Below, piece by piece: positions 1 to 64,000 of a stretch of DNA of 64,000 bases. Below the pieces are notes generated by a model. The model was not told the DNA's origin and did not search any database. It worked only from the letters and a program-made list of their open reading frames with translations. Position numbers and translations under genes: made by a program. Numbering within the stretch: position 1 is the first letter of the stretch; every line of letters starts with the position of its first letter. Origin of the DNA: Yersinia vastinensis (GTDB lineage Bacteria > Pseudomonadota > Gammaproteobacteria > Enterobacterales > Enterobacteriaceae); NCBI RefSeq assembly GCF_902726565.1, contig NZ_CACVAF010000010.1, positions 1-64,000 of the forward strand, written 5' to 3'.

Positions 1-23
1 TTTGTTTCGTTGTTCCCGGTCAG

Positions 24-110
24 TGGAGGCGCATTATAGGGAGTTCCTGACAGCCTGCAACCCCTAATTTAAAAAAACTTTTCAACCGTGTTTTATTTCA
101 ACGATTTGCT
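24..110 (-). promoter_or_regulatory. rrn P1-type ribosomal RNA promoter, reading off the left edge
   Basis: Read on the minus strand, a -35 box TTGCAG (60-55) is followed after exactly 16 bp by TATAAT (38-33), then a GC-rich GCGCC discriminator and CACTGACCGGGAACAACG. This is nearly the E. coli rrnB P1 core, including the ACTCCC spacer end and the sequence after the start site (about 24-27). The upstream 61-110 stretch has A/T runs typical of an UP element. In E. coli hemG is followed by an rRNA operon, which fits. The 16S gene itself lies outside the window. Confidence 0.85.
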
Positions 111-129
111 GCGATAAACGTCATTCTTG

Positions 130-663
130 TTATTTTTTGTACGACAATTCCGAGAAATCCTGAGCAAAACCGCTGACCTGCTGCCAATCCGTATATTCAA
201 CTTCTTTACTGGTATCCGTTTCCCCACCAGTCATACGCATAATAAGCTGGATCATTACCCGGTCGATCCAACGGTAACGGGGATAACGCAAGGCTCCTGC
301 GAATACGGTGCACAATGTCGGTTGCCACGGTGTACTGAGCAGGAACTTACGCACATAAGCATTTGTTTGTGGCGAACGCTTTTCTGGCTTACGTGCTGTC
401 AGGTTAACCGCAAAGAAAGCACTCGGCATCTGGTTGAGTTGTTCGACGTGTTTATTGACGAATTTGGTCAAACTCGGATTGAAATGCCCATAGCGTACTG
501 AAGCACCAATCATTACCTGCTGGTATTGGCTCAGATCGATTTGCCCCACGTCTGCCAAGTCCTGTATTTCACAAGTGGCTACCACCGATAATTCTTTAGC
601 TATATAAGAAGCGATGGTTTTCGTTTGGCCATCTCGGCTGGAGTAAAGTATCAATACTTTCAT
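130..663 (-). CDS. hemG: Menaquinone-dependent protoporphyrinogen IX dehydrogenase HemG
   Basis: This flavodoxin-like FMN protein of 177 residues oxidises protoporphyrinogen IX to protoporphyrin IX late in haem synthesis and passes electrons to the quinone pool at the inner membrane. The N-terminal beta strand and FMN-phosphate loop are visible as VLILYSSRDGQTKTIA (residues 3-18). The insert that distinguishes HemG from ordinary flavodoxins lies around residues 110-155, which contain the GGETD stretch. Length matches the family (about 180). It is the last gene of the pepQ-yigZ-trkH-hemG run, 21 bp after trkH, and directly precedes an rRNA promoter as in E. coli. Confidence 0.95.
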   Translation of the reverse strand: MKVLILYSSRDGQTKTIASYIAKELSVVATCEIQDLADVGQIDLSQYQQVMIGASVRYGHFNPSLTKFVNKHVEQLNQMPSAFFAVNLTARKPEKRSPQTNAYVRKFLLSTPWQPTLCTVFAGALRYPRYRWIDRVMIQLIMRMTGGETDTSKEVEYTDWQQVSGFAQDFSELSYKK

Positions 664-684
664 AGCAATGTTCCTTATGCAGAA

Positions 685-2136
685 TTACTCACGCCAGAAT
701 GTTGGAGTGAAGAGAACCAACAAAGTGAAGACTTCCAGTCGACCAAATAACATGGTTATCACCAGTATCCATTTTGCCGCCGGATTCATAGAGGTAAAGT
801 TATCAGCAACAACACCCAGACCTGGCCCAAGATTGTTCAAAGTTGCGGTGACTGCCGCAAAAGCAGAAAATTCATCAACACCCGTTGCGATGATCGCCAA
901 CATGCTGATGATGAAAACCAAAGCATAGGCGGAGAAAAACCCCCAGACAGCTTCCAGTATTCTTTCCGGCAACGCACGCCGCCCCAGCTTAATGGTGTAA
1001 ACCGCATTCGGGTGCACTAAACGTTTTAATTCACGCGAGCCTTGCAGGTAGAGCAGCAGGATACGAATCACTTTCAGACCACCACCAGTTGATCCCGCAC
1101 ACCCTCCTATAAATGCAGAGCATAATAAGAGTATCGGCAAGAACAACGGCCATTTAGAAATACTGTCCGTCGTGAAGCCTGCCGTGGTTGCCATAGAGAC
1201 CACTTGGAAAAATGCCTGATTTAAGGTTTCTAACCCCGATTTGTACACACTATGTTGCCAAAGCACCAAGGTGCACACGATAACCAAGGTCAATTGTACA
1301 AAGATAAACATGCGAAATTCAGGATCACGCCAATAGACTTTCAAACTGCGTCCACTGAGTACCGCAAAGTGCAGACCAAAGTTACAGCCAGAAATCAGCA
1401 AGAAAATACCGATGATGGTGTTAATAGTCGGGCTGTTGAAGTAACCAATACTGGCGTCATGAGTAGAGAAACCACCAATTGCAATAGTGGAGAAGCTATG
1501 AGAGATAGCATCAAACACCGACATCCCCGCCCCCCACAAAGAAAGCGCGCAGGCAATGGTCAGTAAGACATAGATAAGCCATAGTGTTTTCGCGGTTTCA
1601 GCAATTCGAGGCCGCATTTTATTATCTTTCAACGGGCCAGGCATCTCTGCCCGATAGAGCTGCATCCCTCCAACGCCCAAAATAGGTAAGATTGCCACCG
1701 CCAGCACAATGATCCCCATGCCCCCCAACCATTGCAGCATTTGCCGATAAAATAAAATGGCTTTTGGCAATGAATCCAAACCCACCAACGTGGTCGCTCC
1801 AGTAGTGGTCAAACCGGAGAATGATTCAAAGAATGCATCAGTGAGAGAGAGATTGGGCCGCTCTGAGAATAAGAAAGGTAATGCCCCGACACTGCCCAGT
1901 ACCGTCCAGAACAGCACAACAATCAGGAAACCTTCACGCGGCTTCAATTCATGTTTCTGTTTTCGGTTTGGTAGCCAAAGCAAAAGACCAATCGCCAGAG
2001 CAACAAAAAAGGTTTCGCTGAAGGCACGGCCGGCACCATCACGATAGATCAAGGCCACTAGCCCAGGAATAAACATTGTCCCGGAGAATAAGATGACCAG
2101 CAGACCAACAATACGGGTTATGGCACGAAAATGCAT
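685..2136 (-). CDS. trkH: Trk system potassium uptake protein TrkH
   Basis: TrkH is the potassium-translocating inner-membrane subunit of the low-affinity Trk system and works with the NAD-binding regulator TrkA, which is not in this window. The protein is 483 residues, the same as E. coli TrkH. Four pore-loop filter segments can be seen: TTTGAT near 110-115, IAIGGFST near 220, TTAGFTTD near 317 and NNLGPGLG near 436. It begins MHFRAITRIVGLL as in E. coli and ends FTPTFWRE. The gene lies 36 bp after yigZ in the same orientation and probably shares its transcript. Confidence 0.97.
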   Translation of the reverse strand: MHFRAITRIVGLLVILFSGTMFIPGLVALIYRDGAGRAFSETFFVALAIGLLLWLPNRKQKHELKPREGFLIVVLFWTVLGSVGALPFLFSERPNLSLTDAFFESFSGLTTTGATTLVGLDSLPKAILFYRQMLQWLGGMGIIVLAVAILPILGVGGMQLYRAEMPGPLKDNKMRPRIAETAKTLWLIYVLLTIACALSLWGAGMSVFDAISHSFSTIAIGGFSTHDASIGYFNSPTINTIIGIFLLISGCNFGLHFAVLSGRSLKVYWRDPEFRMFIFVQLTLVIVCTLVLWQHSVYKSGLETLNQAFFQVVSMATTAGFTTDSISKWPLFLPILLLCSAFIGGCAGSTGGGLKVIRILLLYLQGSRELKRLVHPNAVYTIKLGRRALPERILEAVWGFFSAYALVFIISMLAIIATGVDEFSAFAAVTATLNNLGPGLGVVADNFTSMNPAAKWILVITMLFGRLEVFTLLVLFTPTFWRE

Positions 2137-2172
2137 TCCGGCACGTTCCTTAGCAATTCACTTGGATGGGGA

Positions 2173-2787
2173 TTATTGCGAAATGGGCGTCAATTGCAAC
2201 GTACCACGACTGAGATCACGCAATTTATCCCCGACCTGACTGGCTTGAGTTGCTGGCAATGAGAGATGAAGAGTCACGAGTTGTGCATATTCACTCTGTA
2301 AAATCTGGCCTTCAACCTGCTGTAATAGTGTTTCTACCATGGCAAGCTGCGCATAGTCACACTGCAAAGTATATTCTACCTGTGGGACTTTATATTTTAC
2401 TTCAATCTGTTTTAACGCTTGCTGGACACCGCTGCCATACGCCCTGACTAATCCGCCAGTACCGAGCTTGATACCACCATAGTAACGCACAACCACGGCA
2501 GTAATTTCGCCAATATGACTCCCCATCAGTTGGGCCAAGATAGGTTTCCCCGCAGTACCAGAGGGCTCACCATCATCAGAAAAACCTAATTGCTGTGAAT
2601 CTGTCGGCGTACCTGCAACAAAAGCCCAGCAATGATGCCGGGCTGTAGGATGCTGCTGTTTAACCTGCTGAATAAAATCTTTCGCTTCATTCACCCCATT
2701 GGTGTGTGCCAACAAGGTGATAAAACGACTTTTTTTAATCTCTTCGCTGATAGTTACCGGCGCGGCAGGTATCAGATAAGGCTGCAT
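2173..2787 (-). CDS. yigZ: IMPACT/YigZ family protein
   Basis: This 204-residue member of the UPF0029/IMPACT family has the N-terminal Impact domain (about residues 15-125) with the family stretches EIKKSRFITLLAH, HHCWAF, GFSDDGEPSGTAGKP and VVRYYGGIKLGTGGLVRAY. A smaller C-terminal domain (about 135-200) resembles elongation factor G domain fold. The molecular function is not established. Its ATG shares the A of the pepQ TGA stop codon (TGATG), so translation is very likely coupled to pepQ. Confidence 0.93.
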   Translation of the reverse strand: MQPYLIPAAPVTISEEIKKSRFITLLAHTNGVNEAKDFIQQVKQQHPTARHHCWAFVAGTPTDSQQLGFSDDGEPSGTAGKPILAQLMGSHIGEITAVVVRYYGGIKLGTGGLVRAYGSGVQQALKQIEVKYKVPQVEYTLQCDYAQLAMVETLLQQVEGQILQSEYAQLVTLHLSLPATQASQVGDKLRDLSRGTLQLTPISQ

Positions 2788-4121
2788 CAGGCCAGCTTCA
2801 GGTCACGAGTCATGTTCTCAACTCGATTATCATGGATAACGATATTATCTTCTATGCGAATGCCACCATAAGGCTTCAGCGCTTCAATGCGCTCCCAATT
2901 GAAGTGCTTACTGAATTCCCCGGTACGCCAAGGAGCCAATAACGATTCAATAAAGTAGAGGCCAGGTTCAATAGTGAGAACCATCCGTGGTTGCAGAATT
3001 CGAGTGCAACGCAGATAAGGGTATTTTGATGGAGCTGCCAAGTGAGTACCGGTATCATCCTGCATAAAGCCAGCGGTATCATGCACTTGAAGCCCTAGAG
3101 GATGGCCCAGCCCGTGAGGCAAGAACGGACAGGTAATCCCTTTCTCAACCATGGCATCTTCACTGATACCTGTGACTAAATTATGGGAATGAAGCAACTT
3201 GGCAATGCGCTGGTGCATCTGAACGTGATAATCGGTATAGCGCACACCGCTTTTAATGGTTTTGATCAGTGCCAATTGTTCATCATTCATATCTTTGATC
3301 AATGCGGCAAAATCGCTGTCACTGTCAGCGGCATAAGTGCGAGTCAGGTCAGCAGCATAACCATTATATTCGGCACCGGCATCCATCAAGAAACTACGCA
3401 TTTCTGCCGGTGGCTGATGCTGTAAGGTAGTGTAATGAAGCACAGCAGAGTGTTCATTCAGCGCCACGATATTATCGTAAGGCACATCAGTATCACGATG
3501 CCCCGTTGCCATCAGATAGGCAAGATTGATATCAAACTCGCTCATTCCTGATTGGAATGCCTCATAAGCAGCCCGATGTCCGGTGACCGCCATCTTTTGT
3601 GCTTCGCGCATGCACGCCAGCTCATAGTCCGTTTTATAAGAACGATAGAAATGAAGGTAATCCAGCACCGGCTGCGGATTAATATTTTCCGCACTGAAAC
3701 CTAGAGCCTGAGCACGGTGTTGCGCATATCCAATATAGGCCACGCGATCCCGCTGCACAGGTAATTGCTGCGCAATATCATCCGCGTTAGCTAGCGGCTG
3801 CATATCAATTGATTTTGTCCAGAAGCTATCTGGTAGTGGCTCTACACTGTGCCAATAGTCTACCGGGGAGTAAAACCATAACTTCGGCGTATTAACCCCA
3901 TCAACCCATAACCAGCAGTTTGGGACTTGAGTCACCGGCACCCAAGCTTTGAACTGGGCATTAACTTTAAAAGGATAGTCACGGTCATCAAGGAAAATAC
4001 GTTGTAATTCGCCGGAGTGAATCAGTAAAGCATCTAGCTGATGACGCTCCAGCACGTCGCGAGTGCGCTGTTGTAGGGTGGATAAATGTTCGTTATATAA
4101 AGAAGCCAGCGTTTCCATCAC
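2787..4121 (-). CDS. pepQ: Xaa-Pro dipeptidase PepQ
   Basis: PepQ is a cytoplasmic prolidase that hydrolyses Xaa-Pro dipeptides with a dinuclear metal centre. The 444-residue protein matches the E. coli length. The pita-bread metallopeptidase fold is indicated by the ligand segments [18 protein letters not shown] (about 246-263), [14 protein letters not shown] (His ligand), LTIEPGLYF (Glu) and IRIEDNIVI (Glu). It is the first gene of the pepQ-yigZ-trkH-hemG run and is divergent from fadB. Confidence 0.96.
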
Positions 4122-4366
4122 AGTACCCTTTGCTATTAGAACTTAATTTTTTCATCTTATCATAGTCGCCAAAGCCATGTTTTGATGACAACTTATCTGC
4201 CTGAAAAATACATTACGTCACTCGATAAATTGATTATTTAACCGCCCAAACGTCACGAATAAATATGATAAAAATCAATTACCCTTTCTGATTGACTGTG
4301 ATCTTCACTGCAAAAAATCAATCTCTTGTTTGCAATTCATTAACAAAATATCCACACTTCCTGAAT

Positions 4367-4383
4367 ATCTGGTCATACCAGAT
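4367..4383 (+). promoter_or_regulatory. FadR operator of fadBA
   Basis: The 17-bp element ATCTGGTCATACCAGAT is a perfect dyad (ATCTGGT, CAT, ACCAGAT) lying 26 bp before the fadB ATG. It differs from the E. coli fadB FadR operator as I recall it only in the three central bases. FadR represses beta-oxidation genes until long-chain acyl-CoA binds it. A good Shine-Dalgarno (CAGGAGATAGAT) separates it from the start codon. I could not place -35 and -10 boxes with confidence. Confidence 0.88.
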
Positions 4384-4409
4384 CACATGCGCTTATTCAG
4401 GAGATAGAT

Positions 4410-7774
<3,365 letters not shown>

Positions 7775-7801
7775 CTTCAAATATCTCACTAAGAAATATT
7801 A

Positions 7802-7821
7802 AGGGCCTGAATACAGGCCCT
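7802..7821 (-). terminator. Hairpin downstream of fre, possible weak terminator
   Basis: An eight-base-pair stem AGGGCCTG / CAGGCCCT with an AATA loop lies 83 bp beyond the fre stop codon. On the minus strand it is followed by TTAATATTTC, a weak T-rich tail. On the plus strand it is followed by GATAACC, so it is a poor plus-strand terminator. Confidence 0.4.
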
Positions 7822-7856
7822 GATAACCGCTGTACCTGGTGTTTAGTTGCCGTTTT

Positions 7857-7882
7857 CCCGCCTGTCAGGGGCGGGCTTTTTT
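7857..7882 (+). terminator. Rho-independent terminator of fadBA
   Basis: The stem CCCGCC (7857-7862) pairs with GGCGGG (7870-7875), and CTTTTTT follows at 7876-7882. It lies about 80 bp after the fadA stop codon in the correct orientation. The minus strand shows AAAACGG after the stem, so it should act only on plus-strand transcripts. Confidence 0.8.
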
Positions 7883-7903
7883 ATTCTGAATCACAACATT
7901 CAC

Positions 7904-8605
7904 TCAGATAAAGGCAAAAGCATCACCATAGATGTGTGCTTCCTGCGCACCACGTTCAGTACAAAAACGCTCACGGGCAATTTTAGCCATTTCAAAACGG
8001 CCAGCAATATAGATATCCTGCTCAGCGAGAGAGCCGTAATCTTGCAACACCGCGCTCAGTACCGTTCCGGTACGGCCACGCCAACCCTCTTCTGGTTGCT
8101 CGACCACTGGAATAACTTTTAGCTGAGGATACTTAATCGACAGCGCTTCTAGCTCGCTTAAGTCATATAAATGCACAGCTTCGCGTCCACCCCAATAGAT
8201 GGAGACTTCACGATCAGGCCGCTCTGCCAGTGCCGCTAACAAAATTGAGCGCACATAGGAGAAACCTGTGCCACCGGCAATCAACACCAACGGACGATCA
8301 CTGCCCTCGCGGAACCACGCCTCGCCATGAGGGATGTCCACATCCAGCGTTTTCTCTTTCAGAATTCGGTCCATCACCGCCATAGCATAGAGATTGATTT
8401 CCGAAGCTCCGATATGCAGCTCGATGAAATCTTTCTGCAACGGTGTGGATGCCATAGAGAATGGGCGCTTATCCCGCTCATCCATTACTACCATCAAATA
8501 CTGCCCAGCACGGAAAGAAAATGCAGATGCAGGCACCAATTGCACCCGGTACACCGTATCGGTAATGGCCTCTACGGAGGTTACTTTACAGCTTAAAGTT
8601 GTCAT
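7904..8605 (-). CDS. fre: NAD(P)H-flavin reductase Fre
   Basis: Fre reduces free riboflavin, FMN or FAD with NAD(P)H; in the UbiD/UbiX context reduced flavin is used for prenyl-FMN synthesis. I use the ATG at 8605 ([20 protein letters not shown]), giving 233 residues as in E. coli, with a strong GAGGGAAGG Shine-Dalgarno before it. Flavin-binding RPFSMAS lies near residue 46-52, and the nucleotide-binding [10 protein letters not shown] near 111-120. The gene follows ubiD by 54 bp, the same pair as in E. coli. Confidence 0.96.
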
Positions 8606-8659
8606 GCCTTCCCTCTGTCGGGTCATCAAATGCAAAACTAAGGACAAGATCAACGCCGG

Positions 8660-10156
8660 TTAGCGTGTCGTCTCTTTGTCACTGAAAATGGCGAGTTCAT
8701 CCCAAATAGCATCAACGCGGGCGCGGACTTCTTCATCCATTTTAATTGGACGCCCCCATTCACGCGGAGTCTCTGCTGGCCATTTATTGGTGGCATCCAG
8801 CCCCATTTTCGATCCCAAACCGGAAACCGGTGAGGCGAAATCCAAATAATCTATTGGTGTATTTTCAATTAATACCGTATCGCGGGAGGGGTCCATTCGG
8901 GTCGTAATGGCCCAAATAACATCATTCCAATCACGTGCATTAATATCATCATCACAAACAATAACAAATTTTGTATACATAAACTGGCGCAAAAACGACC
9001 AAACACCCATCATCACGCGTTTAGCATGGCCTGCATACTGTTTCTTGATTGTCACCACGGCCAGACGGTATGAACACCCTTCTGGTGGCAGATAGAAATC
9101 GACAATTTCTGGGAACTGCTTTTGCAAAATAGGGACAAATACTTCATTCAGCGCAACCCCCATCACCGCGGGCTCATCCGGTGGGCGACCAGTATAAGTT
9201 GAATGATAAATCGCGTCTTGGCGCTGAGTGATATGTGTGACAGTGAAGACAGGGAAACTATCAATTTCGTTGTAATAGCCGGTATGGTCACCATAAGGGC
9301 CTTCCGGGGCCATCTCACCCTGCTCAATATACCCTTCCAACACAATTTCCGCACTGGCAGGCACTTCAAGGTCATTGGAAAGGCACTTCACGACTTCCGT
9401 TTTATACCCACGCAACAAACCGGCAAAGGCATATTCAGACAACGTATCGGGCACAGGGGTTACCGCAGCCAAAATAGTTGCAGGATCAGCGCCCAGAGCC
9501 ACCGCCACCGGGAAACGCTCGCCAGGATGCGCCTCGCACCACTCTTGGTAGTCCAGAGCCCCACCACGATGGGATAACCAACGCATAATTAACTTGTTCT
9601 TGCCCAGCACTTGTTGGCGATAGATACCCAAATTCTGACGCTCTTTATGTGGCCCACGAGTTACCGTCAGCCCCCAAGAAACCAAGGGTGCGGCATCTTC
9701 TGGCCAACAGTGCATGACCGGAATTCGACTCAGATCGACATCATCTCCCTCCCAGACCTGCTCCTGACACGGGGCAGAGCTTAAGCGCTTGGTTGGCATA
9801 TTCAACACTTGCTTAAACTTTGGCAGTTTATCGAATAAATCACGAAACCCTTTCGGAGGATCGGGTTCTTTTAAGAAAGCCAATAGCTTGCCAACATCGC
9901 GTAGTGCGCTGACATCTTCTTGCCCCATTCCCATGGCAACCCGCTTGGCTGTACCAAACAGATTACACAGCACTGGCATAGTGTGGCCCTTAGGATTTTC
10001 AAACAGTAATGCAGGACCACCGGCACGCAGGGTGCGATCGGCAATTTCTGTCATTTCCAAATAGGGGTCGATAGGCTGGCTAATACGTTTAAGTTCACCC
10101 CTCTGTTCCAGCAACGAGAGGAAGTCACGTAGGTCACGGTATTTCATGCTGATCAT
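8660..10156 (-). CDS. ubiD: 3-octaprenyl-4-hydroxybenzoate decarboxylase UbiD
   Basis: UbiD decarboxylates octaprenyl-4-hydroxybenzoate in aerobic ubiquinone synthesis using prenylated FMN made by UbiX. The start at 10156 ([20 protein letters not shown]) gives 498 residues, near the E. coli 497; an ATG at 10147 is also possible. Family stretches include [31 protein letters not shown] and the C-terminal [19 protein letters not shown]. It is divergent from rfaH and probably cotranscribed with fre. Confidence 0.97.
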
Positions 10157-10420
10157 TTCGGCGGCTATGTGATGCGCCATTATAGGCTGTCTTTATAGCA
10201 GTTGCTGTCTTTTTGTTAAAAATGGATAAGGGCTCACTCGAAAAAGTATCATGCCACCCTCTATCATTAACAATAATTAATAGAAAGATCATGCTATCGA
10301 TAGAAATAGGCTAACTCTTTGTATAAAAACCATATGCTCTACATAGCACATTTATCCTCACTGTTTATATATCACCACTTTTGCTATGCTGCCAAATAGT
10401 ACCTAAAGGCATGTGAAATT

Positions 10421-10909
10421 ATGAAATATTGGCATTTATTATATTGCAAACGTGGCCAGCTTTTACGCGCAAAAGAGCATCTTGAGCGACAAGAAGTGAA
10501 CTGCTGGACACCGGTAGTGACTATCGAAAAGATAGTCCGCGGAAAGCGAGCGGAAACGACAGAAGCGTTATTTCCCAATTATCTGTTTGTCGAGTTTGAT
10601 CCGGAACATATTCATACCACCACGATAAGCGCCACCCGTGGTGTCAGCCATTTTGTGCGATTTGGTGCCCAACCCGCTATCATTCCTGCACTGGTTATCG
10701 CTGAAATGCAATCTCATACTGCGGACAAAATCGTTGCCCCAGAGGTGCCCGTACCAGGGGATATCGTGACGATTACAGAGGGGATTTTTTCCGGGTTACA
10801 GGCAATTTATACCGAACCCGATGGTGAAGCACGCTCAATGCTGCTACTGAAAATGCTCAACAGCCAAGTGCTGCAAAGTCTGGATAATCGCCAGTTCGAA
10901 AAACAATAA
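10421..10909 (+). CDS. rfaH: Transcription antitermination protein RfaH
   Basis: RfaH is an operon-specific paralogue of NusG that loads onto RNA polymerase paused at ops elements and promotes transcription of long LPS, capsule and similar operons. At 162 residues it equals E. coli RfaH. The NGN domain runs from [20 protein letters not shown] to about residue 100, followed by a KOW-type C-terminal domain (about 110-162) containing [17 protein letters not shown] found no ops element upstream of any gene in this window, so its targets lie elsewhere. Confidence 0.96.
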
Positions 10910-10932
10910 TGTTTCAGAACAACAGCCAATAG

Positions 10933-10956
10933 AGGTAGGTACATTTGTACCTACCT
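10933..10956. terminator. Perfect inverted repeat between convergent rfaH and hemB
   Basis: AGGTAGGTAC (10933-10942) and GTACCTACCT (10947-10956) pair perfectly over 10 bp with an ATTT loop. It sits between the two convergent stop codons (10909 and 10976) and so probably ends both transcripts. There is no uridine run on either side, so the mechanism is uncertain. Confidence 0.5.
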
Positions 10957-10975
10957 AAATAGATATTTCAAAAGG

Positions 10976-12007
<1,032 letters not shown>

Positions 12008-12012
12008 CTAAC

Positions 12013-12795
12013 TCAAACCAACCGGAAAATCCGGCGGGCGTTCTCATCAGTTTTCTGCCCCAGCCATTTAGGGTCTTCTTTTCGCCAGACAGCAACCTGC
12101 TGGACGATGTGAGGCAGAAAGCAGGGTTCATTGCGGCGGGATGCAGGTTTAGGATGTATATCCCTTGGCAATAAATAAGGGGCGTCTGTTTCTAACAACA
12201 ATTGCTGAACAGGAATGCGCGGCAGTAGCGCTCTTAGTTCAAGACCCCGACGTTCATCGCAAACCCAGCCTGTAATGCCGATAGATAATCCTAATGCAAG
12301 GCAAGCGTCCAATTCATCAGCGGTGCCTGTGAAACAATGCACAACAGCGGCAGGGATTTTATCTAACCAAGGCGAAAGCAAAGCGATAAAACGTTCATGG
12401 GCATCACGACAGTGTAAAAATACAGGCAAAGAAAGCTCTGCGGCCAACGCAAGTTGCGCAGTGAATGCAATTTCTTGTTCTGCTGGCGTCGAAAAATTGC
12501 GGTTAAAATCCAACCCACATTCACCAATCGCCACCACTGAAGTATTTGCCGCCAATGCCCTGATTTGTTGCTCAACCCTCGTTTGCCAGCAACTCGCATG
12601 ATGCGGGTGAACACCGGCCGTTGACCAACAATACCCCGGGTAAGCAGTGGCAAGCTCAAGCGCAGACTGGCTCTCTTCAGCATTAGTACCGGTAATCAAC
12701 ATCCCCGTTACTCCTGCGTCTTGTGCACGAGCAACAACTTGGGGACAATCTTTGGCAAATTGCGAGCTGGTTAAATTCACACCAATATCAAACAT
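12013..12795 (-). CDS. tatD: TatD family metal-dependent DNase
   Basis: This TIM-barrel metallohydrolase of 260 residues belongs to the TatD family, with 3'-5' exonuclease/DNase activity reported for E. coli TatD. It is linked to tatABC but is not needed for Tat export. Metal-site motifs are visible: [37 protein letters not shown] and [13 protein letters not shown]. The start [13 protein letters not shown] matches family N-termini. It lies downstream of tatC, past a hairpin, and hemB follows 14 bp later. Confidence 0.95.
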
Positions 12796-12806
12796 GAGCG
12801 TTCCAA

Positions 12807-12831
12807 AACAGAAGCCGCCCCTCAGGGCGGC
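12807..12831 (-). terminator. Hairpin between tatC and tatD
   Basis: GCCGCCC (12814-12820) and GGGCGGC (12825-12831) form a seven-base-pair GC stem with a CTCA loop. On the minus strand it is followed by TTCTGTTTTGG, a moderate T-rich tail. It would terminate part of the tatABC transcript before tatD. Confidence 0.6.
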
Positions 12832-12851
12832 TAAAACATCAAAACTGAAAT

Positions 12852-13631
12852 TTAAGGCACTTTCGGGTTGTTATTGGTTTCTTCATCCTCTTCCTCTATA
12901 TCTGCACGGCGCTGTTTACCCGTATAAAAACGAGCAAAGAACAAACCAATCTCGAACAACAGATACATCGGAATAGCCAGTAATGTCTGTGACAACACAT
13001 CAGGCGGCGTGAGGAGCATGCCCACAACAAAAGCACCAACAAACACATAAGGACGCTTTTTCTTGAGTGCTTCAGGGGTTGTCACTCCAGCCCAGCACAG
13101 AAGAATTATCGCAATCGGAACCTCAAAAGAAATACCAAAAGCCATAAAAAGTGCCATAACAAAATCAAGGTACTTGGTGATATCCGTTGCGATTAATACA
13201 CTTTCTGGGGCTGTTTTGGCAAAAAAACCAAAAGCTAGCGGGAAAACAATAAAGTAAGCAAACGCCATACCCAGATAAAATAAGAAGCTGCTAGATATCA
13301 GCAGTGGAACCATCAGACGGCGCTCATGTTTGTATAGCGCAGGGGCTATAAATGCCCAAACCTGATAGAGGATCATTGGTGCTGACACAAACACCGAGAC
13401 CATCATGGTCAATTTAATCGGGGTAAAGAACGGTGATGCAACATCAGTTGCAATCATACTGGAGCCAACGGGCAACTGTTTAATCAGCGGTGCTGAAACT
13501 AAGTGATAGATATCATTGGCAAAGAAAACCAATACAAAAAAAACCACTAAAATAGTGATAATACAATTCAATAGCCGCTTACGCAGTTCTATCAAATGAG
13601 TAATTAGGGGTTGGGTATCATCAACAGCCAT
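12852..13631 (-). CDS. tatC: Sec-independent protein translocase subunit TatC
   Basis: TatC is the polytopic inner-membrane receptor that recognises twin-arginine signal peptides together with TatB. The 259-residue protein has six predicted membrane helices and the cytoplasmic N-terminal segment [15 protein letters not shown], part of the signal-peptide binding face. Periplasmic loop 1 contains the family stretch [14 protein letters not shown]. It starts two bases after the tatB stop codon, so translation is probably coupled. Confidence 0.97.
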
Positions 13632-13633
13632 GT

Positions 13634-14284
13634 TTACCGATCGCCGCCAGGTTGGTGAGTTCGAGGTTGGTCAGCACTGAGTGAGCCCGTGCTATGGGTG
13701 TCAATTGTGGCAGTTTTTGCCTTGGCCGCAGGAACATTTGCCACGGGCATCGCCTCCCTTTCAACTGAAGGGATAGGCTCCGCAGATGCCGCAACCTGAA
13801 CAATAGGTTTTTCTACGTTATCAGGCGTGGTTTCAACGACCAGAGAAGAGCTCGCCTCAGTATGACTTGGTGCTTGAGCTGATGCTTGAGCCTGCGTCGC
13901 AGACTCAGCTGGCGTAACGCCATCATGAATCGCTTCTGGCTCTGTTACCAACGGGTTATGGATCGTATGTGGCGCATCCGATCCAATATCTGAACGATAG
14001 GAGCGTTTCAACGCTTCTGCTGCCTCTTTGAGTTCATCCATTGAGGCTTTCAGCTCTGGTGTCAGATTCTGCAAACCAGCCTGTTCTGCTTTTTTCAGGC
14101 TATCTTGTAGTTCCTGTATTTTAAGCTCTTGTGCCAATTCGTTTTGCACAGTTGCCGCAAGTGAACGTAATGTCCGAATCCAACCGGCAACTGTTCTTAC
14201 AGCAACCGGCAACCGTTCTGGCCCAAGGACGACCAGACCGATCACAAGTACCAGTAGCAGTTCACTAAACCCGATGTCGAACAC
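13634..14284 (-). CDS. tatB: Sec-independent protein translocase subunit TatB
   Basis: TatB partners TatC in the twin-arginine receptor complex. The N-terminal membrane helix ([20 protein letters not shown]) is followed by the GPERLP hinge and an amphipathic helix to about residue 100. The remaining tail is rich in Ala, Thr, Glu and Pro and looks disordered. At 216 residues it is longer than the 171 of E. coli, the difference being in this tail. It starts three bases after tatA. Confidence 0.96.
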
Positions 14285-14287
14285 AGC

Positions 14288-14554
14288 TTATCCCTGCTCT
14301 TTGTCGTGGCTCTTAGACTCTTCAGCTTTGGCCACCGGCTGCTGTTTTTCAGTAATCGATTTTGCAAAATCAGCATCGTTACTCGTCTTATCTGCATCCG
14401 TTGGCGGCGTTTGTGACTCATCACCCATCGCTTTTTTAAAGCCTTTGATGGATGCGCCTAAATCTGACCCTAGCGTCCGTAGTTTGTTAGTTCCAAACAA
14501 CAGAACGACGATCACGGCAATGATTAATAACTGCCAAATACTTATCCCACCCAT
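14288..14554 (-). CDS. tatA: Sec-independent protein translocase subunit TatA
   Basis: TatA oligomerises to form the protein-conducting element of the Tat pathway. I chose the ATG at 14554 ([20 protein letters not shown]), giving 88 residues, because it is preceded by GAGGTGAATGTA and matches E. coli TatA; an ATG 21 bp upstream would add a non-family leader. The membrane helix is followed by [20 protein letters not shown], the amphipathic helix with the conserved FG and the K/R-rich face. It heads tatABC. Confidence 0.97.
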
Positions 14555-14751
14555 TACATTCACCTCTATATTCAAGGGTTATTCCACAGAGGGCCGCATT
14601 ATACGTCATATAACCTCTATGAATACCTATCTAACTTACTGCATTTTGAACTAGCGCATAGCTTCTTGAACAAATAAATGGCTTCTTGAATAACTTTTAC
14701 ATAACTCACAAGCCACACCACAAGCTATCCACAAAGACTTCTAGCAATAAG

Positions 14752-16383
14752 CTAACTGGTTCGTCGCCAACCAATAAACCAAGCCAATACTCCGACGACA
14801 ATGAATCCTATTGAGATTTCTACCTCATCAGCCAAGAATAAAATGGTACCACTGACTAATAGTGTAGCGCCAACCCCGAACAAATACCGTGACTGGCCTT
14901 GACGTTGTTGCTGGCCTTGCATCTGAATCGTGAGTTTATCGACACTTTGCTGTAATAGTTTGTGCTGCTGCAAGCTGTCATAAACCAATTCAGGCAACTC
15001 TGGAAACTTCTCCGCCCAAAAAGGTGCTTTCTCTTTGAGTGCACGGATAACGGCGGGTAGACCAACTTGATCTCGTAACCAGCTTTCAAGGAATGGTTTA
15101 GCTGTCGTCCAGAGATCAAGCTGAGGGTAGAGCTGCCGCCCTAAACCTTCAACATACAATAACGTTTTCTGTAGTAGAACCAGTTGCGGCTGCACTTCCA
15201 TATTAAATCGGCGTGCCGTGTTAAAAAGATTCAACAACACATGTCCGAATGATATTTCCGCCAATGGCTTTTCAAAAATTGGCTCACAAACGGTACGGAT
15301 AGCGAACTCGAAATCTTCAACATTGGTATCGCGAGGAACCCAGCCAGAGTCAACATGCAATTCAGCAACACGCCGATAATCGCGGTTAAAGAAAGCAATA
15401 AAGTTTTCAGCAAGATAACGTTTATCAGCTTTGTTCAGTGAGCCCACAATGCCACAGTCAATACCGATATAAAGTGGGTCATGAGGATGTTCATAGCTGA
15501 CAAAAATATTCCCAGGATGCATATCTGCATGGAAAAAGCTGTCGCGGAAAACCTGAGTGAAGAAAACCTGAACCCCACGTTCAGCCAGCAATTTCATGTT
15601 CGTACCTTGCTCTTCCAAAGCAGCAATATCAGATACAGGTATGCCGTAAATACGCTCCATCACCAACACGCTTTCCCGGCAATAATCGGAATAAACCTCT
15701 GGAATATAGAGCATTGGACTGTTTTCAAAATTGCGACGCAGTTGAATAGCATTAGCAGCTTCGCGCAGCAAGTTTAGCTCATCAAGTAGCGTTTTTTCAT
15801 ATTCACGTACAACTTCGCGTGGGCGTAATCTACGACCATCAGGTAATAGTTTGGGTACCCAACCTGCAAGGCGGTACATTAAACGAACGTCTGCTTTAAT
15901 AATCGGTAAGATATCAGGGCGGATAACTTTAAGTACGACTTCCTGACCGTTCTCTTTTAAGCGTGCCGTGTGTACCTGAGCAATAGAAGCAGAGGCCAAC
16001 GCTTCCTGTTCAAAGTCATCGAACCATGTTTCTAGTGGCCCCCCCATCGCAATTTCAATGTGCTTGCGTGCCAGCGCACCATCAAATGGAGCAACTCTGT
16101 CTTGTAACAACGCAAGTTGGTCGGCAATGTTGGGTGGGAAAAGGTCGCGACGTGTGGACATCATCTGGCCAAACTTGATCCAGACAGGGCCTAACTCCTG
16201 CAAGGCGAGACGTAAACGCTCACCCAGAGGTTTGTCTTTGTGGCGATTAGGTAACCAGAAAAATAGGTGGCGGCCAATACGTAGTGGCAGCGTTAAACGT
16301 ATATTCGGGATTAATTCATCCAACCCATAACTCAAGAAGACCCGAATAATTAGATACAGGCGCCGAAGTTCTCCTGGCGTCAT
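14752..16383 (-). CDS. ubiB: Ubiquinone biosynthesis regulatory kinase-like protein UbiB
   Basis: UbiB is a membrane-bound member of the ABC1/ADCK/UbiB atypical kinase family required for aerobic ubiquinone synthesis. Family features are [15 protein letters not shown] (KxGQ motif, about 80-95), the alanine-rich loop [13 protein letters not shown] (about 127), the catalytic-loop equivalent [14 protein letters not shown] and [12 protein letters not shown]. Two C-terminal membrane helices lie at about 500-540. At 543 residues it is close to E. coli UbiB. Its ATG overlaps the ubiJ stop by four bases (ATGA). Confidence 0.96.
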
Positions 16384-17033
16384 TGTTTTGTCTCCATGAT
16401 TGCCAATCTGGCACTCAACGCTTCGGTGGCACGGACGGTGGCATCAACTTCTTCGTTAAACCACACAATCTCCAGCGGAGCCGGAGCCATTCTCCATTCT
16501 TCAGTTATTGCTTCAGCCACATAATGTTGCTGCTGCCGTAACTGTTTACTGAGAAAACGGCTGCTTTTATGTACCATTTGCCCAATAGATTCCGCAGCGA
16601 TATCACCAATATAGGGAGCCAACCATTCAGCAGGTTCCCATTCAGCAAGTTCTAATAGTGCAACAAGCTGTTGAACTACTCGGATATCGCCTTCGACAAT
16701 CAGCTCACCACTGCGCATCAAAGGTGAAAGTTGCTGGCGGTCTCGTAATTTTGCCAACACAGCAACTTCGGTCTTCACTATGCAATCAGCATCACCATCC
16801 CATTGACTTAAAACATCTATCTGCCGTTCACTAAAGACGAGCAATAAGGGAAAGCTCATCTCACGTAACTCGATACGCAACACTTTTCCCACTAGACGTA
16901 AACGAGCCGCTTTCATGCTTTTATCGCGAAATAACACACTGTTTAGTGAGGTTTCTATAGCAGCAGTGATAAGTGGCGACAGCAAAACTGGTTTCAGTGA
17001 CAAGGGTTTAAATATCAGTGATTTTAGTGGCAT
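16380..17033 (-). CDS. ubiJ: Ubiquinone biosynthesis accessory factor UbiJ
   Basis: UbiJ is an SCP2-like lipid-binding protein that helps organise the soluble Ubi metabolon. I chose the ATG at 17033 ([15 protein letters not shown], 217 residues), since AGGA lies eight bases upstream; the ATG at 17039 is only two bases from AGGA. The SCP2 region covers about 20-130 with [20 protein letters not shown] and [22 protein letters not shown]. The C-terminus is a charged helix. In E. coli the 3' part of this gene also gives the small RNA EsrE, which I cannot confirm here. It overlaps the end region of no other gene but starts 14 bases before the ubiE stop's far side, so coupling is likely. Confidence 0.92.
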
Positions 17034-17046
17034 AGCCATATTCCTG

Positions 17047-17802
17047 TTAAAACTTGAAACCCCGATGTAACGCAACAATGCCACCGGTTAAATTGGAATA
17101 GGTTACATTTTCAAACCCGGCATCCATCATCATGCCTTTCAGTGTTTCTTGGTCAGGGTGCATCCGAATAGACTCCGCCAAATAGCGGTAACTTTCAGAG
17201 TCCTGCGCCACAAGTTCACCAATCTTTGGCAAAATATGGAAAGAGTAAGCGTCATAGGCTTTGCTCAAAGGTTCCAGCAGAGGTTTAGAGAATTCAAGAA
17301 CTAACAAACGGCCACCTGGTTTTAATACCCGAAACATGGAGCGCAGCGCCTTTTCTTTTTCGGTGACATTTCTCAATCCGAATGAAATGGTGATGCAATC
17401 GAAGTAATTATCTGGGAAAGGTAAAGCCTCTGCGTTGGCCTGCACATAACTGACATTACCGACGACGCCTTTGTCACGTAGCTTTTCACGGCCCATTCGT
17501 AGCATAGACTCATTGATATCAGCCAGAACCACTTCACCCTGCTCACCAACCAAGCGAGAGAACTTAGCAGTCAAATCTCCAGTACCACCAGCAAGATCCA
17601 ATACTCGTTGGCCGCGCCGAACACCGCTACAGTCAATAGTGAAACGCTTCCAAATACGGTGAACACCAAACGACATCAGATCATTCATCAAATCGTATTT
17701 GGCGGCTACGGAATGAAAAACTTCTGCCACCATGCTTTCTTTTTGTTCTTTGGCTACGGTGCGAAAACCAAAATGAGTGGTTTCCTTCTCCTGATCTACC
17801 AT
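17047..17802 (-). CDS. ubiE: Ubiquinone/menaquinone C-methyltransferase UbiE
   Basis: UbiE is the SAM-dependent C-methyltransferase for both ubiquinone and menaquinone. The ATG at 17802 ([20 protein letters not shown]) gives 251 residues, the family length; a longer frame needs a TTG start with a weak site. SAM motif I is [15 protein letters not shown] (about 68-82), followed by [20 protein letters not shown] and [15 protein letters not shown]. It heads the ubiE-ubiJ-ubiB run, the E. coli order. Confidence 0.97.
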
Positions 17803-17935
17803 TTTCTGTGCCTGCTTTTCAGTCAATCTTTCGAGGAAGTGTACCAGAACTCCGATGAAAGCCCCACCTCACCTGGTATTAAGGTAACTGCTTAATCGCA
17901 GTCTTCTCAACATCATACAGAAGAGGAACATGCAA

Positions 17936-19462
17936 CTAACCCTGATACTTCAGCGGTGTAGAATCATTGATTTCTGATTCCACATCATCGGATAGCGCTA
18001 AATCACTCTCTGGTTGATCCTCTATACTGGCTTTTTTCGCCAGCGATGGACTAATAGGCCGTTTTACCTCGACCCCCAGAGTACGAAAACCTTCAACTTG
18101 CCCTATCAGGTTACCACGGCCTTGCGACAGTTTGTTCATTGCCTGACGATAACTTAGCTGCGCTTTATCGAGGCTTTGCCCTAATGACTCCATATCATCA
18201 ACAAATAAGCGCAATTTGTCATAGAGTTTGGCTGCTCTCTCGGCAATACGTTGCGCATTTTGGCTTTGATGCTCATATCGCCATAAATTAGTGATTGTGC
18301 GTAAAGCCACCAGCAATGTTGTTGGGCTAACGAGCATAATATTGTGTTGCAGAGCTTCACTAATCAACTCTGGCTGGCGGTCTATTGCTACCAGAAACGC
18401 AGGCTCCACCGGGATAAACATCAATACATAATCAAGCGAGCGCAAGCCGGGGAGTTGCTGATAATCTTTGCGGCCTAGCATCTTAATATGGGCGCGCAGC
18501 GATGATAAATGTTCATTTAGTGCCGCTTCACGCTCAATGTCATCGTCACTATTAAAATAGCGTTCATAAGCTACTAGTGACATTTTAGCGTCAATAACGA
18601 CATCTTTGCCTTGAGGTAAGCGAACAATAACATCCGGCTGCATGCGACTATTGCTGTCAATTTTTACACTAACTTGGGTTTGATATTCATAGCCTTCGCG
18701 CAGACCTGACGCTTCTAGCACTTTAGCCAAGACCACTTCACCCCAGTTTCCCTGAGTTTTATTATCGCCTTTAAGAGCTTTGGTCAGGTTTAATGCTTCA
18801 CGTGCCATTTGAGCATTGAGCTGTTGCAGGCTACGAATTTCATGGGTCAAAGTATGGCGTTCACGAGCCTCTTGCCCAAAACTATCCTGTACCTGTCGAC
18901 GAAAACCATCCAATTGTTCCCGAAGAGGCAATAACAACCGATCCAGACTTTGTTTATTCTGTTCATCCGCACGGCGGCCAGTTTGTTCAAAGATACGATT
19001 TGCCAAATTTTCAAATTGGGCCGTTAGCCGCTGTTCGCTATTAAGGAGTAAACGTTGCTTTTCTTCTGCTGTCAGGCGTGTTTCTTCCAAGCGGATCGTA
19101 ACTTCCCGTAATTCAGCCTCTTGCGCACTATTCACTTCCCGTTGAGCGCGCAGCTCTTGATTCAATTGGTCACATTCATTGCGCAAATGAGCAAGTTGTT
19201 GCAATTTTTCAGCATTGCCCGCCAACTGGCTATGTAAGTTGCGCAGTTCCAGCTCACTTTGCCGCAACTGCTGTTCATTACGTTGCAAAGTCGCCTGTAA
19301 TTCTGCGCTATTTTGCTGTGAATGCTGTAATGTTTGCTCTAACAACCGCTGTTCAATATCTTGCTGTGCTTTGTTACGCTGCTGATACAAGCTGGCAATT
19401 AGCCAGCCAATAAGCCCACCAAGCAGACTACCTCCCAGCCCATAAAATAAACTGATGTCCAC
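17936..19462 (-). CDS. rmuC: DNA recombination protein RmuC
   Basis: RmuC limits recombination between short inverted repeats in E. coli; its nuclease-like domain is related to the restriction endonuclease fold. The 508-residue protein has an N-terminal membrane helix (about 6-25), a long Gln/Glu/Leu-rich coiled coil (about 30-215) and the RmuC domain (about 225-430) with NWGEVVLAKVLEASGLREGY, QPDVIVRLPQGKDVVIDAKM and YVLMFIPVEPAF. It precedes ubiE as in E. coli, but the gene upstream of it is not udp here. Confidence 0.95.
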   Translation of the reverse strand: MDISLFYGLGGSLLGGLIGWLIASLYQQRNKAQQDIEQRLLEQTLQHSQQNSAELQATLQRNEQQLRQSELELRNLHSQLAGNAEKLQQLAHLRNECDQLNQELRAQREVNSAQEAELREVTIRLEETRLTAEEKQRLLLNSEQRLTAQFENLANRIFEQTGRRADEQNKQSLDRLLLPLREQLDGFRRQVQDSFGQEARERHTLTHEIRSLQQLNAQMAREALNLTKALKGDNKTQGNWGEVVLAKVLEASGLREGYEYQTQVSVKIDSNSRMQPDVIVRLPQGKDVVIDAKMSLVAYERYFNSDDDIEREAALNEHLSSLRAHIKMLGRKDYQQLPGLRSLDYVLMFIPVEPAFLVAIDRQPELISEALQHNIMLVSPTTLLVALRTITNLWRYEHQSQNAQRIAERAAKLYDKLRLFVDDMESLGQSLDKAQLSYRQAMNKLSQGRGNLIGQVEGFRTLGVEVKRPISPSLAKKASIEDQPESDLALSDDVESEINDSTPLKYQG

Positions 19463-19664
19463 GGTTATCTCCCCATCAACCTAATGTTAGTCAAGGTAAG
19501 GGGATACTGTATGGATGTCCAGAGTGTTTTTCCGTTACATTCCATCTTGCGAAGCCATACGCATAAATAACAAGCAGATCAGAAAGTCACTACTTTGCCA
19601 CAAAGAAATCGGCTTAAACTGTCAGCCGTAAAGTGTGGGTGACCACTCATATGCTCAGACTGCA

Positions 19665-20195
19665 TTAATCTATCCAGTGAGAAAGCCACTGAATACCGAA
19701 TGCTCCGGGGGCCAAAATACCAAATGCCCAAATTAAAGCAGAGGTGATGTTAGCCAGCTGGAAATAAAACTTTGGCATGGCGCAAATTCCGGCAACTAAA
19801 GGAACAACTGCACGTAATGGGCCGAAGAAACGGCCAATAAAGGCACCAAAGAACCCCCAGCGTTCAAAGAAAGCATGGCCACGAACCAATAACTGAGGGT
19901 TGCGGGAAAGTGGCCATAAGGTGCCAACACGATCTTTGTAATGATCGCCAACCCAATAAGAAACCCAGTCGCCAAAGAAAGCCCCTGCGACGGCAGCAAT
20001 CCAAATTGGCCAGAAAGAAATACCACTTTCACCGATCAATGCACCTAACCCTAGTAAGATAACCGTCGCTGGGAAAAGTAAGGAAAGAAAGGCGAGTGAC
20101 TCACCAAAAGCGAGGATAAACACGATAGGCATAGCCCACGATTCATGTTCACGAACAAAATCGATAGTGACAGTAATGACATCATTCAGGGTCAC
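19665..20195 (-). CDS. DedA family membrane protein
   Basis: This 176-residue polytopic inner-membrane protein belongs to the DedA/SNARE-associated family; members include flippases for undecaprenyl phosphate and phospholipids and proteins needed for membrane potential homeostasis. Family signatures are FGESLAFLSLLFPATVILL (about 29-47), GAFFGDWVSYWVGDHYKD (about 71-88) and GRFFGPLRAVVPLVAGI (about 120-136). It is shorter than most DedA proteins (about 200-250), lacking extra C-terminal sequence, but looks complete. It lies in a block absent from the E. coli udp-rmuC junction. Confidence 0.88.
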   Translation of the reverse strand: MTLNDVITVTIDFVREHESWAMPIVFILAFGESLAFLSLLFPATVILLGLGALIGESGISFWPIWIAAVAGAFFGDWVSYWVGDHYKDRVGTLWPLSRNPQLLVRGHAFFERWGFFGAFIGRFFGPLRAVVPLVAGICAMPKFYFQLANITSALIWAFGILAPGAFGIQWLSHWID

Positions 20196-20261
20196 AGGGA
20201 TTTTCCTGTTATCAATAAAGTAGCCATTAGCATACGCAATGTGTTGGCATTTTGACTTAAC

Positions 20262-20292
20262 AAAAAATAAACGGCCGGAAGATTCCGACCGT
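20262..20292 (-). terminator. Rho-independent terminator of the CstA-family gene
   Basis: On the minus strand ACGGTCGGAA (20292-20283) pairs with TTCCGGCCGT (20280-20271), with one G-U wobble and a two-base loop extension, followed by TTATTTTTT (20270-20262). It lies 31 bp after the stop codon at 20323. Confidence 0.85.
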
Positions 20293-20322
20293 TTTACCTG
20301 TTATTACCATTAATTTGGACGA

Positions 20323-22140
20323 CTAGGCGTTGGCGGTGACCGTTTTATTCCCCGCCATCTCGGCTGATCTACGAATCCATAGTTCACGCCATTTTTTCAG
20401 TGCTGAAATCAAGATGATTACACCTAGAGTCATCATGATGATAGAGATGATGCCGTTGAACAGGTTGTAACCTTTCGCTGCTGAATTGAAATACACGTGA
20501 GTAATCATCCAGTAGCCAGCATAGTTTACAGTAACAAATAAATAAGCCAGTGGGATAACACAGGTCAGCATGTAAATCCGTTTGGTAGCCAGCCGCAGAA
20601 TGATAGTCGCACCAATGATTAAGCCAACAGAAGCCATTAACTGGTTTGATACACCGAACAGTGCCCATACTGAGTTAATATCACCAGAATTCAGGAGGTA
20701 GCCCCACAAAGCACAAGCGATAACGCTACATGCCAATGTGCCAGGTAACCAATCAGTACGTTTTAGTGGTGCCCAGATATCGCCCAGGAAATCTTGCAGC
20801 AAGTAGCGAGCAACACGAGTACCAGAGTCAACTGCTGTCAGGATGAATACGGCTTCAAACATAACCACAAACTGGAAGAAGTAGGCGGCCAAACTACTAA
20901 ACCATGGCACACGGATGAAAATATCCGTCATACCAACGGCTAAGGTTACAGCACCACCGGTTCGCCCATACAAATCCAGACCAATTTCTTCACTCAATTT
21001 TGGCAGATTGACGACATCCATACCGAGCATGCTCCATGCTTCAGCGGATGAGTTAATCGCGAAGTAGTCGGCAGGATGCAGAGAGGTTGCAGCGATCAAG
21101 GCCATCACCCCAACCATACATTCGGCCAACATCGCACCAAAACCGACGGGCAAAATATCACTCCATTTATCAATCTGTTTTGGTGTAGTCCCTGAACCGA
21201 TGAAGGCATGGAAACCAGAAATAGCACCACAAGCAATGGTAATGGAGATAAATGGCCAGACTGGGCCAGCCAGAACCGGGCCTCCGCCATGAATAAACTG
21301 TGTGAGTGCCGGGAATTGAATCTCAGGGTTAATAAATACAACCCCGACAATCAGTGCGCCGAATACACCGATTTTCATAAAGCTTGAGAGATAACCGCGA
21401 GGCGTTAATAGCATCCAGACCGGCAATGCGGTCGCAAAGAAAGCATACATTGGCAAAATAATGCTGACAGTATCTGCTTTCAGCATTAACCATTCGCCAA
21501 GCCAAGTACCTTCAATATAAGGGCCAACAAACACGCACACCATGATGGCGGCAATACCCACATAAGAAGCTCCTTTCATGCTACCGGTCATGCGTTCCCA
21601 TAAACCAACGCAAATAGCGATAGGTATTGTCATGAAGACCGCAAACGTCCCCCAAGGGTTACGTTCCAGAGCATGTACCACAACCATTGATAACCCGGCC
21701 ATAGTAATCGTGATAATGAACAGCATAGCCAGACCAGTACACCAGCCTGCAACCGGTCCAAGTTCTGATTTGGCGACTTCAGACAGTGACTTGCCCTGAT
21801 GCTTCATTGAAGCAAACAGAACCACGGTGTCGTGAACAGCCCCGCCGATAACACAACCTATCAATAACCACAGGAAACCGGGTAAATAACCATATTGGGC
21901 TGCCAACACAGGGCCAACCAAGGGACCCGCCGCAGCGATTGCTGCAAAGTGGCTACCAAAATTCACCCATTTTTTAGTTGGAACGTAATCTTTGCCATCT
22001 TCGAAGGTGTGGGAAGGTGTGACTTCACTGTCATCGACGCGCAAGACCTTACGAACAAAGAAGATACCGTATAAACGGTAGCAGATCATAAGGATACACG
22101 CGGAGGCGATGACAAAGGTAATCGCATGTTGCATGAGCAT
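20323..22140 (-). CDS. CstA family (carbon starvation) peptide/pyruvate-type transporter
   Basis: The 605-residue protein is a member of the CstA/BtsT family of inner-membrane transporters, with about 15 or more hydrophobic helices. Family hallmarks include FGSHFAAIAAAGPLVGPVLAAQYGYLPG (described at about 62-90), GGAVHDTVVLFASMKHQGKS, GFHAFIGSGTTPKQI and the C-terminal FGVSNQLMASVG. E. coli CstA and BtsT are about 700-716 residues, so this is a shorter branch of the family and I give no symbol. Substrate is uncertain: pyruvate or peptides are the known options. It lies between the DedA gene and the phosphatase gene, on the same strand. Confidence 0.88.
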   Translation of the reverse strand: MLMQHAITFVIASACILMICYRLYGIFFVRKVLRVDDSEVTPSHTFEDGKDYVPTKKWVNFGSHFAAIAAAGPLVGPVLAAQYGYLPGFLWLLIGCVIGGAVHDTVVLFASMKHQGKSLSEVAKSELGPVAGWCTGLAMLFIITITMAGLSMVVVHALERNPWGTFAVFMTIPIAICVGLWERMTGSMKGASYVGIAAIMVCVFVGPYIEGTWLGEWLMLKADTVSIILPMYAFFATALPVWMLLTPRGYLSSFMKIGVFGALIVGVVFINPEIQFPALTQFIHGGGPVLAGPVWPFISITIACGAISGFHAFIGSGTTPKQIDKWSDILPVGFGAMLAECMVGVMALIAATSLHPADYFAINSSAEAWSMLGMDVVNLPKLSEEIGLDLYGRTGGAVTLAVGMTDIFIRVPWFSSLAAYFFQFVVMFEAVFILTAVDSGTRVARYLLQDFLGDIWAPLKRTDWLPGTLACSVIACALWGYLLNSGDINSVWALFGVSNQLMASVGLIIGATIILRLATKRIYMLTCVIPLAYLFVTVNYAGYWMITHVYFNSAAKGYNLFNGIISIIMMTLGVIILISALKKWRELWIRRSAEMAGNKTVTANA

Positions 22141-22235
22141 TCTCTCCAGGGAATTTGTCAGGCGTTAACATACGCTTGCTCCCAAGAAGAAATATCAGTG
22201 AACTGGTTAAGCGGTAGTTTGCATCATTAAGCGGT

Positions 22236-22259
22236 TAAAAAGAGCCACTCAGTGGCTCC
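22236..22259 (-). terminator. Rho-independent terminator of the phosphatase gene
   Basis: GAGCCAC (22242-22248) and GTGGCTC (22252-22258) form a perfect seven-base-pair stem with a three-base loop. Read on the minus strand it is followed by TTTTTAACC. It lies about 40 bp after the stop codon at 22296. Confidence 0.8.
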
Positions 22260-22295
22260 ATATAAGACAAATCGGAAAGCAGCCTGTCGAGGCCA

Positions 22296-23093
22296 TCACT
22301 CTAAGAAATAGGACTGCAATTTCTCGCGCTCGATGCTGCCCAAACCAAACTCCTGTTGTAACCACTGCTCGCGGTTACCATAGCGCTCTTGAATACTACG
22401 CAGCGCAGTTTGAATAAACTCTTCTCTCGCCGATAGCACAAAAGCAAATTGGCCTAATGCTTGATCATTTAATTTCAGCGCCAGTTCTGCCAGCATATGC
22501 TCGCGGAAAGGCTTCAGTGTCGTTTCAGTCAACAAGTAATCTTCCATCACCGTCGATTCATCAGCGCCTAAAGCAAATAGCACCAAGGCAGAACCTACAC
22601 CAGTTCGGTCCTTCCCTACCGCACAATGCTGTACCACACCTGTCGCAGCATGCTGTGGTGAAGCACTGTTTTGTAGCAAAGTGGCTAACTGTTTGTAAGC
22701 TTGATTACTAAAAGGGAGTCGTCGATAAAGCTCTAACATGAAGGCACGGGCATCAAATGTCGCTAACGTCTCGTTAGTCAGTTTCTCCAGATTGGCATTC
22801 ACTTCGCTACTTAGCGGATTGGCAGGAATATTGTGATAACTGGCTCCATGCCAAACAACATCAGGTTTGGCTTGGACTTCATCAGCATCTCGATAATCAA
22901 GAATTTGAGCAACAGAACCGCTACTGAGCAAATCACAATCTTTGGCGCTTAAGCGGTCAAGTGAACCGGAGCGAAACAGTAACCCACGCTTGATTTTCCG
23001 ACCATCGGCAACGACGTTACCGCCAAGATCACGGAAGTTAATACCACCATCCAGTGGTAACAGCGAAGGATGAGATAAAGCAGGTGTCGTCAT
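22296..23093 (-). CDS. Tyrosine-protein phosphatase (dual-specificity-like, atypical)
   Basis: This 265-residue protein belongs to the bacterial tyrosine/serine phosphatase family with an N-terminal GGINFRDLGG signature (residues 16-25) and the P-loop HCAVGKDRTG (about 156-165), where Cys157 and Arg163 form the CX5R active site. The lysine after the glycine is typical of phosphoinositide or lipid-like phosphatases in this family. No signal peptide is evident, so it is probably cytoplasmic. The substrate is unknown. It lies between the CstA-family gene and udp in a block not found at this site in E. coli. Confidence 0.87.
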   Translation of the reverse strand: MTTPALSHPSLLPLDGGINFRDLGGNVVADGRKIKRGLLFRSGSLDRLSAKDCDLLSSGSVAQILDYRDADEVQAKPDVVWHGASYHNIPANPLSSEVNANLEKLTNETLATFDARAFMLELYRRLPFSNQAYKQLATLLQNSASPQHAATGVVQHCAVGKDRTGVGSALVLFALGADESTVMEDYLLTETTLKPFREHMLAELALKLNDQALGQFAFVLSAREEFIQTALRSIQERYGNREQWLQQEFGLGSIEREKLQSYFLE

Positions 23094-23150
23094 GTTTGCC
23101 TCTTATTATTGTTCATTTTAAGAGCTACGACATTACCAGATAATCAGATG

Positions 23151-23182
23151 AAATAAACAACGGGCCAGTAACCTGACCCGTT
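23151..23182 (-). terminator. Probable terminator of udp
   Basis: On the minus strand AACGGGTCA (23182-23174) pairs with TGGCCCGTT (23167-23159) with one wobble pair and a six-base loop, followed by GTTTATTTC. It lies about 90 bp after the udp stop codon. Confidence 0.7.
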
Positions 23183-23270
23183 TATAGAGCATTTATTGCT
23201 TAATTTACCGCGAGTTACTGGCCTAAATAGATTGGGCCATTATCAGCAGTAATTTCATTCACTACAGATA

Positions 23271-24032
23271 TCACAGCAAGTGACGCGCGGCTTCTACCAC
23301 AATTTTTACAGCGTGGCTTTCCGTAGTTTTCATGGTCTCTTCGTTTGGAATCTCTTGCTGGGTGCGGTTTACAATCACTCCAGCAACCATACCGGCGCGC
23401 AGACCTTGGCTGGCACACATGGTCAGTAGGGTGGCAGATTCCATTTCATAATTCATCACACCCATAGATTGCCATTCTTCCATAGAGCCTTTGAAACGAC
23501 GGACAACACGGCCAGAGAAGGTATCGTAACGCTCTTGCCCCGGATAGAAGGTGTCTGAAGACGCAGTAACACCAATGTGGGTGGTCGCACCGACTGACTT
23601 GGCTGCGTTCACCAGTGCAGTCGTGCAGTCAAAATCTGCCACCGCAGGGTATTCCATCGGCGCAAAATGTAAGCTGGCACCGTCTAAACGCACCGCGGCT
23701 GTGGTGACCAATACATCACCAACATTAATATGTGGCTGAATAGCGCCTGTAGTGCCAATACGCAGGAAAGTCCGCACACCAAGTTGTGCTAATTCTTCAA
23801 CGGCAATAGACGTTGATGGACCACCGATACCGGTTGAACAGACAATCACAGCTTTGCCATCAAGCTCGGCACGCCATGAAGTAAATTCACGATGTGAAGC
23901 CAGATGCACTGGGTTATCCATCAATTTAGCGATTTTCTCAACACGCTGTGGATCACCTGGAACGATAGCCAGAGTCGCCCCTTGCAGGTCGTTTTTAGTT
24001 AGGCCCAAGTGAAAAACGTCGGATTTAGCCAT
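23271..24032 (-). CDS. udp: Uridine phosphorylase Udp
   Basis: Udp cleaves uridine with phosphate to uracil and ribose-1-phosphate in pyrimidine salvage. The 253-residue protein equals the E. coli length and begins [19 protein letters not shown]. The phosphate-binding [10 protein letters not shown] lies at about 26-35, [18 protein letters not shown] at about 70-87 and the uracil-pocket region NYEMESATL near 195. Expression is likely controlled by CRP and possibly CytR through the sites at 24110-24178. Confidence 0.98.
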
Positions 24033-24109
24033 GTGTGAGACTCCTCTTTCATGAGAGATGTTATAGGGAGGTACAAAGAAACACTTTACTCAAAATTAGC
24101 GCATTATTT

Positions 24110-24178
24110 CGTGACCATAATCACTTTGACAAAAGAAATGACAATTTCATGTACATTTTAATTGTGATGATAATCACA
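24110..24178 (-). promoter_or_regulatory. Tandem CRP sites (CytR-type arrangement) upstream of udp
   Basis: Two CRP-like dyads lie upstream of udp: CGTGA-N6-TCACT (24110-24125) and a perfect TGTGA-N6-TCACA (24163-24178). Their centres are 53 bp apart, the spacing seen in E. coli CytR-regulated promoters such as udp and deo, where CytR binds between two CRP dimers. A possible -10 TAAAGT lies at 24088-24083 on the minus strand, putting the proximal site about 41 bp upstream of the start of transcription. A GAAAT/ATTTC inverted repeat lies between the two sites; calling it a CytR site is inference. Confidence 0.72.
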
Positions 24179-24467
24179 AAAATAATTCATTAAGGCGATT
24201 ATTCATACAAGATGCACCCATCGCCTCAGTGATTTTGTATATGAATAACAATGATAGAACCCAGTGATTAATGTTGTGCATATATCTTTATTGTCTGACT
24301 TATCAAACATATTCCATATCGCAATAAAATACATAATTACCGTAAAACCTGACCTCATTAATCTCAAAGATTACCTATAGTTAAAGTCGACAATAGAAAA
24401 TAGAGGGGCGAAAGATCATTCAGCCCAACGGGATGCCGTACTTTTCTCATTTCGCAAGGAGACCACA
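24179..24467. other. Rest of the udp-ysgA intergenic region
   Basis: No gene is visible in this AT-rich stretch. It holds two interleaved inverted repeats at 24193-24248 (AGGCGAT/ATCGCCT and TTATTCATACAA/TTGTATATGAATAA). A strong Shine-Dalgarno (AAGGAGACCACA) precedes the GTG start of ysgA. I could not place a promoter for ysgA with confidence. Confidence 0.6.
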
Positions 24468-25322
24468 GTGAAAACGGATCAAATTATGACTCTCAGGCAG
24501 GTAGGTGGGGGTTTCACACCTGCGGTAAATCCGCTGGCCTCGACGACCCGCTATACCGACCAACAAGGTATTCACTGCGGAGAAACCACCATCCCCTCTC
24601 AAGGTGATGAATTACCTGCTTATATTGCTAAACCTGCTCAACACGCAGGTCCTTATCCGGTAGTCATTGTGGTACAGGAGATCTTTGGTGTGCACGAGCA
24701 CATTCAAGATATCTGTCGCAGATTAGCAAAGCAGGGCTATCTGGCCATCGCTCCTGAGCTGTTTTTCCGTCAGGGAGATGCCAAAGAATATGATGATATC
24801 AATGCATTATATAAAAATCTGGTCAGTAAAGTGCCTGACCACCAAGTCATGGTAGATCTTGATCATGCTGCACATTGGGCGTCTCGCCACGGTGGCGATA
24901 CAAGCAAGTTGGCGATCACTGGATTTTGTTGGGGGGGACGAATTGCATGGCTGTATGCCGCCCATAACCCGCAATTAAAAGCAGCAGTTGCTTGGTATGG
25001 CAAATTAATTGGGGAGAAAACATTGCTGCTGCCAAAATATCCGGTGGATGTTGCAGTTGACCTCAGTGCACCGGTGTTGGGGTTATATGGCGGTAAAGAT
25101 GGCAGCATAACGCAAGAGCATATCGACATTATGCGTCAAGCATTACGCGCGGCAAATGCCGATGCAGAAATCATTGTGTATCCTGATGCAGGGCATGCGT
25201 TTAATGCTGATTATCGCCCAAGTTATCATGCAGAATCGGCTCTGGATGGCTGGCAGCGAATGCTTAACTGGTTTACCCAACATGGGGTGGCGGCCCATCC
25301 GGTGCCCCAAGAAGGCAAATAG
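24468..25322 (+). CDS. ysgA: Dienelactone hydrolase family protein YsgA
   Basis: This 284-residue alpha/beta hydrolase belongs to the dienelactone hydrolase family; its physiological substrate is unknown. The nucleophile is Cys154 in TGFCWGGRIAW, the acid is in LYGGKDGSI (about 205) and the histidine is in PDAGHAFNADYRPSYH (about 245). The start is a GTG with a strong AAGGAG site eight bases away. No signal peptide is apparent. It stands between udp and metE, its place in E. coli, transcribed towards metE. Confidence 0.92.
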   Translation: MKTDQIMTLRQVGGGFTPAVNPLASTTRYTDQQGIHCGETTIPSQGDELPAYIAKPAQHAGPYPVVIVVQEIFGVHEHIQDICRRLAKQGYLAIAPELFFRQGDAKEYDDINALYKNLVSKVPDHQVMVDLDHAAHWASRHGGDTSKLAITGFCWGGRIAWLYAAHNPQLKAAVAWYGKLIGEKTLLLPKYPVDVAVDLSAPVLGLYGGKDGSITQEHIDIMRQALRAANADAEIIVYPDAGHAFNADYRPSYHAESALDGWQRMLNWFTQHGVAAHPVPQEGK

Positions 25323-25328
25323 CCGCCA

Positions 25329-25354
25329 CAAAAAAGGGCGCAAAGGATGCGCCC
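25329..25354 (-). terminator. Rho-independent terminator of metE
   Basis: GGGCGCA (25336-25342) and TGCGCCC (25348-25354) form a seven-base-pair stem with a five-base loop. On the minus strand it is followed by TTTTTTTG (25335-25328). It lies 29 bp after the metE stop codon, between convergent ysgA and metE. Confidence 0.9.
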
Positions 25355-25382
25355 AAAGTCTCACACAGAGTAAATCGTTTTA

Positions 25383-27659
25383 TTAAACCTGTTCTTCACG
25401 CAGACGTTGTGCAGCCAGTACCATGTTTGCCAGTGCCTGACGGGTCTCCGGCCAACCTCGAGTTTTTAAACCACAGTCTGGGTTAACCCACAAACGTTCC
25501 GCAGGAATACGCTGGGCCGCCTTACGCAATAAAGCCTCAATCCATTCCACGCTCGGCACATTTGGCGAGTGAATATCATAAACGCCGGGACCAATCTCAT
25601 TCGGATAAGCGAAATCTTCAAATGATTCCAACAGTTCCATATCTGAGCGAGAGGTTTCGATAGTAATGACATCCGCATCCAGCGCAGCAATAGAATCCAT
25701 GATGTCATTGAACTCGCAATAACACATATGGGTATGAATTTGAGTGTCATTTTGCGCCACTGCCGCATTTAATTTGAATGCATCGACCGCCCATTGCAGA
25801 TACGCTTGCCACTCAGCACGGCGCAGAGGTAAGCCCTCACGCAGCGCGGGTTCATCAATCTGGATGATTCCAATACCCGCTTTTTCCAGATCCTCCACCT
25901 CATCACGCAGTGCCAGTGCGATTTGCTTGGCAATGGTTTCGCGGCTGACATCTTCGCGCGGGAATGACCAGCACAGGATGGTGACCGGCCCAGTCAACAT
26001 GCCCTTGACTGGTTTGTCCGTGAGGGATTGTGCATATTTAGCCCATTCAACAGTGATAGCTTCAGGGCGGCTGATGTCACCGATGATGACCGGTGGTTTA
26101 ACACAGCGTGAGCCATAGCTCTGCACCCACCCATTTTGAGTAAAGACGAAGCCATCCAGATGTTCACCGAAGTATTCGACCATGTCATTACGCTCGGCTT
26201 CACCATGCACCAATACATCCAGGCCCAAACGTTCCTGTTCTGCAACAGCTTGTTTAATATGTTCGCTGATGCCGGTACGGTAGTTCTTGCCATCCAGACG
26301 ACCTTGCTTGAAGTCCAAACGCAGGCCCCGGATCTCAGTGGTTTGCGGGAATGAGCCGATAGTCGTAGTCGGCCATGAAGGCAAATTAAAACGCTTACGT
26401 TGTTCGACCGCACGCGCCTCATAAGGCAGTTGGCGCTCAATATCTTGAGCCGTAATTGCCGCCAAACGCTGTTCTACTTGTGCGTTATGAACACGGCGGG
26501 AAGCACGACGAGCACGAATAGGTGCACTGTATGCAGCTAACTCAGCCAGTTTGGCTTCAGTTGGCGCATTTAATGCCCGCGTCAGTAATGCCAGCTCCGC
26601 ACATTTTTGCAAAGCAAAGGCAAACCAGCTTTTTACTTCCGCATCAAGGCGCGTCTCTTCACTTAAATCAATCGGGCTGTGTAATAAAGAGCAAGAAGTA
26701 CCCAGCCAAAGCGGGCGACTATCAACCAGCGGCTGTAGGCGCTCTAACCAGCGGCTCAAATCAGCACGCCATACGTTACGGCCATTGATGACCCCCAGTG
26801 ATAGTAGCCACTCTTTTGGCAGTGTTGCATTCAGGGTAGCAATATCATCCTGGCCTGCGACCACATCGACATGCAGACCTTGCACTGGTAGTGTGCGGAT
26901 AGTGTCAAGATTGTGGCCAATGCTATCAAAATATGTGGTTAGCAACAGTTTGACCTGACCTTGCAGCGCCTGATAAGCCGGTTGGAAAGCCACCAGCCAC
27001 TCTGGTGGCAACTCCAGTACCAATGCCGGCTCATCGATTTGTACCCACTCGATACCGCGCTTTGCCAGTTCAGCCAGCACTTGCTGGTAAACCGGTAAAA
27101 TGTCTTTCAGCAAAGAAAGGCGGTCGAACTGTTCACCTTTTACTTTGCCCAGCCACAGATATGTGACGGGGCCAAGCAGTACCGGTTTGATTTTATGGCC
27201 TAATGCCAACGCTTCATCCACTTCATCTAACAGTTGAGTCCAGCCCAGCTTGAATTGCTGACCCAGCTGGAACTCAGGCACCATGTAGTGGTAGTTGGTA
27301 TTAAACCATTTGGTCATTTCTGCCGCCGCCGCTGGCTTACCCGTTGGAGCACGGCCACGGCCAATACGGAATAAAGTATCCAAATCAATAGAGCCATCAG
27401 CATTTTGATGACGTTGTGGGACGTTACCCAGCAGCAGACTGGTAGTCAGCACATGGTCATACCAAGCGAAATCACCAACTGGCACTAAATCAACACCAGC
27501 CTGTTGTTGTTGTTGCCAATGGCGAGCACGCAATTCGCGACCCACATTGAGCAATTCTTCTTGCGTGGAGTTGCCTGCCCAGTAACTTTCTTGTGCTTTT
27601 TTCAGTTCACGTTTCAGACCTACACGCGGAAAACCCAGTGTGTGATTTAAAATTGTCAT
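25383..27659 (-). CDS. metE: Cobalamin-independent methionine synthase MetE
   Basis: MetE transfers the methyl group of 5-methyltetrahydropteroyltri-glutamate to homocysteine in the last step of methionine synthesis. The start at 27659 ([20 protein letters not shown]) gives 758 residues; a frame extension of five codons upstream does not match the family. The N-terminal half is the duplicated barrel; the C-terminal catalytic barrel carries the zinc ligands in [11 protein letters not shown] and NPDCGLKTR. It is divergent from its activator metR, with candidate MetJ boxes in between. Confidence 0.98.
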
Positions 27660-27676
27660 CGTCATATTTCCCATTT

Positions 27677-27700
27677 AGCCATCCAGATGTTTACACATCC
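27677..27700. promoter_or_regulatory. Candidate MetJ operator (three tandem met boxes) between metE and metR
   Basis: Three contiguous octamers AGCCATCC, AGATGTTT and ACACATCC match the met-box consensus AGACGTCT at 5, 6 and 5 of 8 positions. They lie 18-41 bp before the metE start. The metE-metR intergenic region is a known MetJ target in E. coli. A TATAAT at 27718-27723 could be the -10 box for metR. I did not find a convincing MetR TGAA-N5-TTCA site. Confidence 0.55.
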
Positions 27701-27764
27701 ATAATCAGCAGGTACTGTATAATCCACAAGCGCAATTTGTTCACTGTCACTGTGAAGGACTCTC

Positions 27765-28718
27765 ATGATCGAACTGAAACACTTACGCACCCTGCAAGCT
27801 TTGCGTAATACCGGCTCACTGGCTGCGGCGGCGACACAACTCCATCAGACCCAATCGGCCTTGTCCCATCAATTCAGCGATCTGGAGCAGCGTCTGGGTT
27901 TTCGCCTATTTGTGCGTAAAAGCCAGCCATTACGTTTCACCACACAAGGTGAAATCCTGTTGCAGTTAGCAGAACAAGTTTTGCCGCAAATTAAACAAGC
28001 CCTGCAAACGTGCAATGAACCTCATCAAACGGCTCTGCGGATCGCCATTGAATGCCATAGCTGCATTCAATGGCTGACACCGGCGCTAGATAGCTTTCAC
28101 AAAAACTGGCCGCAAGTGGCGATGGACTTTCAATCAGGCGTGACTTTTGATCCACAACCCGCGTTGCAGCAAGGGGAATTGGACTTGGTACTGACATCGG
28201 ATATTTTGCCGCGCAGTGGTCTACACTATTCGCCAATGTTCGACTTTGAGGTGCGCTTGGTGCTGGCACCGGACCATCCGTTAGCCAATAAAGCCCGCAT
28301 TGAGCCAGAAGATTTGGCACAAGAAGTGCTGATGATTTATCCGGTGCAACGTCAACGATTAGATGTCTGGCGGCATTTCCTGCAACCGGCAGGGATTAAC
28401 CCTCAACTGAAAAATGTCGATAACACGTTACTGCTCATTCAAATGGTCTCTGCACGGATGGGGATCGCCGCTCTGCCACACTGGGTGGTGGAGAGTTTCG
28501 AACGTCAGGGATTGGTGGTCACAAAAACGCTGGGAAATGGTTTATGGAGCCGGTTATACGCTGCCGTCCGTGATGGGGAGCAGCGCCAACCGGTCACTGA
28601 GGCTTTTATTCGTTCGGCTCGACAGCACGCTTGCGATCATCTGCCGTTTGTAAAGAATGCGGAGCGACCCAACGCCGGTGTACCCATAGCGAGGCCATTA
28701 TCACAATTGCCCCAATGA
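27765..28718 (+). CDS. metR: LysR-family regulator of methionine genes MetR
   Basis: MetR is a homocysteine-responsive LysR-type activator of metE and other methionine genes. The 317-residue protein, the E. coli length, starts [17 protein letters not shown], with the winged helix-turn-helix in [19 protein letters not shown] (about 19-37) and a periplasmic-binding-like effector domain from about 90. It is divergent from metE. Its last 113 bp overlap the end of yigM on the other strand, yet both proteins keep family C-termini. Confidence 0.97.
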
Positions 28719-29505
28719 TAAAGCTGGGCCAATGGGGCTTTTCTTGCCAAATAGCCAAGTTCACCAGTAACCCAGCCGGAACATGCACGTTATTCATGAT
28801 ACCCAAGGTGCCGGCATCCACTTGTGTCGCACCATAGTTCCACATGAAATAACCTAGAGCGGAAGCTCCGACGCCGAGCCAAACCAGCACGCCCCACTGT
28901 AACGATGTGGTCGGTAGTTTTTGTGGATTACCAAAGGCAAACCAAGCCACGACTGCGACAACCAACGCACCGATATAAAACCATGAAAATGCCACATGCT
29001 GCGCAATTGGGTGAACTTCCATTAGACGTTTGTAACCCACTTGTCCAATGGCAAAACAGATATTCGCCGCCTGCACCAGCATCAATCCCCACCAGAAGTG
29101 TTCACTCAGATGGTCATAACGGATGATAGCCGCCCCCACGACTGCCAACAGCGCACTGAGAGCATAACCCCAGCGCAAGCGCTGGCGACGTAACAAATCA
29201 TAGATTAACGTGACATAGAGTGGGGTCATCACCGTGAACAGCAAAAATTCCGGCACCGTCAGATACAGATACGCGCGGAAACTGAACAAATACATGATAC
29301 CTAACTGAATAGCACCCACAGTCATATACAGCAGGATCACTCGCCCACTTATATTGCGCCAACGTAAGAAAGGTAAGAAGACCAGCGCGGCTAGCCCGAC
29401 ACGCATCAGCACAGAGAACCAGCTATCCACATGCCCTGCCAGATATTCGCCAATCAGGCTAAAAGAGAACGCCCATAAGATGGTGGTAATGACCAGTAAA
29501 AACAC
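28606..29505 (-). CDS. yigM: Biotin transporter YigM/BioP (EamA family)
   Basis: This 299-residue EamA/DMT-family protein has ten predicted membrane helices and matches E. coli YigM, the high-affinity biotin transporter, along its length. Shared stretches include [55 protein letters not shown] and [16 protein letters not shown]. The C-terminal [14 protein letters not shown] tail is encoded opposite the 3' end of metR. Its position next to metR is the E. coli one. Confidence 0.92.
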
Positions 29506-29666
29506 AATAAATTGGCTCTTTAAGATGACAAAGTGCCATTGTAGCCCAAGGGAGAGACAATTTTTATGCTAACTAGGTTTACATGTGCTCAATAAATAAT
29601 CACGCAAACAATATTCCCCTCTCAGCCAATAATGAAAAGGGGAATTTGTGCGCGTAGTACCAGTGG

Positions 29667-30623
29667 CTACATCCCAACCCCAATAATGGTCAAGATCAGT
29701 GGCGTCGTGATAGCCGCGAGCACAGTAGACATCACCAGGCTCGCAGCAGCAGGGCCAGTTAATACATTAAATTGGCGCGACATCAAATACACATTCACGC
29801 CAGTTGCCATTGAACCTAGTAAAACCACCACCTGTGTTTCCAGTGCCGGTAGATTCATAGCCCATGCTATGGCCCATACCACCATGGGTTGTACAACTAA
29901 CTTGAGTAAACAAATGGCGCTGCTGATTTGCCAGCCGTCACTCACTCGGTATTCCGCCAATCCCATGCCCAGTACGATCAATGACAATGGTGGGGCTATT
30001 TGCCCTAACATAGTGACAGGCTGGTCGATAAATTGTGGTAATGGCAAACCCGTCAGACTGAATAAGGTGCCAGAGATAATCCCAATAATCAGCGGGTTCG
30101 TCAGCACACTGCGCGCCGTTTTCGCAAAGCCCGCCAATGTGGGGGAGCCATTGCGCGCCCACTCCACCGAAATAGTCACTAATGTCCACAAAATCAAACC
30201 ATTAAATACTAAAACCAGTGCCACGGCTGGGATAGATTTCTCTCCCAACATGAGGGTAGCAATAGGCAACCCCAGCATCACATTATTGGAAAAAATTCCG
30301 CCAAGGGCAAACACCGAGCCGGACACTCCATCCAGATGAAAAACCCGGCTAGCAACAATGCGCCCAATAATAAACACCACCAAACAACTGCCAAAAAAGG
30401 CGATGAGCAGGCGAGCATCGACTGCGGGGCGCTCAGAGAAATCACACATCATACGAAACAGCATGGCGGGTAGCGCGAGGGAGAACACAAAGCGAGTTAG
30501 ACCATCAGTGATGGTCGAGGGCCACTTGCCAAAGCGCACCAAACAGTACCCCAAAGCAAGTAAAACAAAGAGCGGTGAAGACAATACAATCTGGTGCCAA
30601 AGCGAAATAACAAAGGCGGGCAT
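29667..30623 (-). CDS. AEC family (auxin efflux carrier-like) transporter
   Basis: The 318-residue protein has ten predicted membrane helices and the AEC family pattern: an N-terminal VLLALGYCLVRFGKWP, a helix with FALGGIFSNNVMLGLPIATL (about 106-125), and in the second half NPLIIGIISGTLFSLTGLPL and LVVQPMVVWAIAW. Relatives include malonate and malate transporters and YfdV, but no substrate can be assigned from sequence. It stands alone between yigM and the ERIC repeat, at a point where E. coli gene order changes. Confidence 0.82.
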   Translation of the reverse strand: MPAFVISLWHQIVLSSPLFVLLALGYCLVRFGKWPSTITDGLTRFVFSLALPAMLFRMMCDFSERPAVDARLLIAFFGSCLVVFIIGRIVASRVFHLDGVSGSVFALGGIFSNNVMLGLPIATLMLGEKSIPAVALVLVFNGLILWTLVTISVEWARNGSPTLAGFAKTARSVLTNPLIIGIISGTLFSLTGLPLPQFIDQPVTMLGQIAPPLSLIVLGMGLAEYRVSDGWQISSAICLLKLVVQPMVVWAIAWAMNLPALETQVVVLLGSMATGVNVYLMSRQFNVLTGPAAASLVMSTVLAAITTPLILTIIGVGM

Positions 30624-30700
30624 GGTAACTTCCTGTCAAACCGGGCCAGGTCAGCCCGTCAATGTAAGAATGGCTGACCTGTTCTGTTTTCCGTTTTATT

Positions 30701-30822
30701 TATACCAACGTCATTGGAGTTACAGGTAGGCAGCAAATGGACGAATCCCGATGAACCCACTCAAGTAGGTCATTCGGGTGAGTGAATGCGGCTAACACCC
30801 CTGTGACTTCAAGTACGAAGGT
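30701..30822. repeat. ERIC-like intergenic repeat
   Basis: The roughly 120-bp element resembles ERIC (enterobacterial repetitive intergenic consensus): it starts TATACCAACGTCATTGGAGT, has GAATCCCGATGAACCCACTC near the centre, then CAAGTAGGTCATTCGGGTGA, GTGAATGCGGCTAACACCCC and ends CTTCAAGTACGAAGGT. The two halves form the expected imperfect inverted repeat. It lies between the AEC gene and ugpQ, and its right end reaches into the last codons of ugpQ. Boundaries are approximate. Confidence 0.82.
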
Positions 30823-31561
30823 CGAAGTCCGTCCTTATTAAATCTATACGGTCAGTACAGATACAGTCAACGCCCCAATTTAACAATTGCTGCGCCCGAT
30901 CCGGTTGGTTAACGGTATAGACCAGAATGCGTAGCCCAGCGGCTTTAAGTAGAGCCACACGCTCTGCCGTCAGTTGTTTGTGATTTATATGCAACGAAAC
31001 GCAATCCAACTGGCGAGTCATCGCCAGCCAGTTGTCATCCCACTTATCCAACAACAACCCGCGCGGCAGTTCTGGTGCAGCCTGTTGTGCTGCGACTAAT
31101 GCTTCAAACGAAAAAGAAGACAACAACGGCGGCATCGTCTGGCCTTGCCACAAAATACGCGCAGCCAATGCAATGGCTCGCCCTGTCGGTATTTCAGTGC
31201 CGATGGTCGGTTTAATTTCAATATTCGCCGCCATACCATGCTGGGCGCAGCGAGCGGCTACATCAGAGAGCAGCGGTAAACGCTCACCACGAAAGGCCGT
31301 GCTATACCAATCCCCGGCATCAAGCCGGATCAACTTTTCCCAAGGCAAATCACCGGCCACGCCCCAGCCATTACTGGTACGTTCGAGTGTATCGTCATGG
31401 AGGAGGAAAATCTGACCGTCTTGCGATAGCTTGGCATCAAACTCGATCATTTTGTGGCCATACCGTACCCCCACATCAATGGCTGCCAAGGTATTTTCTG
31501 GTGCCAATGAACCGCCACCACGGTGAGCGACAATAGCAGGATAAGGCCAGTTTTTACTCAT
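30809..31561 (-). CDS. ugpQ: Glycerophosphodiester phosphodiesterase UgpQ
   Basis: UgpQ is the cytoplasmic enzyme that hydrolyses glycerophosphodiesters brought in by UgpBAEC to glycerol-3-phosphate and an alcohol. The 250-residue GDPD barrel shows [16 protein letters not shown] (His12 region), [20 protein letters not shown] with the metal and catalytic residues, and NIEIKP. Its ATG overlaps the ugpC stop by four bases (ATGA). The last four codons (Asp-Leu-Arg-Thr) and the stop fall in the end of the ERIC-like repeat, so the C-terminal tail was probably set by that insertion. Confidence 0.95.
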
Positions 31562-32631
31562 GATTCCATCCGTAATCCACTTTGCGAATCAAAAAAGTGC
31601 AACGCTGCTGAGGGCAGATAGAGATAGAGCATACTGCCCACTTTTGGCATCTCTTCATGAGATAAACGAGCAATAACACTTTGCCCTCCCCACTGCCCAT
31701 GAGCCAAATTATCAGCCCCCAGTAATTCTAAGGTTGATAAGGCCATCGGTACACCCAGCGCTGAAGTTGTTTGCTGAATATGCTCCGGGCGGATGCCTAG
31801 GGTCAAGCACCGAGAAGCCCATTGTGGCTGCGGAACATCCAGCGGCAAAGTCATGCCATCAGATAAAATAAAGGCATGCCCATCCGAGCTGATGGTTCCA
31901 GCGAATAGATTCATTGCCGGTGAGCCCATAAAGCTGGCGACAAACAGTGAAGCTGGCCGCTGGTAAACCTCGCTCGGCGTACCAATTTGCTCCGCTATAC
32001 CTTTGTTCATCACAATCACCCGTTGCGCTAACGTCATCGCCTCAACTTGATCGTGAGTGACATACAAACTGGTGGTTTTCAGCCGATGATGCAGTTGTTG
32101 CAACTCAAGACGCATTTGTACACGTAATTTGGCATCCAGATTGGAAAGCGGTTCATCAAATAGAAACACCGCCGGTTCGCGCACAATGGCACGCCCCATA
32201 GCAACCCGCTGACGCTGTCCACCAGAAAGCTCGCGCGGTTTGCGTTTGAGCAGCGGTTGCAGCTCTAAAATACGTGCTGCTTCCTCAACACGCTGGCGAA
32301 TCTGTTCTTTGCCGAAACCACGAATTTTCAGGCCATAGGCCATGTTGTCAAACACACTCATATGGGGATACAGCGCGTAATTCTGAAAGACCATGGCAAT
32401 GCCACGATCTTTAGGCTCCATCTCAGTCACGCGCTGATGATTAATATAAATATCGCCACTCGTGGTGCGCTCTAATCCTGCCACCATACGCAGCAGTGTC
32501 GATTTGCCACACCCTGACGGACCAACCATGACGATAAACTCGCCGTCAGCAACATCTAAATCAATCTGTTTAATCACCGGCGTGACGCCGTCATAAGATT
32601 TGGTTACTGCCTGAAGCTTTAAACATGCCAT
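31558..32631 (-). CDS. ugpC: sn-Glycerol-3-phosphate ABC transporter ATP-binding protein UgpC
   Basis: UgpC is the ATPase of the UgpBAEC importer for glycerol-3-phosphate and glycerophosphodiesters. The 357-residue protein is of the MalK/CUT1 type: Walker [10 protein letters not shown] (about 38-46), Q-loop [11 protein letters not shown], signature [15 protein letters not shown], Walker [16 protein letters not shown], and a C-terminal regulatory TOBE domain from about 240. It begins six bases after ugpE. Confidence 0.97.
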
Positions 32632-32637
32632 ATCTGA

Positions 32638-33483
32638 TTACTTCTCACTGTCTACCAGGCCGCGTACAAACCACCGCTGCATCAAAAGAACCACCGCAAC
32701 CGGTGGAATTAATGTCAAGATCATCGCCGCCATCACCTGATTCCACTGTGTTGGCGCACCTGAGCTGGAAATCATGCTTCTTATCCCGGCCACCGCTGTC
32801 CCCATCGAAGCATCGCTGGTAATCAGGATTGGCCAGAGATACTGGTTCCAACCATAGATAAAAGTGATAACAAACAGCGCCGCCAAATTGGTTTTTGACA
32901 GTGGTAAAACGATGTCCCAGAAAAAGCGCATCGCGCCCGCGCCATCAATACGTGCCGCCTCCAACAACTCATCTGGCAACGTCATAAAGAACTGGCGAAA
33001 TAAGAATGTGGCTGTCGCAGAGGCCATCAATGGCAACGTCAATCCGGTATAGCTATCGAGCATGTTCAGGTTCGCAATCACCTGAATAGTTGGGAAAATT
33101 CGCACTTCCACCGGCAACATTAAGGTGAGAAAAATTAGCCAGAAAAACAGGTTACGCAGCGGAAAACGGAAATAAACGATGGCATAGGCCGACAGCATCG
33201 ATACCGTGATTTTGCCGACGGTAATCGCAAATGCCATGACAAAACTGTTAAATAGCATCAACCCAAAAGGGGCGCTGTTACTGCCCACACCCGCGTGCCA
33301 GATCTGGCTGATGTTCTGCCATAAGTGCGACCCTGGCACTAGCGTCATTGGCACCTGAAAAACCTGTGTATCATCCAAAGAGGCCGCCACAAAAGCCACA
33401 TACAACGGGAATAAGATCAGTAGCACGCCGATAATCAGCATGACATGACAGAAAATATCCAACCCACGACGATTCTCAATCAT
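32638..33483 (-). CDS. ugpE: sn-Glycerol-3-phosphate ABC transporter permease UgpE
   Basis: UgpE is one of two inner-membrane permeases of the Ugp importer. The 281-residue protein has six predicted membrane helices and the permease EAA loop [20 protein letters not shown] (about 170-189), which contacts UgpC. Its ATG overlaps the ugpA stop codon by four bases, so the two permeases should be made in equal amounts. Confidence 0.97.
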
Positions 33484-34367
33484 TGGTAACGCACCTTACG
33501 CTCAACAAAGCGGAACTGGATAACCGTCAGACCAATCACCAGCAACATCAAAATCACTGACTGAGCCGCGGAACTGGATAAATCCAACCCAGCAAAACCT
33601 TCGCGGTAAATCTTATAAATCAAGGTGGTGGTTGCCTGCATTGGGCCACCGCCAGTTGCTGCATCAATAACCGGGAAAGTATCAAAGAAGGCGTACACCA
33701 AATTCACGACTAATAGAAAGAAGCTCACCGGCGAAATTAAGGGCAGCGCCAAATTGAAGAAACGGCGTACTGGCCCAGCGCCATCAATGGCGGCAGCCTC
33801 AACCAATGAGCGCGGGATAGATTGCAGTGCAGCGAGGAAAAATAAGAAGTTATAACTGATTTGCTTCCACACGGAAGCCAGCACCACCAAGAACATCGCC
33901 TGCCCGCTATTCTGGGCGTGATTCCAAGTGTACCCCAGCGTAGCCAGAAAATGAGTTATCAACCCTAACCCCGGATTGAACAGAAAAATCCACAATACCG
34001 CCGCCACCGCAGGAGCCACGGCATAAGGTAAAATCATTAATGTTTGATAGAGACGACTACCGCGCAGAACGTAATCCACCATCGCCGCCAAAAAGAGCGA
34101 CACAACCAAGCCGATCCCCGCCACCAACGAACTGAAAATCAGCGTGGTGTAAAACGACGCTAAATAATATTCGTCCTGAAATAGCTGAATAAAGTTGCTT
34201 AGCCCGACAAACTCGCTAGAAAGGCCAAACGGATCCAATGTTTGCACTGAATACCACAGTGCTTCGCCGGCAGGCCATAGGAAGAAAACCGCGGTGATGG
34301 CCAGTTGGGGTAATACCAACAAATAAGGCAACCAACTGCAGGAGAAACCGGGACGGGAAGATGACAT
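33480..34367 (-). CDS. ugpA: sn-Glycerol-3-phosphate ABC transporter permease UgpA
   Basis: UgpA is the partner permease of UgpE. At 295 residues it matches E. coli UgpA, with six membrane helices and the EAA loop [20 protein letters not shown] (about 185-204). It follows ugpB after 122 bp that hold an 11-bp hairpin, an arrangement typical of binding protein followed by permease in importer operons. Confidence 0.97.
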
Positions 34368-34431
34368 AAATTTAACCGTTTATCGAACTGGTGCTAATGA
34401 CTGCACAAAACTATTTGGCGTTACAGGCGTA

Positions 34432-34468
34432 ACCAGTTTGGGCGCGCAGACCGCAATCCCAAACTGGT
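34432..34468 (-). other. Intercistronic hairpin between ugpB and ugpA
   Basis: ACCAGTTTGGG (34432-34442) and CCCAAACTGGT (34458-34468) pair perfectly over 11 bp with a 15-base loop. No uridine run follows on the minus strand, so it is not a plain terminator. Its place after the binding-protein gene suggests a role in stabilising ugpB mRNA or reducing permease expression; this is inference. Confidence 0.55.
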
Positions 34469-34489
34469 AAATAGAGTAGCCAAATAACG

Positions 34490-35809
34490 TTATTTATTTG
34501 CTTGTTCGAAACGACGTAGCAACACATCGCCCCGCTTCACTGATGCATCCAACGCTTCCTGAGGCGTTTTCTTACCCGTCCATACCCCTTCCAACTCTTC
34601 ATCTACCACGGTACGAATCTGCGGCATATTGCCCAGACGCAATCCTTTGGTATAAGGCAAAGGTGGCTTGTTCAGCATTTGACGTGTCGCGACATCTGCA
34701 CCCGGATTCTTATCATAGAAACCTTGCTGCTTGGTTAGCTCATAAGCCGCTGTCGTGATTGGCAGATAACCGGTTTTTTGGTGCCATTCCGCTGCAATTT
34801 CTGGTTGGGCCAGATATTGCAGGAATTCTGCCACACCCTTGTAGGTGTCTTTATCTTTACCATCCATCACCCACAGGCTAGCACCACCAATAATGGCGTT
34901 TTGTGGGGCATTTTTAGCATCAGCGTCATAAGGCATCATGCCGACGCCATAATTGAACTTGGCGTAATGGCGGATATCGGCCAGTGAACCGGAAGAGGCG
35001 GTGGTAATAGCACAATCACCATTATAGAACTTGGCGGTTGATTCATCTTTGCGACCAAAATAGGTGAAGTCACCTTTCTTGTTCATATCTGACAACAACT
35101 GAATATGCTTAACTTGCAATGGCTTATTGAATTCCAGTACAGCATCGGTGCCATCAAACCCATTATTGCGGCTAGCAATGGGTTGGCCATGCCAAGCACT
35201 GAAATTCTCAATTTGGATCCAACCTTGCCAACCACTGGCATAACCACAAGTTGAACCCGCCGCACGTAATTTGGCGGTATCCGCCGCCAGTTCCTGCCAG
35301 GTTTTCGGCGGTTGATCTGGGTTCAATCCTGCTTTTTTGAAAGCATCTTTGTTGTAATACAGCACAGGAGTGGAGCTATTAAAGGGCTGAGATAATAAGT
35401 GGCCCGTTTTGGCATCGGTGTAATAACCCGCGACCGTTGGCACAAAAACGGACTCATCAAAATTGATATTAGCGTCTTTAAAAACCTGAAATACTGGCTT
35501 GATGGCTTTACTGGCCATCATTGTCGCCGTACCAACTTCATAAACCTGCAAAATGGCCGGAGCCTTCCCTGAGCGGAAAGCCGCGATACCCGCTGCCAGA
35601 CTTTGTTCGTAGTTACCTTTATAGACGGGAACAATTTTATAATCGGTATGTGACTGATTAAAACGATCTGCTAATGAATCGACCTCTTTACCTAACTCCC
35701 CCTCCATTGAATGCCAGAATGGGATTTCGGTGACAGCCATTGCATTAGCACTGAATGCCAAGGTAAGTGCGATACAAATCGACGTTTTACGAATAATATT
35801 GTTAAACAT
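34490..35809 (-). CDS. ugpB: sn-Glycerol-3-phosphate periplasmic binding protein UgpB
   Basis: UgpB captures glycerol-3-phosphate and glycerophosphodiesters in the periplasm for UgpAEC. The 439-residue protein has a Sec signal peptide ([20 protein letters not shown] to ANAMA, cleaved before [10 protein letters not shown]) and the family 1 solute-binding fold, with [19 protein letters not shown] early and [20 protein letters not shown] near the C-terminus. It is the first gene of ugpBAECQ and is preceded by Pho boxes. Confidence 0.97.
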
Positions 35810-35896
35810 ATCTAGCCCCTGAATAAATCTATACAGCCCACATCGATGAATGACTGCCGGTGAGCGAAATAAATCAGTTTTTGTTCGAAAGCAAAC

Positions 35897-35949
35897 ATGA
35901 CACTATTTCATGACAGAAATATAACCTTCAGATGACATAAAAATGACAG
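35897..35949 (-). promoter_or_regulatory. Pho boxes upstream of ugpB
   Basis: On the minus strand CTGTCAT (35949-35943) is followed by ATGTCAT (35938-35932) exactly 11 bp on, and by another CTGTCAT (35916-35910) 22 bp further on. A GTGTCAT (35903-35897) follows 13 bp later. The 11-bp phase is that of PhoB half-site repeats, and ugpBAECQ is a known Pho regulon operon in E. coli. The region is 88-140 bp before the ugpB start. Confidence 0.82.
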
Positions 35950-36317
35950 AGAATCAAAATAAAATCAGTCGTTAATATCATTACTGATAACGAATTAAAT
36001 TAGTATTTCGTCTAAATTGTTTGACAGACAAAATAAGCATTATTCAACGAAGCAATAAAAGCTTAAACATCAATTAGGAACTTATTCCGCCATTTAATTT
36101 AAATTAATTTTCTTTCCTTAAATTGGTTGTATCATTATTGAACCACCTCTATCAGGCATGTTACTGTTTTCTCGCCTTGTGGATGACACTATATTAATAC
36201 GATTATATTAATGCCCTCGTTATCGTCGTCAAATATAAACCACAAGGACCACCCAGAAGAATCCCCCCTATTCATTACTGAATGGGACTTTATGCAAAGG
36301 ACGATTAGGTATCTACA
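35950..36317. other. AT-rich region between ugp and the fimbrial operon
   Basis: No gene is visible. The stretch is strikingly rich in A and T compared with the flanking ugp genes. It holds a TATATTAAT direct repeat (36190-36198 and 36204-36212) and must contain the fimbrial promoter, which I could not place. No regulator gene of the Rns/CfaD type is present. Silencing by H-NS is plausible from composition only. Confidence 0.5.
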
Positions 36318-36824
36318 ATGAAAAAGACTCTATTATCTACTATGGCTATAGCTGCATTAATTGGTAGCACGACTGTTTATGCACAACCTCTAGAAAAAAA
36401 CATTCAAGTTGAAGCCGAGGTTCACTCTATAGTCAGCATGAATAAAGCAGATGGCTCCCCACTCGATAAGATTAAGCTTAACTATGATGCAGCTAAGAAT
36501 GACGGTACCTATACCTACAGTGAGAATATCGAAATAAAAGCAACTAATACCGATAAAGTCAAAGTCCGTCTCTCTGATGTATTTATATTGAAGAATGGGA
36601 AGAATAAATTCTTTGACCATGTAATAACTCTCGGTGAGGAAGAAATATATTCAGGTTCAGTGGACGGGACGCGACAGTATTTCCTAGGCAAAGGTACTTC
36701 TTTTGATTTAAGTAATGGCAATGCAACTATTCTTCCATTGGTAATAAGTGCCAAGCAACCTAAAAACTCTGCGGTGGGCATATACTCTGGCGTAGCCAAG
36801 CTTGTTATTGAAGAAGACATTTAA
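36318..36824 (+). CDS. CS1/CFA-I-type fimbrial major subunit (pilin 1)
   Basis: The 168-residue protein has a Sec signal peptide (MKKTLLSTMAIAALIGSTTV to YAQ). The mature start LEKNIQVEAEVHSIVSMNKA and the following DGSPLDKIKLNYDA align with the CS1 family pilins CooA/CfaB (VEKTISVTASVDPTVDLLQS as I recall), and the C-terminal strand YSGVAKLVIEEDI matches their YQGLVSIILTKS end. There are no cysteines in the mature part, as in that family. It is first in the operon and followed by a stable hairpin, which suggests it is the main shaft subunit. Confidence 0.85.
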   Translation: MKKTLLSTMAIAALIGSTTVYAQPLEKNIQVEAEVHSIVSMNKADGSPLDKIKLNYDAAKNDGTYTYSENIEIKATNTDKVKVRLSDVFILKNGKNKFFDHVITLGEEEIYSGSVDGTRQYFLGKGTSFDLSNGNATILPLVISAKQPKNSAVGIYSGVAKLVIEEDI

Positions 36825-36882
36825 TTAAAAAATAAAATATCCTTTTAATTGTACTAAGCCAAAATCAGTTACAGTTGGTTTA

Positions 36883-36911
36883 TTGGTGCTAACCACCTAA
36901 GTTAGCACCAA
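36883..36911 (+). other. Intercistronic hairpin after pilin 1
   Basis: TTGGTGCTAAC (36883-36893) and GTTAGCACCAA (36901-36911) form a perfect 11-bp stem with a seven-base loop. The following AATACAAG has no uridine run. It lies 59 bp after the pilin 1 stop and 65 bp before pilin 2. A hairpin here commonly protects major-pilin mRNA and lowers downstream expression; that role is inferred. Confidence 0.6.
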
Positions 36912-36975
36912 TACAAGTTAATGCCAGTTATAAAATACATCAATAAAGATTTCGATCAGACAAGGAGTGTCAGTA

Positions 36976-37497
36976 ATGAAGAAAATACTATTATCAGTAA
37001 TGACCATAGCAATATTAAGTACAAGTACAGTCACACACTCGCTACCGCTAGATAAATATATTGACGTCTTCGCAGAAATACCTTCCAGAATCGAAATAAT
37101 ACAAGCTAATGGGAGGGATTTAGAGTCTCTTCACTTAGAAAGGGGGGATGATGGTGTTCATTCTCTTAGTGAAAGTGTTCTGATATCAGTTAGCGGTGGT
37201 ACCGGCGTTAATATCAAGCTCGGTTCTCCGCTGAACCTAGTGAAGGAGCCCAGATATACTAACGAAAATAATATAGGGTCTCCTGTAATTCGGGATATAG
37301 GGCCTTCAAAGAGATTTATTGAACATCATGTGACCATCGCAGAGAAGGAATTAGGTACTCTTGATTATATTCAGCTGAAAGCAGCCGATATTGACACCGC
37401 TATCCCTCTAGTTATTACGGCGAAAGAACCAGCTAATGTAAGAGGAGGCGAAGTCTATGTTGGAAAACTTCACCTTGTTTTAGAGGACGCAGTGTAA
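36976..37497 (+). CDS. CS1/CFA-I-type fimbrial subunit (pilin 2)
   Basis: A second pilin-like protein of 173 residues, paralogous to pilin 1: signal peptide MKKILLSVMTIAILSTSTVT to SHS, mature LPLDKYIDVFAEIPSRIEII, and C-terminal VYVGKLHLVLEDAV. The ATG at 36976 has AAGGAG eight bases before it, so I prefer it to the GTG at 36967. It diverges strongly from pilin 1 in the middle. It could be a minor shaft subunit or an alternative major subunit. Confidence 0.78.
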   Translation: MKKILLSVMTIAILSTSTVTHSLPLDKYIDVFAEIPSRIEIIQANGRDLESLHLERGDDGVHSLSESVLISVSGGTGVNIKLGSPLNLVKEPRYTNENNIGSPVIRDIGPSKRFIEHHVTIAEKELGTLDYIQLKAADIDTAIPLVITAKEPANVRGGEVYVGKLHLVLEDAV

Positions 37498-37542
37498 CTT
37501 TATTCTATCAGTAAATATAGAGAATATCTTTTATATATTATA

Positions 37543-37568
37543 CAGCCAAGAGCTTAGGACCTTGGCTG
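37543..37568 (+). other. Intercistronic hairpin after pilin 2
   Basis: CAGCCAAG (37543-37550) and CTTGGCTG (37561-37568) pair perfectly over eight bases with a ten-base loop. CAACGCC follows, so there is no terminator tail. It lies between pilin 2 and the usher and could reduce usher expression relative to the subunits. Confidence 0.45.
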
Positions 37569-37687
37569 CAACGCCTTTGACACTAATATATAAAGCAATA
37601 GCTTAATAATATTACTCATGGAATGAAAATATATTTATCAGAGGCGTCTATTTTTTAATTATATAACCAATGATGGAATGGAATCCA

Positions 37688-39991
37688 ATGACAAAGGTCA
37701 AAGCAGTCAATCAGATAATTATGTTAAGTTTATTTTTTTCCACATCTGGTTCCATCTGTGCAGAAGAAAGCATTACCATTGAGCATCTAGTACCAACTGG
37801 ATTTTCATCTATTGAAGAACATAAATCACTGCAACTACTGGGTATATTAGATGGCAAAACATTACCTGCCCCGATTTTTTTCTCCGAAGAAAAACAGCAA
37901 CTAAGCTTCGATCATCAGCAATACCGAAATAACCATGTTGATGAACAGTCAATTTTTTTATTAGAAAAAATCTTATCGCAGATACCTTATTTACAATGCC
38001 AAAATGGCTGTGACTATATTCTATCAGACCATCGCGTCATGTTAGATAAAATAAATCAAGTAGTCACTATCACGAATAATAACAACCAATACCTAATGCC
38101 AGTAACGACTTGGGGACTGGTACATAACCAATCTTTTGATCTGCGCATGACCGCAAAAAACTACAGTGCGATGTCTGCTCGTGGGCAAGGCTATCTAGGG
38201 CTACCACTACAATCCTATGGTTTTGTACAATGGTTTTATAATACCACTCGCTCAAAAAATAATTATCAACTTGCAAATCAATCGCAATATCAAAATAATA
38301 ATCAGGCCGGAATCGGTAGCTGGTATTTACAAAAAAACTTTCAGGCACTCTATTTACGAGCTGGCAAGCAAGATAATCTGGATAATAATGCTGGCAGCAT
38401 TCATACCTTGATAAATCCAGCATTAGACCAATTTATTACCTTAGGGAGTCAGAGCTATTTGGCCCTTGATAAACCCTCAGCAGGCAGTCTTGTGTTATAT
38501 GCCACTGCCGATGGTGATTATGAAATCTATCGTGATAATCAACTTATTCGTCGTATTCCAGCACAACTTGGCCGTAATGAAATTGATTATAACCAACTCC
38601 CCGGTGGCTATTACAACATTGATATTCGATTAGTCGATCACACCGGCCGTGTCATCAGCCAGGAAAGTCAAACCATCAGCAATATTGGTACTCAAACCAA
38701 TAATGGTTGGTTCTTGACGATGGGAAAAGGAGCATCACAAAACAAAAATCGCACTCATCATCTGGCGCAATTTGGCCGCAGTATGTCAATAAAAAGCGCA
38801 CAGGCTAATTTCACATTGCTAACTGATGATTCCCGTCATTGGGCTGTTGAAGGGAATATAGCGCACCCATTAGATTTCCTCAGCCTTAATATCACTCCTG
38901 TATTGGGCATGATGTCTGGGGAAAAACGTAGTGGGGGTTATCTGCGCTTAAATGGCGGAAATTCTGCTGTGGGGTATTTCGCGGTGGCGCGTTATCAAGT
39001 ACCGAATGTATCAATATATGCCCCTAATACCGGCAGCACATCAGCGTCTTATAGCCGTCGGTTAGGTTCAACTCAACTCAGTTATCAATTCAATCAATAT
39101 AAAAATAATCAGCAACACCGTATTCAAAGCAGTTGGGGCTGGCGACAACCACAATTTGGCCTGAACCTATCCCTTGGAGTGCAGAAAGGTGGGCAATGGC
39201 ATAGCCAGAATAACTACGGGGTATTTATGAATACCACACTCTCTTTCCGCCAAAGTAGCGCCAGCATCAACAGTGCCTATGTTCGCCGGCAGTTAAGTAC
39301 CAGCGCTAATTACCAAAAAGAGTTCACCGATAACCATGGTACTAGCTCTTTGGGCATTAGTGGCAGTACCAGTGGAAAAAACAATGGGATCGGCGCTTTT
39401 GCGCAACGTAGCGGCAGTCGTGGTGATATTTCTGCCCGTGCGGGTCTTGATAACAAGATAGCTAACGGGGGTGTCAGCTATAGCGGCATGTTAGCTGTCA
39501 GCCCTCAAGGTTTAGCATTAGGCCGCAGCAGTTATAGCGGTTCAGCATTACTAATCAAAACACCGGAATTAGCAGGTACACCTTATAGCTTCCATGCGGA
39601 AGGCAATCCGATCACGGGGGGAGGAGTCTACGCCATTCCTGTTCCGCGCTATCAAGACCGCTTCTTTGTTCGTACACATAATGATCGCAGTGATCTGGAT
39701 ATGAATATCCAATTACCGGTCAATATTGTCCGTGCACATCCTGGCCAAGTCTTTATGAGTAAAGCGGATATCACGCTCGATATGCTTTATAGCGGTTTTC
39801 TTAAAGACCCACAGGGGAAACCGGTTAGTGGGGTGATTGAGGAAACCGGCGATGCTATCCACCCGAATGGATTATTTGCCATTAACTCTAACGTCATGCT
39901 GAAAAATATTACGGTCCAAAATGGTTCGGTCCGTTATCACTGCGATATGCGCCAACAGCGTGACCATATTTACCTTTGCCACTCTAATTAA
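37688..39991 (+). CDS. Outer membrane usher, CS1/CFA-I (CooC/CfaC/TcfC) type
   Basis: The usher forms the outer-membrane pore through which chaperone-bound subunits are assembled. I chose the ATG at 37688 (MTKVKAVNQIIMLSLFFSTS, 767 residues), which gives a clean signal peptide ending at CAEE and has GGA five bases away; ATGs at 37670 and 37673 lack a ribosome site. The N-terminal domain has a Cys pair in LQCQNGCDYI. A plug-like region occurs near 255-340 (LVLYATADGDYEIYRDNQL, NEIDYNQLPGGYYNIDIRLV), then beta-barrel repeats rich in Ser, Asn and Tyr, and a C-terminal domain with Cys pair (VRYHCDMRQ and YLCHSN). As I recall, CooC/CfaC are about 870 residues, so this one is short. Confidence 0.85.
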   Translation: MTKVKAVNQIIMLSLFFSTSGSICAEESITIEHLVPTGFSSIEEHKSLQLLGILDGKTLPAPIFFSEEKQQLSFDHQQYRNNHVDEQSIFLLEKILSQIPYLQCQNGCDYILSDHRVMLDKINQVVTITNNNNQYLMPVTTWGLVHNQSFDLRMTAKNYSAMSARGQGYLGLPLQSYGFVQWFYNTTRSKNNYQLANQSQYQNNNQAGIGSWYLQKNFQALYLRAGKQDNLDNNAGSIHTLINPALDQFITLGSQSYLALDKPSAGSLVLYATADGDYEIYRDNQLIRRIPAQLGRNEIDYNQLPGGYYNIDIRLVDHTGRVISQESQTISNIGTQTNNGWFLTMGKGASQNKNRTHHLAQFGRSMSIKSAQANFTLLTDDSRHWAVEGNIAHPLDFLSLNITPVLGMMSGEKRSGGYLRLNGGNSAVGYFAVARYQVPNVSIYAPNTGSTSASYSRRLGSTQLSYQFNQYKNNQQHRIQSSWGWRQPQFGLNLSLGVQKGGQWHSQNNYGVFMNTTLSFRQSSASINSAYVRRQLSTSANYQKEFTDNHGTSSLGISGSTSGKNNGIGAFAQRSGSRGDISARAGLDNKIANGGVSYSGMLAVSPQGLALGRSSYSGSALLIKTPELAGTPYSFHAEGNPITGGGVYAIPVPRYQDRFFVRTHNDRSDLDMNIQLPVNIVRAHPGQVFMSKADITLDMLYSGFLKDPQGKPVSGVIEETGDAIHPNGLFAINSNVMLKNITVQNGSVRYHCDMRQQRDHIYLCHSN

Positions 39992-40007
39992 TACTGACGG
40001 AAACACG

Positions 40008-40688
40008 ATGAAATATAAAAAATTACTACCAATTATTGCTTTATTCCTAGCCCCTATCACTACAGCTTATGGGCAATTAATGGCGATCCCTACTCGCACG
40101 ACAGTAGAAGCTATGAATCAACACCGGACAGTACAGGTCTACAATAGTGGTGATAAGCCGCTTTATTTAAATATCTCTTTGCAACGGGTAGAAAATCCGG
40201 GAATGAATCCGGAGAAGAAAACACCGATTAGTGATATTAGTCAACCTGAGATGATCTTTAATCCAGGCCGAATTACGTTAGGGCCGAAGCAAAAGCGGGA
40301 TATAAAATTACTCCCACTAAAGTCTCCGGAGCAGGAGACTTTATACCGTCTATATATTGACCCAGTCGTTGATATCAAGGCAGTAGGTGATGGGGATAAA
40401 AGTAAAATCCATGCGCCTATGACCATCAGTATTGGCTATGGTGTTCTTATCCACCATATCCCACCCGCAGCTGCGCAGACCCACCAGTGGCAACATCAAT
40501 GCACACCTGACGGCCTGATGCTCAGTTCCACAGGCAGTGTTCACAGCAAATTTGTACAGCTCAAATCACCCGATAACGCCACATTGGCAGATAGCCTAAA
40601 TTTATACCGAGGTGCACCCGTCACTTTATCAGTCAAACAACTCAGCGGGCAGGCTGATAATGAAACCTTTACTCTTCGTTGTAGCTAG
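40008..40688 (+). CDS. Periplasmic fimbrial chaperone 1 (CS1/CFA-I type)
   Basis: This 226-residue chaperone starts at the ATG at 40008 (MKYKKLLPIIALFLAPITTA, signal cleaved near YGQ) with GGAAACACG before it. The first Ig-like domain has QVYNSGDKPLYLNISLQRVE, NPGRITLGPKQKRDIKLLPL and ETLYRLYIDPVV, which resemble CfaA/CooB. A cysteine pair in the second domain (WQHQC and TLRCS) probably forms a disulphide. It begins 16 bp after the usher and overlaps chaperone 2 by 29 bp. Confidence 0.83.
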   Translation: MKYKKLLPIIALFLAPITTAYGQLMAIPTRTTVEAMNQHRTVQVYNSGDKPLYLNISLQRVENPGMNPEKKTPISDISQPEMIFNPGRITLGPKQKRDIKLLPLKSPEQETLYRLYIDPVVDIKAVGDGDKSKIHAPMTISIGYGVLIHHIPPAAAQTHQWQHQCTPDGLMLSSTGSVHSKFVQLKSPDNATLADSLNLYRGAPVTLSVKQLSGQADNETFTLRCS

Positions 40689-41310
40689 TTTGCTGCCGCT
40701 CAGTGCTATCGCGACAATAGACATTCAACCACATGTGCTGGAAATGCAACAAGCCAACGCAGTGGTCAACGTTATCAATCACAGTTCAATGACGGAGTAC
40801 ATCAGGGTTCAGCTATATCAGATTAATAACCCAGGTGTTCCACCGGATCAGGAATCATTAATTTCTGTTGGTGAGCAGTCACAACCATCCTTGTTTGCTA
40901 TGCCATCTAAACTGACTCTCGGTCCAAATCAGAGCGGGAGAATATTACTTAAGGCACTGCAATCGCCTGATAAAGAACAGGTATATCGGTTATCAGTCGT
41001 ACCCGAAAAGAACTTGCGAGTTAGTGGTGGTCAAGGTGCTGTCGTGGGCGTTCAACTAAGTTATATGGGATTGGTCAGGCATCTACCCGATTCTCCACAC
41101 CACTTATGGACGCATCACTGTATCGACGGGAAGCTGAAATTACAAAATACCGGTAATACTCGCCTGCATTGGCACCAGTTGAAGACCCCACAGGGAGAAA
41201 GAATCGATGATTTTAATCTCTACCCAGAACAGCAGCGACAACTAACCGTCAGCAATCTACAGGGAATGGTTGAAGATAAATTATTCAACTTGCAGTGTTC
41301 TACTGATTAA
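40660..41310 (+). CDS. Periplasmic fimbrial chaperone 2 (CS1/CFA-I type)
   Basis: A second chaperone of 216 residues, paralogous to chaperone 1: signal MKPLLFVVASLLPLSAIA, mature TIDIQPHVLEMQQANAVVNV, then VQLYQINNPGVPPDQ, SKLTLGPNQSGRILLKAL and EQVYRLSVVPEK. It also has a cysteine pair (WTHHC and NLQCSTD). The ATG at 40660 lies inside the end of chaperone 1 in another frame, implying translational coupling. The most likely roles are service to a different subunit set or formation of a heterodimer with chaperone 1; neither is shown by sequence. Confidence 0.8.
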   Translation: MKPLLFVVASLLPLSAIATIDIQPHVLEMQQANAVVNVINHSSMTEYIRVQLYQINNPGVPPDQESLISVGEQSQPSLFAMPSKLTLGPNQSGRILLKALQSPDKEQVYRLSVVPEKNLRVSGGQGAVVGVQLSYMGLVRHLPDSPHHLWTHHCIDGKLKLQNTGNTRLHWHQLKTPQGERIDDFNLYPEQQRQLTVSNLQGMVEDKLFNLQCSTD

Positions 41311-41325
41311 AAATTAAGGAGCGTT

Positions 41326-41850
41326 ATGAATATGATAAAAATAGCGGCCATATCATTATTCTTTCCATGGCTGGCCATTTCTGCTGGTATTCCAGTTCCC
41401 CTTGGGGATATTGACGTCCAGCTAGAGGTAACTGCACTGCCCAGAATTGAGGTCGAAAAACCGCAAGGTGGATGGTATGACAATATAAAGCTGAATAATA
41501 GCCTAGAAGATCATGAAGTTTATCAATCTGAGTTTCCAATAACAATCAAGCTACGCCAACAAACTGGGTTCCGAATTTCAGTTAAAAATCCGCTGATACT
41601 CACTCGCCAATCGAATAATGCTGCCGTGCAGGAATTAGCATTTTCCCCCGCACAAGTATATTGGGGCAAAGAACGTACCCTGTTGCAGCCATTATCGGCT
41701 ACTCCGGAAATTTTTACTGTAGATGAAGGCACATCCAGTTTAACCAGTACTGACTATATATTGCGCATTTCAGCGCTGGCGCCCAATCACCCAAATAGTG
41801 CAGGGAAGTATCACGGGCAGCTAACATTAATCTTTGAAACAAATAGCTGA
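41326..41850 (+). CDS. Pilin-like fimbrial subunit (pilin 3)
   Basis: The 174-residue protein has a signal peptide (MNMIKIAAISLFFPWLAISA) and a mature N-terminus GIPVPLGDIDVQLEVTALPR that follows the CS1 pilin pattern of an alternating hydrophobic strand. It ends YHGQLTLIFETNS, like the C-terminal strand of pilin 1 (YSGVAKLVIE). It is the most divergent of the three subunits. Its place beside the tip adhesin suggests a minor or adaptor subunit. AAGGAG precedes the ATG. Confidence 0.72.
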   Translation: MNMIKIAAISLFFPWLAISAGIPVPLGDIDVQLEVTALPRIEVEKPQGGWYDNIKLNNSLEDHEVYQSEFPITIKLRQQTGFRISVKNPLILTRQSNNAAVQELAFSPAQVYWGKERTLLQPLSATPEIFTVDEGTSSLTSTDYILRISALAPNHPNSAGKYHGQLTLIFETNS

Positions 41851-41870
41851 CAGTCATGGAGAGACACTAA

Positions 41871-42983
41871 GTGAACGTTAAATATAAAACAGTATTAATG
41901 GGATTAATGCTATTAATATTGCAACCCACAGCTATAGCTAGCCCTTATTTTTACGATGGAATAGTCGAAAGATATTCCGACTGCTCATTGCAGCTATTAG
42001 ACGATAACAGTGTAAAGGTTTCTTTTAATGTCAATATGGTGAGTAAACTGTTTGGCCTAGAATCTCGCCATCGGGTTGCGTTGGCAAAATTAATAAATAT
42101 TCCTAATGAAGAGGTAAAAAATGTTTCATTGCATTCACGTAAGGCCCTTCTTTCTCTCTACTTCTACAATGCCGATGGTTCACCCAATTTAAATATCAAT
42201 ATTAATCACCTTCATAACATTGTACTCAACAGTGCTCGATTTGATAATTCCAGTGATAATATTAGAGAAATTAAATTTTATAATCCTTGGGAATTTAGTA
42301 ATGAGCATAGTAGCTATAACGTGTCATTCACAGTTAAAGCTAATACTCTAAAATATATCCGAATCGGTGCAACTGTTGGAGGTGAACTGGTTACAGGTGG
42401 AGTGGATAAGCCCAAATACCCGCTACTTTCATCAAAAGGCGTTTCTTTTGGCCCTTTAGGTAATCAATGTCTACCGTTTGATCCTCAACAGAATGCCGCG
42501 CCACAGGCGCTAAAAGTCGATCCCAAATTCCGTTTAGCTTCGACTGTATGGCAACTACAATCTATCGATCTGGATCACTTACTTGATAACACGACTGATA
42601 CTAACGGTTTATATGTTCCATTGAAAAATGGAACTGCTAATCGTTTTTGTATCAGTTATCGAGCCATGGGTGTACAAAGCACTCGTTATATGATTAGCGC
42701 CAGCAATCTAAATGGATTATCAAATAGTAACCAGCACTTTCAATTAAAAGAAAAAAATGGGAAAAGTTTTATTAATTATGGAGTAAGGCTCAAAAATGAT
42801 GACAATACCCAAACAAGTTTCACATTACCAAAACATAAAAAATTTATTCAGTTAAAAACGAATGAATATACCGGTGAAGAACAAATGTGTTGGTCACCTA
42901 AAATACGCCTATACCGTACGGACACTACCGATAAAGGCAGCTACAGCGACACACTGAGTTTTACTATCACCCCAGAAGCATAA
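41871..42983 (+). CDS. Fimbrial tip adhesin-like subunit (CooD/CfaE type)
   Basis: The 370-residue protein is in the size range of CfaE/CooD (about 360), the minor tip subunits of CS1-family fimbriae that bind host receptors and start assembly. The start is GTG at 41871 with GGAGAGACACTAA before it. A signal peptide (MNVKYKTVLMGLMLLILQPT to AIAS) is present. Cysteines occur in YSDCSLQLL, GNQCLPFDP, NRFCISYRA and QMCWSPKIR, suggesting two disulphides. The last strand, YSDTLSFTITPEA, fits a pilin-type domain. The receptor cannot be told from the sequence. Confidence 0.78.
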   Translation: MNVKYKTVLMGLMLLILQPTAIASPYFYDGIVERYSDCSLQLLDDNSVKVSFNVNMVSKLFGLESRHRVALAKLINIPNEEVKNVSLHSRKALLSLYFYNADGSPNLNININHLHNIVLNSARFDNSSDNIREIKFYNPWEFSNEHSSYNVSFTVKANTLKYIRIGATVGGELVTGGVDKPKYPLLSSKGVSFGPLGNQCLPFDPQQNAAPQALKVDPKFRLASTVWQLQSIDLDHLLDNTTDTNGLYVPLKNGTANRFCISYRAMGVQSTRYMISASNLNGLSNSNQHFQLKEKNGKSFINYGVRLKNDDNTQTSFTLPKHKKFIQLKTNEYTGEEQMCWSPKIRLYRTDTTDKGSYSDTLSFTITPEA

Positions 42984-42999
42984 AACTATTAAATAATAA

Positions 43000-43021
43000 A
43001 ATAAGGCCCGCAAGCGGGCCT
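43000..43021 (-). terminator. Rho-independent terminator of livF
   Basis: AGGCCCGC (43004-43011) and GCGGGCCT (43014-43021) form an eight-base-pair stem with a two-base loop. On the minus strand it is followed by TATTTTATTATTT, so it ends the liv operon. On the plus strand the tail is AAAAAAATAT, so it is weaker for the fimbrial operon, although it is the only hairpin there. Confidence 0.75.
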
Positions 43022-43044
43022 AAAAAAATATAATCACCGAATAC

Positions 43045-43746
43045 TTAACCGCCTAAATAAGCCGAACGCACAGCCTCATTTGCAAGCAGGGCTGCCCCCG
43101 TGTCCTCAAGAACAATACGGCCATTCTCCAGTACATAACCACGATCAGCCAGTTTCAGCGCCTGATTAGCATTCTGTTCAACTAAGAAGATGGTCATGCC
43201 CTCTTCCCTTAGCTGTTGAATAGTATCAAATATTTGCAAAATAATAATGGGTGCCAGCCCCAATGACGGCTCATCTAGCAGCAATAATTTAGGCTGACTC
43301 ATCAATGCACGACCTATCGCCAGCATTTGTTGCTCACCCCCAGACATGGTGCCAGCCCGTTGAGCGCGCCGTTCAAATAGTCTTGGGAACAAATCGTAAA
43401 CCCGCTCAATACGCTGCTGATATTGTTGACGATCAGCAAAAAAACCGCCCATTGCCAGGTTTTCTTCAACAGTCATACGAGAGAACACACGGCGCCCTTC
43501 AGGCACAATCGCAATCGCCTCACGCATAATGCGCGCAGTCTGCCAGTTTGTAATATCTTGCTCACCGAAAACAATACTGCCCTCGGTCGCTCGAGGTTCG
43601 CCGCACAGTGTCCCCAACAGCGTGGTTTTACCCGCCCCATTGGCACCAATCAGGGTCACAATTTCACCTTGTTGAATATGCAGACTAACCTGATGCAGTG
43701 CCTGAATCTTGCCGTAATGGGCGGAAACTTTATTAAATGACAACAT
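43045..43746 (-). CDS. livF: Branched-chain amino acid ABC transporter ATP-binding protein LivF
   Basis: LivF is one of two ATPases of the high-affinity leucine, isoleucine and valine importer. At 233 residues it shows Walker A GANGAGKTTLLG (about 34-45), signature SGGEQQMLAIGRALM, Walker B LLLLDEPSLGLAP and the switch histidine region replaced by LVEQNANQAL, all typical. It follows livG by 25 bp and is the last gene of livKHMGF; the fimbrial operon replaces its E. coli neighbour ugpB on the other side. Confidence 0.97.
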   Translation of the reverse strand: MLSFNKVSAHYGKIQALHQVSLHIQQGEIVTLIGANGAGKTTLLGTLCGEPRATEGSIVFGEQDITNWQTARIMREAIAIVPEGRRVFSRMTVEENLAMGGFFADRQQYQQRIERVYDLFPRLFERRAQRAGTMSGGEQQMLAIGRALMSQPKLLLLDEPSLGLAPIIILQIFDTIQQLREEGMTIFLVEQNANQALKLADRGYVLENGRIVLEDTGAALLANEAVRSAYLGG

Positions 43747-43771
43747 GTTATGTTTATGCCTCGCCCACGTT

Positions 43772-44539
43772 TTATTCGCCCAAATAGGCGCGGATCACAT
43801 CAGGATTATTACGAATTTCTGCTGGAGTACCATGCGCCAACGGCGTTCCCTGATTCACCACATAAATACGATCAGAAATCCCCATCACCAGTTTCATGTC
43901 ATGCTCAATGAGCAATACCGACACTTGATGTTGATCGCGTAATTCCATAATCAACTGATTCAGCTCGTCAGTTTCTTTCGGGTTCAGGCCAGCGGCAGGT
44001 TCATCAAGCATCAATAACTCAGGGCGCGTCACCATGCAACGAGCGATTTCTAAACGTCGTTGTTGACCGTAGGCCAAATTCCCTGCCTGACGATTGGCCA
44101 AATCCAATAACCCTACTCGCTCTAACCAAGTTGCAGCACGTTCTAAGGCATCCGCCTCCGCTCGCCGAAAAGCGGGTGTTTTCAGCAGTCCAGCAAAAAC
44201 ACCACTTTTAAGATGCTGATGCTGTGCCACCAGCAGATTCTCCACTACGGTCATTTCGCGAAATAAACGCACGTGCTGAAAAGTACGAATGACCCCCATA
44301 CGGGCAATGATCTGGCCGGGTAACCCCTCAAGATGGCGATCTCGTAACTTAATGGTGCCACCTGTCGGACGATAGAAACCGGTGAGGCAGTTAAAAATCG
44401 TCGTTTTACCCGCTCCATTAGGGCCAATCAGGGAGACAATCTCGCCCTGATTGAGGGTCAAACCGACGTTATTCACCGCCAGCAATCCGCCAAAACGCAT
44501 TGACAGCCCTTCAACCGCTAACAAAGGTTGCGTACTCAT
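43772..44539 (-). CDS. livG: Branched-chain amino acid ABC transporter ATP-binding protein LivG
   Basis: LivG is the second ATPase of the Liv importer. At 255 residues it equals E. coli LivG, with Walker [13 protein letters not shown] (about 39-50), signature [15 protein letters not shown] and Walker [14 protein letters not shown]. Its ATG overlaps the livM stop by four bases. Confidence 0.97.
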
Positions 44540-45822
44540 GCTTGCTCCCCCTGTTTAGCTTTGATATCTGCCACTTTCAGCTTCAATTGTGGCCGCTTCA
44601 TTGGCAACAGCCCTTGTGGACGCCAAATCATCATCAATACCATCAATGCACCCAACAGCAACATACTGTAAGCATTGAGATCCCGCATTAATTCACGCGA
44701 AACCACCAGCAGCACAGCAGCCAAAATAACCGCAAACTGCGACCCCATTCCGCCTAATACCACAATCGCCAGCACGAAAGCCGATTCAACAAAGGTAAAA
44801 GACTCAGGGCTGACAAACCCTTGTCGAGCAGCAAACAACGTACCCGCAAAACCAGCAAAAGCGGCACTGATAGTAAACGCAGTCAGCTTGATTTTAGTAG
44901 GGCTAAGACCCAATGAACGACAGGCTATTTCATCTTCGCGCAATGCTTCCCATGCCCGTCCCAGCGGCATACGCAATAATCGGTTAATCACAAATAGAGT
45001 CAGGATCACCAATAACAGCGCCACCATATACAGGAAAATGATGCGATCGCTTGGGTCATAATCTAGGCCAAAGAAATTGTGGAAGGTATCCCAACCACCA
45101 TCTTTCGCTGTGCGACTGAATTCCAAACCAAACAGTGTAGGTTTAGGAATTTGGCTGATACCATTCGGCCCACCGGTAATTTCGGTATTGTTGAGCAGTA
45201 AAATTCGCACAATCTCGCCAAAACCCAATGTCACGATCGCCAAATAATCTCCGCGCAGTCGTAAAACCGGAAAACCCAGAAGGAAACCCGACAGCGCTGC
45301 AACAATGCCCGCTAGCGGTAAACTCTCCCAAAAACCTAAGCCGTAATAGTGATTCAGCAGAGCATAGGTATAGGCGCCAATGGCATAAAAGCCGCCATAA
45401 CCCAGTACCAGCAGGCCCGATAACCCAACCACAACGTTCAAGCCCAAGCCCAACATGACGTAAATCAGTGTCAGTGTCGCGATATCTACTGAGCCACGAG
45501 AAACCAGAAATGGCCAGGCGATTGCGGCAATAATAATTGCTGCGGCCAGTAACTTCTGCCGTGGGGTCGTCCCATCAAAGCTGGGTAATACCCAAGCCGG
45601 ACCAGAGACTCTTTTAATGCCTTGCTGTATAAATGGGCGTACCAACTGGAAGAAAAAGACCACGATGCACGCTGCGCCAATCCACAACCAGCGCACTTCT
45701 GAGGCCCCTTGTACGATGAGTTTGGTGCCGTCTAACTGCAACTGCAATCCCATCACAAACGAGGCGAGGACCAGCAGAACACAGCTGGAGATAATGGCAT
45801 TAAGGAAGTTGAGTTGTTTCAT
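44536..45822 (-). CDS. livM: Branched-chain amino acid ABC transporter permease LivM
   Basis: LivM is an inner-membrane permease of the Liv importer. The 428-residue protein has about ten membrane helices, with [16 protein letters not shown] and the ATPase-contact loop [19 protein letters not shown]. It carries the extra N-terminal region (about 1-120) that distinguishes LivM of enterobacteria. The start overlaps the livH stop by four bases. Confidence 0.97.
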
Positions 45823-46745
45823 ACTTTTTCAACCTCCGGACGGCCTAAGATCCCAGTTGGCATCACCAGCAGCACAACAATCAACAGCGCGAATGAGACA
45901 GCGTCTTTATATTCAGTGCTTAGATAAGCTGACGTTAATGCTTCGGCTACGCCCAGAATCAAGCCACCGATCATCGCCCCCGGAATACTGCCAATACCGC
46001 CTAAGACTGCTGCGGTAAAGGCTTTCATACCGGCCATAAAACCGATGTATGGGTTAATCACTCCATAAAACTGCCCCAGCAAGACCCCTGCGACGGCAGC
46101 CATCAGAGCACCGATAACGAAAGTCAGTGAGATAACCCGGTCAGTATTAATGCCCAGTAAACTGGCCATTTTTAAATCTTCAGCACAGGCGCGGCATGCT
46201 CGCCCCATGCGGGAATAGCGGATAAATAGCGTTAACGCCAACATGGCTAGGAAAGTCACTATCCAAATAGTCAACTGCATGGTGCTGATGGTTGCAGCAA
46301 AGCCATTGACCTCGGCCAACGTCCACTGCCCCGTCACTAAACTGGGCAGTGCCAGATCGCGTGAACCTTGGGTCAAACTGACATAGTTTTGCAGGAAGAT
46401 TGACATCCCGATCGCGGAGATCAATGCGATCAAACGCTTGGAACTGCGAACAGGTTTATAGGCGACCCGCTCAATACTCCAACCATAAGCACTGGCGATC
46501 ACAATCGAGATGAGAAAAGCGGAGCCGATCAATAACCAACTGGCATCGATCCCCATCATCATCAATGCGGCGATGACAATAAACGAGACGTAGCTGCTTA
46601 TCATATAGACTTCGCCGTGAGCGAAGTTGATCATGCCGATAATGCCGTACACCATGGTATAGCCGATGGCGATCAGCGCATAAGTGCTGCCCAACGTAAC
46701 GCCGTTGAACATCTGCTGCAGAAAATAAAGAAACTGCTCTGACAT
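45819..46745 (-). CDS. livH: Branched-chain amino acid ABC transporter permease LivH
   Basis: LivH is the partner permease of LivM. The 308-residue protein has eight predicted helices, the signature [20 protein letters not shown] (about 21-40) and the ATPase-contact loop [20 protein letters not shown]. It follows livK past a strong terminator-like hairpin. Confidence 0.97.
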
Positions 46746-46814
46746 ACCCTAACCCTTTGATTCACTTGCCTGGCTGCCCTAGCCAACCGCGCCAAATCTA
46801 CTGTGTGCAGAGAG

Positions 46815-46842
46815 GAAAAATCCCCCCGGAACGTGGGGGGAT
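46815..46842 (-). terminator. Hairpin with T-tract between livK and livH
   Basis: ATCCCCCC (46820-46827) and GGGGGGAT (46835-46842) pair over eight bases. On the minus strand it is followed by TTTTTCC. Lying 67 bp after the livK stop and inside the operon, it should act as a partial terminator that gives more binding protein than permease. Confidence 0.75.
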
Positions 46843-46909
46843 GCAGTTGGTAAAAGGGGCCGGATTGCTGCAAGAGCAACCCTACAACTTGATGATTCTA
46901 ATATTATTG

Positions 46910-48025
46910 TTATTTGACTGCGGTAGAGGAGCCATCCGCATGCCATTCAAAAATACCGAATTCAAACCCTTTCAAATCACCCTTTTCATCCCAGTTCAAT
47001 GGCCCCATCACTGTTTCTACCGGTTTACCGGTTTTCAGATCTTTGACCAAATCAGCCGGTTCCTGGCTGCCACTACGTTCCATCGCGGTAGTCAACGATT
47101 GCAACGCGGCATAAGTCGTCCAAACGAATGGGCCAGTCGGATCGAGTTTCTTCGCTTTCAGTGCATCAACGATAGGTTGGTTAGCAGGAACCTGATCATA
47201 GCGTTTTGGTAATGTCACCAGCATGCCTTCAGAAGCATCACCAGCGATGTTAGACAGTGAAGAGTTACCAACACCCTCTGGGCCCATGAAGCGGGCAGTC
47301 AGACCTGCTTGTTTAGCCTGACGCAGAATTTGGCCCATCTCTGGGTAGTAACCGCCAAAATAAACAAAATCGACGTTCTCTTTCTTCAAACGAGCAACCA
47401 GAGTCGAGAAATCTTTATCACCCGCAGTCACACCTTCAAACAACACGGCTTCTGTGCCTTGTTTTTTCAGGCTGTCACGCACGGAACGCGCCAAACCTTC
47501 ACCGTATTGCTGCTTATCATGTACCACGGCAATACGTTTAGGTTTGATGGTCTCAAGAATATATTTCGCAGCGGTTGGGCCTTGGTCAGAATCCAGACCG
47601 GTGGTGCGCATAATCATTTTATAGCCACGAGTAGTCAAATCAGCATTGGTCGCAGCCGGAGTGATCATAATCACGCCTTCATCTTCATAAATATCTGAAG
47701 CTGGCTGAGTTGAAGAAGAGCACAGGTGGCCGATAACATAACGAATGCCATCGTTAATGACTTTGTTAGCGACAGCAACGGCTTGTTTAGGGTCGCAGGC
47801 ATCATCGTATTCCACGCCGACCAGCATATCGCCTTTAATTCCGCCTTTGGCATTGATATCAGCAATAGCCTGGCGTGCACCGGTAAATTCCATGTCACCA
47901 TATTGAGCAACTGGACCAGACATCGCACCCACAATGGCAACTTTAATGTCTTTCGCCAGCACGGAATGGCTCATCGCCATTGCGATACACCCAGCCAGCA
48001 ACACTTTACCTTTTGTTAATTTCAT
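46910..48025 (-). CDS. livK: Branched-chain amino acid periplasmic binding protein (LivK/LivJ type)
   Basis: This 371-residue binding protein delivers leucine, isoleucine and valine (LivJ type) or leucine (LivK type) to LivHMGF. I chose the ATG at 48025 ([20 protein letters not shown], signal ending SVLA, mature [20 protein letters not shown]) because GGGGA lies nine bases upstream. Ligand-binding stretches [17 protein letters not shown] and [21 protein letters not shown] are visible. Its position next to livH matches E. coli livK; no second binding protein is in the neighbourhood. Confidence 0.95.
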
Positions 48026-48455
48026 CTGCGAATTCCCCATCTGTCATTGTGAACATGCTTGTTGTGTTGTGTGTTGGTCTTAACGTTTTTTATTGTGCCG
48101 TAACGTTTTTTTCATAAGTAATAATGATTTAGTCTCAAAAGACATGCTTTTTTCTAATAAGACTTTATTTTTCATGTCATTAAACAGGAGTTTTATGCTG
48201 TAAATCAACTGAGACAAGCAGAAACAAGCGGTGTAAACAGCAGAAAATTAGGATTAAATTGAATGGGTTTTGCACAAATGCTAGTGAGTTGTGCTGGATA
48301 TGTGATCATTTACTCTGTTAAAACTCGGAAAATGCAGTATCGAAAAAACATTTTCCCCCGTGAACGTACAGAAAAACTTACACAACTCTCTGACTTGTGA
48401 TCTAGTACAATAAACCATAGCCCCATAACCCTTACTTCCTTGTGGTCTAACGACG
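48026..48455. other. livK-panM divergent intergenic region
   Basis: No gene is visible in this AT-rich stretch. Two copies of TAACGTTTTTT (48080-48090 and 48100-48110) lie 20 bp apart, 55-86 bp before the livK start; on the minus strand they read AAAAAACGTTA. A TACAAT at about 48407 could be the -10 box of panM. I could not place Lrp sites. Confidence 0.5.
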
Positions 48456-48848
48456 ATGAAACTGACTATTGAACGATTAACAACCCTTACTCATCAGGAC
48501 CTTATCGATTTAGCTAAAATTTGGCCTGAGCAGCAACCCACCGTCTGGCAGCAATGGATTAATGACGATAAACCGCTCTTTGCCGCACGTTTTAATGAGC
48601 GTCTGTTAGGTGCAGTTAAAGTCATGATAAAAGATGAACAAGCCGAGCTTGAGGATTTATGTATCAGGGAGGTGACGCGTCGCCGTGGAGTGGGGTTATA
48701 TCTGATTGAAGAAACAGTGCGCCAGCTATCTGGCGTTAGACATTGGCACCTGCGTGATGAGCAAGTCACTGCTGTAAATCGAATCGTAATGGATAGTTTT
48801 ATGCATGCCTGTGGCTTTACTCGCACTACACAAGGTTGGCAGCGATAG
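48456..48848 (+). CDS. panM: PanD maturation factor PanM (PanZ), GNAT-like
   Basis: PanM/PanZ binds pro-PanD and triggers its self-cleavage to active aspartate decarboxylase, in an acetyl-CoA-dependent way that also feeds back on pantothenate synthesis. The 130-residue protein has a GNAT-like fold with CIREVTRRRGVGLYLIEET (CoA-binding loop, about 69-87). The start ATG has only a weak ribosome site. It stands between the liv genes and rpoH as in E. coli, on the opposite strand to its neighbours. Confidence 0.9.
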   Translation: MKLTIERLTTLTHQDLIDLAKIWPEQQPTVWQQWINDDKPLFAARFNERLLGAVKVMIKDEQAELEDLCIREVTRRRGVGLYLIEETVRQLSGVRHWHLRDEQVTAVNRIVMDSFMHACGFTRTTQGWQR

Positions 48849-48897
48849 TAATGGCGGTTTTACTGAGTTAGTGCTCTGTCACCGGCGCCAAAAAAGC

Positions 48898-48925
48898 AAA
48901 AGGGCGATATTAAAATCGCCCTTTT
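48898..48925. terminator. Bidirectional rho-independent terminator between panM and rpoH
   Basis: AAAAGGGCGAT (48898-48908) and ATCGCCCTTTT (48915-48925) form a perfect 11-bp hairpin with a six-base loop. It carries T-runs on both strands: CTTTTG on plus and CTTTTGCTTTTTTGG on minus. The genes converge on it. Confidence 0.88.
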
Positions 48926-48953
48926 GTCGTATGACTGCATCGATGTTGCCGTA

Positions 48954-49811
48954 TTAGGCTTCAATCGCCATACGTAATTTCTTCATTGCGTTCTTTTCAA
49001 GCTGACGAACACGTTCAGCAGAGACACCGTACTGATCAGCAAGCTCCTGCAACGTAGACTTGTTGTCATCGTCTAGCCAACGGGCACGGATAATGTGCTG
49101 GCTACGTTCGTCCAACCCTTCCAACGCATAAGACAGTTTATCTGCCGCGTGGCTGTCCCAATTATCCTCTTCGATGCCATCAGCAAAGTCAGAGGTTTTG
49201 TCCTGCAAATACAGAACTGGGGCCATAGATTGACCATCACGAGCTTCATCATCTGGAGAAGGATCAAAAGTCATATCCTGAGCGGACATGCGTGATTCCA
49301 TCTCGCGTACATCTTTGCTGGTCACACCCAGTTCTTTGGCAACCAACTCAACTTCATCCTGATTAAACCAGCCCAAACGCTGCTTGGTTTTACGCAGATT
49401 GAAGAACAATTTACGCTGAGCTTTTGTGGTCGCGACTTTCACAATCCGCCAGTTGCGCAGAACATACTCATGAATTTCTGCTTTGATCCAGTGTACTGCG
49501 AAAGACACCAGACGCACCCCAACCTCAGGGTTAAAACGACGAACTGCTTTCATCAAGCCAATATTACCTTCCTGAATAAGGTCAGCCTGTGGCAAACCAT
49601 ACCCAGAATAGTTGCGGGCAACATGAGCGACAAAGCGCAGGTGAGACAGGATAAGCTGTTTAGCCGCTCCCAGATCGCCCTGGTAATGCAGCCGTTCAGC
49701 CAGCTCCCGCTCTTCCTCTGCAGTCAGCATCGGATAGGCATTGGCAGCCCGAATATAGGCTTCCAAACTACCTTGGGGTACTAAGGCTAAAGTTTGCATT
49801 TCTTTGGTCAT
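48954..49811 (-). CDS. rpoH: RNA polymerase sigma factor RpoH (sigma-32)
   Basis: RpoH directs RNA polymerase to heat-shock promoters. The 285-residue protein is nearly E. coli length (284) with region 2 [20 protein letters not shown], the RpoH box [15 protein letters not shown] (about 131-145) and region 4 [24 protein letters not shown] sigma-E-like promoter lies upstream. It is transcribed alone, with a bidirectional terminator after it. Confidence 0.98.
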
Positions 49812-49918
49812 TCAAAACCCTCTCATTGCATGTTTAGTGCAGATTCATCTCAGCGCAAATATTTTAGCATCTGTTTAAACAGATTCAAGCGCTGGGCACC
49901 TTATCATTTCACTGTGTT

Positions 49919-49946
49919 CTTCGACTGGTTATTGCCAAAAAAGTTC
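49919..49946 (-). promoter_or_regulatory. Sigma-E-like promoter (P3 equivalent) of rpoH
   Basis: On the minus strand GAACTT (49946-49941) is followed after 16 bp by TCGAAG (49924-49919). E. coli rpoH P3, transcribed by sigma-E, has GAACTT and TCTGAT at the same spacing, and the sequence just downstream (ACAGTGAAATGATAA here) is almost the same as in E. coli. The -10 match is imperfect. Confidence 0.6.
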
Positions 49947-50037
49947 AAACTGGATCACAGTTTCTAGCTGTTGATCGGGGTAGATAACCGACTGTGGCTA
50001 TCAGGGAGAGCCAATAGAATAGACAGGTAAATAACCG

Positions 50038-50076
50038 CTCTTTCCCTGTCTTTAACTGAACACTACAGGGAAAGAG
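50038..50076 (-). terminator. Hairpin after ftsX
   Basis: CTCTTTCCCTGT (50038-50049) and ACAGGGAAAGAG (50065-50076) pair perfectly over 12 bp with a 15-base loop, 15 bp after the ftsX stop. The minus-strand tail is CGGTTATTTACC, which lacks a proper T-run. It is a likely 3' end or stabilising structure for the ftsYEX mRNA. Confidence 0.55.
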
Positions 50077-50091
50077 TATAACAAACATTTT

Positions 50092-51045
50092 TTATTGCGG
50101 TGTAAATCGGCGTAAATGTTGCACCGTCGCCAGCCAAGCGGCAATCCAGCCAATCATAGCCGAGATCAATACCAACAATAGGGACTCATCCCAACTTAAA
50201 CCATGGAGTGTAAAGCTGGTGCCGAACACCGTCGCTACCTGCGTAACAACTGAACCTAGCTTCCATACCAGTGCTTCAGATAGGATTAGCGATAGCACCG
50301 CCCCGCCAAAACCCAGCATTGCCCCTCCATTCAAGAACGGCCGTAGGATAAAACCATCGGTTGCACCAATCAGTTTCATCACATTGATAGTGTCGCGGCG
50401 GCTAAAGATACTCAAACGTACGCTGTTACCAATCACCAGGAACACCGCTACCACCATCAAAACACCAATCATCGCCGCAACTTGCCCGACTAGCCCAGTG
50501 AGTGCTGCCAAACGAGCAAACCAGCTGTCATCCATACGAACTTCAGCCACTCCTTCAACTTTACTGACTCGGTCACGTAGAGTATCGAGCGAACCTGAGC
50601 TTTGAAAATCCAACTTAGGCGTGATGATAGCGACAGCTGGTAGTGGATTTTCTTCCAGCATATCCAGCGCACCACCAAAACCAGACCAATTACGGAACTC
50701 ACCCATCGCTTCTTCCCGCGACAGATAGTTAACCTTATCTACACCGGCTTGCGCTTTCAGCGTGGTCACGACATTTTCTGCCGCATTATCATCCAGAGCT
50801 TTATCCAAATAAACAGTCAGTTGCGGAGTTGGATACCATTGATCCGCCGCCTGACTGACGTTTTTCCAGACGATATAACACACACTTGGTAGTGTTAGGG
50901 AGATGGCGATAACCATCACCGTTAACAGCGTTGCCAGTGGTTGGCGCATCATATCGGCAATAGCATTAACCCATGAATAGCGCCACTGCTCACGCCAGCC
51001 ACCTTTCAGCGCCTTGGTTTTTGCTTTCTGTGCGTTATTCACCAT
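50092..51045 (-). CDS. ftsX: Cell division protein FtsX
   Basis: FtsX is the membrane partner of FtsE in the divisome complex that activates septal peptidoglycan hydrolases through EnvC. The 317-residue protein has four predicted membrane helices: one near 38-60 and three at about 180-310, flanking a large periplasmic loop (about 65-170) with [15 protein letters not shown]. It starts [20 protein letters not shown]. It overlaps the ftsE end by 11 bp. Confidence 0.96.
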
Positions 51046-51703
51046 GATGCGCTCCTAACATCCGCCCCTGACTCAGGGTCAGGATTGGGTAGCGCCGCCG
51101 GGCAATCAACGACGTATCGTGGGTTGCCATGAGGACGGTAACCCCCACACGATTAAACTCTTCAAACAGGCGCAAAATACCTTCGGATAAGGCATCGTCC
51201 AAGTTACCCGTTGGTTCATCAGCCAATAACACCGCAGGCTTGTTCACTACTGCTCGGGCAATACCAACACGCTGTTGTTCACCGCCGGAGAGTTGAATAG
51301 GGAAACTTTTCGCCTTATCCAATAGCCCCACTTTATCCAGTGCGGCAGAAACTCTGCGACGAATATCTTCGGTACTGGCACCAGCGATAATCAATGGCAT
51401 AGCAACATTGTCATACACCGTTCTGTCCAGCAGCAGATGGTGATCTTGGAAGATCATCCCGATCTGACGGCGCAAGAATGGCACTTCGCGGTTTTTCAAG
51501 CGGCTGATATCGTGACCACCAAACCAGATATGGCCAGCGCTTGGTCGCTCGATACCACAAATCAGCTTCAGCAAGGTACTTTTCCCTGCACCAGAATGGC
51601 CGGTCAGAAACGCCATTTCCGCCGGGCGCAGATGAAAATCTACACCTTGCAGCGCCTGTCGTCCGCCCAGATAAGCTTTACTGACCTGTTCAAAGCGAAT
51701 CAT
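51035..51703 (-). CDS. ftsE: Cell division ATP-binding protein FtsE
   Basis: FtsE is the ATPase of the FtsEX complex. The 222-residue protein, the E. coli length, shows Walker [12 protein letters not shown] (about 35-45), Q-loop [12 protein letters not shown], signature [15 protein letters not shown], Walker [13 protein letters not shown] and the switch ATHDTSL. It is five bases after ftsY. Confidence 0.97.
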
Positions 51704-51708
51704 CCGTA

Positions 51709-53253
51709 TTAATCCTCTCGGGCAAAAAGAGCCTCAATAAAATCGTCAGCCTTAAATGGCCGTAAATCTTCTATACCTTCCCCAACACCGATATAACGGA
51801 TTGGGATACCAAATTGATCTGCAATGGCAAAAATAACTCCGCCCTTGGCAGTTCCATCAAGTTTAGTCAGAGTAATCCCCGTTAGCCCTACGGCCTCATT
51901 AAACAGTTTTGCCTGACTAACCGCATTTTGTCCGGTACTGGCATCCAACGTCAGCATAACCTCATGTGGGGCATCACCGTCCAGCTTTTTCATTACTCGG
52001 ACAATCTTCTTCAGCTCTTCCATCAAGTGGGCTTTATTCTGCAAACGTCCCGCGGTATCTGCCAATAGCACATCAATACCCCGAGCTTTAGCTGCCTGAA
52101 TCGCATCGAAAATGACTGAAGCGGAATCTGCACCAGTATGCTGTGCCACAACGGCAATCTTGTTGCGGTCGCCCCAAACTTGCAGTTGTTCTACTGCAGC
52201 CGCACGGAAAGTATCTCCTGCAGCCAGCATGACGGATTTACCTTCAGCCTGAAATTGACGTGCCAACTTACCGATGGTGGTGGTTTTCCCAACACCATTA
52301 ACGCCAACCATTAAGATGACATAAGGATTTTTACCACTGACATCCAATGGTTTGTCTACTTTAGACAGAATTTCAGACATTTCCTCTTTGAGTTTGCCAT
52401 ACAACGCTTCCGCATCTTTTAGTTGTTTACGGCTGGCATGTTCTGTCAGAGAGGTAATAATCTTGCGAGTTGTTTCGACGCCAACGTCGGCGATCAGGAG
52501 TTGTTCTTCCAGCTCATCAAACAGATCGTCGTCGATTTTTTTACCACGGAATAGCCCCATAAAACCGGAGCCAAGATTCTGCTTGGTTTTGATTAAGCTG
52601 CGTTTTAACCGTGCAAAAAAACCTTCTTTGGTTGGTCGCTCTTGTTCTTGAGCCGCTATTGGTTCAATTTCTTCGTCAGTTTTATCGTCATTAACATCAA
52701 CAATATCAAGATCTTCAATAACCTCAGTTAGAGGTTCTTCCACAACTGGCTGCGGTGCTGGGGTATCAATAGCCGCATTGTCTGGTGTCAACGGTAATTC
52801 TGGTGCACTAACCGTACCGTCATCCCATGCAGCAATACTCTTATCATCGCGCTGTTGCGGCGAAGGAGGCTGCGAGAAATGATGCTGTAAATACTGAGGA
52901 TCTTCCGCGGAGTCTGCCGGTTTTTCACTGACGACTGGCTCTTCGATTGTGACAGGCTCTTCAACTGATTGTGCCGCAATTTCTGCCGCCACTTCGGGTA
53001 GAATTTCAGCGGCAGCTTCATTAATCGCGGCACCGTCCCATTCACCAGGGGTGAGTGTGGCGTGCTCTGCTACAGATTCGGTTTCCGCACTTTCGGGGGT
53101 TACCTCAGCAGGTTTCTCGCTGATCGCATGCTCTACGGCAACGTGCTCTGCGGTATCTTCTTTCTCAGTAGCCAATGGCTCTGCTGTATTTTCTTCGTTC
53201 TGCCGGCCAAGACCCAGCCAGGAAAAAAATCCACGTTTTTTATCTTTTGCCAT
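51709..53253 (-). CDS. ftsY: Signal recognition particle receptor FtsY
   Basis: FtsY is the SRP receptor GTPase for cotranslational membrane targeting. The 514-residue protein has an N-terminal acidic A domain (about 1-205, rich in Glu, Ala and Pro, preceded by the basic AKDKKRGFFSWLGLG membrane-contact stretch) and the NG domain, with G1 GVNGVGKTTTIGKLA (about 319-333), DTAGRLQNK and TKLDGTAKGG. It leads ftsYEX, the conserved order. Confidence 0.97.
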   Translation of the reverse strand: MAKDKKRGFFSWLGLGRQNEENTAEPLATEKEDTAEHVAVEHAISEKPAEVTPESAETESVAEHATLTPGEWDGAAINEAAAEILPEVAAEIAAQSVEEPVTIEEPVVSEKPADSAEDPQYLQHHFSQPPSPQQRDDKSIAAWDDGTVSAPELPLTPDNAAIDTPAPQPVVEEPLTEVIEDLDIVDVNDDKTDEEIEPIAAQEQERPTKEGFFARLKRSLIKTKQNLGSGFMGLFRGKKIDDDLFDELEEQLLIADVGVETTRKIITSLTEHASRKQLKDAEALYGKLKEEMSEILSKVDKPLDVSGKNPYVILMVGVNGVGKTTTIGKLARQFQAEGKSVMLAAGDTFRAAAVEQLQVWGDRNKIAVVAQHTGADSASVIFDAIQAAKARGIDVLLADTAGRLQNKAHLMEELKKIVRVMKKLDGDAPHEVMLTLDASTGQNAVSQAKLFNEAVGLTGITLTKLDGTAKGGVIFAIADQFGIPIRYIGVGEGIEDLRPFKADDFIEALFARED

Positions 53254-53472
53254 TTTTGGACTCTAAATTACTTTGGGTTTGCATAAATAAGATAATAGTT
53301 CGCAAGTCTATCACTTTCCCCTGAACAGCAACACGCGCACGATGCTGCTTTCTATTGTGAATTCAATCAACAAAGGTTTAACGTTTCCCCCACACTGCAC
53401 ACACAGGTAGAATAGGAACCTACTTTTTTATTCAGTGCTGCAATATTGGCCAACTTTCAAACAAAGCGATTT

Positions 53473-54111
53473 ATGGCAAAGCGACCTACAGCAAAAGCAA
53501 AACAAGCCTCATCACAGTCAGCAGGGCAAATTCGGATCATTGGCGGTAAATGGCGAGGGCGTAAATTACCTGTGCCTGATAGCCCTGGCCTGCGCCCGAC
53601 CACTGACCGAGTTCGAGAAACACTGTTCAACTGGCTTGCTCCTATGATTCAAGGTGCCCGATGCCTAGACTGTTTTGCGGGTAGCGGTGCATTAGGGCTG
53701 GAAGCGCTGTCGCGCTACGCAGGTGAAGCCATATTGCTGGAAGCTGATCGGCATGTCGCTAAACAACTGAGCAGTAACCTGACACTATTAAGTGCCGAAA
53801 ACGGGCAAGTCGTGAATACTAATTCGTTGCAATGGTTGGCCCAACCAGGGCAGCCTTTCGATTTGGTTTTCCTTGACCCCCCTTTTCGTCAAGGTTTATT
53901 GGCCGAAACCATCAATTTATTGGAGCAGTTTAACTGGCTGACAGCTGACGCCTGGATTTATGTTGAAGCTGAGGCTGAAAGTGCCGCCGCAGATGTTCCC
54001 ACCAGTTGGCAGTTACACCGCGAGAAAATTGCCGGCCAAGTTGCTTATCGTCTCTATATTCGTCATAAGCAAACTCATCAAGACATAGAACCCGTTGAAG
54101 GGCAGGAGTAA
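53473..54111 (+). CDS. rsmD: 16S rRNA (guanine(966)-N(2))-methyltransferase RsmD
   Basis: RsmD methylates G966 of 16S rRNA. I use the ATG at 53473 (MAKRPTAKAKQASSQ, 212 residues); a longer frame would need TTG at 53446. The SAM motif is CLDCFAGSGALGLEALSRY (about 65-83) and the catalytic DPPF is in FLDPPFRQG (about 137). The conserved QIRIIGGKWRGRKLPVPDSP start of the family core follows a basic leader. It is divergent from ftsY as in E. coli. Confidence 0.95.
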   Translation: MAKRPTAKAKQASSQSAGQIRIIGGKWRGRKLPVPDSPGLRPTTDRVRETLFNWLAPMIQGARCLDCFAGSGALGLEALSRYAGEAILLEADRHVAKQLSSNLTLLSAENGQVVNTNSLQWLAQPGQPFDLVFLDPPFRQGLLAETINLLEQFNWLTADAWIYVEAEAESAAADVPTSWQLHREKIAGQVAYRLYIRHKQTHQDIEPVEGQE

Positions 54112-54115
54112 CACC

Positions 54116-54388
54116 ATGTGGATTAATCTCGGCCGATTACTGATGCTAGGAGTCTGGTTTTTCCTGCTCTTAAACCTATTTCAGCCGTTCCCAACGCCGT
54201 TAAAATATTTTATTAATGTTGCGTTGATATTCATGGTGTTAATGCATGGATTGCAATTGGTGTTGCTCAAATCTACCCAACCGAAAGACCAGCCAATCAG
54301 TAGCTTACAACAAGTGAAAATTTTTGTGTTCGGGGTTTTTGAGTTACTGGCCTGGCAAAAGAAGCAGCCACCGGTTCCTAAAAAATAA
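54116..54388 (+). CDS. yhhL: DUF1145 family membrane protein YhhL
   Basis: This 90-residue inner-membrane protein of unknown function has two predicted helices (about 5-25 and 33-52) and the YhhL stretch FQPFPTPLKYFINVALIF. The ATG at 54116 has AGGAG seven bases before it and lies four bases after the rsmD stop, so it is cotranscribed and probably coupled. Confidence 0.9.
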   Translation: MWINLGRLLMLGVWFFLLLNLFQPFPTPLKYFINVALIFMVLMHGLQLVLLKSTQPKDQPISSLQQVKIFVFGVFELLAWQKKQPPVPKK

Positions 54389-54442
54389 TGTTCTCTATCC
54401 GTCATCTTTCAAGCCATAGGTATGTTGACTACTTTCTCCCAG

Positions 54443-54832
54443 TTACTGATTCGTAGTGGCTGGGTTTGGCGTGAAGTCGATATAGCGGGTCCCCTGTAAA
54501 CGTAACGTTCCTTGAGCACCTTGCTCAATACGATTATATTCCTGCCGTGAAACTACCATCTTGATTTCGCTATTATTTTTTACAACCACATTACTGAAAA
54601 GTGGTCGAAAATACACTTCATAACGCTTGTCTTCAGCAACAATTTCTTCACGTTGACGTGAACGACGATTGGGTGCCAGAACTTCGCGTTTATCAATAAC
54701 TTCAACTTGCAAACTGCGCACGGGCGAGCGGTCGTTTTCCGCATCCTGTCGTTTCTTTTGCCAATACTGACGTGTTGCCAGCACGACAATCAGTACGATC
54801 ACAGCAATAAATAACAACGGAGGTTTATTCAT
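54443..54832 (-). CDS. yhhM: DUF2500 family protein YhhM
   Basis: The 129-residue protein has an N-terminal membrane helix (about 5-23) followed by a charged segment and a small beta-rich domain with the family stretch NRRSRQREEIVAEDKRYEVY and the end LRLQGTRYIDF. Function is unknown. It lies convergent to yhhL and after the DUF1820 gene, 32 bp away on the same strand. Confidence 0.85.
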   Translation of the reverse strand: MNKPPLLFIAVIVLIVVLATRQYWQKKRQDAENDRSPVRSLQVEVIDKREVLAPNRRSRQREEIVAEDKRYEVYFRPLFSNVVVKNNSEIKMVVSRQEYNRIEQGAQGTLRLQGTRYIDFTPNPATTNQ

Positions 54833-54864
54833 AAAATATTACAAATCTCACTCAGGAGACGTCT

Positions 54865-55185
54865 CTAAGGTTTATTACCCGGCAGGTAAGGGAAACTCAT
54901 CACGTTGCTGCCCAGTTCGGAGATTCGTGCACTGCCTTTTTCCGTTACCGCATCAATTCGAATCACAGAATGAAGTGGAATATAGCTACGATTAACACCG
55001 GAAAATTCTGTCTTCAATTTTTCTGTTGAAGGGTCAACCAGCAACGTTGATTGGCTATCGAAGACAAAATCAGCAATTTCAATAAACCCAAACAGGGTGC
55101 TTGGGATGACCTCACGGACATAGAGCTGATAATTCTTACCGTTATTTATGAATTGAATACGATAAAGCAATTGTTCATTGGCCAT
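54865..55185 (-). CDS. DUF1820 family protein
   Basis: This 106-residue soluble protein has the DUF1820 pattern: YRIQFINNGKNYQLYVREVI at the start, then LFGFIEIADFVF, and YIPLHSVIRIDAVTEKGSAR near residue 69-88. Function is unknown. It has no signal peptide or membrane helix. It probably shares a transcript with yhhM. I do not recall this gene in the E. coli rsmD-zntA interval. Confidence 0.82.
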   Translation of the reverse strand: MANEQLLYRIQFINNGKNYQLYVREVIPSTLFGFIEIADFVFDSQSTLLVDPSTEKLKTEFSGVNRSYIPLHSVIRIDAVTEKGSARISELGSNVMSFPYLPGNKP

Positions 55186-55476
55186 GGCGCTCTTGCCTCT
55201 ATTATCCCTTGATTTAGCAAACGGAAATCGGCGTTAACATAACATGTGGTCCAAACAAGACCAAGACCTCAGCAGGTCGATTCTGCCGCTAACTCTGATT
55301 ATGCGTACTGCTACGCATTAAGTGCCACAAATCATACAAATCACGTTAGCCCGTCTATCACTCTTTGCTTCCATCCCTTACACTTGATGGAGACATACCC
55401 AGAGCAACTGGCATTGCGGATTATCATTACAACACAGGTACTTTCATTGAAACCTGTACAGAAAAAAGGATAAATA

Positions 55477-56103
55477 ATGAGCTGGCCATTCCTTGCCGTA
55501 TTCTTTTCTGGTTGGTTGTTTGTTGATGCAACTTACCGAGGCCCACGTTGGCAACGTTGGGTATTCAAACCCGTCACTTTATTGCTGTTGCTGTTACTTG
55601 CATGGCAAGCACCTATTCTCGGCCCAGCAGGCTATCTGATTGTATTAGGTCTACTGGCAACGTTGGTTGCCGACGCGTTATTACTACTACCCAGTGAGCG
55701 CTTACTTTATGCTCTTGGCGCGTTCTTCCTATCGCATTTACTGTATACCATCAGCTTTGCCAGTCAGATGACATTCACCCTGTTCTGGCCACTGCCTTTG
55801 GTGTTGATTGTCATTGGCGCACTCTTGTTGGCAACAATCTGGACCAAATTAGAAGAGATGCGTTGGCCTGTTGTGGCTTTCGTCGGAATGACATTACTTA
55901 TGGTATGGATGGCGGGTGAGCAGTACTTTGCCCGCAGTACGGATCTGAGCTTCTCATTACTGGCAGGCACAGTGCTGTTGTTGATATCACACAGTATTTG
56001 GTTGCTGAACCGCTATCGTTTTTCTTTCCGAGCGTCGGCGGCCATCGTCGCGGGGTGCTATTTTGTTGGGCACTTCCTGATTGTTAGGTCACTGTATTTG
56101 TAA
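55477..56103 (+). CDS. yhhN: YhhN family (TMEM86/lysoplasmalogenase-like) membrane protein
   Basis: The 208-residue protein has about eight predicted membrane helices and belongs to the YhhN family, related to eukaryotic TMEM86 lysoplasmalogenases. Recognisable segments are [28 protein letters not shown] (at about 65-92, with the conserved D and H) and [13 protein letters not shown]. The bacterial substrate is not established. AAAAAAGGATAAATA precedes the ATG. It lies before zntA as in E. coli. Confidence 0.9.
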
Positions 56104-56271
56104 TTAACTCACTGTAATACAATGTGATTTAGCAAAAACGATAAGATAAAACAGAATGACACACAGTTCCATGGAGGGAGCTGAAATCTTTGACGGCCGA
56201 TACATTGCCGAGCGTTATGTCCCTCCTTCCTGTCAAATCCCACTGTTTAGCAATTATTCTCATTTACCCTC

Positions 56272-56303
56272 TTGACTCTGGAGTTGACTCTAAGGTGTAG
56301 AGT
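56272..56303 (+). promoter_or_regulatory. ZntR-type promoter and operator of zntA
   Basis: TTGACT (56272-56277) and TAGAGT (56298-56303) are separated by 20 bp, the overlong spacer of MerR-family promoters. The spacer carries CTGGAGTTGACTC, the dyad of the E. coli zntA operator (ACTCTGGAGT-CGACTCCAGAGT) with a few changes in its right half. Zinc, cadmium or lead bound to ZntR would untwist this promoter. The transcription start lies about 45 bp before zntA. Confidence 0.85.
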
Positions 56304-56357
56304 GCAACTATACCGCTTAGAACCCGTATCTCTTTTACATTATGTCCAGGAGGCACC

Positions 56358-58685
56358 ATGCATTCACATTCCGAACATCGACATTCAACCGATACCCACA
56401 GCCACTGTGGTTGTGGCCATACGCACGCTAAAAAACAGACAGGTTGCAGTAGCCAACAAGCAACCAATAACAATAATGACAGTACAAACCAAGTTAGTGA
56501 GCATTCACATCACGAAGGGGGTTGCTGTAGTCAGAATCATGCCGATGAGGGCGACGATGAAAGCGACATACTTGCGGCAATACCACCTGCTGGAAGCCAG
56601 CGTTTTAGCTGGCAGATCAAAGGGATGGATTGCCCTAGTTGCGCCCGTAAAGTTGAAAACGCCGTCAGTAGTCTGATCGGAATTGAAAATGTAAAAGTGT
56701 TCTTTGCAACAGAAAAACTGGTCGTCGATGCCAGTACAGATATTCGTCCCCAAGTTCATAATGCCGTAGTGAAAGCCGGATTCAATCTGGTGGATACCCA
56801 GTCAGCAGCAACGAATCAAACCACCTCACCAGAATCACCCTTTAGTGAATATTTGCCAATCGCATTATTAACCACGCTGATGCTTATCAGCTGGGGCATT
56901 TCGTTATTTAGCACTGAGCTGAGTGAATTTGCTTTTGCCGCAACAACCATTGTTGGGCTAATTCCGATAGTGACTAAAGCTTGGAAGCTCACCCGCTCCG
57001 GTACCCCTTTTGCCATCGAAACCTTGATGAGCGTTGCCGCTATCGGGGCAATGTTTATTGGCGCAACAGCCGAAGCCGCCATGGTATTGCTGCTATTTAT
57101 GATTGGCGAGTTACTTGAATCCTATGCTGCAAACCGCGCTCGCCGTGGCGTCACTGCGTTGATGGCACTGGTTCCAGAAGATGCGCTGTTACTCAAGAAT
57201 GGTGAGCGCAGGCAGGTTCCTGTCGCCAGTTTACGCCCCGGCGATGTCATTGAAGTTTCACCCGGTGGCCGCCTACCCGCAGATGCTGAATTAATCACCC
57301 CTTTTGCCAGCTTCGATGAAAGTGCCCTCACCGGAGAATCTATTCCCGTTGAGCGCCAGCAAGGTGAGAAAGTCGCGGCAGGGAGCTTATCGATTGACCG
57401 TGCTACCGAAATGCGCGTTATCTCAGAGCCGGGTAATAATGCTATCGACCGCATATTACAACTGATTGAATTAGCTGAAGAACGTCGCGCACCGATTGAA
57501 CGCTTTATCGATAGATTCAGTCGAGTTTATACCCCCGCGATTATGCTTCTTTCCGCGTTGGTGATGTTGGTTCCACCTTTGGCTTTCGCCGAACCTTGGG
57601 AAACCTGGATTTACCGTGGCCTGACACTGCTGCTTATTGGTTGCCCGTGCGCATTGGTTATTTCCACACCAGCAGCGATTACCTCGGCATTGGCTGCGGC
57701 TACACGGCGTGGCGCGCTGATTAAAGGAGGCGCGGCACTTGAGCAGCTTGGCCGTATTCAGGCCGTTGCTTTTGACAAAACAGGGACTCTGACGGAGGGT
57801 AAGCCGAAAGTAACCGATATTCTCCCCGCGCCCAACGTGAGTGAATCTCGCCTGTTAGCACTGGCGGCAGCAGTCGAAGCTGGATCACACCATCCATTAG
57901 CTGTCGCAATTATACAATCAGCGCAAAAGAACATGTCCATACTGCCACTGGCTGAAGAGCGCCGTGCGTTAGCGGGGGTGGGAGTTGAAGGGGTAGTTAA
58001 CGGTCTTGCAGTTCGTGTCAGCGCGCCTGGAAAAATATCACCGATGTTATTGACACCCGAGTGGCAGAACCTACTCGATCAGTTAGAAAGCAGCGGTAAA
58101 ACCGCCGTCGCAGTGCTGGAAAATGAGAAACTTATTGGTTTATTGGCCCTGCGTGACACGTTACGCCCTGATGCCAAACAAGCCATTGATTCACTCAAAA
58201 AATTAGGTATTCAAGGTGTGATGTTGACCGGTGATAATCCACGAGCAGCAGCTGCAATTGCTGGTGAGCTAGGAATTGATTACCGTGCTGGATTGCTCCC
58301 TGCCGATAAAGTACAGGCCGTTATGGCGCTCAATGAGAGCCAACCTACCGTGATGGTCGGCGACGGTATTAATGATGCCCCTGCGATGAAAGCCGCAAGT
58401 ATTGGTATTGCCATGGGCAGTGGTACGGACGTTGCTTTGGAAACAGCCGATGCCGCATTGACCCATAATCGGCTTACCGGGTTGGCAGAAATTATTCTGC
58501 TATCACGGGCAGCTAACGCCAATATTCGCCAAAATATTACTATCGCATTGGGGCTAAAAGGGATTTTTCTGGTCACCACCTTGCTCGGTTTAACCGGTTT
58601 GTGGCTGGCGGTGTTAGCTGATTCTGGCGCAACCGCCTTAGTGACCGCCAATGCCCTAAGATTGTTGCGTAGAAGAGAGGTTTGA
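56358..58685 (+). CDS. zntA: Zn(II)/Cd(II)/Pb(II)-exporting P1B-type ATPase ZntA
   Basis: ZntA pumps zinc, cadmium and lead out across the inner membrane. The 775-residue protein has a His- and Cys-rich start (about 1-65, e.g. HSEHRHSTDTHSHCGCGHTH), an HMA domain with GMDCPSCARKVENAV (about 90-104), the CPC metal site GCPCALVIST, TGES, DKTGTLT, the HP motif HHPLA and GDGINDAP. E. coli ZntA is 732, and the extra length is in the N-terminal metal-rich leader. AGGAGGCACC precedes the ATG. Confidence 0.97.
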   Translation: MHSHSEHRHSTDTHSHCGCGHTHAKKQTGCSSQQATNNNNDSTNQVSEHSHHEGGCCSQNHADEGDDESDILAAIPPAGSQRFSWQIKGMDCPSCARKVENAVSSLIGIENVKVFFATEKLVVDASTDIRPQVHNAVVKAGFNLVDTQSAATNQTTSPESPFSEYLPIALLTTLMLISWGISLFSTELSEFAFAATTIVGLIPIVTKAWKLTRSGTPFAIETLMSVAAIGAMFIGATAEAAMVLLLFMIGELLESYAANRARRGVTALMALVPEDALLLKNGERRQVPVASLRPGDVIEVSPGGRLPADAELITPFASFDESALTGESIPVERQQGEKVAAGSLSIDRATEMRVISEPGNNAIDRILQLIELAEERRAPIERFIDRFSRVYTPAIMLLSALVMLVPPLAFAEPWETWIYRGLTLLLIGCPCALVISTPAAITSALAAATRRGALIKGGAALEQLGRIQAVAFDKTGTLTEGKPKVTDILPAPNVSESRLLALAAAVEAGSHHPLAVAIIQSAQKNMSILPLAEERRALAGVGVEGVVNGLAVRVSAPGKISPMLLTPEWQNLLDQLESSGKTAVAVLENEKLIGLLALRDTLRPDAKQAIDSLKKLGIQGVMLTGDNPRAAAAIAGELGIDYRAGLLPADKVQAVMALNESQPTVMVGDGINDAPAMKAASIGIAMGSGTDVALETADAALTHNRLTGLAEIILLSRAANANIRQNITIALGLKGIFLVTTLLGLTGLWLAVLADSGATALVTANALRLLRRREV

Positions 58686-58691
58686 GAACTC

Positions 58692-58730
58692 GGGCAAAGC
58701 GGCAGACTACCCTGCTTTTGCCCCTTTTTT
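58692..58730 (+). terminator. Rho-independent terminator of zntA inside the tusA 3' end
   Basis: GGGCAAAGC (58692-58700) pairs with GCTTTTGCCC (58714-58723), with one bulged base, and CTTTTTT follows (58724-58730). It lies seven bases after the zntA stop. The T-run is the complement of the Lys-Lys codons of TusA (Val-Lys-Lys-Gly-Ala-Lys-Ala-Gly C-terminus), so one sequence serves as terminator and coding region. Confidence 0.75.
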
Positions 58731-58961
58731 GACCAGATACCGGTAAGGTGTCTGTACGGTATCTTGTGCTAATAGCTGGTGATCCATAAAGCGGCAAAAA
58801 CCGGGGATATCGCGGGTCGTGGCGGGATCATCAGCAATAATTAATAGCGTTTGACCGTCTTCCATATTCCGGACGGTTTTACGCACCATCATAACTGGCT
58901 CTGGGCAACGTAGCCCCAGTGCATCAAGTGTTTTATCCGGATTGGCAAAAATATCGGTCAT
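58707..58961 (-). CDS. tusA: Sulfurtransferase TusA
   Basis: TusA receives persulphide sulphur from IscS and starts the relay for 2-thiouridine and molybdenum cofactor synthesis. The start at 58961 ([20 protein letters not shown]) gives 84 residues. The catalytic cysteine is Cys19 in [14 protein letters not shown] longer frame to 59033 has no family match. It is convergent with zntA and divergent from yhhQ, as in E. coli. Confidence 0.96.
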
Positions 58962-59126
58962 TGCAATTCTCTTGTGGGTTAGCAGCAATATAAAAGAGGT
59001 TCGATAGTTTACTCTGCTGTTTTTCAGGTGCAAGTTGCGCTAACGTTTGCGTTAAAATTAACCATTGCATTCGTTGCGCAAACGCGTATTATGCCGCCGC
59101 GTCGCAGAAATTGCGGCATATTTTGT

Positions 59127-59158
59127 TTGGGTTCCCTCACCCCAATAACCAAAAAGGT
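59127..59158 (+). promoter_or_regulatory. preQ1-I-like riboswitch upstream of yhhQ
   Basis: A short aptamer-like element precedes the queuosine-precursor transporter gene. P1 is TTGGG (59127-59131) with CCCAA (59141-59145). The loop TTCCCTCAC (59132-59140) ends in the C that reads preQ1 in known class I aptamers. TAACCAAAAAGGT follows, with the A-rich strand and GG able to pair with the loop CC. This closely matches the Thermoanaerobacter tengcongensis aptamer layout. The GG is also the Shine-Dalgarno (AAGG), eight bases before the ATG, so control is probably of translation. Confidence 0.7.
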
Positions 59159-59165
59159 CACATTT

Positions 59166-59846
59166 ATGTTTTCGTTTACTGCCCAACAGCGGATGACCGC
59201 TTTGGTATGGCTGTCGCTATTCCATATTGTCATCATTACCTCCAGCAACTATCTGGTGCAATTACCGATCTCTATCTTTGGTTTTCACACCACGTGGGGG
59301 GCTTTTACCTTTCCGTTTATCTTCTTAGCCACTGACCTGACTGTGCGGATTTTTGGTGCCCCTTTGGCGCGCCGAATTATTTTGTCTGTCATGGTGCCTG
59401 CACTGCTTATTTCGTACCTTATTTCAGCCCTGTTTTATCAGGGAAGCTGGCAAGGGTTCCCGGCATTAACCAGTTTTAATTGGGTGGTAGCGCGCATCGC
59501 CGTGGCTAGCTTTATGGCCTATGTGCTTGGACAAATTCTTGATGTTCAAGTGTTTAATCGCCTACGCCAGCGCAGTGCTTGGTGGGTTGCCCCTACTGCG
59601 GCCATGTTCTTTGGCAATATCAGTGACACGATGGCGTTCTTCTTTATTGCATTCTATCGCAGTACTGACCCGTTTATGGCTGCAAACTGGGTGGAAATCG
59701 CCTTGGTAGATTATAGTTTCAAGCTACTGATCTGCATGCTTTTCTTCCTGCCAGCCTATGGCGTGATGCTCAATGTGTTATTGAAATACTTTGCTAAAAA
59801 AACCAGTCAGCAAGCACTAACTCAGATGAGTCCCGCTGAACAATAG
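59166..59846 (+). CDS. yhhQ: Queuosine precursor transporter YhhQ
   Basis: YhhQ imports preQ0 and preQ1 for queuosine tRNA modification in E. coli. The start at 59166 (MFSFTAQQRMTALVWLSLFH) gives 226 residues, close to the E. coli 221; a longer frame to 59028 covers the riboswitch and promoter region. About six helices and the family stretches VIITSSNYLVQLPISIFGFH, FIFLATDLTVRIFG, YVLGQILDVQVFNRLRQ and FFGNISDTMAFFFIAF are visible. Expression is probably controlled by the preQ1-I-like element before it. Confidence 0.95.
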   Translation: MFSFTAQQRMTALVWLSLFHIVIITSSNYLVQLPISIFGFHTTWGAFTFPFIFLATDLTVRIFGAPLARRIILSVMVPALLISYLISALFYQGSWQGFPALTSFNWVVARIAVASFMAYVLGQILDVQVFNRLRQRSAWWVAPTAAMFFGNISDTMAFFFIAFYRSTDPFMAANWVEIALVDYSFKLLICMLFFLPAYGVMLNVLLKYFAKKTSQQALTQMSPAEQ

Positions 59847-59906
59847 ATTGCTTTTGGCGTCTGAATAAGGTGCGATAAGACGATTAATCATCAATAAGGG
59901 ATTCTC

Positions 59907-60431
59907 ATGCATAAAATAACCAAATTTCTCGCCGTCGGCCTGTTGGTTGCAGGATTAAGTGCTTGTGATGGTAGCAGCGATAATAATGTTGGCCAGCCAA
60001 TCAGCCTGTTAGAGGGTAAAGTCGCGTTTAGCTTACCAGCAGACTTATCAGACCAAAGCGGGAAAATGGGCAATCAAGCCAACAACATGCACGTTTATGC
60101 CAATAAAACGGGCGATAAAGCGGTTATCGTGATTTTAGGTGATAACACCAATGAGAGTTTGAATGTCCTGACTGACCGCTTGGCAGAACAGCAGCGCGCC
60201 CGTGATGCCAATCTACAAGTCGTGACGAATAAAGAAATCAAAGTTGATGGGCAGCCTTTCCAGCAACTGGACAGCATTATTACCAGTGGCGGCGACAAAG
60301 CTTATTCATCAGTCTTGATGGGGAAAGTGGATAATCACTTGATAACAATGCAGATTACGCTGCCTGCGGAGAACCAGCAACAAGCGCAAACTGAAGCAGA
60401 GTCCATCATCAGTACCTTAAAACTGAAATAA
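59907..60431 (+). CDS. dcrB: Lipoprotein DcrB
   Basis: DcrB is a periplasm-facing inner-membrane lipoprotein required for phage C1 (and C6) DNA entry in E. coli and linked to envelope homeostasis. The 174-residue protein has a signal peptide with the lipobox LVAGLSAC (modified Cys about 20) followed by Asp-Gly-Ser, an Asp at +2 that fits inner-membrane retention. The core matches E. coli Dcr[40 protein letters not shown] and [20 protein letters not shown]. It follows yhhQ as in E. coli. Confidence 0.93.
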
Positions 60432-60442
60432 TCTACCTTAAT

Positions 60443-60464
60443 AGCGCGCGGCAAACCGCGCGCT
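60443..60464. terminator. GC-rich hairpin between convergent dcrB and glpC
   Basis: AGCGCGCGG (60443-60451) and CCGCGCGCT (60456-60464) pair perfectly over nine bases with a CAAA loop, between the two convergent stop codons. Neither side has a T-run, so the termination mechanism is unclear. Confidence 0.5.
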
Positions 60465-60471
60465 GTCTACA

Positions 60472-61728
60472 TCATCCTTTGAGAGATTGTGCCAGCAACG
60501 TCATCGGATGCTCACACTTCTTACTCGTCGACATCTCAATCTGCCACTTACAGGTTTCGCAGTCGGTTATCACCAAATCAACACCACTGTCCTCTATTTG
60601 CTGGAATAGCGATGATCCAATCCCTTGAGCTGTTGCGTAGTTCTCTGATTTAAAGCCATAAGTCCCTGCAATCCCGCAGCACTGAGAATCCAAGACCACC
60701 AGCTCAATACCGGGGATTCGCTGTAACAATGCCAAGGTATAAGCCGTCCAACCCATTTTTTCCATGTGGCAAGGTGTATGATAGGCAATGCGTAGTGGCT
60801 TGTTTTCTTTAGAAAATAAGGGTTTCAGCGGGAGATCCCGCCCTTGGTCTAATAAGCGGTAGATATAGCGAGTTGCCAGTTCTACTCTGTCACGCACCGG
60901 AGCAGTATCCACATCCAATAAATGTGGATACTCATCTCTCAAGGTAAAAGTGCAACTTGAGGAGGTGGCAACAACGGGGATATCTCGGTCCACCACTGCA
61001 TCCGTCAGTGATTCCAGATTCACTCGCGCCTGTTTTTTCGCCTGCTCGATAAACCCATTTGCAATGAGCGGTACACCGCAGCATTTTTCCCGTTTAAGCA
61101 ATTGAACGCCGATATTCATCGCGTTGAATACACTGACTAAATCCTTGCCTAATTGGGGATGGTTGTAGTTCACAAAGCAGCCATGGAAGAATGCTACCTG
61201 CTCGGCATATTGCTGCTGTTTTTCTGCTTGTTTGCGATACCAGCGGCGGAAGGTGCCAAACGAATATTTGGGCAATTCACGCCGATGATCAATTTTCAGT
61301 GCTTTATCCAGCAAGGCCCGTACCGGTTTTAAGCCCGTGACCGCATTGACGACCGGGGCAAACGGTGTCGAAAGCGTGCCCATGATGTCAGTGTGGCTAA
61401 GGATTGCATCGCGCAGTTTGGGTTTATGACTGCTGTAACTGGCTTTCGCACGCTGGATGATGTCACCGATTTTGACATCTGACGGGCAGGCCACTTCACA
61501 ACGTTTGCAGTTAGTGCAATATTTCAATGCATCGTCATACAATGCCGGATCTTTCAGGCGCAGGCGCTCACCGTCAGGGCCGGCCTGTTTTGGTCCCGGA
61601 TACAGTGGGTTGACCTTCGCCACCGGGCAATACGTAGTGCAGACTGTGCATTTAATGCAACTTTCAAAACTGTTATCCCGCGCCACGTGTTTATCCTGAA
61701 TGTCTTCGTACTGTGGTAACCCGGTCAT
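60472..61728 (-). CDS. glpC: Anaerobic glycerol-3-phosphate dehydrogenase subunit C GlpC
   Basis: GlpC is the iron-sulphur membrane-anchoring subunit of the anaerobic G3P dehydrogenase GlpABC, passing electrons to menaquinone. The ATG at 61728 (MTGLPQYEDIQDKHVARDNS, 418 residues) overlaps the glpB stop (ATGA) and has GGAGGTGACATT before it; E. coli GlpC is about 396, with a shorter leader. Two 4Fe-4S motifs are CIKCTVCTTYCP and CTNCKRCEVACP, followed by two CCG domains with FFHGCFVNYNHP, KCCGVPLIANG, HTPCHMEKMGW and CCGIAGTYG. Confidence 0.96.
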   Translation of the reverse strand: MTGLPQYEDIQDKHVARDNSFESCIKCTVCTTYCPVAKVNPLYPGPKQAGPDGERLRLKDPALYDDALKYCTNCKRCEVACPSDVKIGDIIQRAKASYSSHKPKLRDAILSHTDIMGTLSTPFAPVVNAVTGLKPVRALLDKALKIDHRRELPKYSFGTFRRWYRKQAEKQQQYAEQVAFFHGCFVNYNHPQLGKDLVSVFNAMNIGVQLLKREKCCGVPLIANGFIEQAKKQARVNLESLTDAVVDRDIPVVATSSSCTFTLRDEYPHLLDVDTAPVRDRVELATRYIYRLLDQGRDLPLKPLFSKENKPLRIAYHTPCHMEKMGWTAYTLALLQRIPGIELVVLDSQCCGIAGTYGFKSENYATAQGIGSSLFQQIEDSGVDLVITDCETCKWQIEMSTSKKCEHPMTLLAQSLKG

Positions 61729-62999
61729 AATGTCACCTCCATTGCGCTGACAATTTGCTCTGCAACGAACAAGGCGCTGGTCAAAGAAACCCCGGCGCCA
61801 CAACCTTGTTGCAGCGGATCATAGCCACCGAGGACTGCGCCAATAACATACAAATTATCCAGCGCGATGCCGCCACGCAGTGCCCGTAGTTGGTTATCCG
61901 TGTTCACACCAAACTGTAAATAAGGTTGTGGCGCAAACATATTGCTGTGGGTCCAATCGGCACGGTTTGGTAGCGATAAAATATCCAGATCCAATATGGG
62001 CTCATAGACATGCTCGAACGTGGCCACCAGCCCATTACTGAAGAAACTGCCACTGGCCAGCACCATCTGAGCGGCACGCAGTGGAATATCCCCGTGGTTA
62101 CGGCTATAAAGGCCAGTAATCCGATTGCCCACCATTTCGGCTCGCAACACGGCATCTCCCGGCATGACTATTCCGCCGAGCTGTTGGAAACGATGGCGCA
62201 GTGCTTGATGCAGACGCATACCGAGCAATGACGGTGGCAATGTCGGTAGCAGTTGAATGGGTTTGCCCACGGCAGCTCGTAGCGCTTCCAGTGGCGCTGA
62301 ATCATCCAGACCAATACAGGCAGGCAGCAAAATCATTTCTGCGGCAGATGATAAACGTGCTAATTCATCCGCCAACGGTTGCAGGTTTTCTGGCTGATCC
62401 AGAACACGAGCAATATTAACTGCACGAAATTCGCTAGGGTTATCCCGCAAGCGGTCCAGCGCAGGTAAATGTAAATAGTCAGGTGTGGCTGCAACACCCT
62501 GCTCTTGCAAAGCACTGGCGACCATTTGGGGCTGAAAATCGAGGAAACCCTCAATACCAATCACCGCGACTTTTTGCCACGGCAGTGGGCCTTCCAATGG
62601 TGCAACTGGGATATCCGTTGGACTGAGCCAAGTTGGCCGGCAACCACCCAGCGGTGTCAGCCGCAAGTGATTTTTAGCCGCACTACCAACCAGTTTTAAA
62701 CCACAGCGCTGTAACAGGGATTCTGCTTGTTGCGCTAACTCTCCCACTTGCCCGGTTTGCCCCATCTTGCTGTAGGGATGTTCAGGGGCTATTTCAGCCA
62801 ACGCCTCCAGTGCAGAGAGAGGTTGGCTCACCGGCCGCCCATCCGGTAATTTTGCTAACAAATCCAAAGAACCGGAGGAGAAATGCAGTGCATTTTGGCC
62901 TGCACTGACAATCGCACAATATTTACCTTGCTCAGCCAGACGAATGCCGCAGGCCAGTCCAGCTAATCCACCACCGATGATGATCACATCAAATTTCAT
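61725..62999 (-). CDS. glpB: Anaerobic glycerol-3-phosphate dehydrogenase subunit B GlpB
   Basis: GlpB is the flavoprotein-like second subunit of GlpABC. I chose the ATG at 62999 (MKFDVIIIGGGLAGLACGIR, 424 residues), with CAGGAGAAACACG before it; a longer frame runs back into glpA. The dinucleotide-binding GGGLAGLACG is at residues 9-18, and a C-terminal GAVLGGYDPLQQGCGAGVSL stretch closes the FAD domain. It overlaps glpA by 11 bp and glpC by four. Confidence 0.95.
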   Translation of the reverse strand: MKFDVIIIGGGLAGLACGIRLAEQGKYCAIVSAGQNALHFSSGSLDLLAKLPDGRPVSQPLSALEALAEIAPEHPYSKMGQTGQVGELAQQAESLLQRCGLKLVGSAAKNHLRLTPLGGCRPTWLSPTDIPVAPLEGPLPWQKVAVIGIEGFLDFQPQMVASALQEQGVAATPDYLHLPALDRLRDNPSEFRAVNIARVLDQPENLQPLADELARLSSAAEMILLPACIGLDDSAPLEALRAAVGKPIQLLPTLPPSLLGMRLHQALRHRFQQLGGIVMPGDAVLRAEMVGNRITGLYSRNHGDIPLRAAQMVLASGSFFSNGLVATFEHVYEPILDLDILSLPNRADWTHSNMFAPQPYLQFGVNTDNQLRALRGGIALDNLYVIGAVLGGYDPLQQGCGAGVSLTSALFVAEQIVSAMEVTL

Positions 63000-64000
63000 C
63001 GTGTTTCTCCTGAACATTGGCCGCACACGGGGTATCATCCAGACCACAAAGCCCTTGATAAACCCAATGAGTAAACTCACTTTCCCGTAAAGCATCACCC
63101 CACGCTATTGGGCGCACACCTTTCCAGCGCTCGTTAAGGAATTGCACGAGTTGTTCACGGGATTGTTGGGGAGTGGTCACCTTAAAGCGGCTGAGTAAAC
63201 CTGCCGCCCGGCAAGCACAAAGCTCTCCCTGACAAGTTCCCATGCCAACACGAGTGCGGCGGCGTAAATCCAGTAAGTTGTTGACTGACAGAGATTCAAT
63301 GGCATAACGCACTTCACCCGCAGTCACAGCTTCACATTCACATACCAGACTGTTATCCAGACGATTTCCGGCCAACAACTGTGTCGCACGGTCACCGTGG
63401 CGATACACTGCCGAACCACGGATGCTGGCAGGTAAAGAAATGACTTTGGTCAGTGTCTGTTCTGCGGATTGTTGTGAACCGGGCAATGGCTCTTGGGCCG
63501 TGGTACAGGCTGTAGTCACCCCCAGTTTTTCACATACTTTATCGGTGGCCCATTCAGCCATCAGCCGGTAAGTCATCAATTTACCGCCAGTAATGGTAAT
63601 GAACCCCTCTAGCCCATCACGACTGGCGTGATCCAGTAATACGATGCCGCGGCTAACATTACGGCCTGAAGGGTCATCATCGCTGGCAACTAAAGGTCTA
63701 ACTCCGGCATACGCGCGCAAAATGCGCGTTTGCGCTAATTGTGGTGAAAGTTTTGACCCTTCACGGATTAAAGTGTCCACCTCTTGCGGGGTGACAATCA
63801 TGTTATCTATCTGATCATATTCAATATGTGTGGAGGTCGTACCGATCAGTGAAATGGTATCGCCCGGCACCAAAATGTCCGCATCTGCAGGTTTACGGCA
63901 ACGGTTGATCACCATGTTGTTGATCCGATGACCGAGGATCAACAGTGCGCCTTTGGCAGGAAACATGCGGATCCGTAGATCGGCATATTCTGCAATGTGT
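62989..64000 (-). CDS. glpA: Anaerobic glycerol-3-phosphate dehydrogenase subunit A GlpA (3' part, cut by the window edge)
   Basis: Only the C-terminal 336 residues or so of the catalytic FAD subunit are in the window; the reading frame continues open through the right edge, and the upstream residues (IAEYADLRIRMFPAKG) fit GlpA. Visible parts are the end of the FAD oxidase domain (GTTSTHIEYDQIDN, RAYAGVRPLVASDDDPSGRN, FITITGGKLMTYR) and the BFD-like iron-sulphur domain with VCECEAVTAGEV and RVGMGTCQGELCACR. Together with GlpBC it oxidises G3P under anaerobic conditions. Confidence 0.96.
   Translation of the reverse strand, partial: HIAEYADLRIRMFPAKGALLILGHRINNMVINRCRKPADADILVPGDTISLIGTTSTHIEYDQIDNMIVTPQEVDTLIREGSKLSPQLAQTRILRAYAGVRPLVASDDDPSGRNVSRGIVLLDHASRDGLEGFITITGGKLMTYRLMAEWATDKVCEKLGVTTACTTAQEPLPGSQQSAEQTLTKVISLPASIRGSAVYRHGDRATQLLAGNRLDNSLVCECEAVTAGEVRYAIESLSVNNLLDLRRRTRVGMGTCQGELCACRAAGLLSRFKVTTPQQSREQLVQFLNERWKGVRPIAWGDALRESEFTHWVYQGLCGLDDTPCAANVQEKHDEI

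What the first reader, a model, noticed from the sequence alone, without database searches (positions are those of the whole stretch)
36318..42983. CS1/CFA-I-type fimbrial operon placed exactly in the conserved livF-ugpB junction
Established gene order in E. coli is livKHMGF followed directly by ugpBAECQ. Here both operons keep that order and orientation, but about 7.2 kb lie between the last liv gene and the first ugp gene, filled by seven AT-rich plus-strand fimbrial genes. No transposase, tRNA or direct repeat marks the ends. Alternate chaperone-usher (alpha) fimbriae of this type are known adhesins in enterotoxigenic E. coli and others. I do not know this locus by name.
Basis: partly seen in the sequence, partly recalled or inferred. 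Interest (0 to 1): 0.72.

Follow-up and report, generated by a model that had tools for sequence, protein, structure and literature searches.

The report
Ancestral Yersinia fimbrial operon, swapped alleles
A set of genes for hair-like attachment fibres sits at the same chromosomal spot in every Yersinia species examined; it was not recently inserted here, but species appear to trade different versions of it between well-conserved neighbouring genes.

Summary
Seven plus-strand genes (36318-42983, GC 0.409 against 0.48 in the flanks) fill a 7,235-bp gap between ugpB and livF. They encode an alternate (alpha, CS1/CFA-I-type) chaperone-usher pilus: two major pilins, usher, two CfaA-like chaperones, a minor pilin and a two-domain tip protein.

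Recent insertion is not supported. The usher lies in the same interval and orientation in 25 of 25 Yersinia species genomes, and a Regiella-like genome has the operon beside the orthologue of a gene that lies just beyond ugp in the window. Outside Yersinia the usher was found in 6 of 157 family genomes, none seen at a livF-ugpB junction.

Transfer is supported at another level: against core genes and flanks, the operon shows at least three interspecies allele replacements, a 5' block in G011 and whole operons in G024 and in the G004/G007/G019 lineage. Pilin and tip diverge fastest; pilin copies number 1-4.

By numbering, Y. pestis YPO3798-YPO3801 lies in this interval; its deletion mutant did poorly in a published pooled rat screen.

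The parts
36318..36824 (+). major pilin 1 (CS1/CfaB type, signal peptide, N-terminal donor strand)
   Evidence: PF04449 E 8.3e-15; profile A4 matches CfaB and CS17 structures, N-terminal strand included
36967..37497 (+). major pilin 2 (likely start ATG 36976); 34% identical to pilin 1
   Evidence: PF04449 E 3.3e-6; 34% in A4; pairs with the last pilin of G011 (SH-aLRT 99)
37670..39991 (+). outer-membrane usher, 773 aa, alpha type
   Evidence: TcfC domain E 1.5e-14; CooC_C E 0.0036, below its cut-off, in the window protein; CooC_C in 16 of 17 members of A1 at E<=0.1
40008..40688 (+). periplasmic chaperone 1 (ORF opens at 39921)
   Evidence: NCBIfam TcfA model E 2.1e-11, under its curated cut-off; the joint chaperone profile A5 matches CfaA
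40660..41310 (+). periplasmic chaperone 2 (ORF opens at 40612)
   Evidence: NCBIfam TcfA model E 5.6e-12, under its curated cut-off; A5 matches CfaA entries 4y2o (E 9.4e-23) and 6k73 (E 1.5e-22) and pili chaperone 4ncd (E 5.8e-26)
41326..41850 (+). minor pilin, diverged CS1 type
   Evidence: no Pfam hit alone; 3 of 22 members of A3 touch PF04449 at E<=0.1; profile A3 matches CfaB 3f85 at E 1.4e-9
41871..42983 (+). two-domain tip protein (N-terminal domain about 26-205, pilin domain about 217-369)
36120..36317 (+). leader/promoter region of the operon, conserved across species
   Evidence: DNA alignment of 11 species, mean column identity 68%, 43 invariant positions, start codon included
43004..43021 (-). 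G+C-rich stem followed by a T-rich stretch on the - strand, a possible terminator of liv between the two operons
   Evidence: terminator-like hit; the scan found 5 sites against 5.4 expected in shuffles, so weak
34490..35809 (-). ugpB, conserved left flank
   Evidence: one match at E<=1e-80 in each of 25 Yersinia genomes
43045..43746 (-). livF, conserved right flank
   Evidence: one match at E<=1e-80 in each of 25 Yersinia genomes

Best explanation
This is a resident alpha (alternate, CS1/CFA-I-type) chaperone-usher pilus locus of Yersinia that entered the ugpB-livF neighbourhood before the genus radiated. Inferred working: subunits go to the periplasm by their signal peptides, two CfaA-like chaperones hold them, and the usher polymerises them by donor-strand exchange into a fibre with the CS1-type pilins as shaft, the minor pilin as an adaptor or end subunit, and the 370-aa protein as tip adhesin. 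Since the assembly genes and flanks are conserved while pilins and tip diverge fast, homologous recombination in flanks or assembly genes can swap whole or partial alleles between species, giving new surface variants at a constant site. Shown here: family, position, distribution, divergence gradient and conflicts between trees. Inferred: expression, assembly, the recombination route, and that the tip binds a surface.
For: Families. Tip structure. Same interval and orientation in 25 of 25 species. Regiella-like genome: the gene beside the operon has one match in the window genome, at 28657-29502, one gene beyond ugpQ. Yersinia, Regiella-like and Fukatsuia ushers form one clade, 100/100. Mean pairwise aa identity among ingroup species: livF .98, ugpB .96, usher .75, chap1 .74, chap2 .68, minor .61, tip .53, best-matching pilin .40 (Y. 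aldovae left out for usher and ugpB, Y. pekkanenii for the chaperones). Pilin signal peptide .53 against mature part .30 over 33 pilins. Allele swaps: in G011 the leader, usher and chap1 (about 36150-40670) are nearest the window species, and from there on it is nearest its sister G006 (pilin windows not comparable because copy numbers differ); usher AU p 1.7e-5 against G006+G011, 3' genes AU p 1.1e-68 against G000+G011; core AU p 9e-5 against G000+G011. G024 flanks 92-97% to G020 but operon 59-80%, usher AU p 1.8e-56 against G024+G013+G020. G004/G007/G019.
Against: No expression or fibre data for this strain. The livF+ugpB flank tree also moves one species (Y. aldovae) and rejects the core 8-species clade (AU p 9e-4), so the flanks are not perfectly clonal. 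Yersinia monophyly of the usher is marginally rejected (AU p 0.039), the ruckeri group being drawn to the long symbiont branches. No per-gene dN/dS exceeded 1 in the four close pairs, so selection for diversity is not proved. One genome per species was seen, so each swap rests on one assembly (three for G004/G007/G019).
Confidence: 0.86

Rival explanations
1. Recent horizontal insertion of the operon into this genome.
For: Low GC and patchy presence outside Yersinia: 6 of 157 non-Yersinia family genomes, none seen at this junction.
Against: Present at the same place in 25 of 25 Yersinia species; in core and usher trees the window species falls near Y. alsatica and Y. frederiksenii.
Confidence: 0.03
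2. The operon is older still, ancestral to the family, and was lost from the junction in most other genera.
For: Serratia sp. Ag1 has the same gene order, and its usher with that of Edaphovirga is sister to the Yersinia clade.
Against: None of the six other carriers of the draw was seen with it at livF-ugpB: G071 and G101 carry livF on other contigs; G073, G083, G092 and G170 gave no livF or ugpB match at the thresholds used, so their site cannot be judged that way. The usual interval elsewhere is short or holds an aminotransferase-like gene.
Confidence: 0.12
3. The tree conflicts reflect fast, uneven evolution and long branches instead of recombination.
For: Fast genes and some long branches.
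Against: Identity of G011 switches sharply inside the operon. G024 against G020 falls from 94% to 63% at the left edge and rises from 66% to 96% at the right edge, while G020-G013 keep 81-93% inside the operon.
Confidence: 0.07
4. The locus is a decaying, silent relic.
For: Interrupted usher in Y. aldovae and reduced or split copies in the symbionts.
Against: Usher open in 24 of 25 genomes; dN/dS 0.10-0.16 for the usher in four pairs; the Y. pestis block YPO3798-3801 was in a screen of loci up-regulated in the rat bubo.
Confidence: 0.05

Closest known systems
CFA/I and CS1 (class 5) fimbriae of enterotoxigenic E. coli
   Same: CfaB-type pilins with the N-terminal strand, CfaA-type chaperones, TcfC/CooC-type usher, tip with an overall arrangement like CfaE
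   Different: Chromosomal and genus-wide, two chaperones, an extra minor pilin, 1-4 major pilins; no sequence match of the tip to CfaE or any other solved structure. One chaperone, one major pilin and plasmid location in ETEC are recalled.
Alpha-fimbria cluster of Hamiltonella defensa, compared with Y. pestis CO92 in PMC5322557
   Same: Major subunit, minor subunit, two chaperones and usher, said to be identified as the alpha-fimbria genes of Y. pestis CO92 (passages read)
   Different: The usher is inactive in the aphid strain; location at liv-ugp is not stated in the passages seen; sequence not compared here
Y. pestis YPO3798-YPO3801 (PMC3968184)
   Same: By numbering it lies between ugp (ugpC YPO3793) and livF (YPO3804); category attachment/colonization
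   Different: Sequence not compared here; four genes deleted as a block; other species
Tcf of Salmonella and cable pili of Burkholderia
   Same: TcfB and CblA pilin models, the TcfA chaperone model and the Pfam TcfC usher domain match
   Different: The NCBIfam TcfA, TcfB and CblA matches are far below the curated cut-offs (20.9-45.7 bits against 225-500), so not the same pilus

Membership tests
alpha / class 5 (alternate) chaperone-usher fimbriae | CS1-type major pilin with N-terminal donor strand | tested here: met
   PF04449 above cut-off for both pilins; CfaB and CS17 structures matched including the N-terminal strand
alpha / class 5 (alternate) chaperone-usher fimbriae | alternate (FGA, CfaA-type) chaperone | tested here: met
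   joint profile of both chaperones matches CfaA entries 4y2o and 6k73 at E 9.4e-23 and 1.5e-22 and 4ncd at 5.8e-26; the FGA loop features were not checked residue by residue
alpha / class 5 (alternate) chaperone-usher fimbriae | alpha-clade usher | tested here: met
   TcfC domain in 17 of 17 and CooC_C in 16 of 17 members of A1 at E<=0.1; no usher tree with reference clades was built
alpha / class 5 (alternate) chaperone-usher fimbriae | two-domain tip adhesin of the CfaE/CooD family | tested here: inconclusive
alpha / class 5 (alternate) chaperone-usher fimbriae | assembles a surface fibre that binds a receptor | not testable with these tools
   needs expression and microscopy
recent genomic island | absent from the site in sister species | tested here: not met
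   present in 25 of 25 species
recent genomic island | tRNA, integrase or flanking direct repeats | tested here: not met
   no tRNA in the window; no end-to-end repeat; no transposase recognised among the interval's ORFs

The most novel reading that the evidence does not exclude
The livF-ugpB interval works in Yersinia as an adhesin exchange site, much as the O-antigen locus does for surface sugar: a core position where species swap complete or half pilus alleles through conserved flanks or assembly genes, while pilins and tip co-diversify as a module separate from usher and chaperones.
Probability: 0.5. Interest if true: 0.5.

Novelty: new member of a known kind. Interest (0 to 1): 0.37.

Why it matters
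It corrects the story from an island inserted here to a genus-wide ancestral locus, ties an operon for which I found no name to a published Y. pestis mutant phenotype by position, and offers a natural series in which the assembly machine is fairly constant while shaft and tip vary. That makes the question of which fibre part sets binding testable across non-pathogenic Yersinia species.

Tried and rejected
Insertion marked by tRNA or repeats: none found. Sequence match of the tip to any solved structure, alone or as a profile: none; Pfam on 30 tips: nothing convincing. Usher profile against solved structures: none. Synteny in Fukatsuia: no window gene found upstream of the pilin in the stretch read. 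Promoter scan: 18 sites against 22.3 expected, uninformative. Positive selection by whole-gene dN/dS: no value above 1 in four pairs. Co-divergence of modules, on 20 of 22 ingroup species (Y. aldovae dropped because its usher and ugpB were left out, Y. pekkanenii because both chaperones lie in one 447-aa frame): usher-chap1 Mantel r 0.74 and usher-chap2 0.76 (0 of 5000 permutations as high), tip-pilin 0.55 (2 of 5000) and 0.53 (4 of 5000) after control for usher and ugpB, usher-tip 0.27 (195 of 5000), usher-pilin 0.16 (683 of 5000); suggestive, as shared ancestry is only partly controlled. The minor pilin structure job was sent but never collected. Not done: strain-level variation within species, and a genome-wide baseline of recombination. 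Prior-art searches were made, in an open-licence library only; Nuccio and Baumler 2007 is not held, so novelty of the allele swapping is not established.
Full report
Observation. Seven plus-strand ORFs occupy 36318-42983 between ugpB and livF, both on the minus strand. The gap is 7,235 bp and its GC is 0.403 against 0.484 and 0.478 in the flanks. There is no tRNA in the window and no repeat pair joining the ends. The operon DNA has one match in the window genome.

Distribution. In 25 of 25 Yersinia species genomes, the window's included, the usher lies between livF and ugpB on the opposite strand, the gap being 6.4-9.8 kb. In 159 family genomes, 2 of them Yersinia, the usher was found in 8 at E<=1e-20. 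Of the six others, two carry livF on contigs other than the usher's, and four gave no livF or ugpB match at the thresholds used. Of 65 non-Yersinia family genomes with both flanks on one contig and strand, 44 have at most 1,061 bp between, 10 have 1.5-2.6 kb, 10 have 5.5-19.7 kb, and in one the genes are far apart; the ten long intervals were read and hold other genes, not this operon.

Age. In a Regiella-like genome (G092; a named Regiella contig, L068, shows the same genes) the pilin starts about 270 bp from a gene whose only match in the window genome is at 28657-29502, on the far side of ugp (one further gene lies between it and ugpQ), in the same relative orientation. Loss of the genes between in the symbiont is the simple reading, which puts the operon at this place before the two lineages split. 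Its usher and that of Fukatsuia fall in one clade with Yersinia (100/100), with Serratia sp. Ag1 plus Edaphovirga as sister; Yersinia alone as a clade is marginally rejected (AU p 0.039). On the other side the Regiella-like operon ends after chap1 and is followed by genes that look like glyQ-glyS (names recalled). In Fukatsuia no such neighbour was found.

Divergence. Among ingroup species mean identity falls from .98 (livF) and .96 (ugpB) to .75 (usher).61 (minor).53 (tip) and .40 (best-matching pilin). Pilin copies number one in 20 of 25 genomes, two in 3, three in 1 and four in 1; the tip is duplicated in 2 of 25. dN/dS in four close pairs: ugpB .01-.04, usher .10-.16, tip .16-.48, pilin .22-.73. 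The leader region is well conserved in 11 species aligned.

Conflicts between trees. The ftsE-region core tree and the usher tree (24 genomes, Y. aldovae left out) agree on the Y. ruckeri group and on G014/G015, G008/G012, G003/G010, G009/G017 and G004/G007/G019 as groups. They disagree in three places. (1) G011: sister to G006 in core and flanks, but its usher groups with the window species; identity switches at about 40670, between chap1 and chap2; its last pilin pairs with the window's pilin 2 and its first is nearest pilin 1. (2) G024 (Y. thracica): flanks 92-97% identical to G020, operon 59-80%, while G020-G013 stay at 81-93% in the operon; the two pilin windows gave no value. (3) G004, G007 and G019 group with G008, G012 and G018 in the usher tree; core data reject that clade (p 5e-61) and usher data reject the core grouping (p 4.7e-5, or 2e-71 with G011 left out). 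Of 276 species pairs (Y. aldovae left out), ten have flank identity above 0.93: in five the usher is at 0.91-0.94, in five at 0.75-0.88. Against this, the flank tree itself moves Y. aldovae and rejects the core 8-species clade (p 9e-4).

Function. PMC3968184 (section 13 part 1 of 2 and other passages read) lists livKHMGF as YPO3808-3804 and a deletion of YPO3798-YPO3801, category attachment/colonization, with average relative competitive index 1.1+/-1 in lymph node and in spleen of rats; the authors call values up to 10 a high to moderate likelihood of attenuation, report a bottleneck, and deleted blocks of neighbouring genes around loci up-regulated in the rat bubo. PMC2631605 (passages) gives ugpC as YPO3793. 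So that block lies inside the interval; that it is this operon is inferred from numbering and not from sequence. The passages seen do not show an individual confirmation of that mutant. Binding target and regulation here are unknown; attachment is inferred from the family.

Noticed in passing
L106-L115 (livF-ugpB intervals of other genera): The same junction holds other 5-20 kb blocks in 10 of 65 family genomes; by eye they include what look like chemotaxis receptors, sugar-use operons and a VgrG/Rhs-like set, so it may be a general insertion hotspot.
   Followed up: partly
L103, L104, L105, L117 and L106-L112: A PLP-dependent aminotransferase-like gene (name recalled) of about 395-416 aa often sits next to livF in other genera and is not in the window's interval.
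   Followed up: partly
L072 (Y. aldovae), about 3281-5592: The usher is interrupted near its N-terminus and seen as two pieces.
   Followed up: partly
L102 and L143 (Fukatsuia): Usher pieces lie about 15 kb apart with unrelated, apparently mobile genes between them.
   Followed up: partly
L073 (Y. aleksiciae) and L087 (G016): Two different tip genes in tandem.
   Followed up: no
L089 (Y. pekkanenii) 4847-6190: Chaperones 1 and 2 appear in one 447-aa open frame.
   Followed up: no
L094 (Y. similis) 8082-8886: About 0.8 kb more than usual between tip and livF.
   Followed up: no
L053 11850-12458, L100 3827-4528: Serratia sp. Ag1 and Edaphovirga have regulator-like genes (by eye) just after the tip; none is seen in the window operon.
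   Followed up: no
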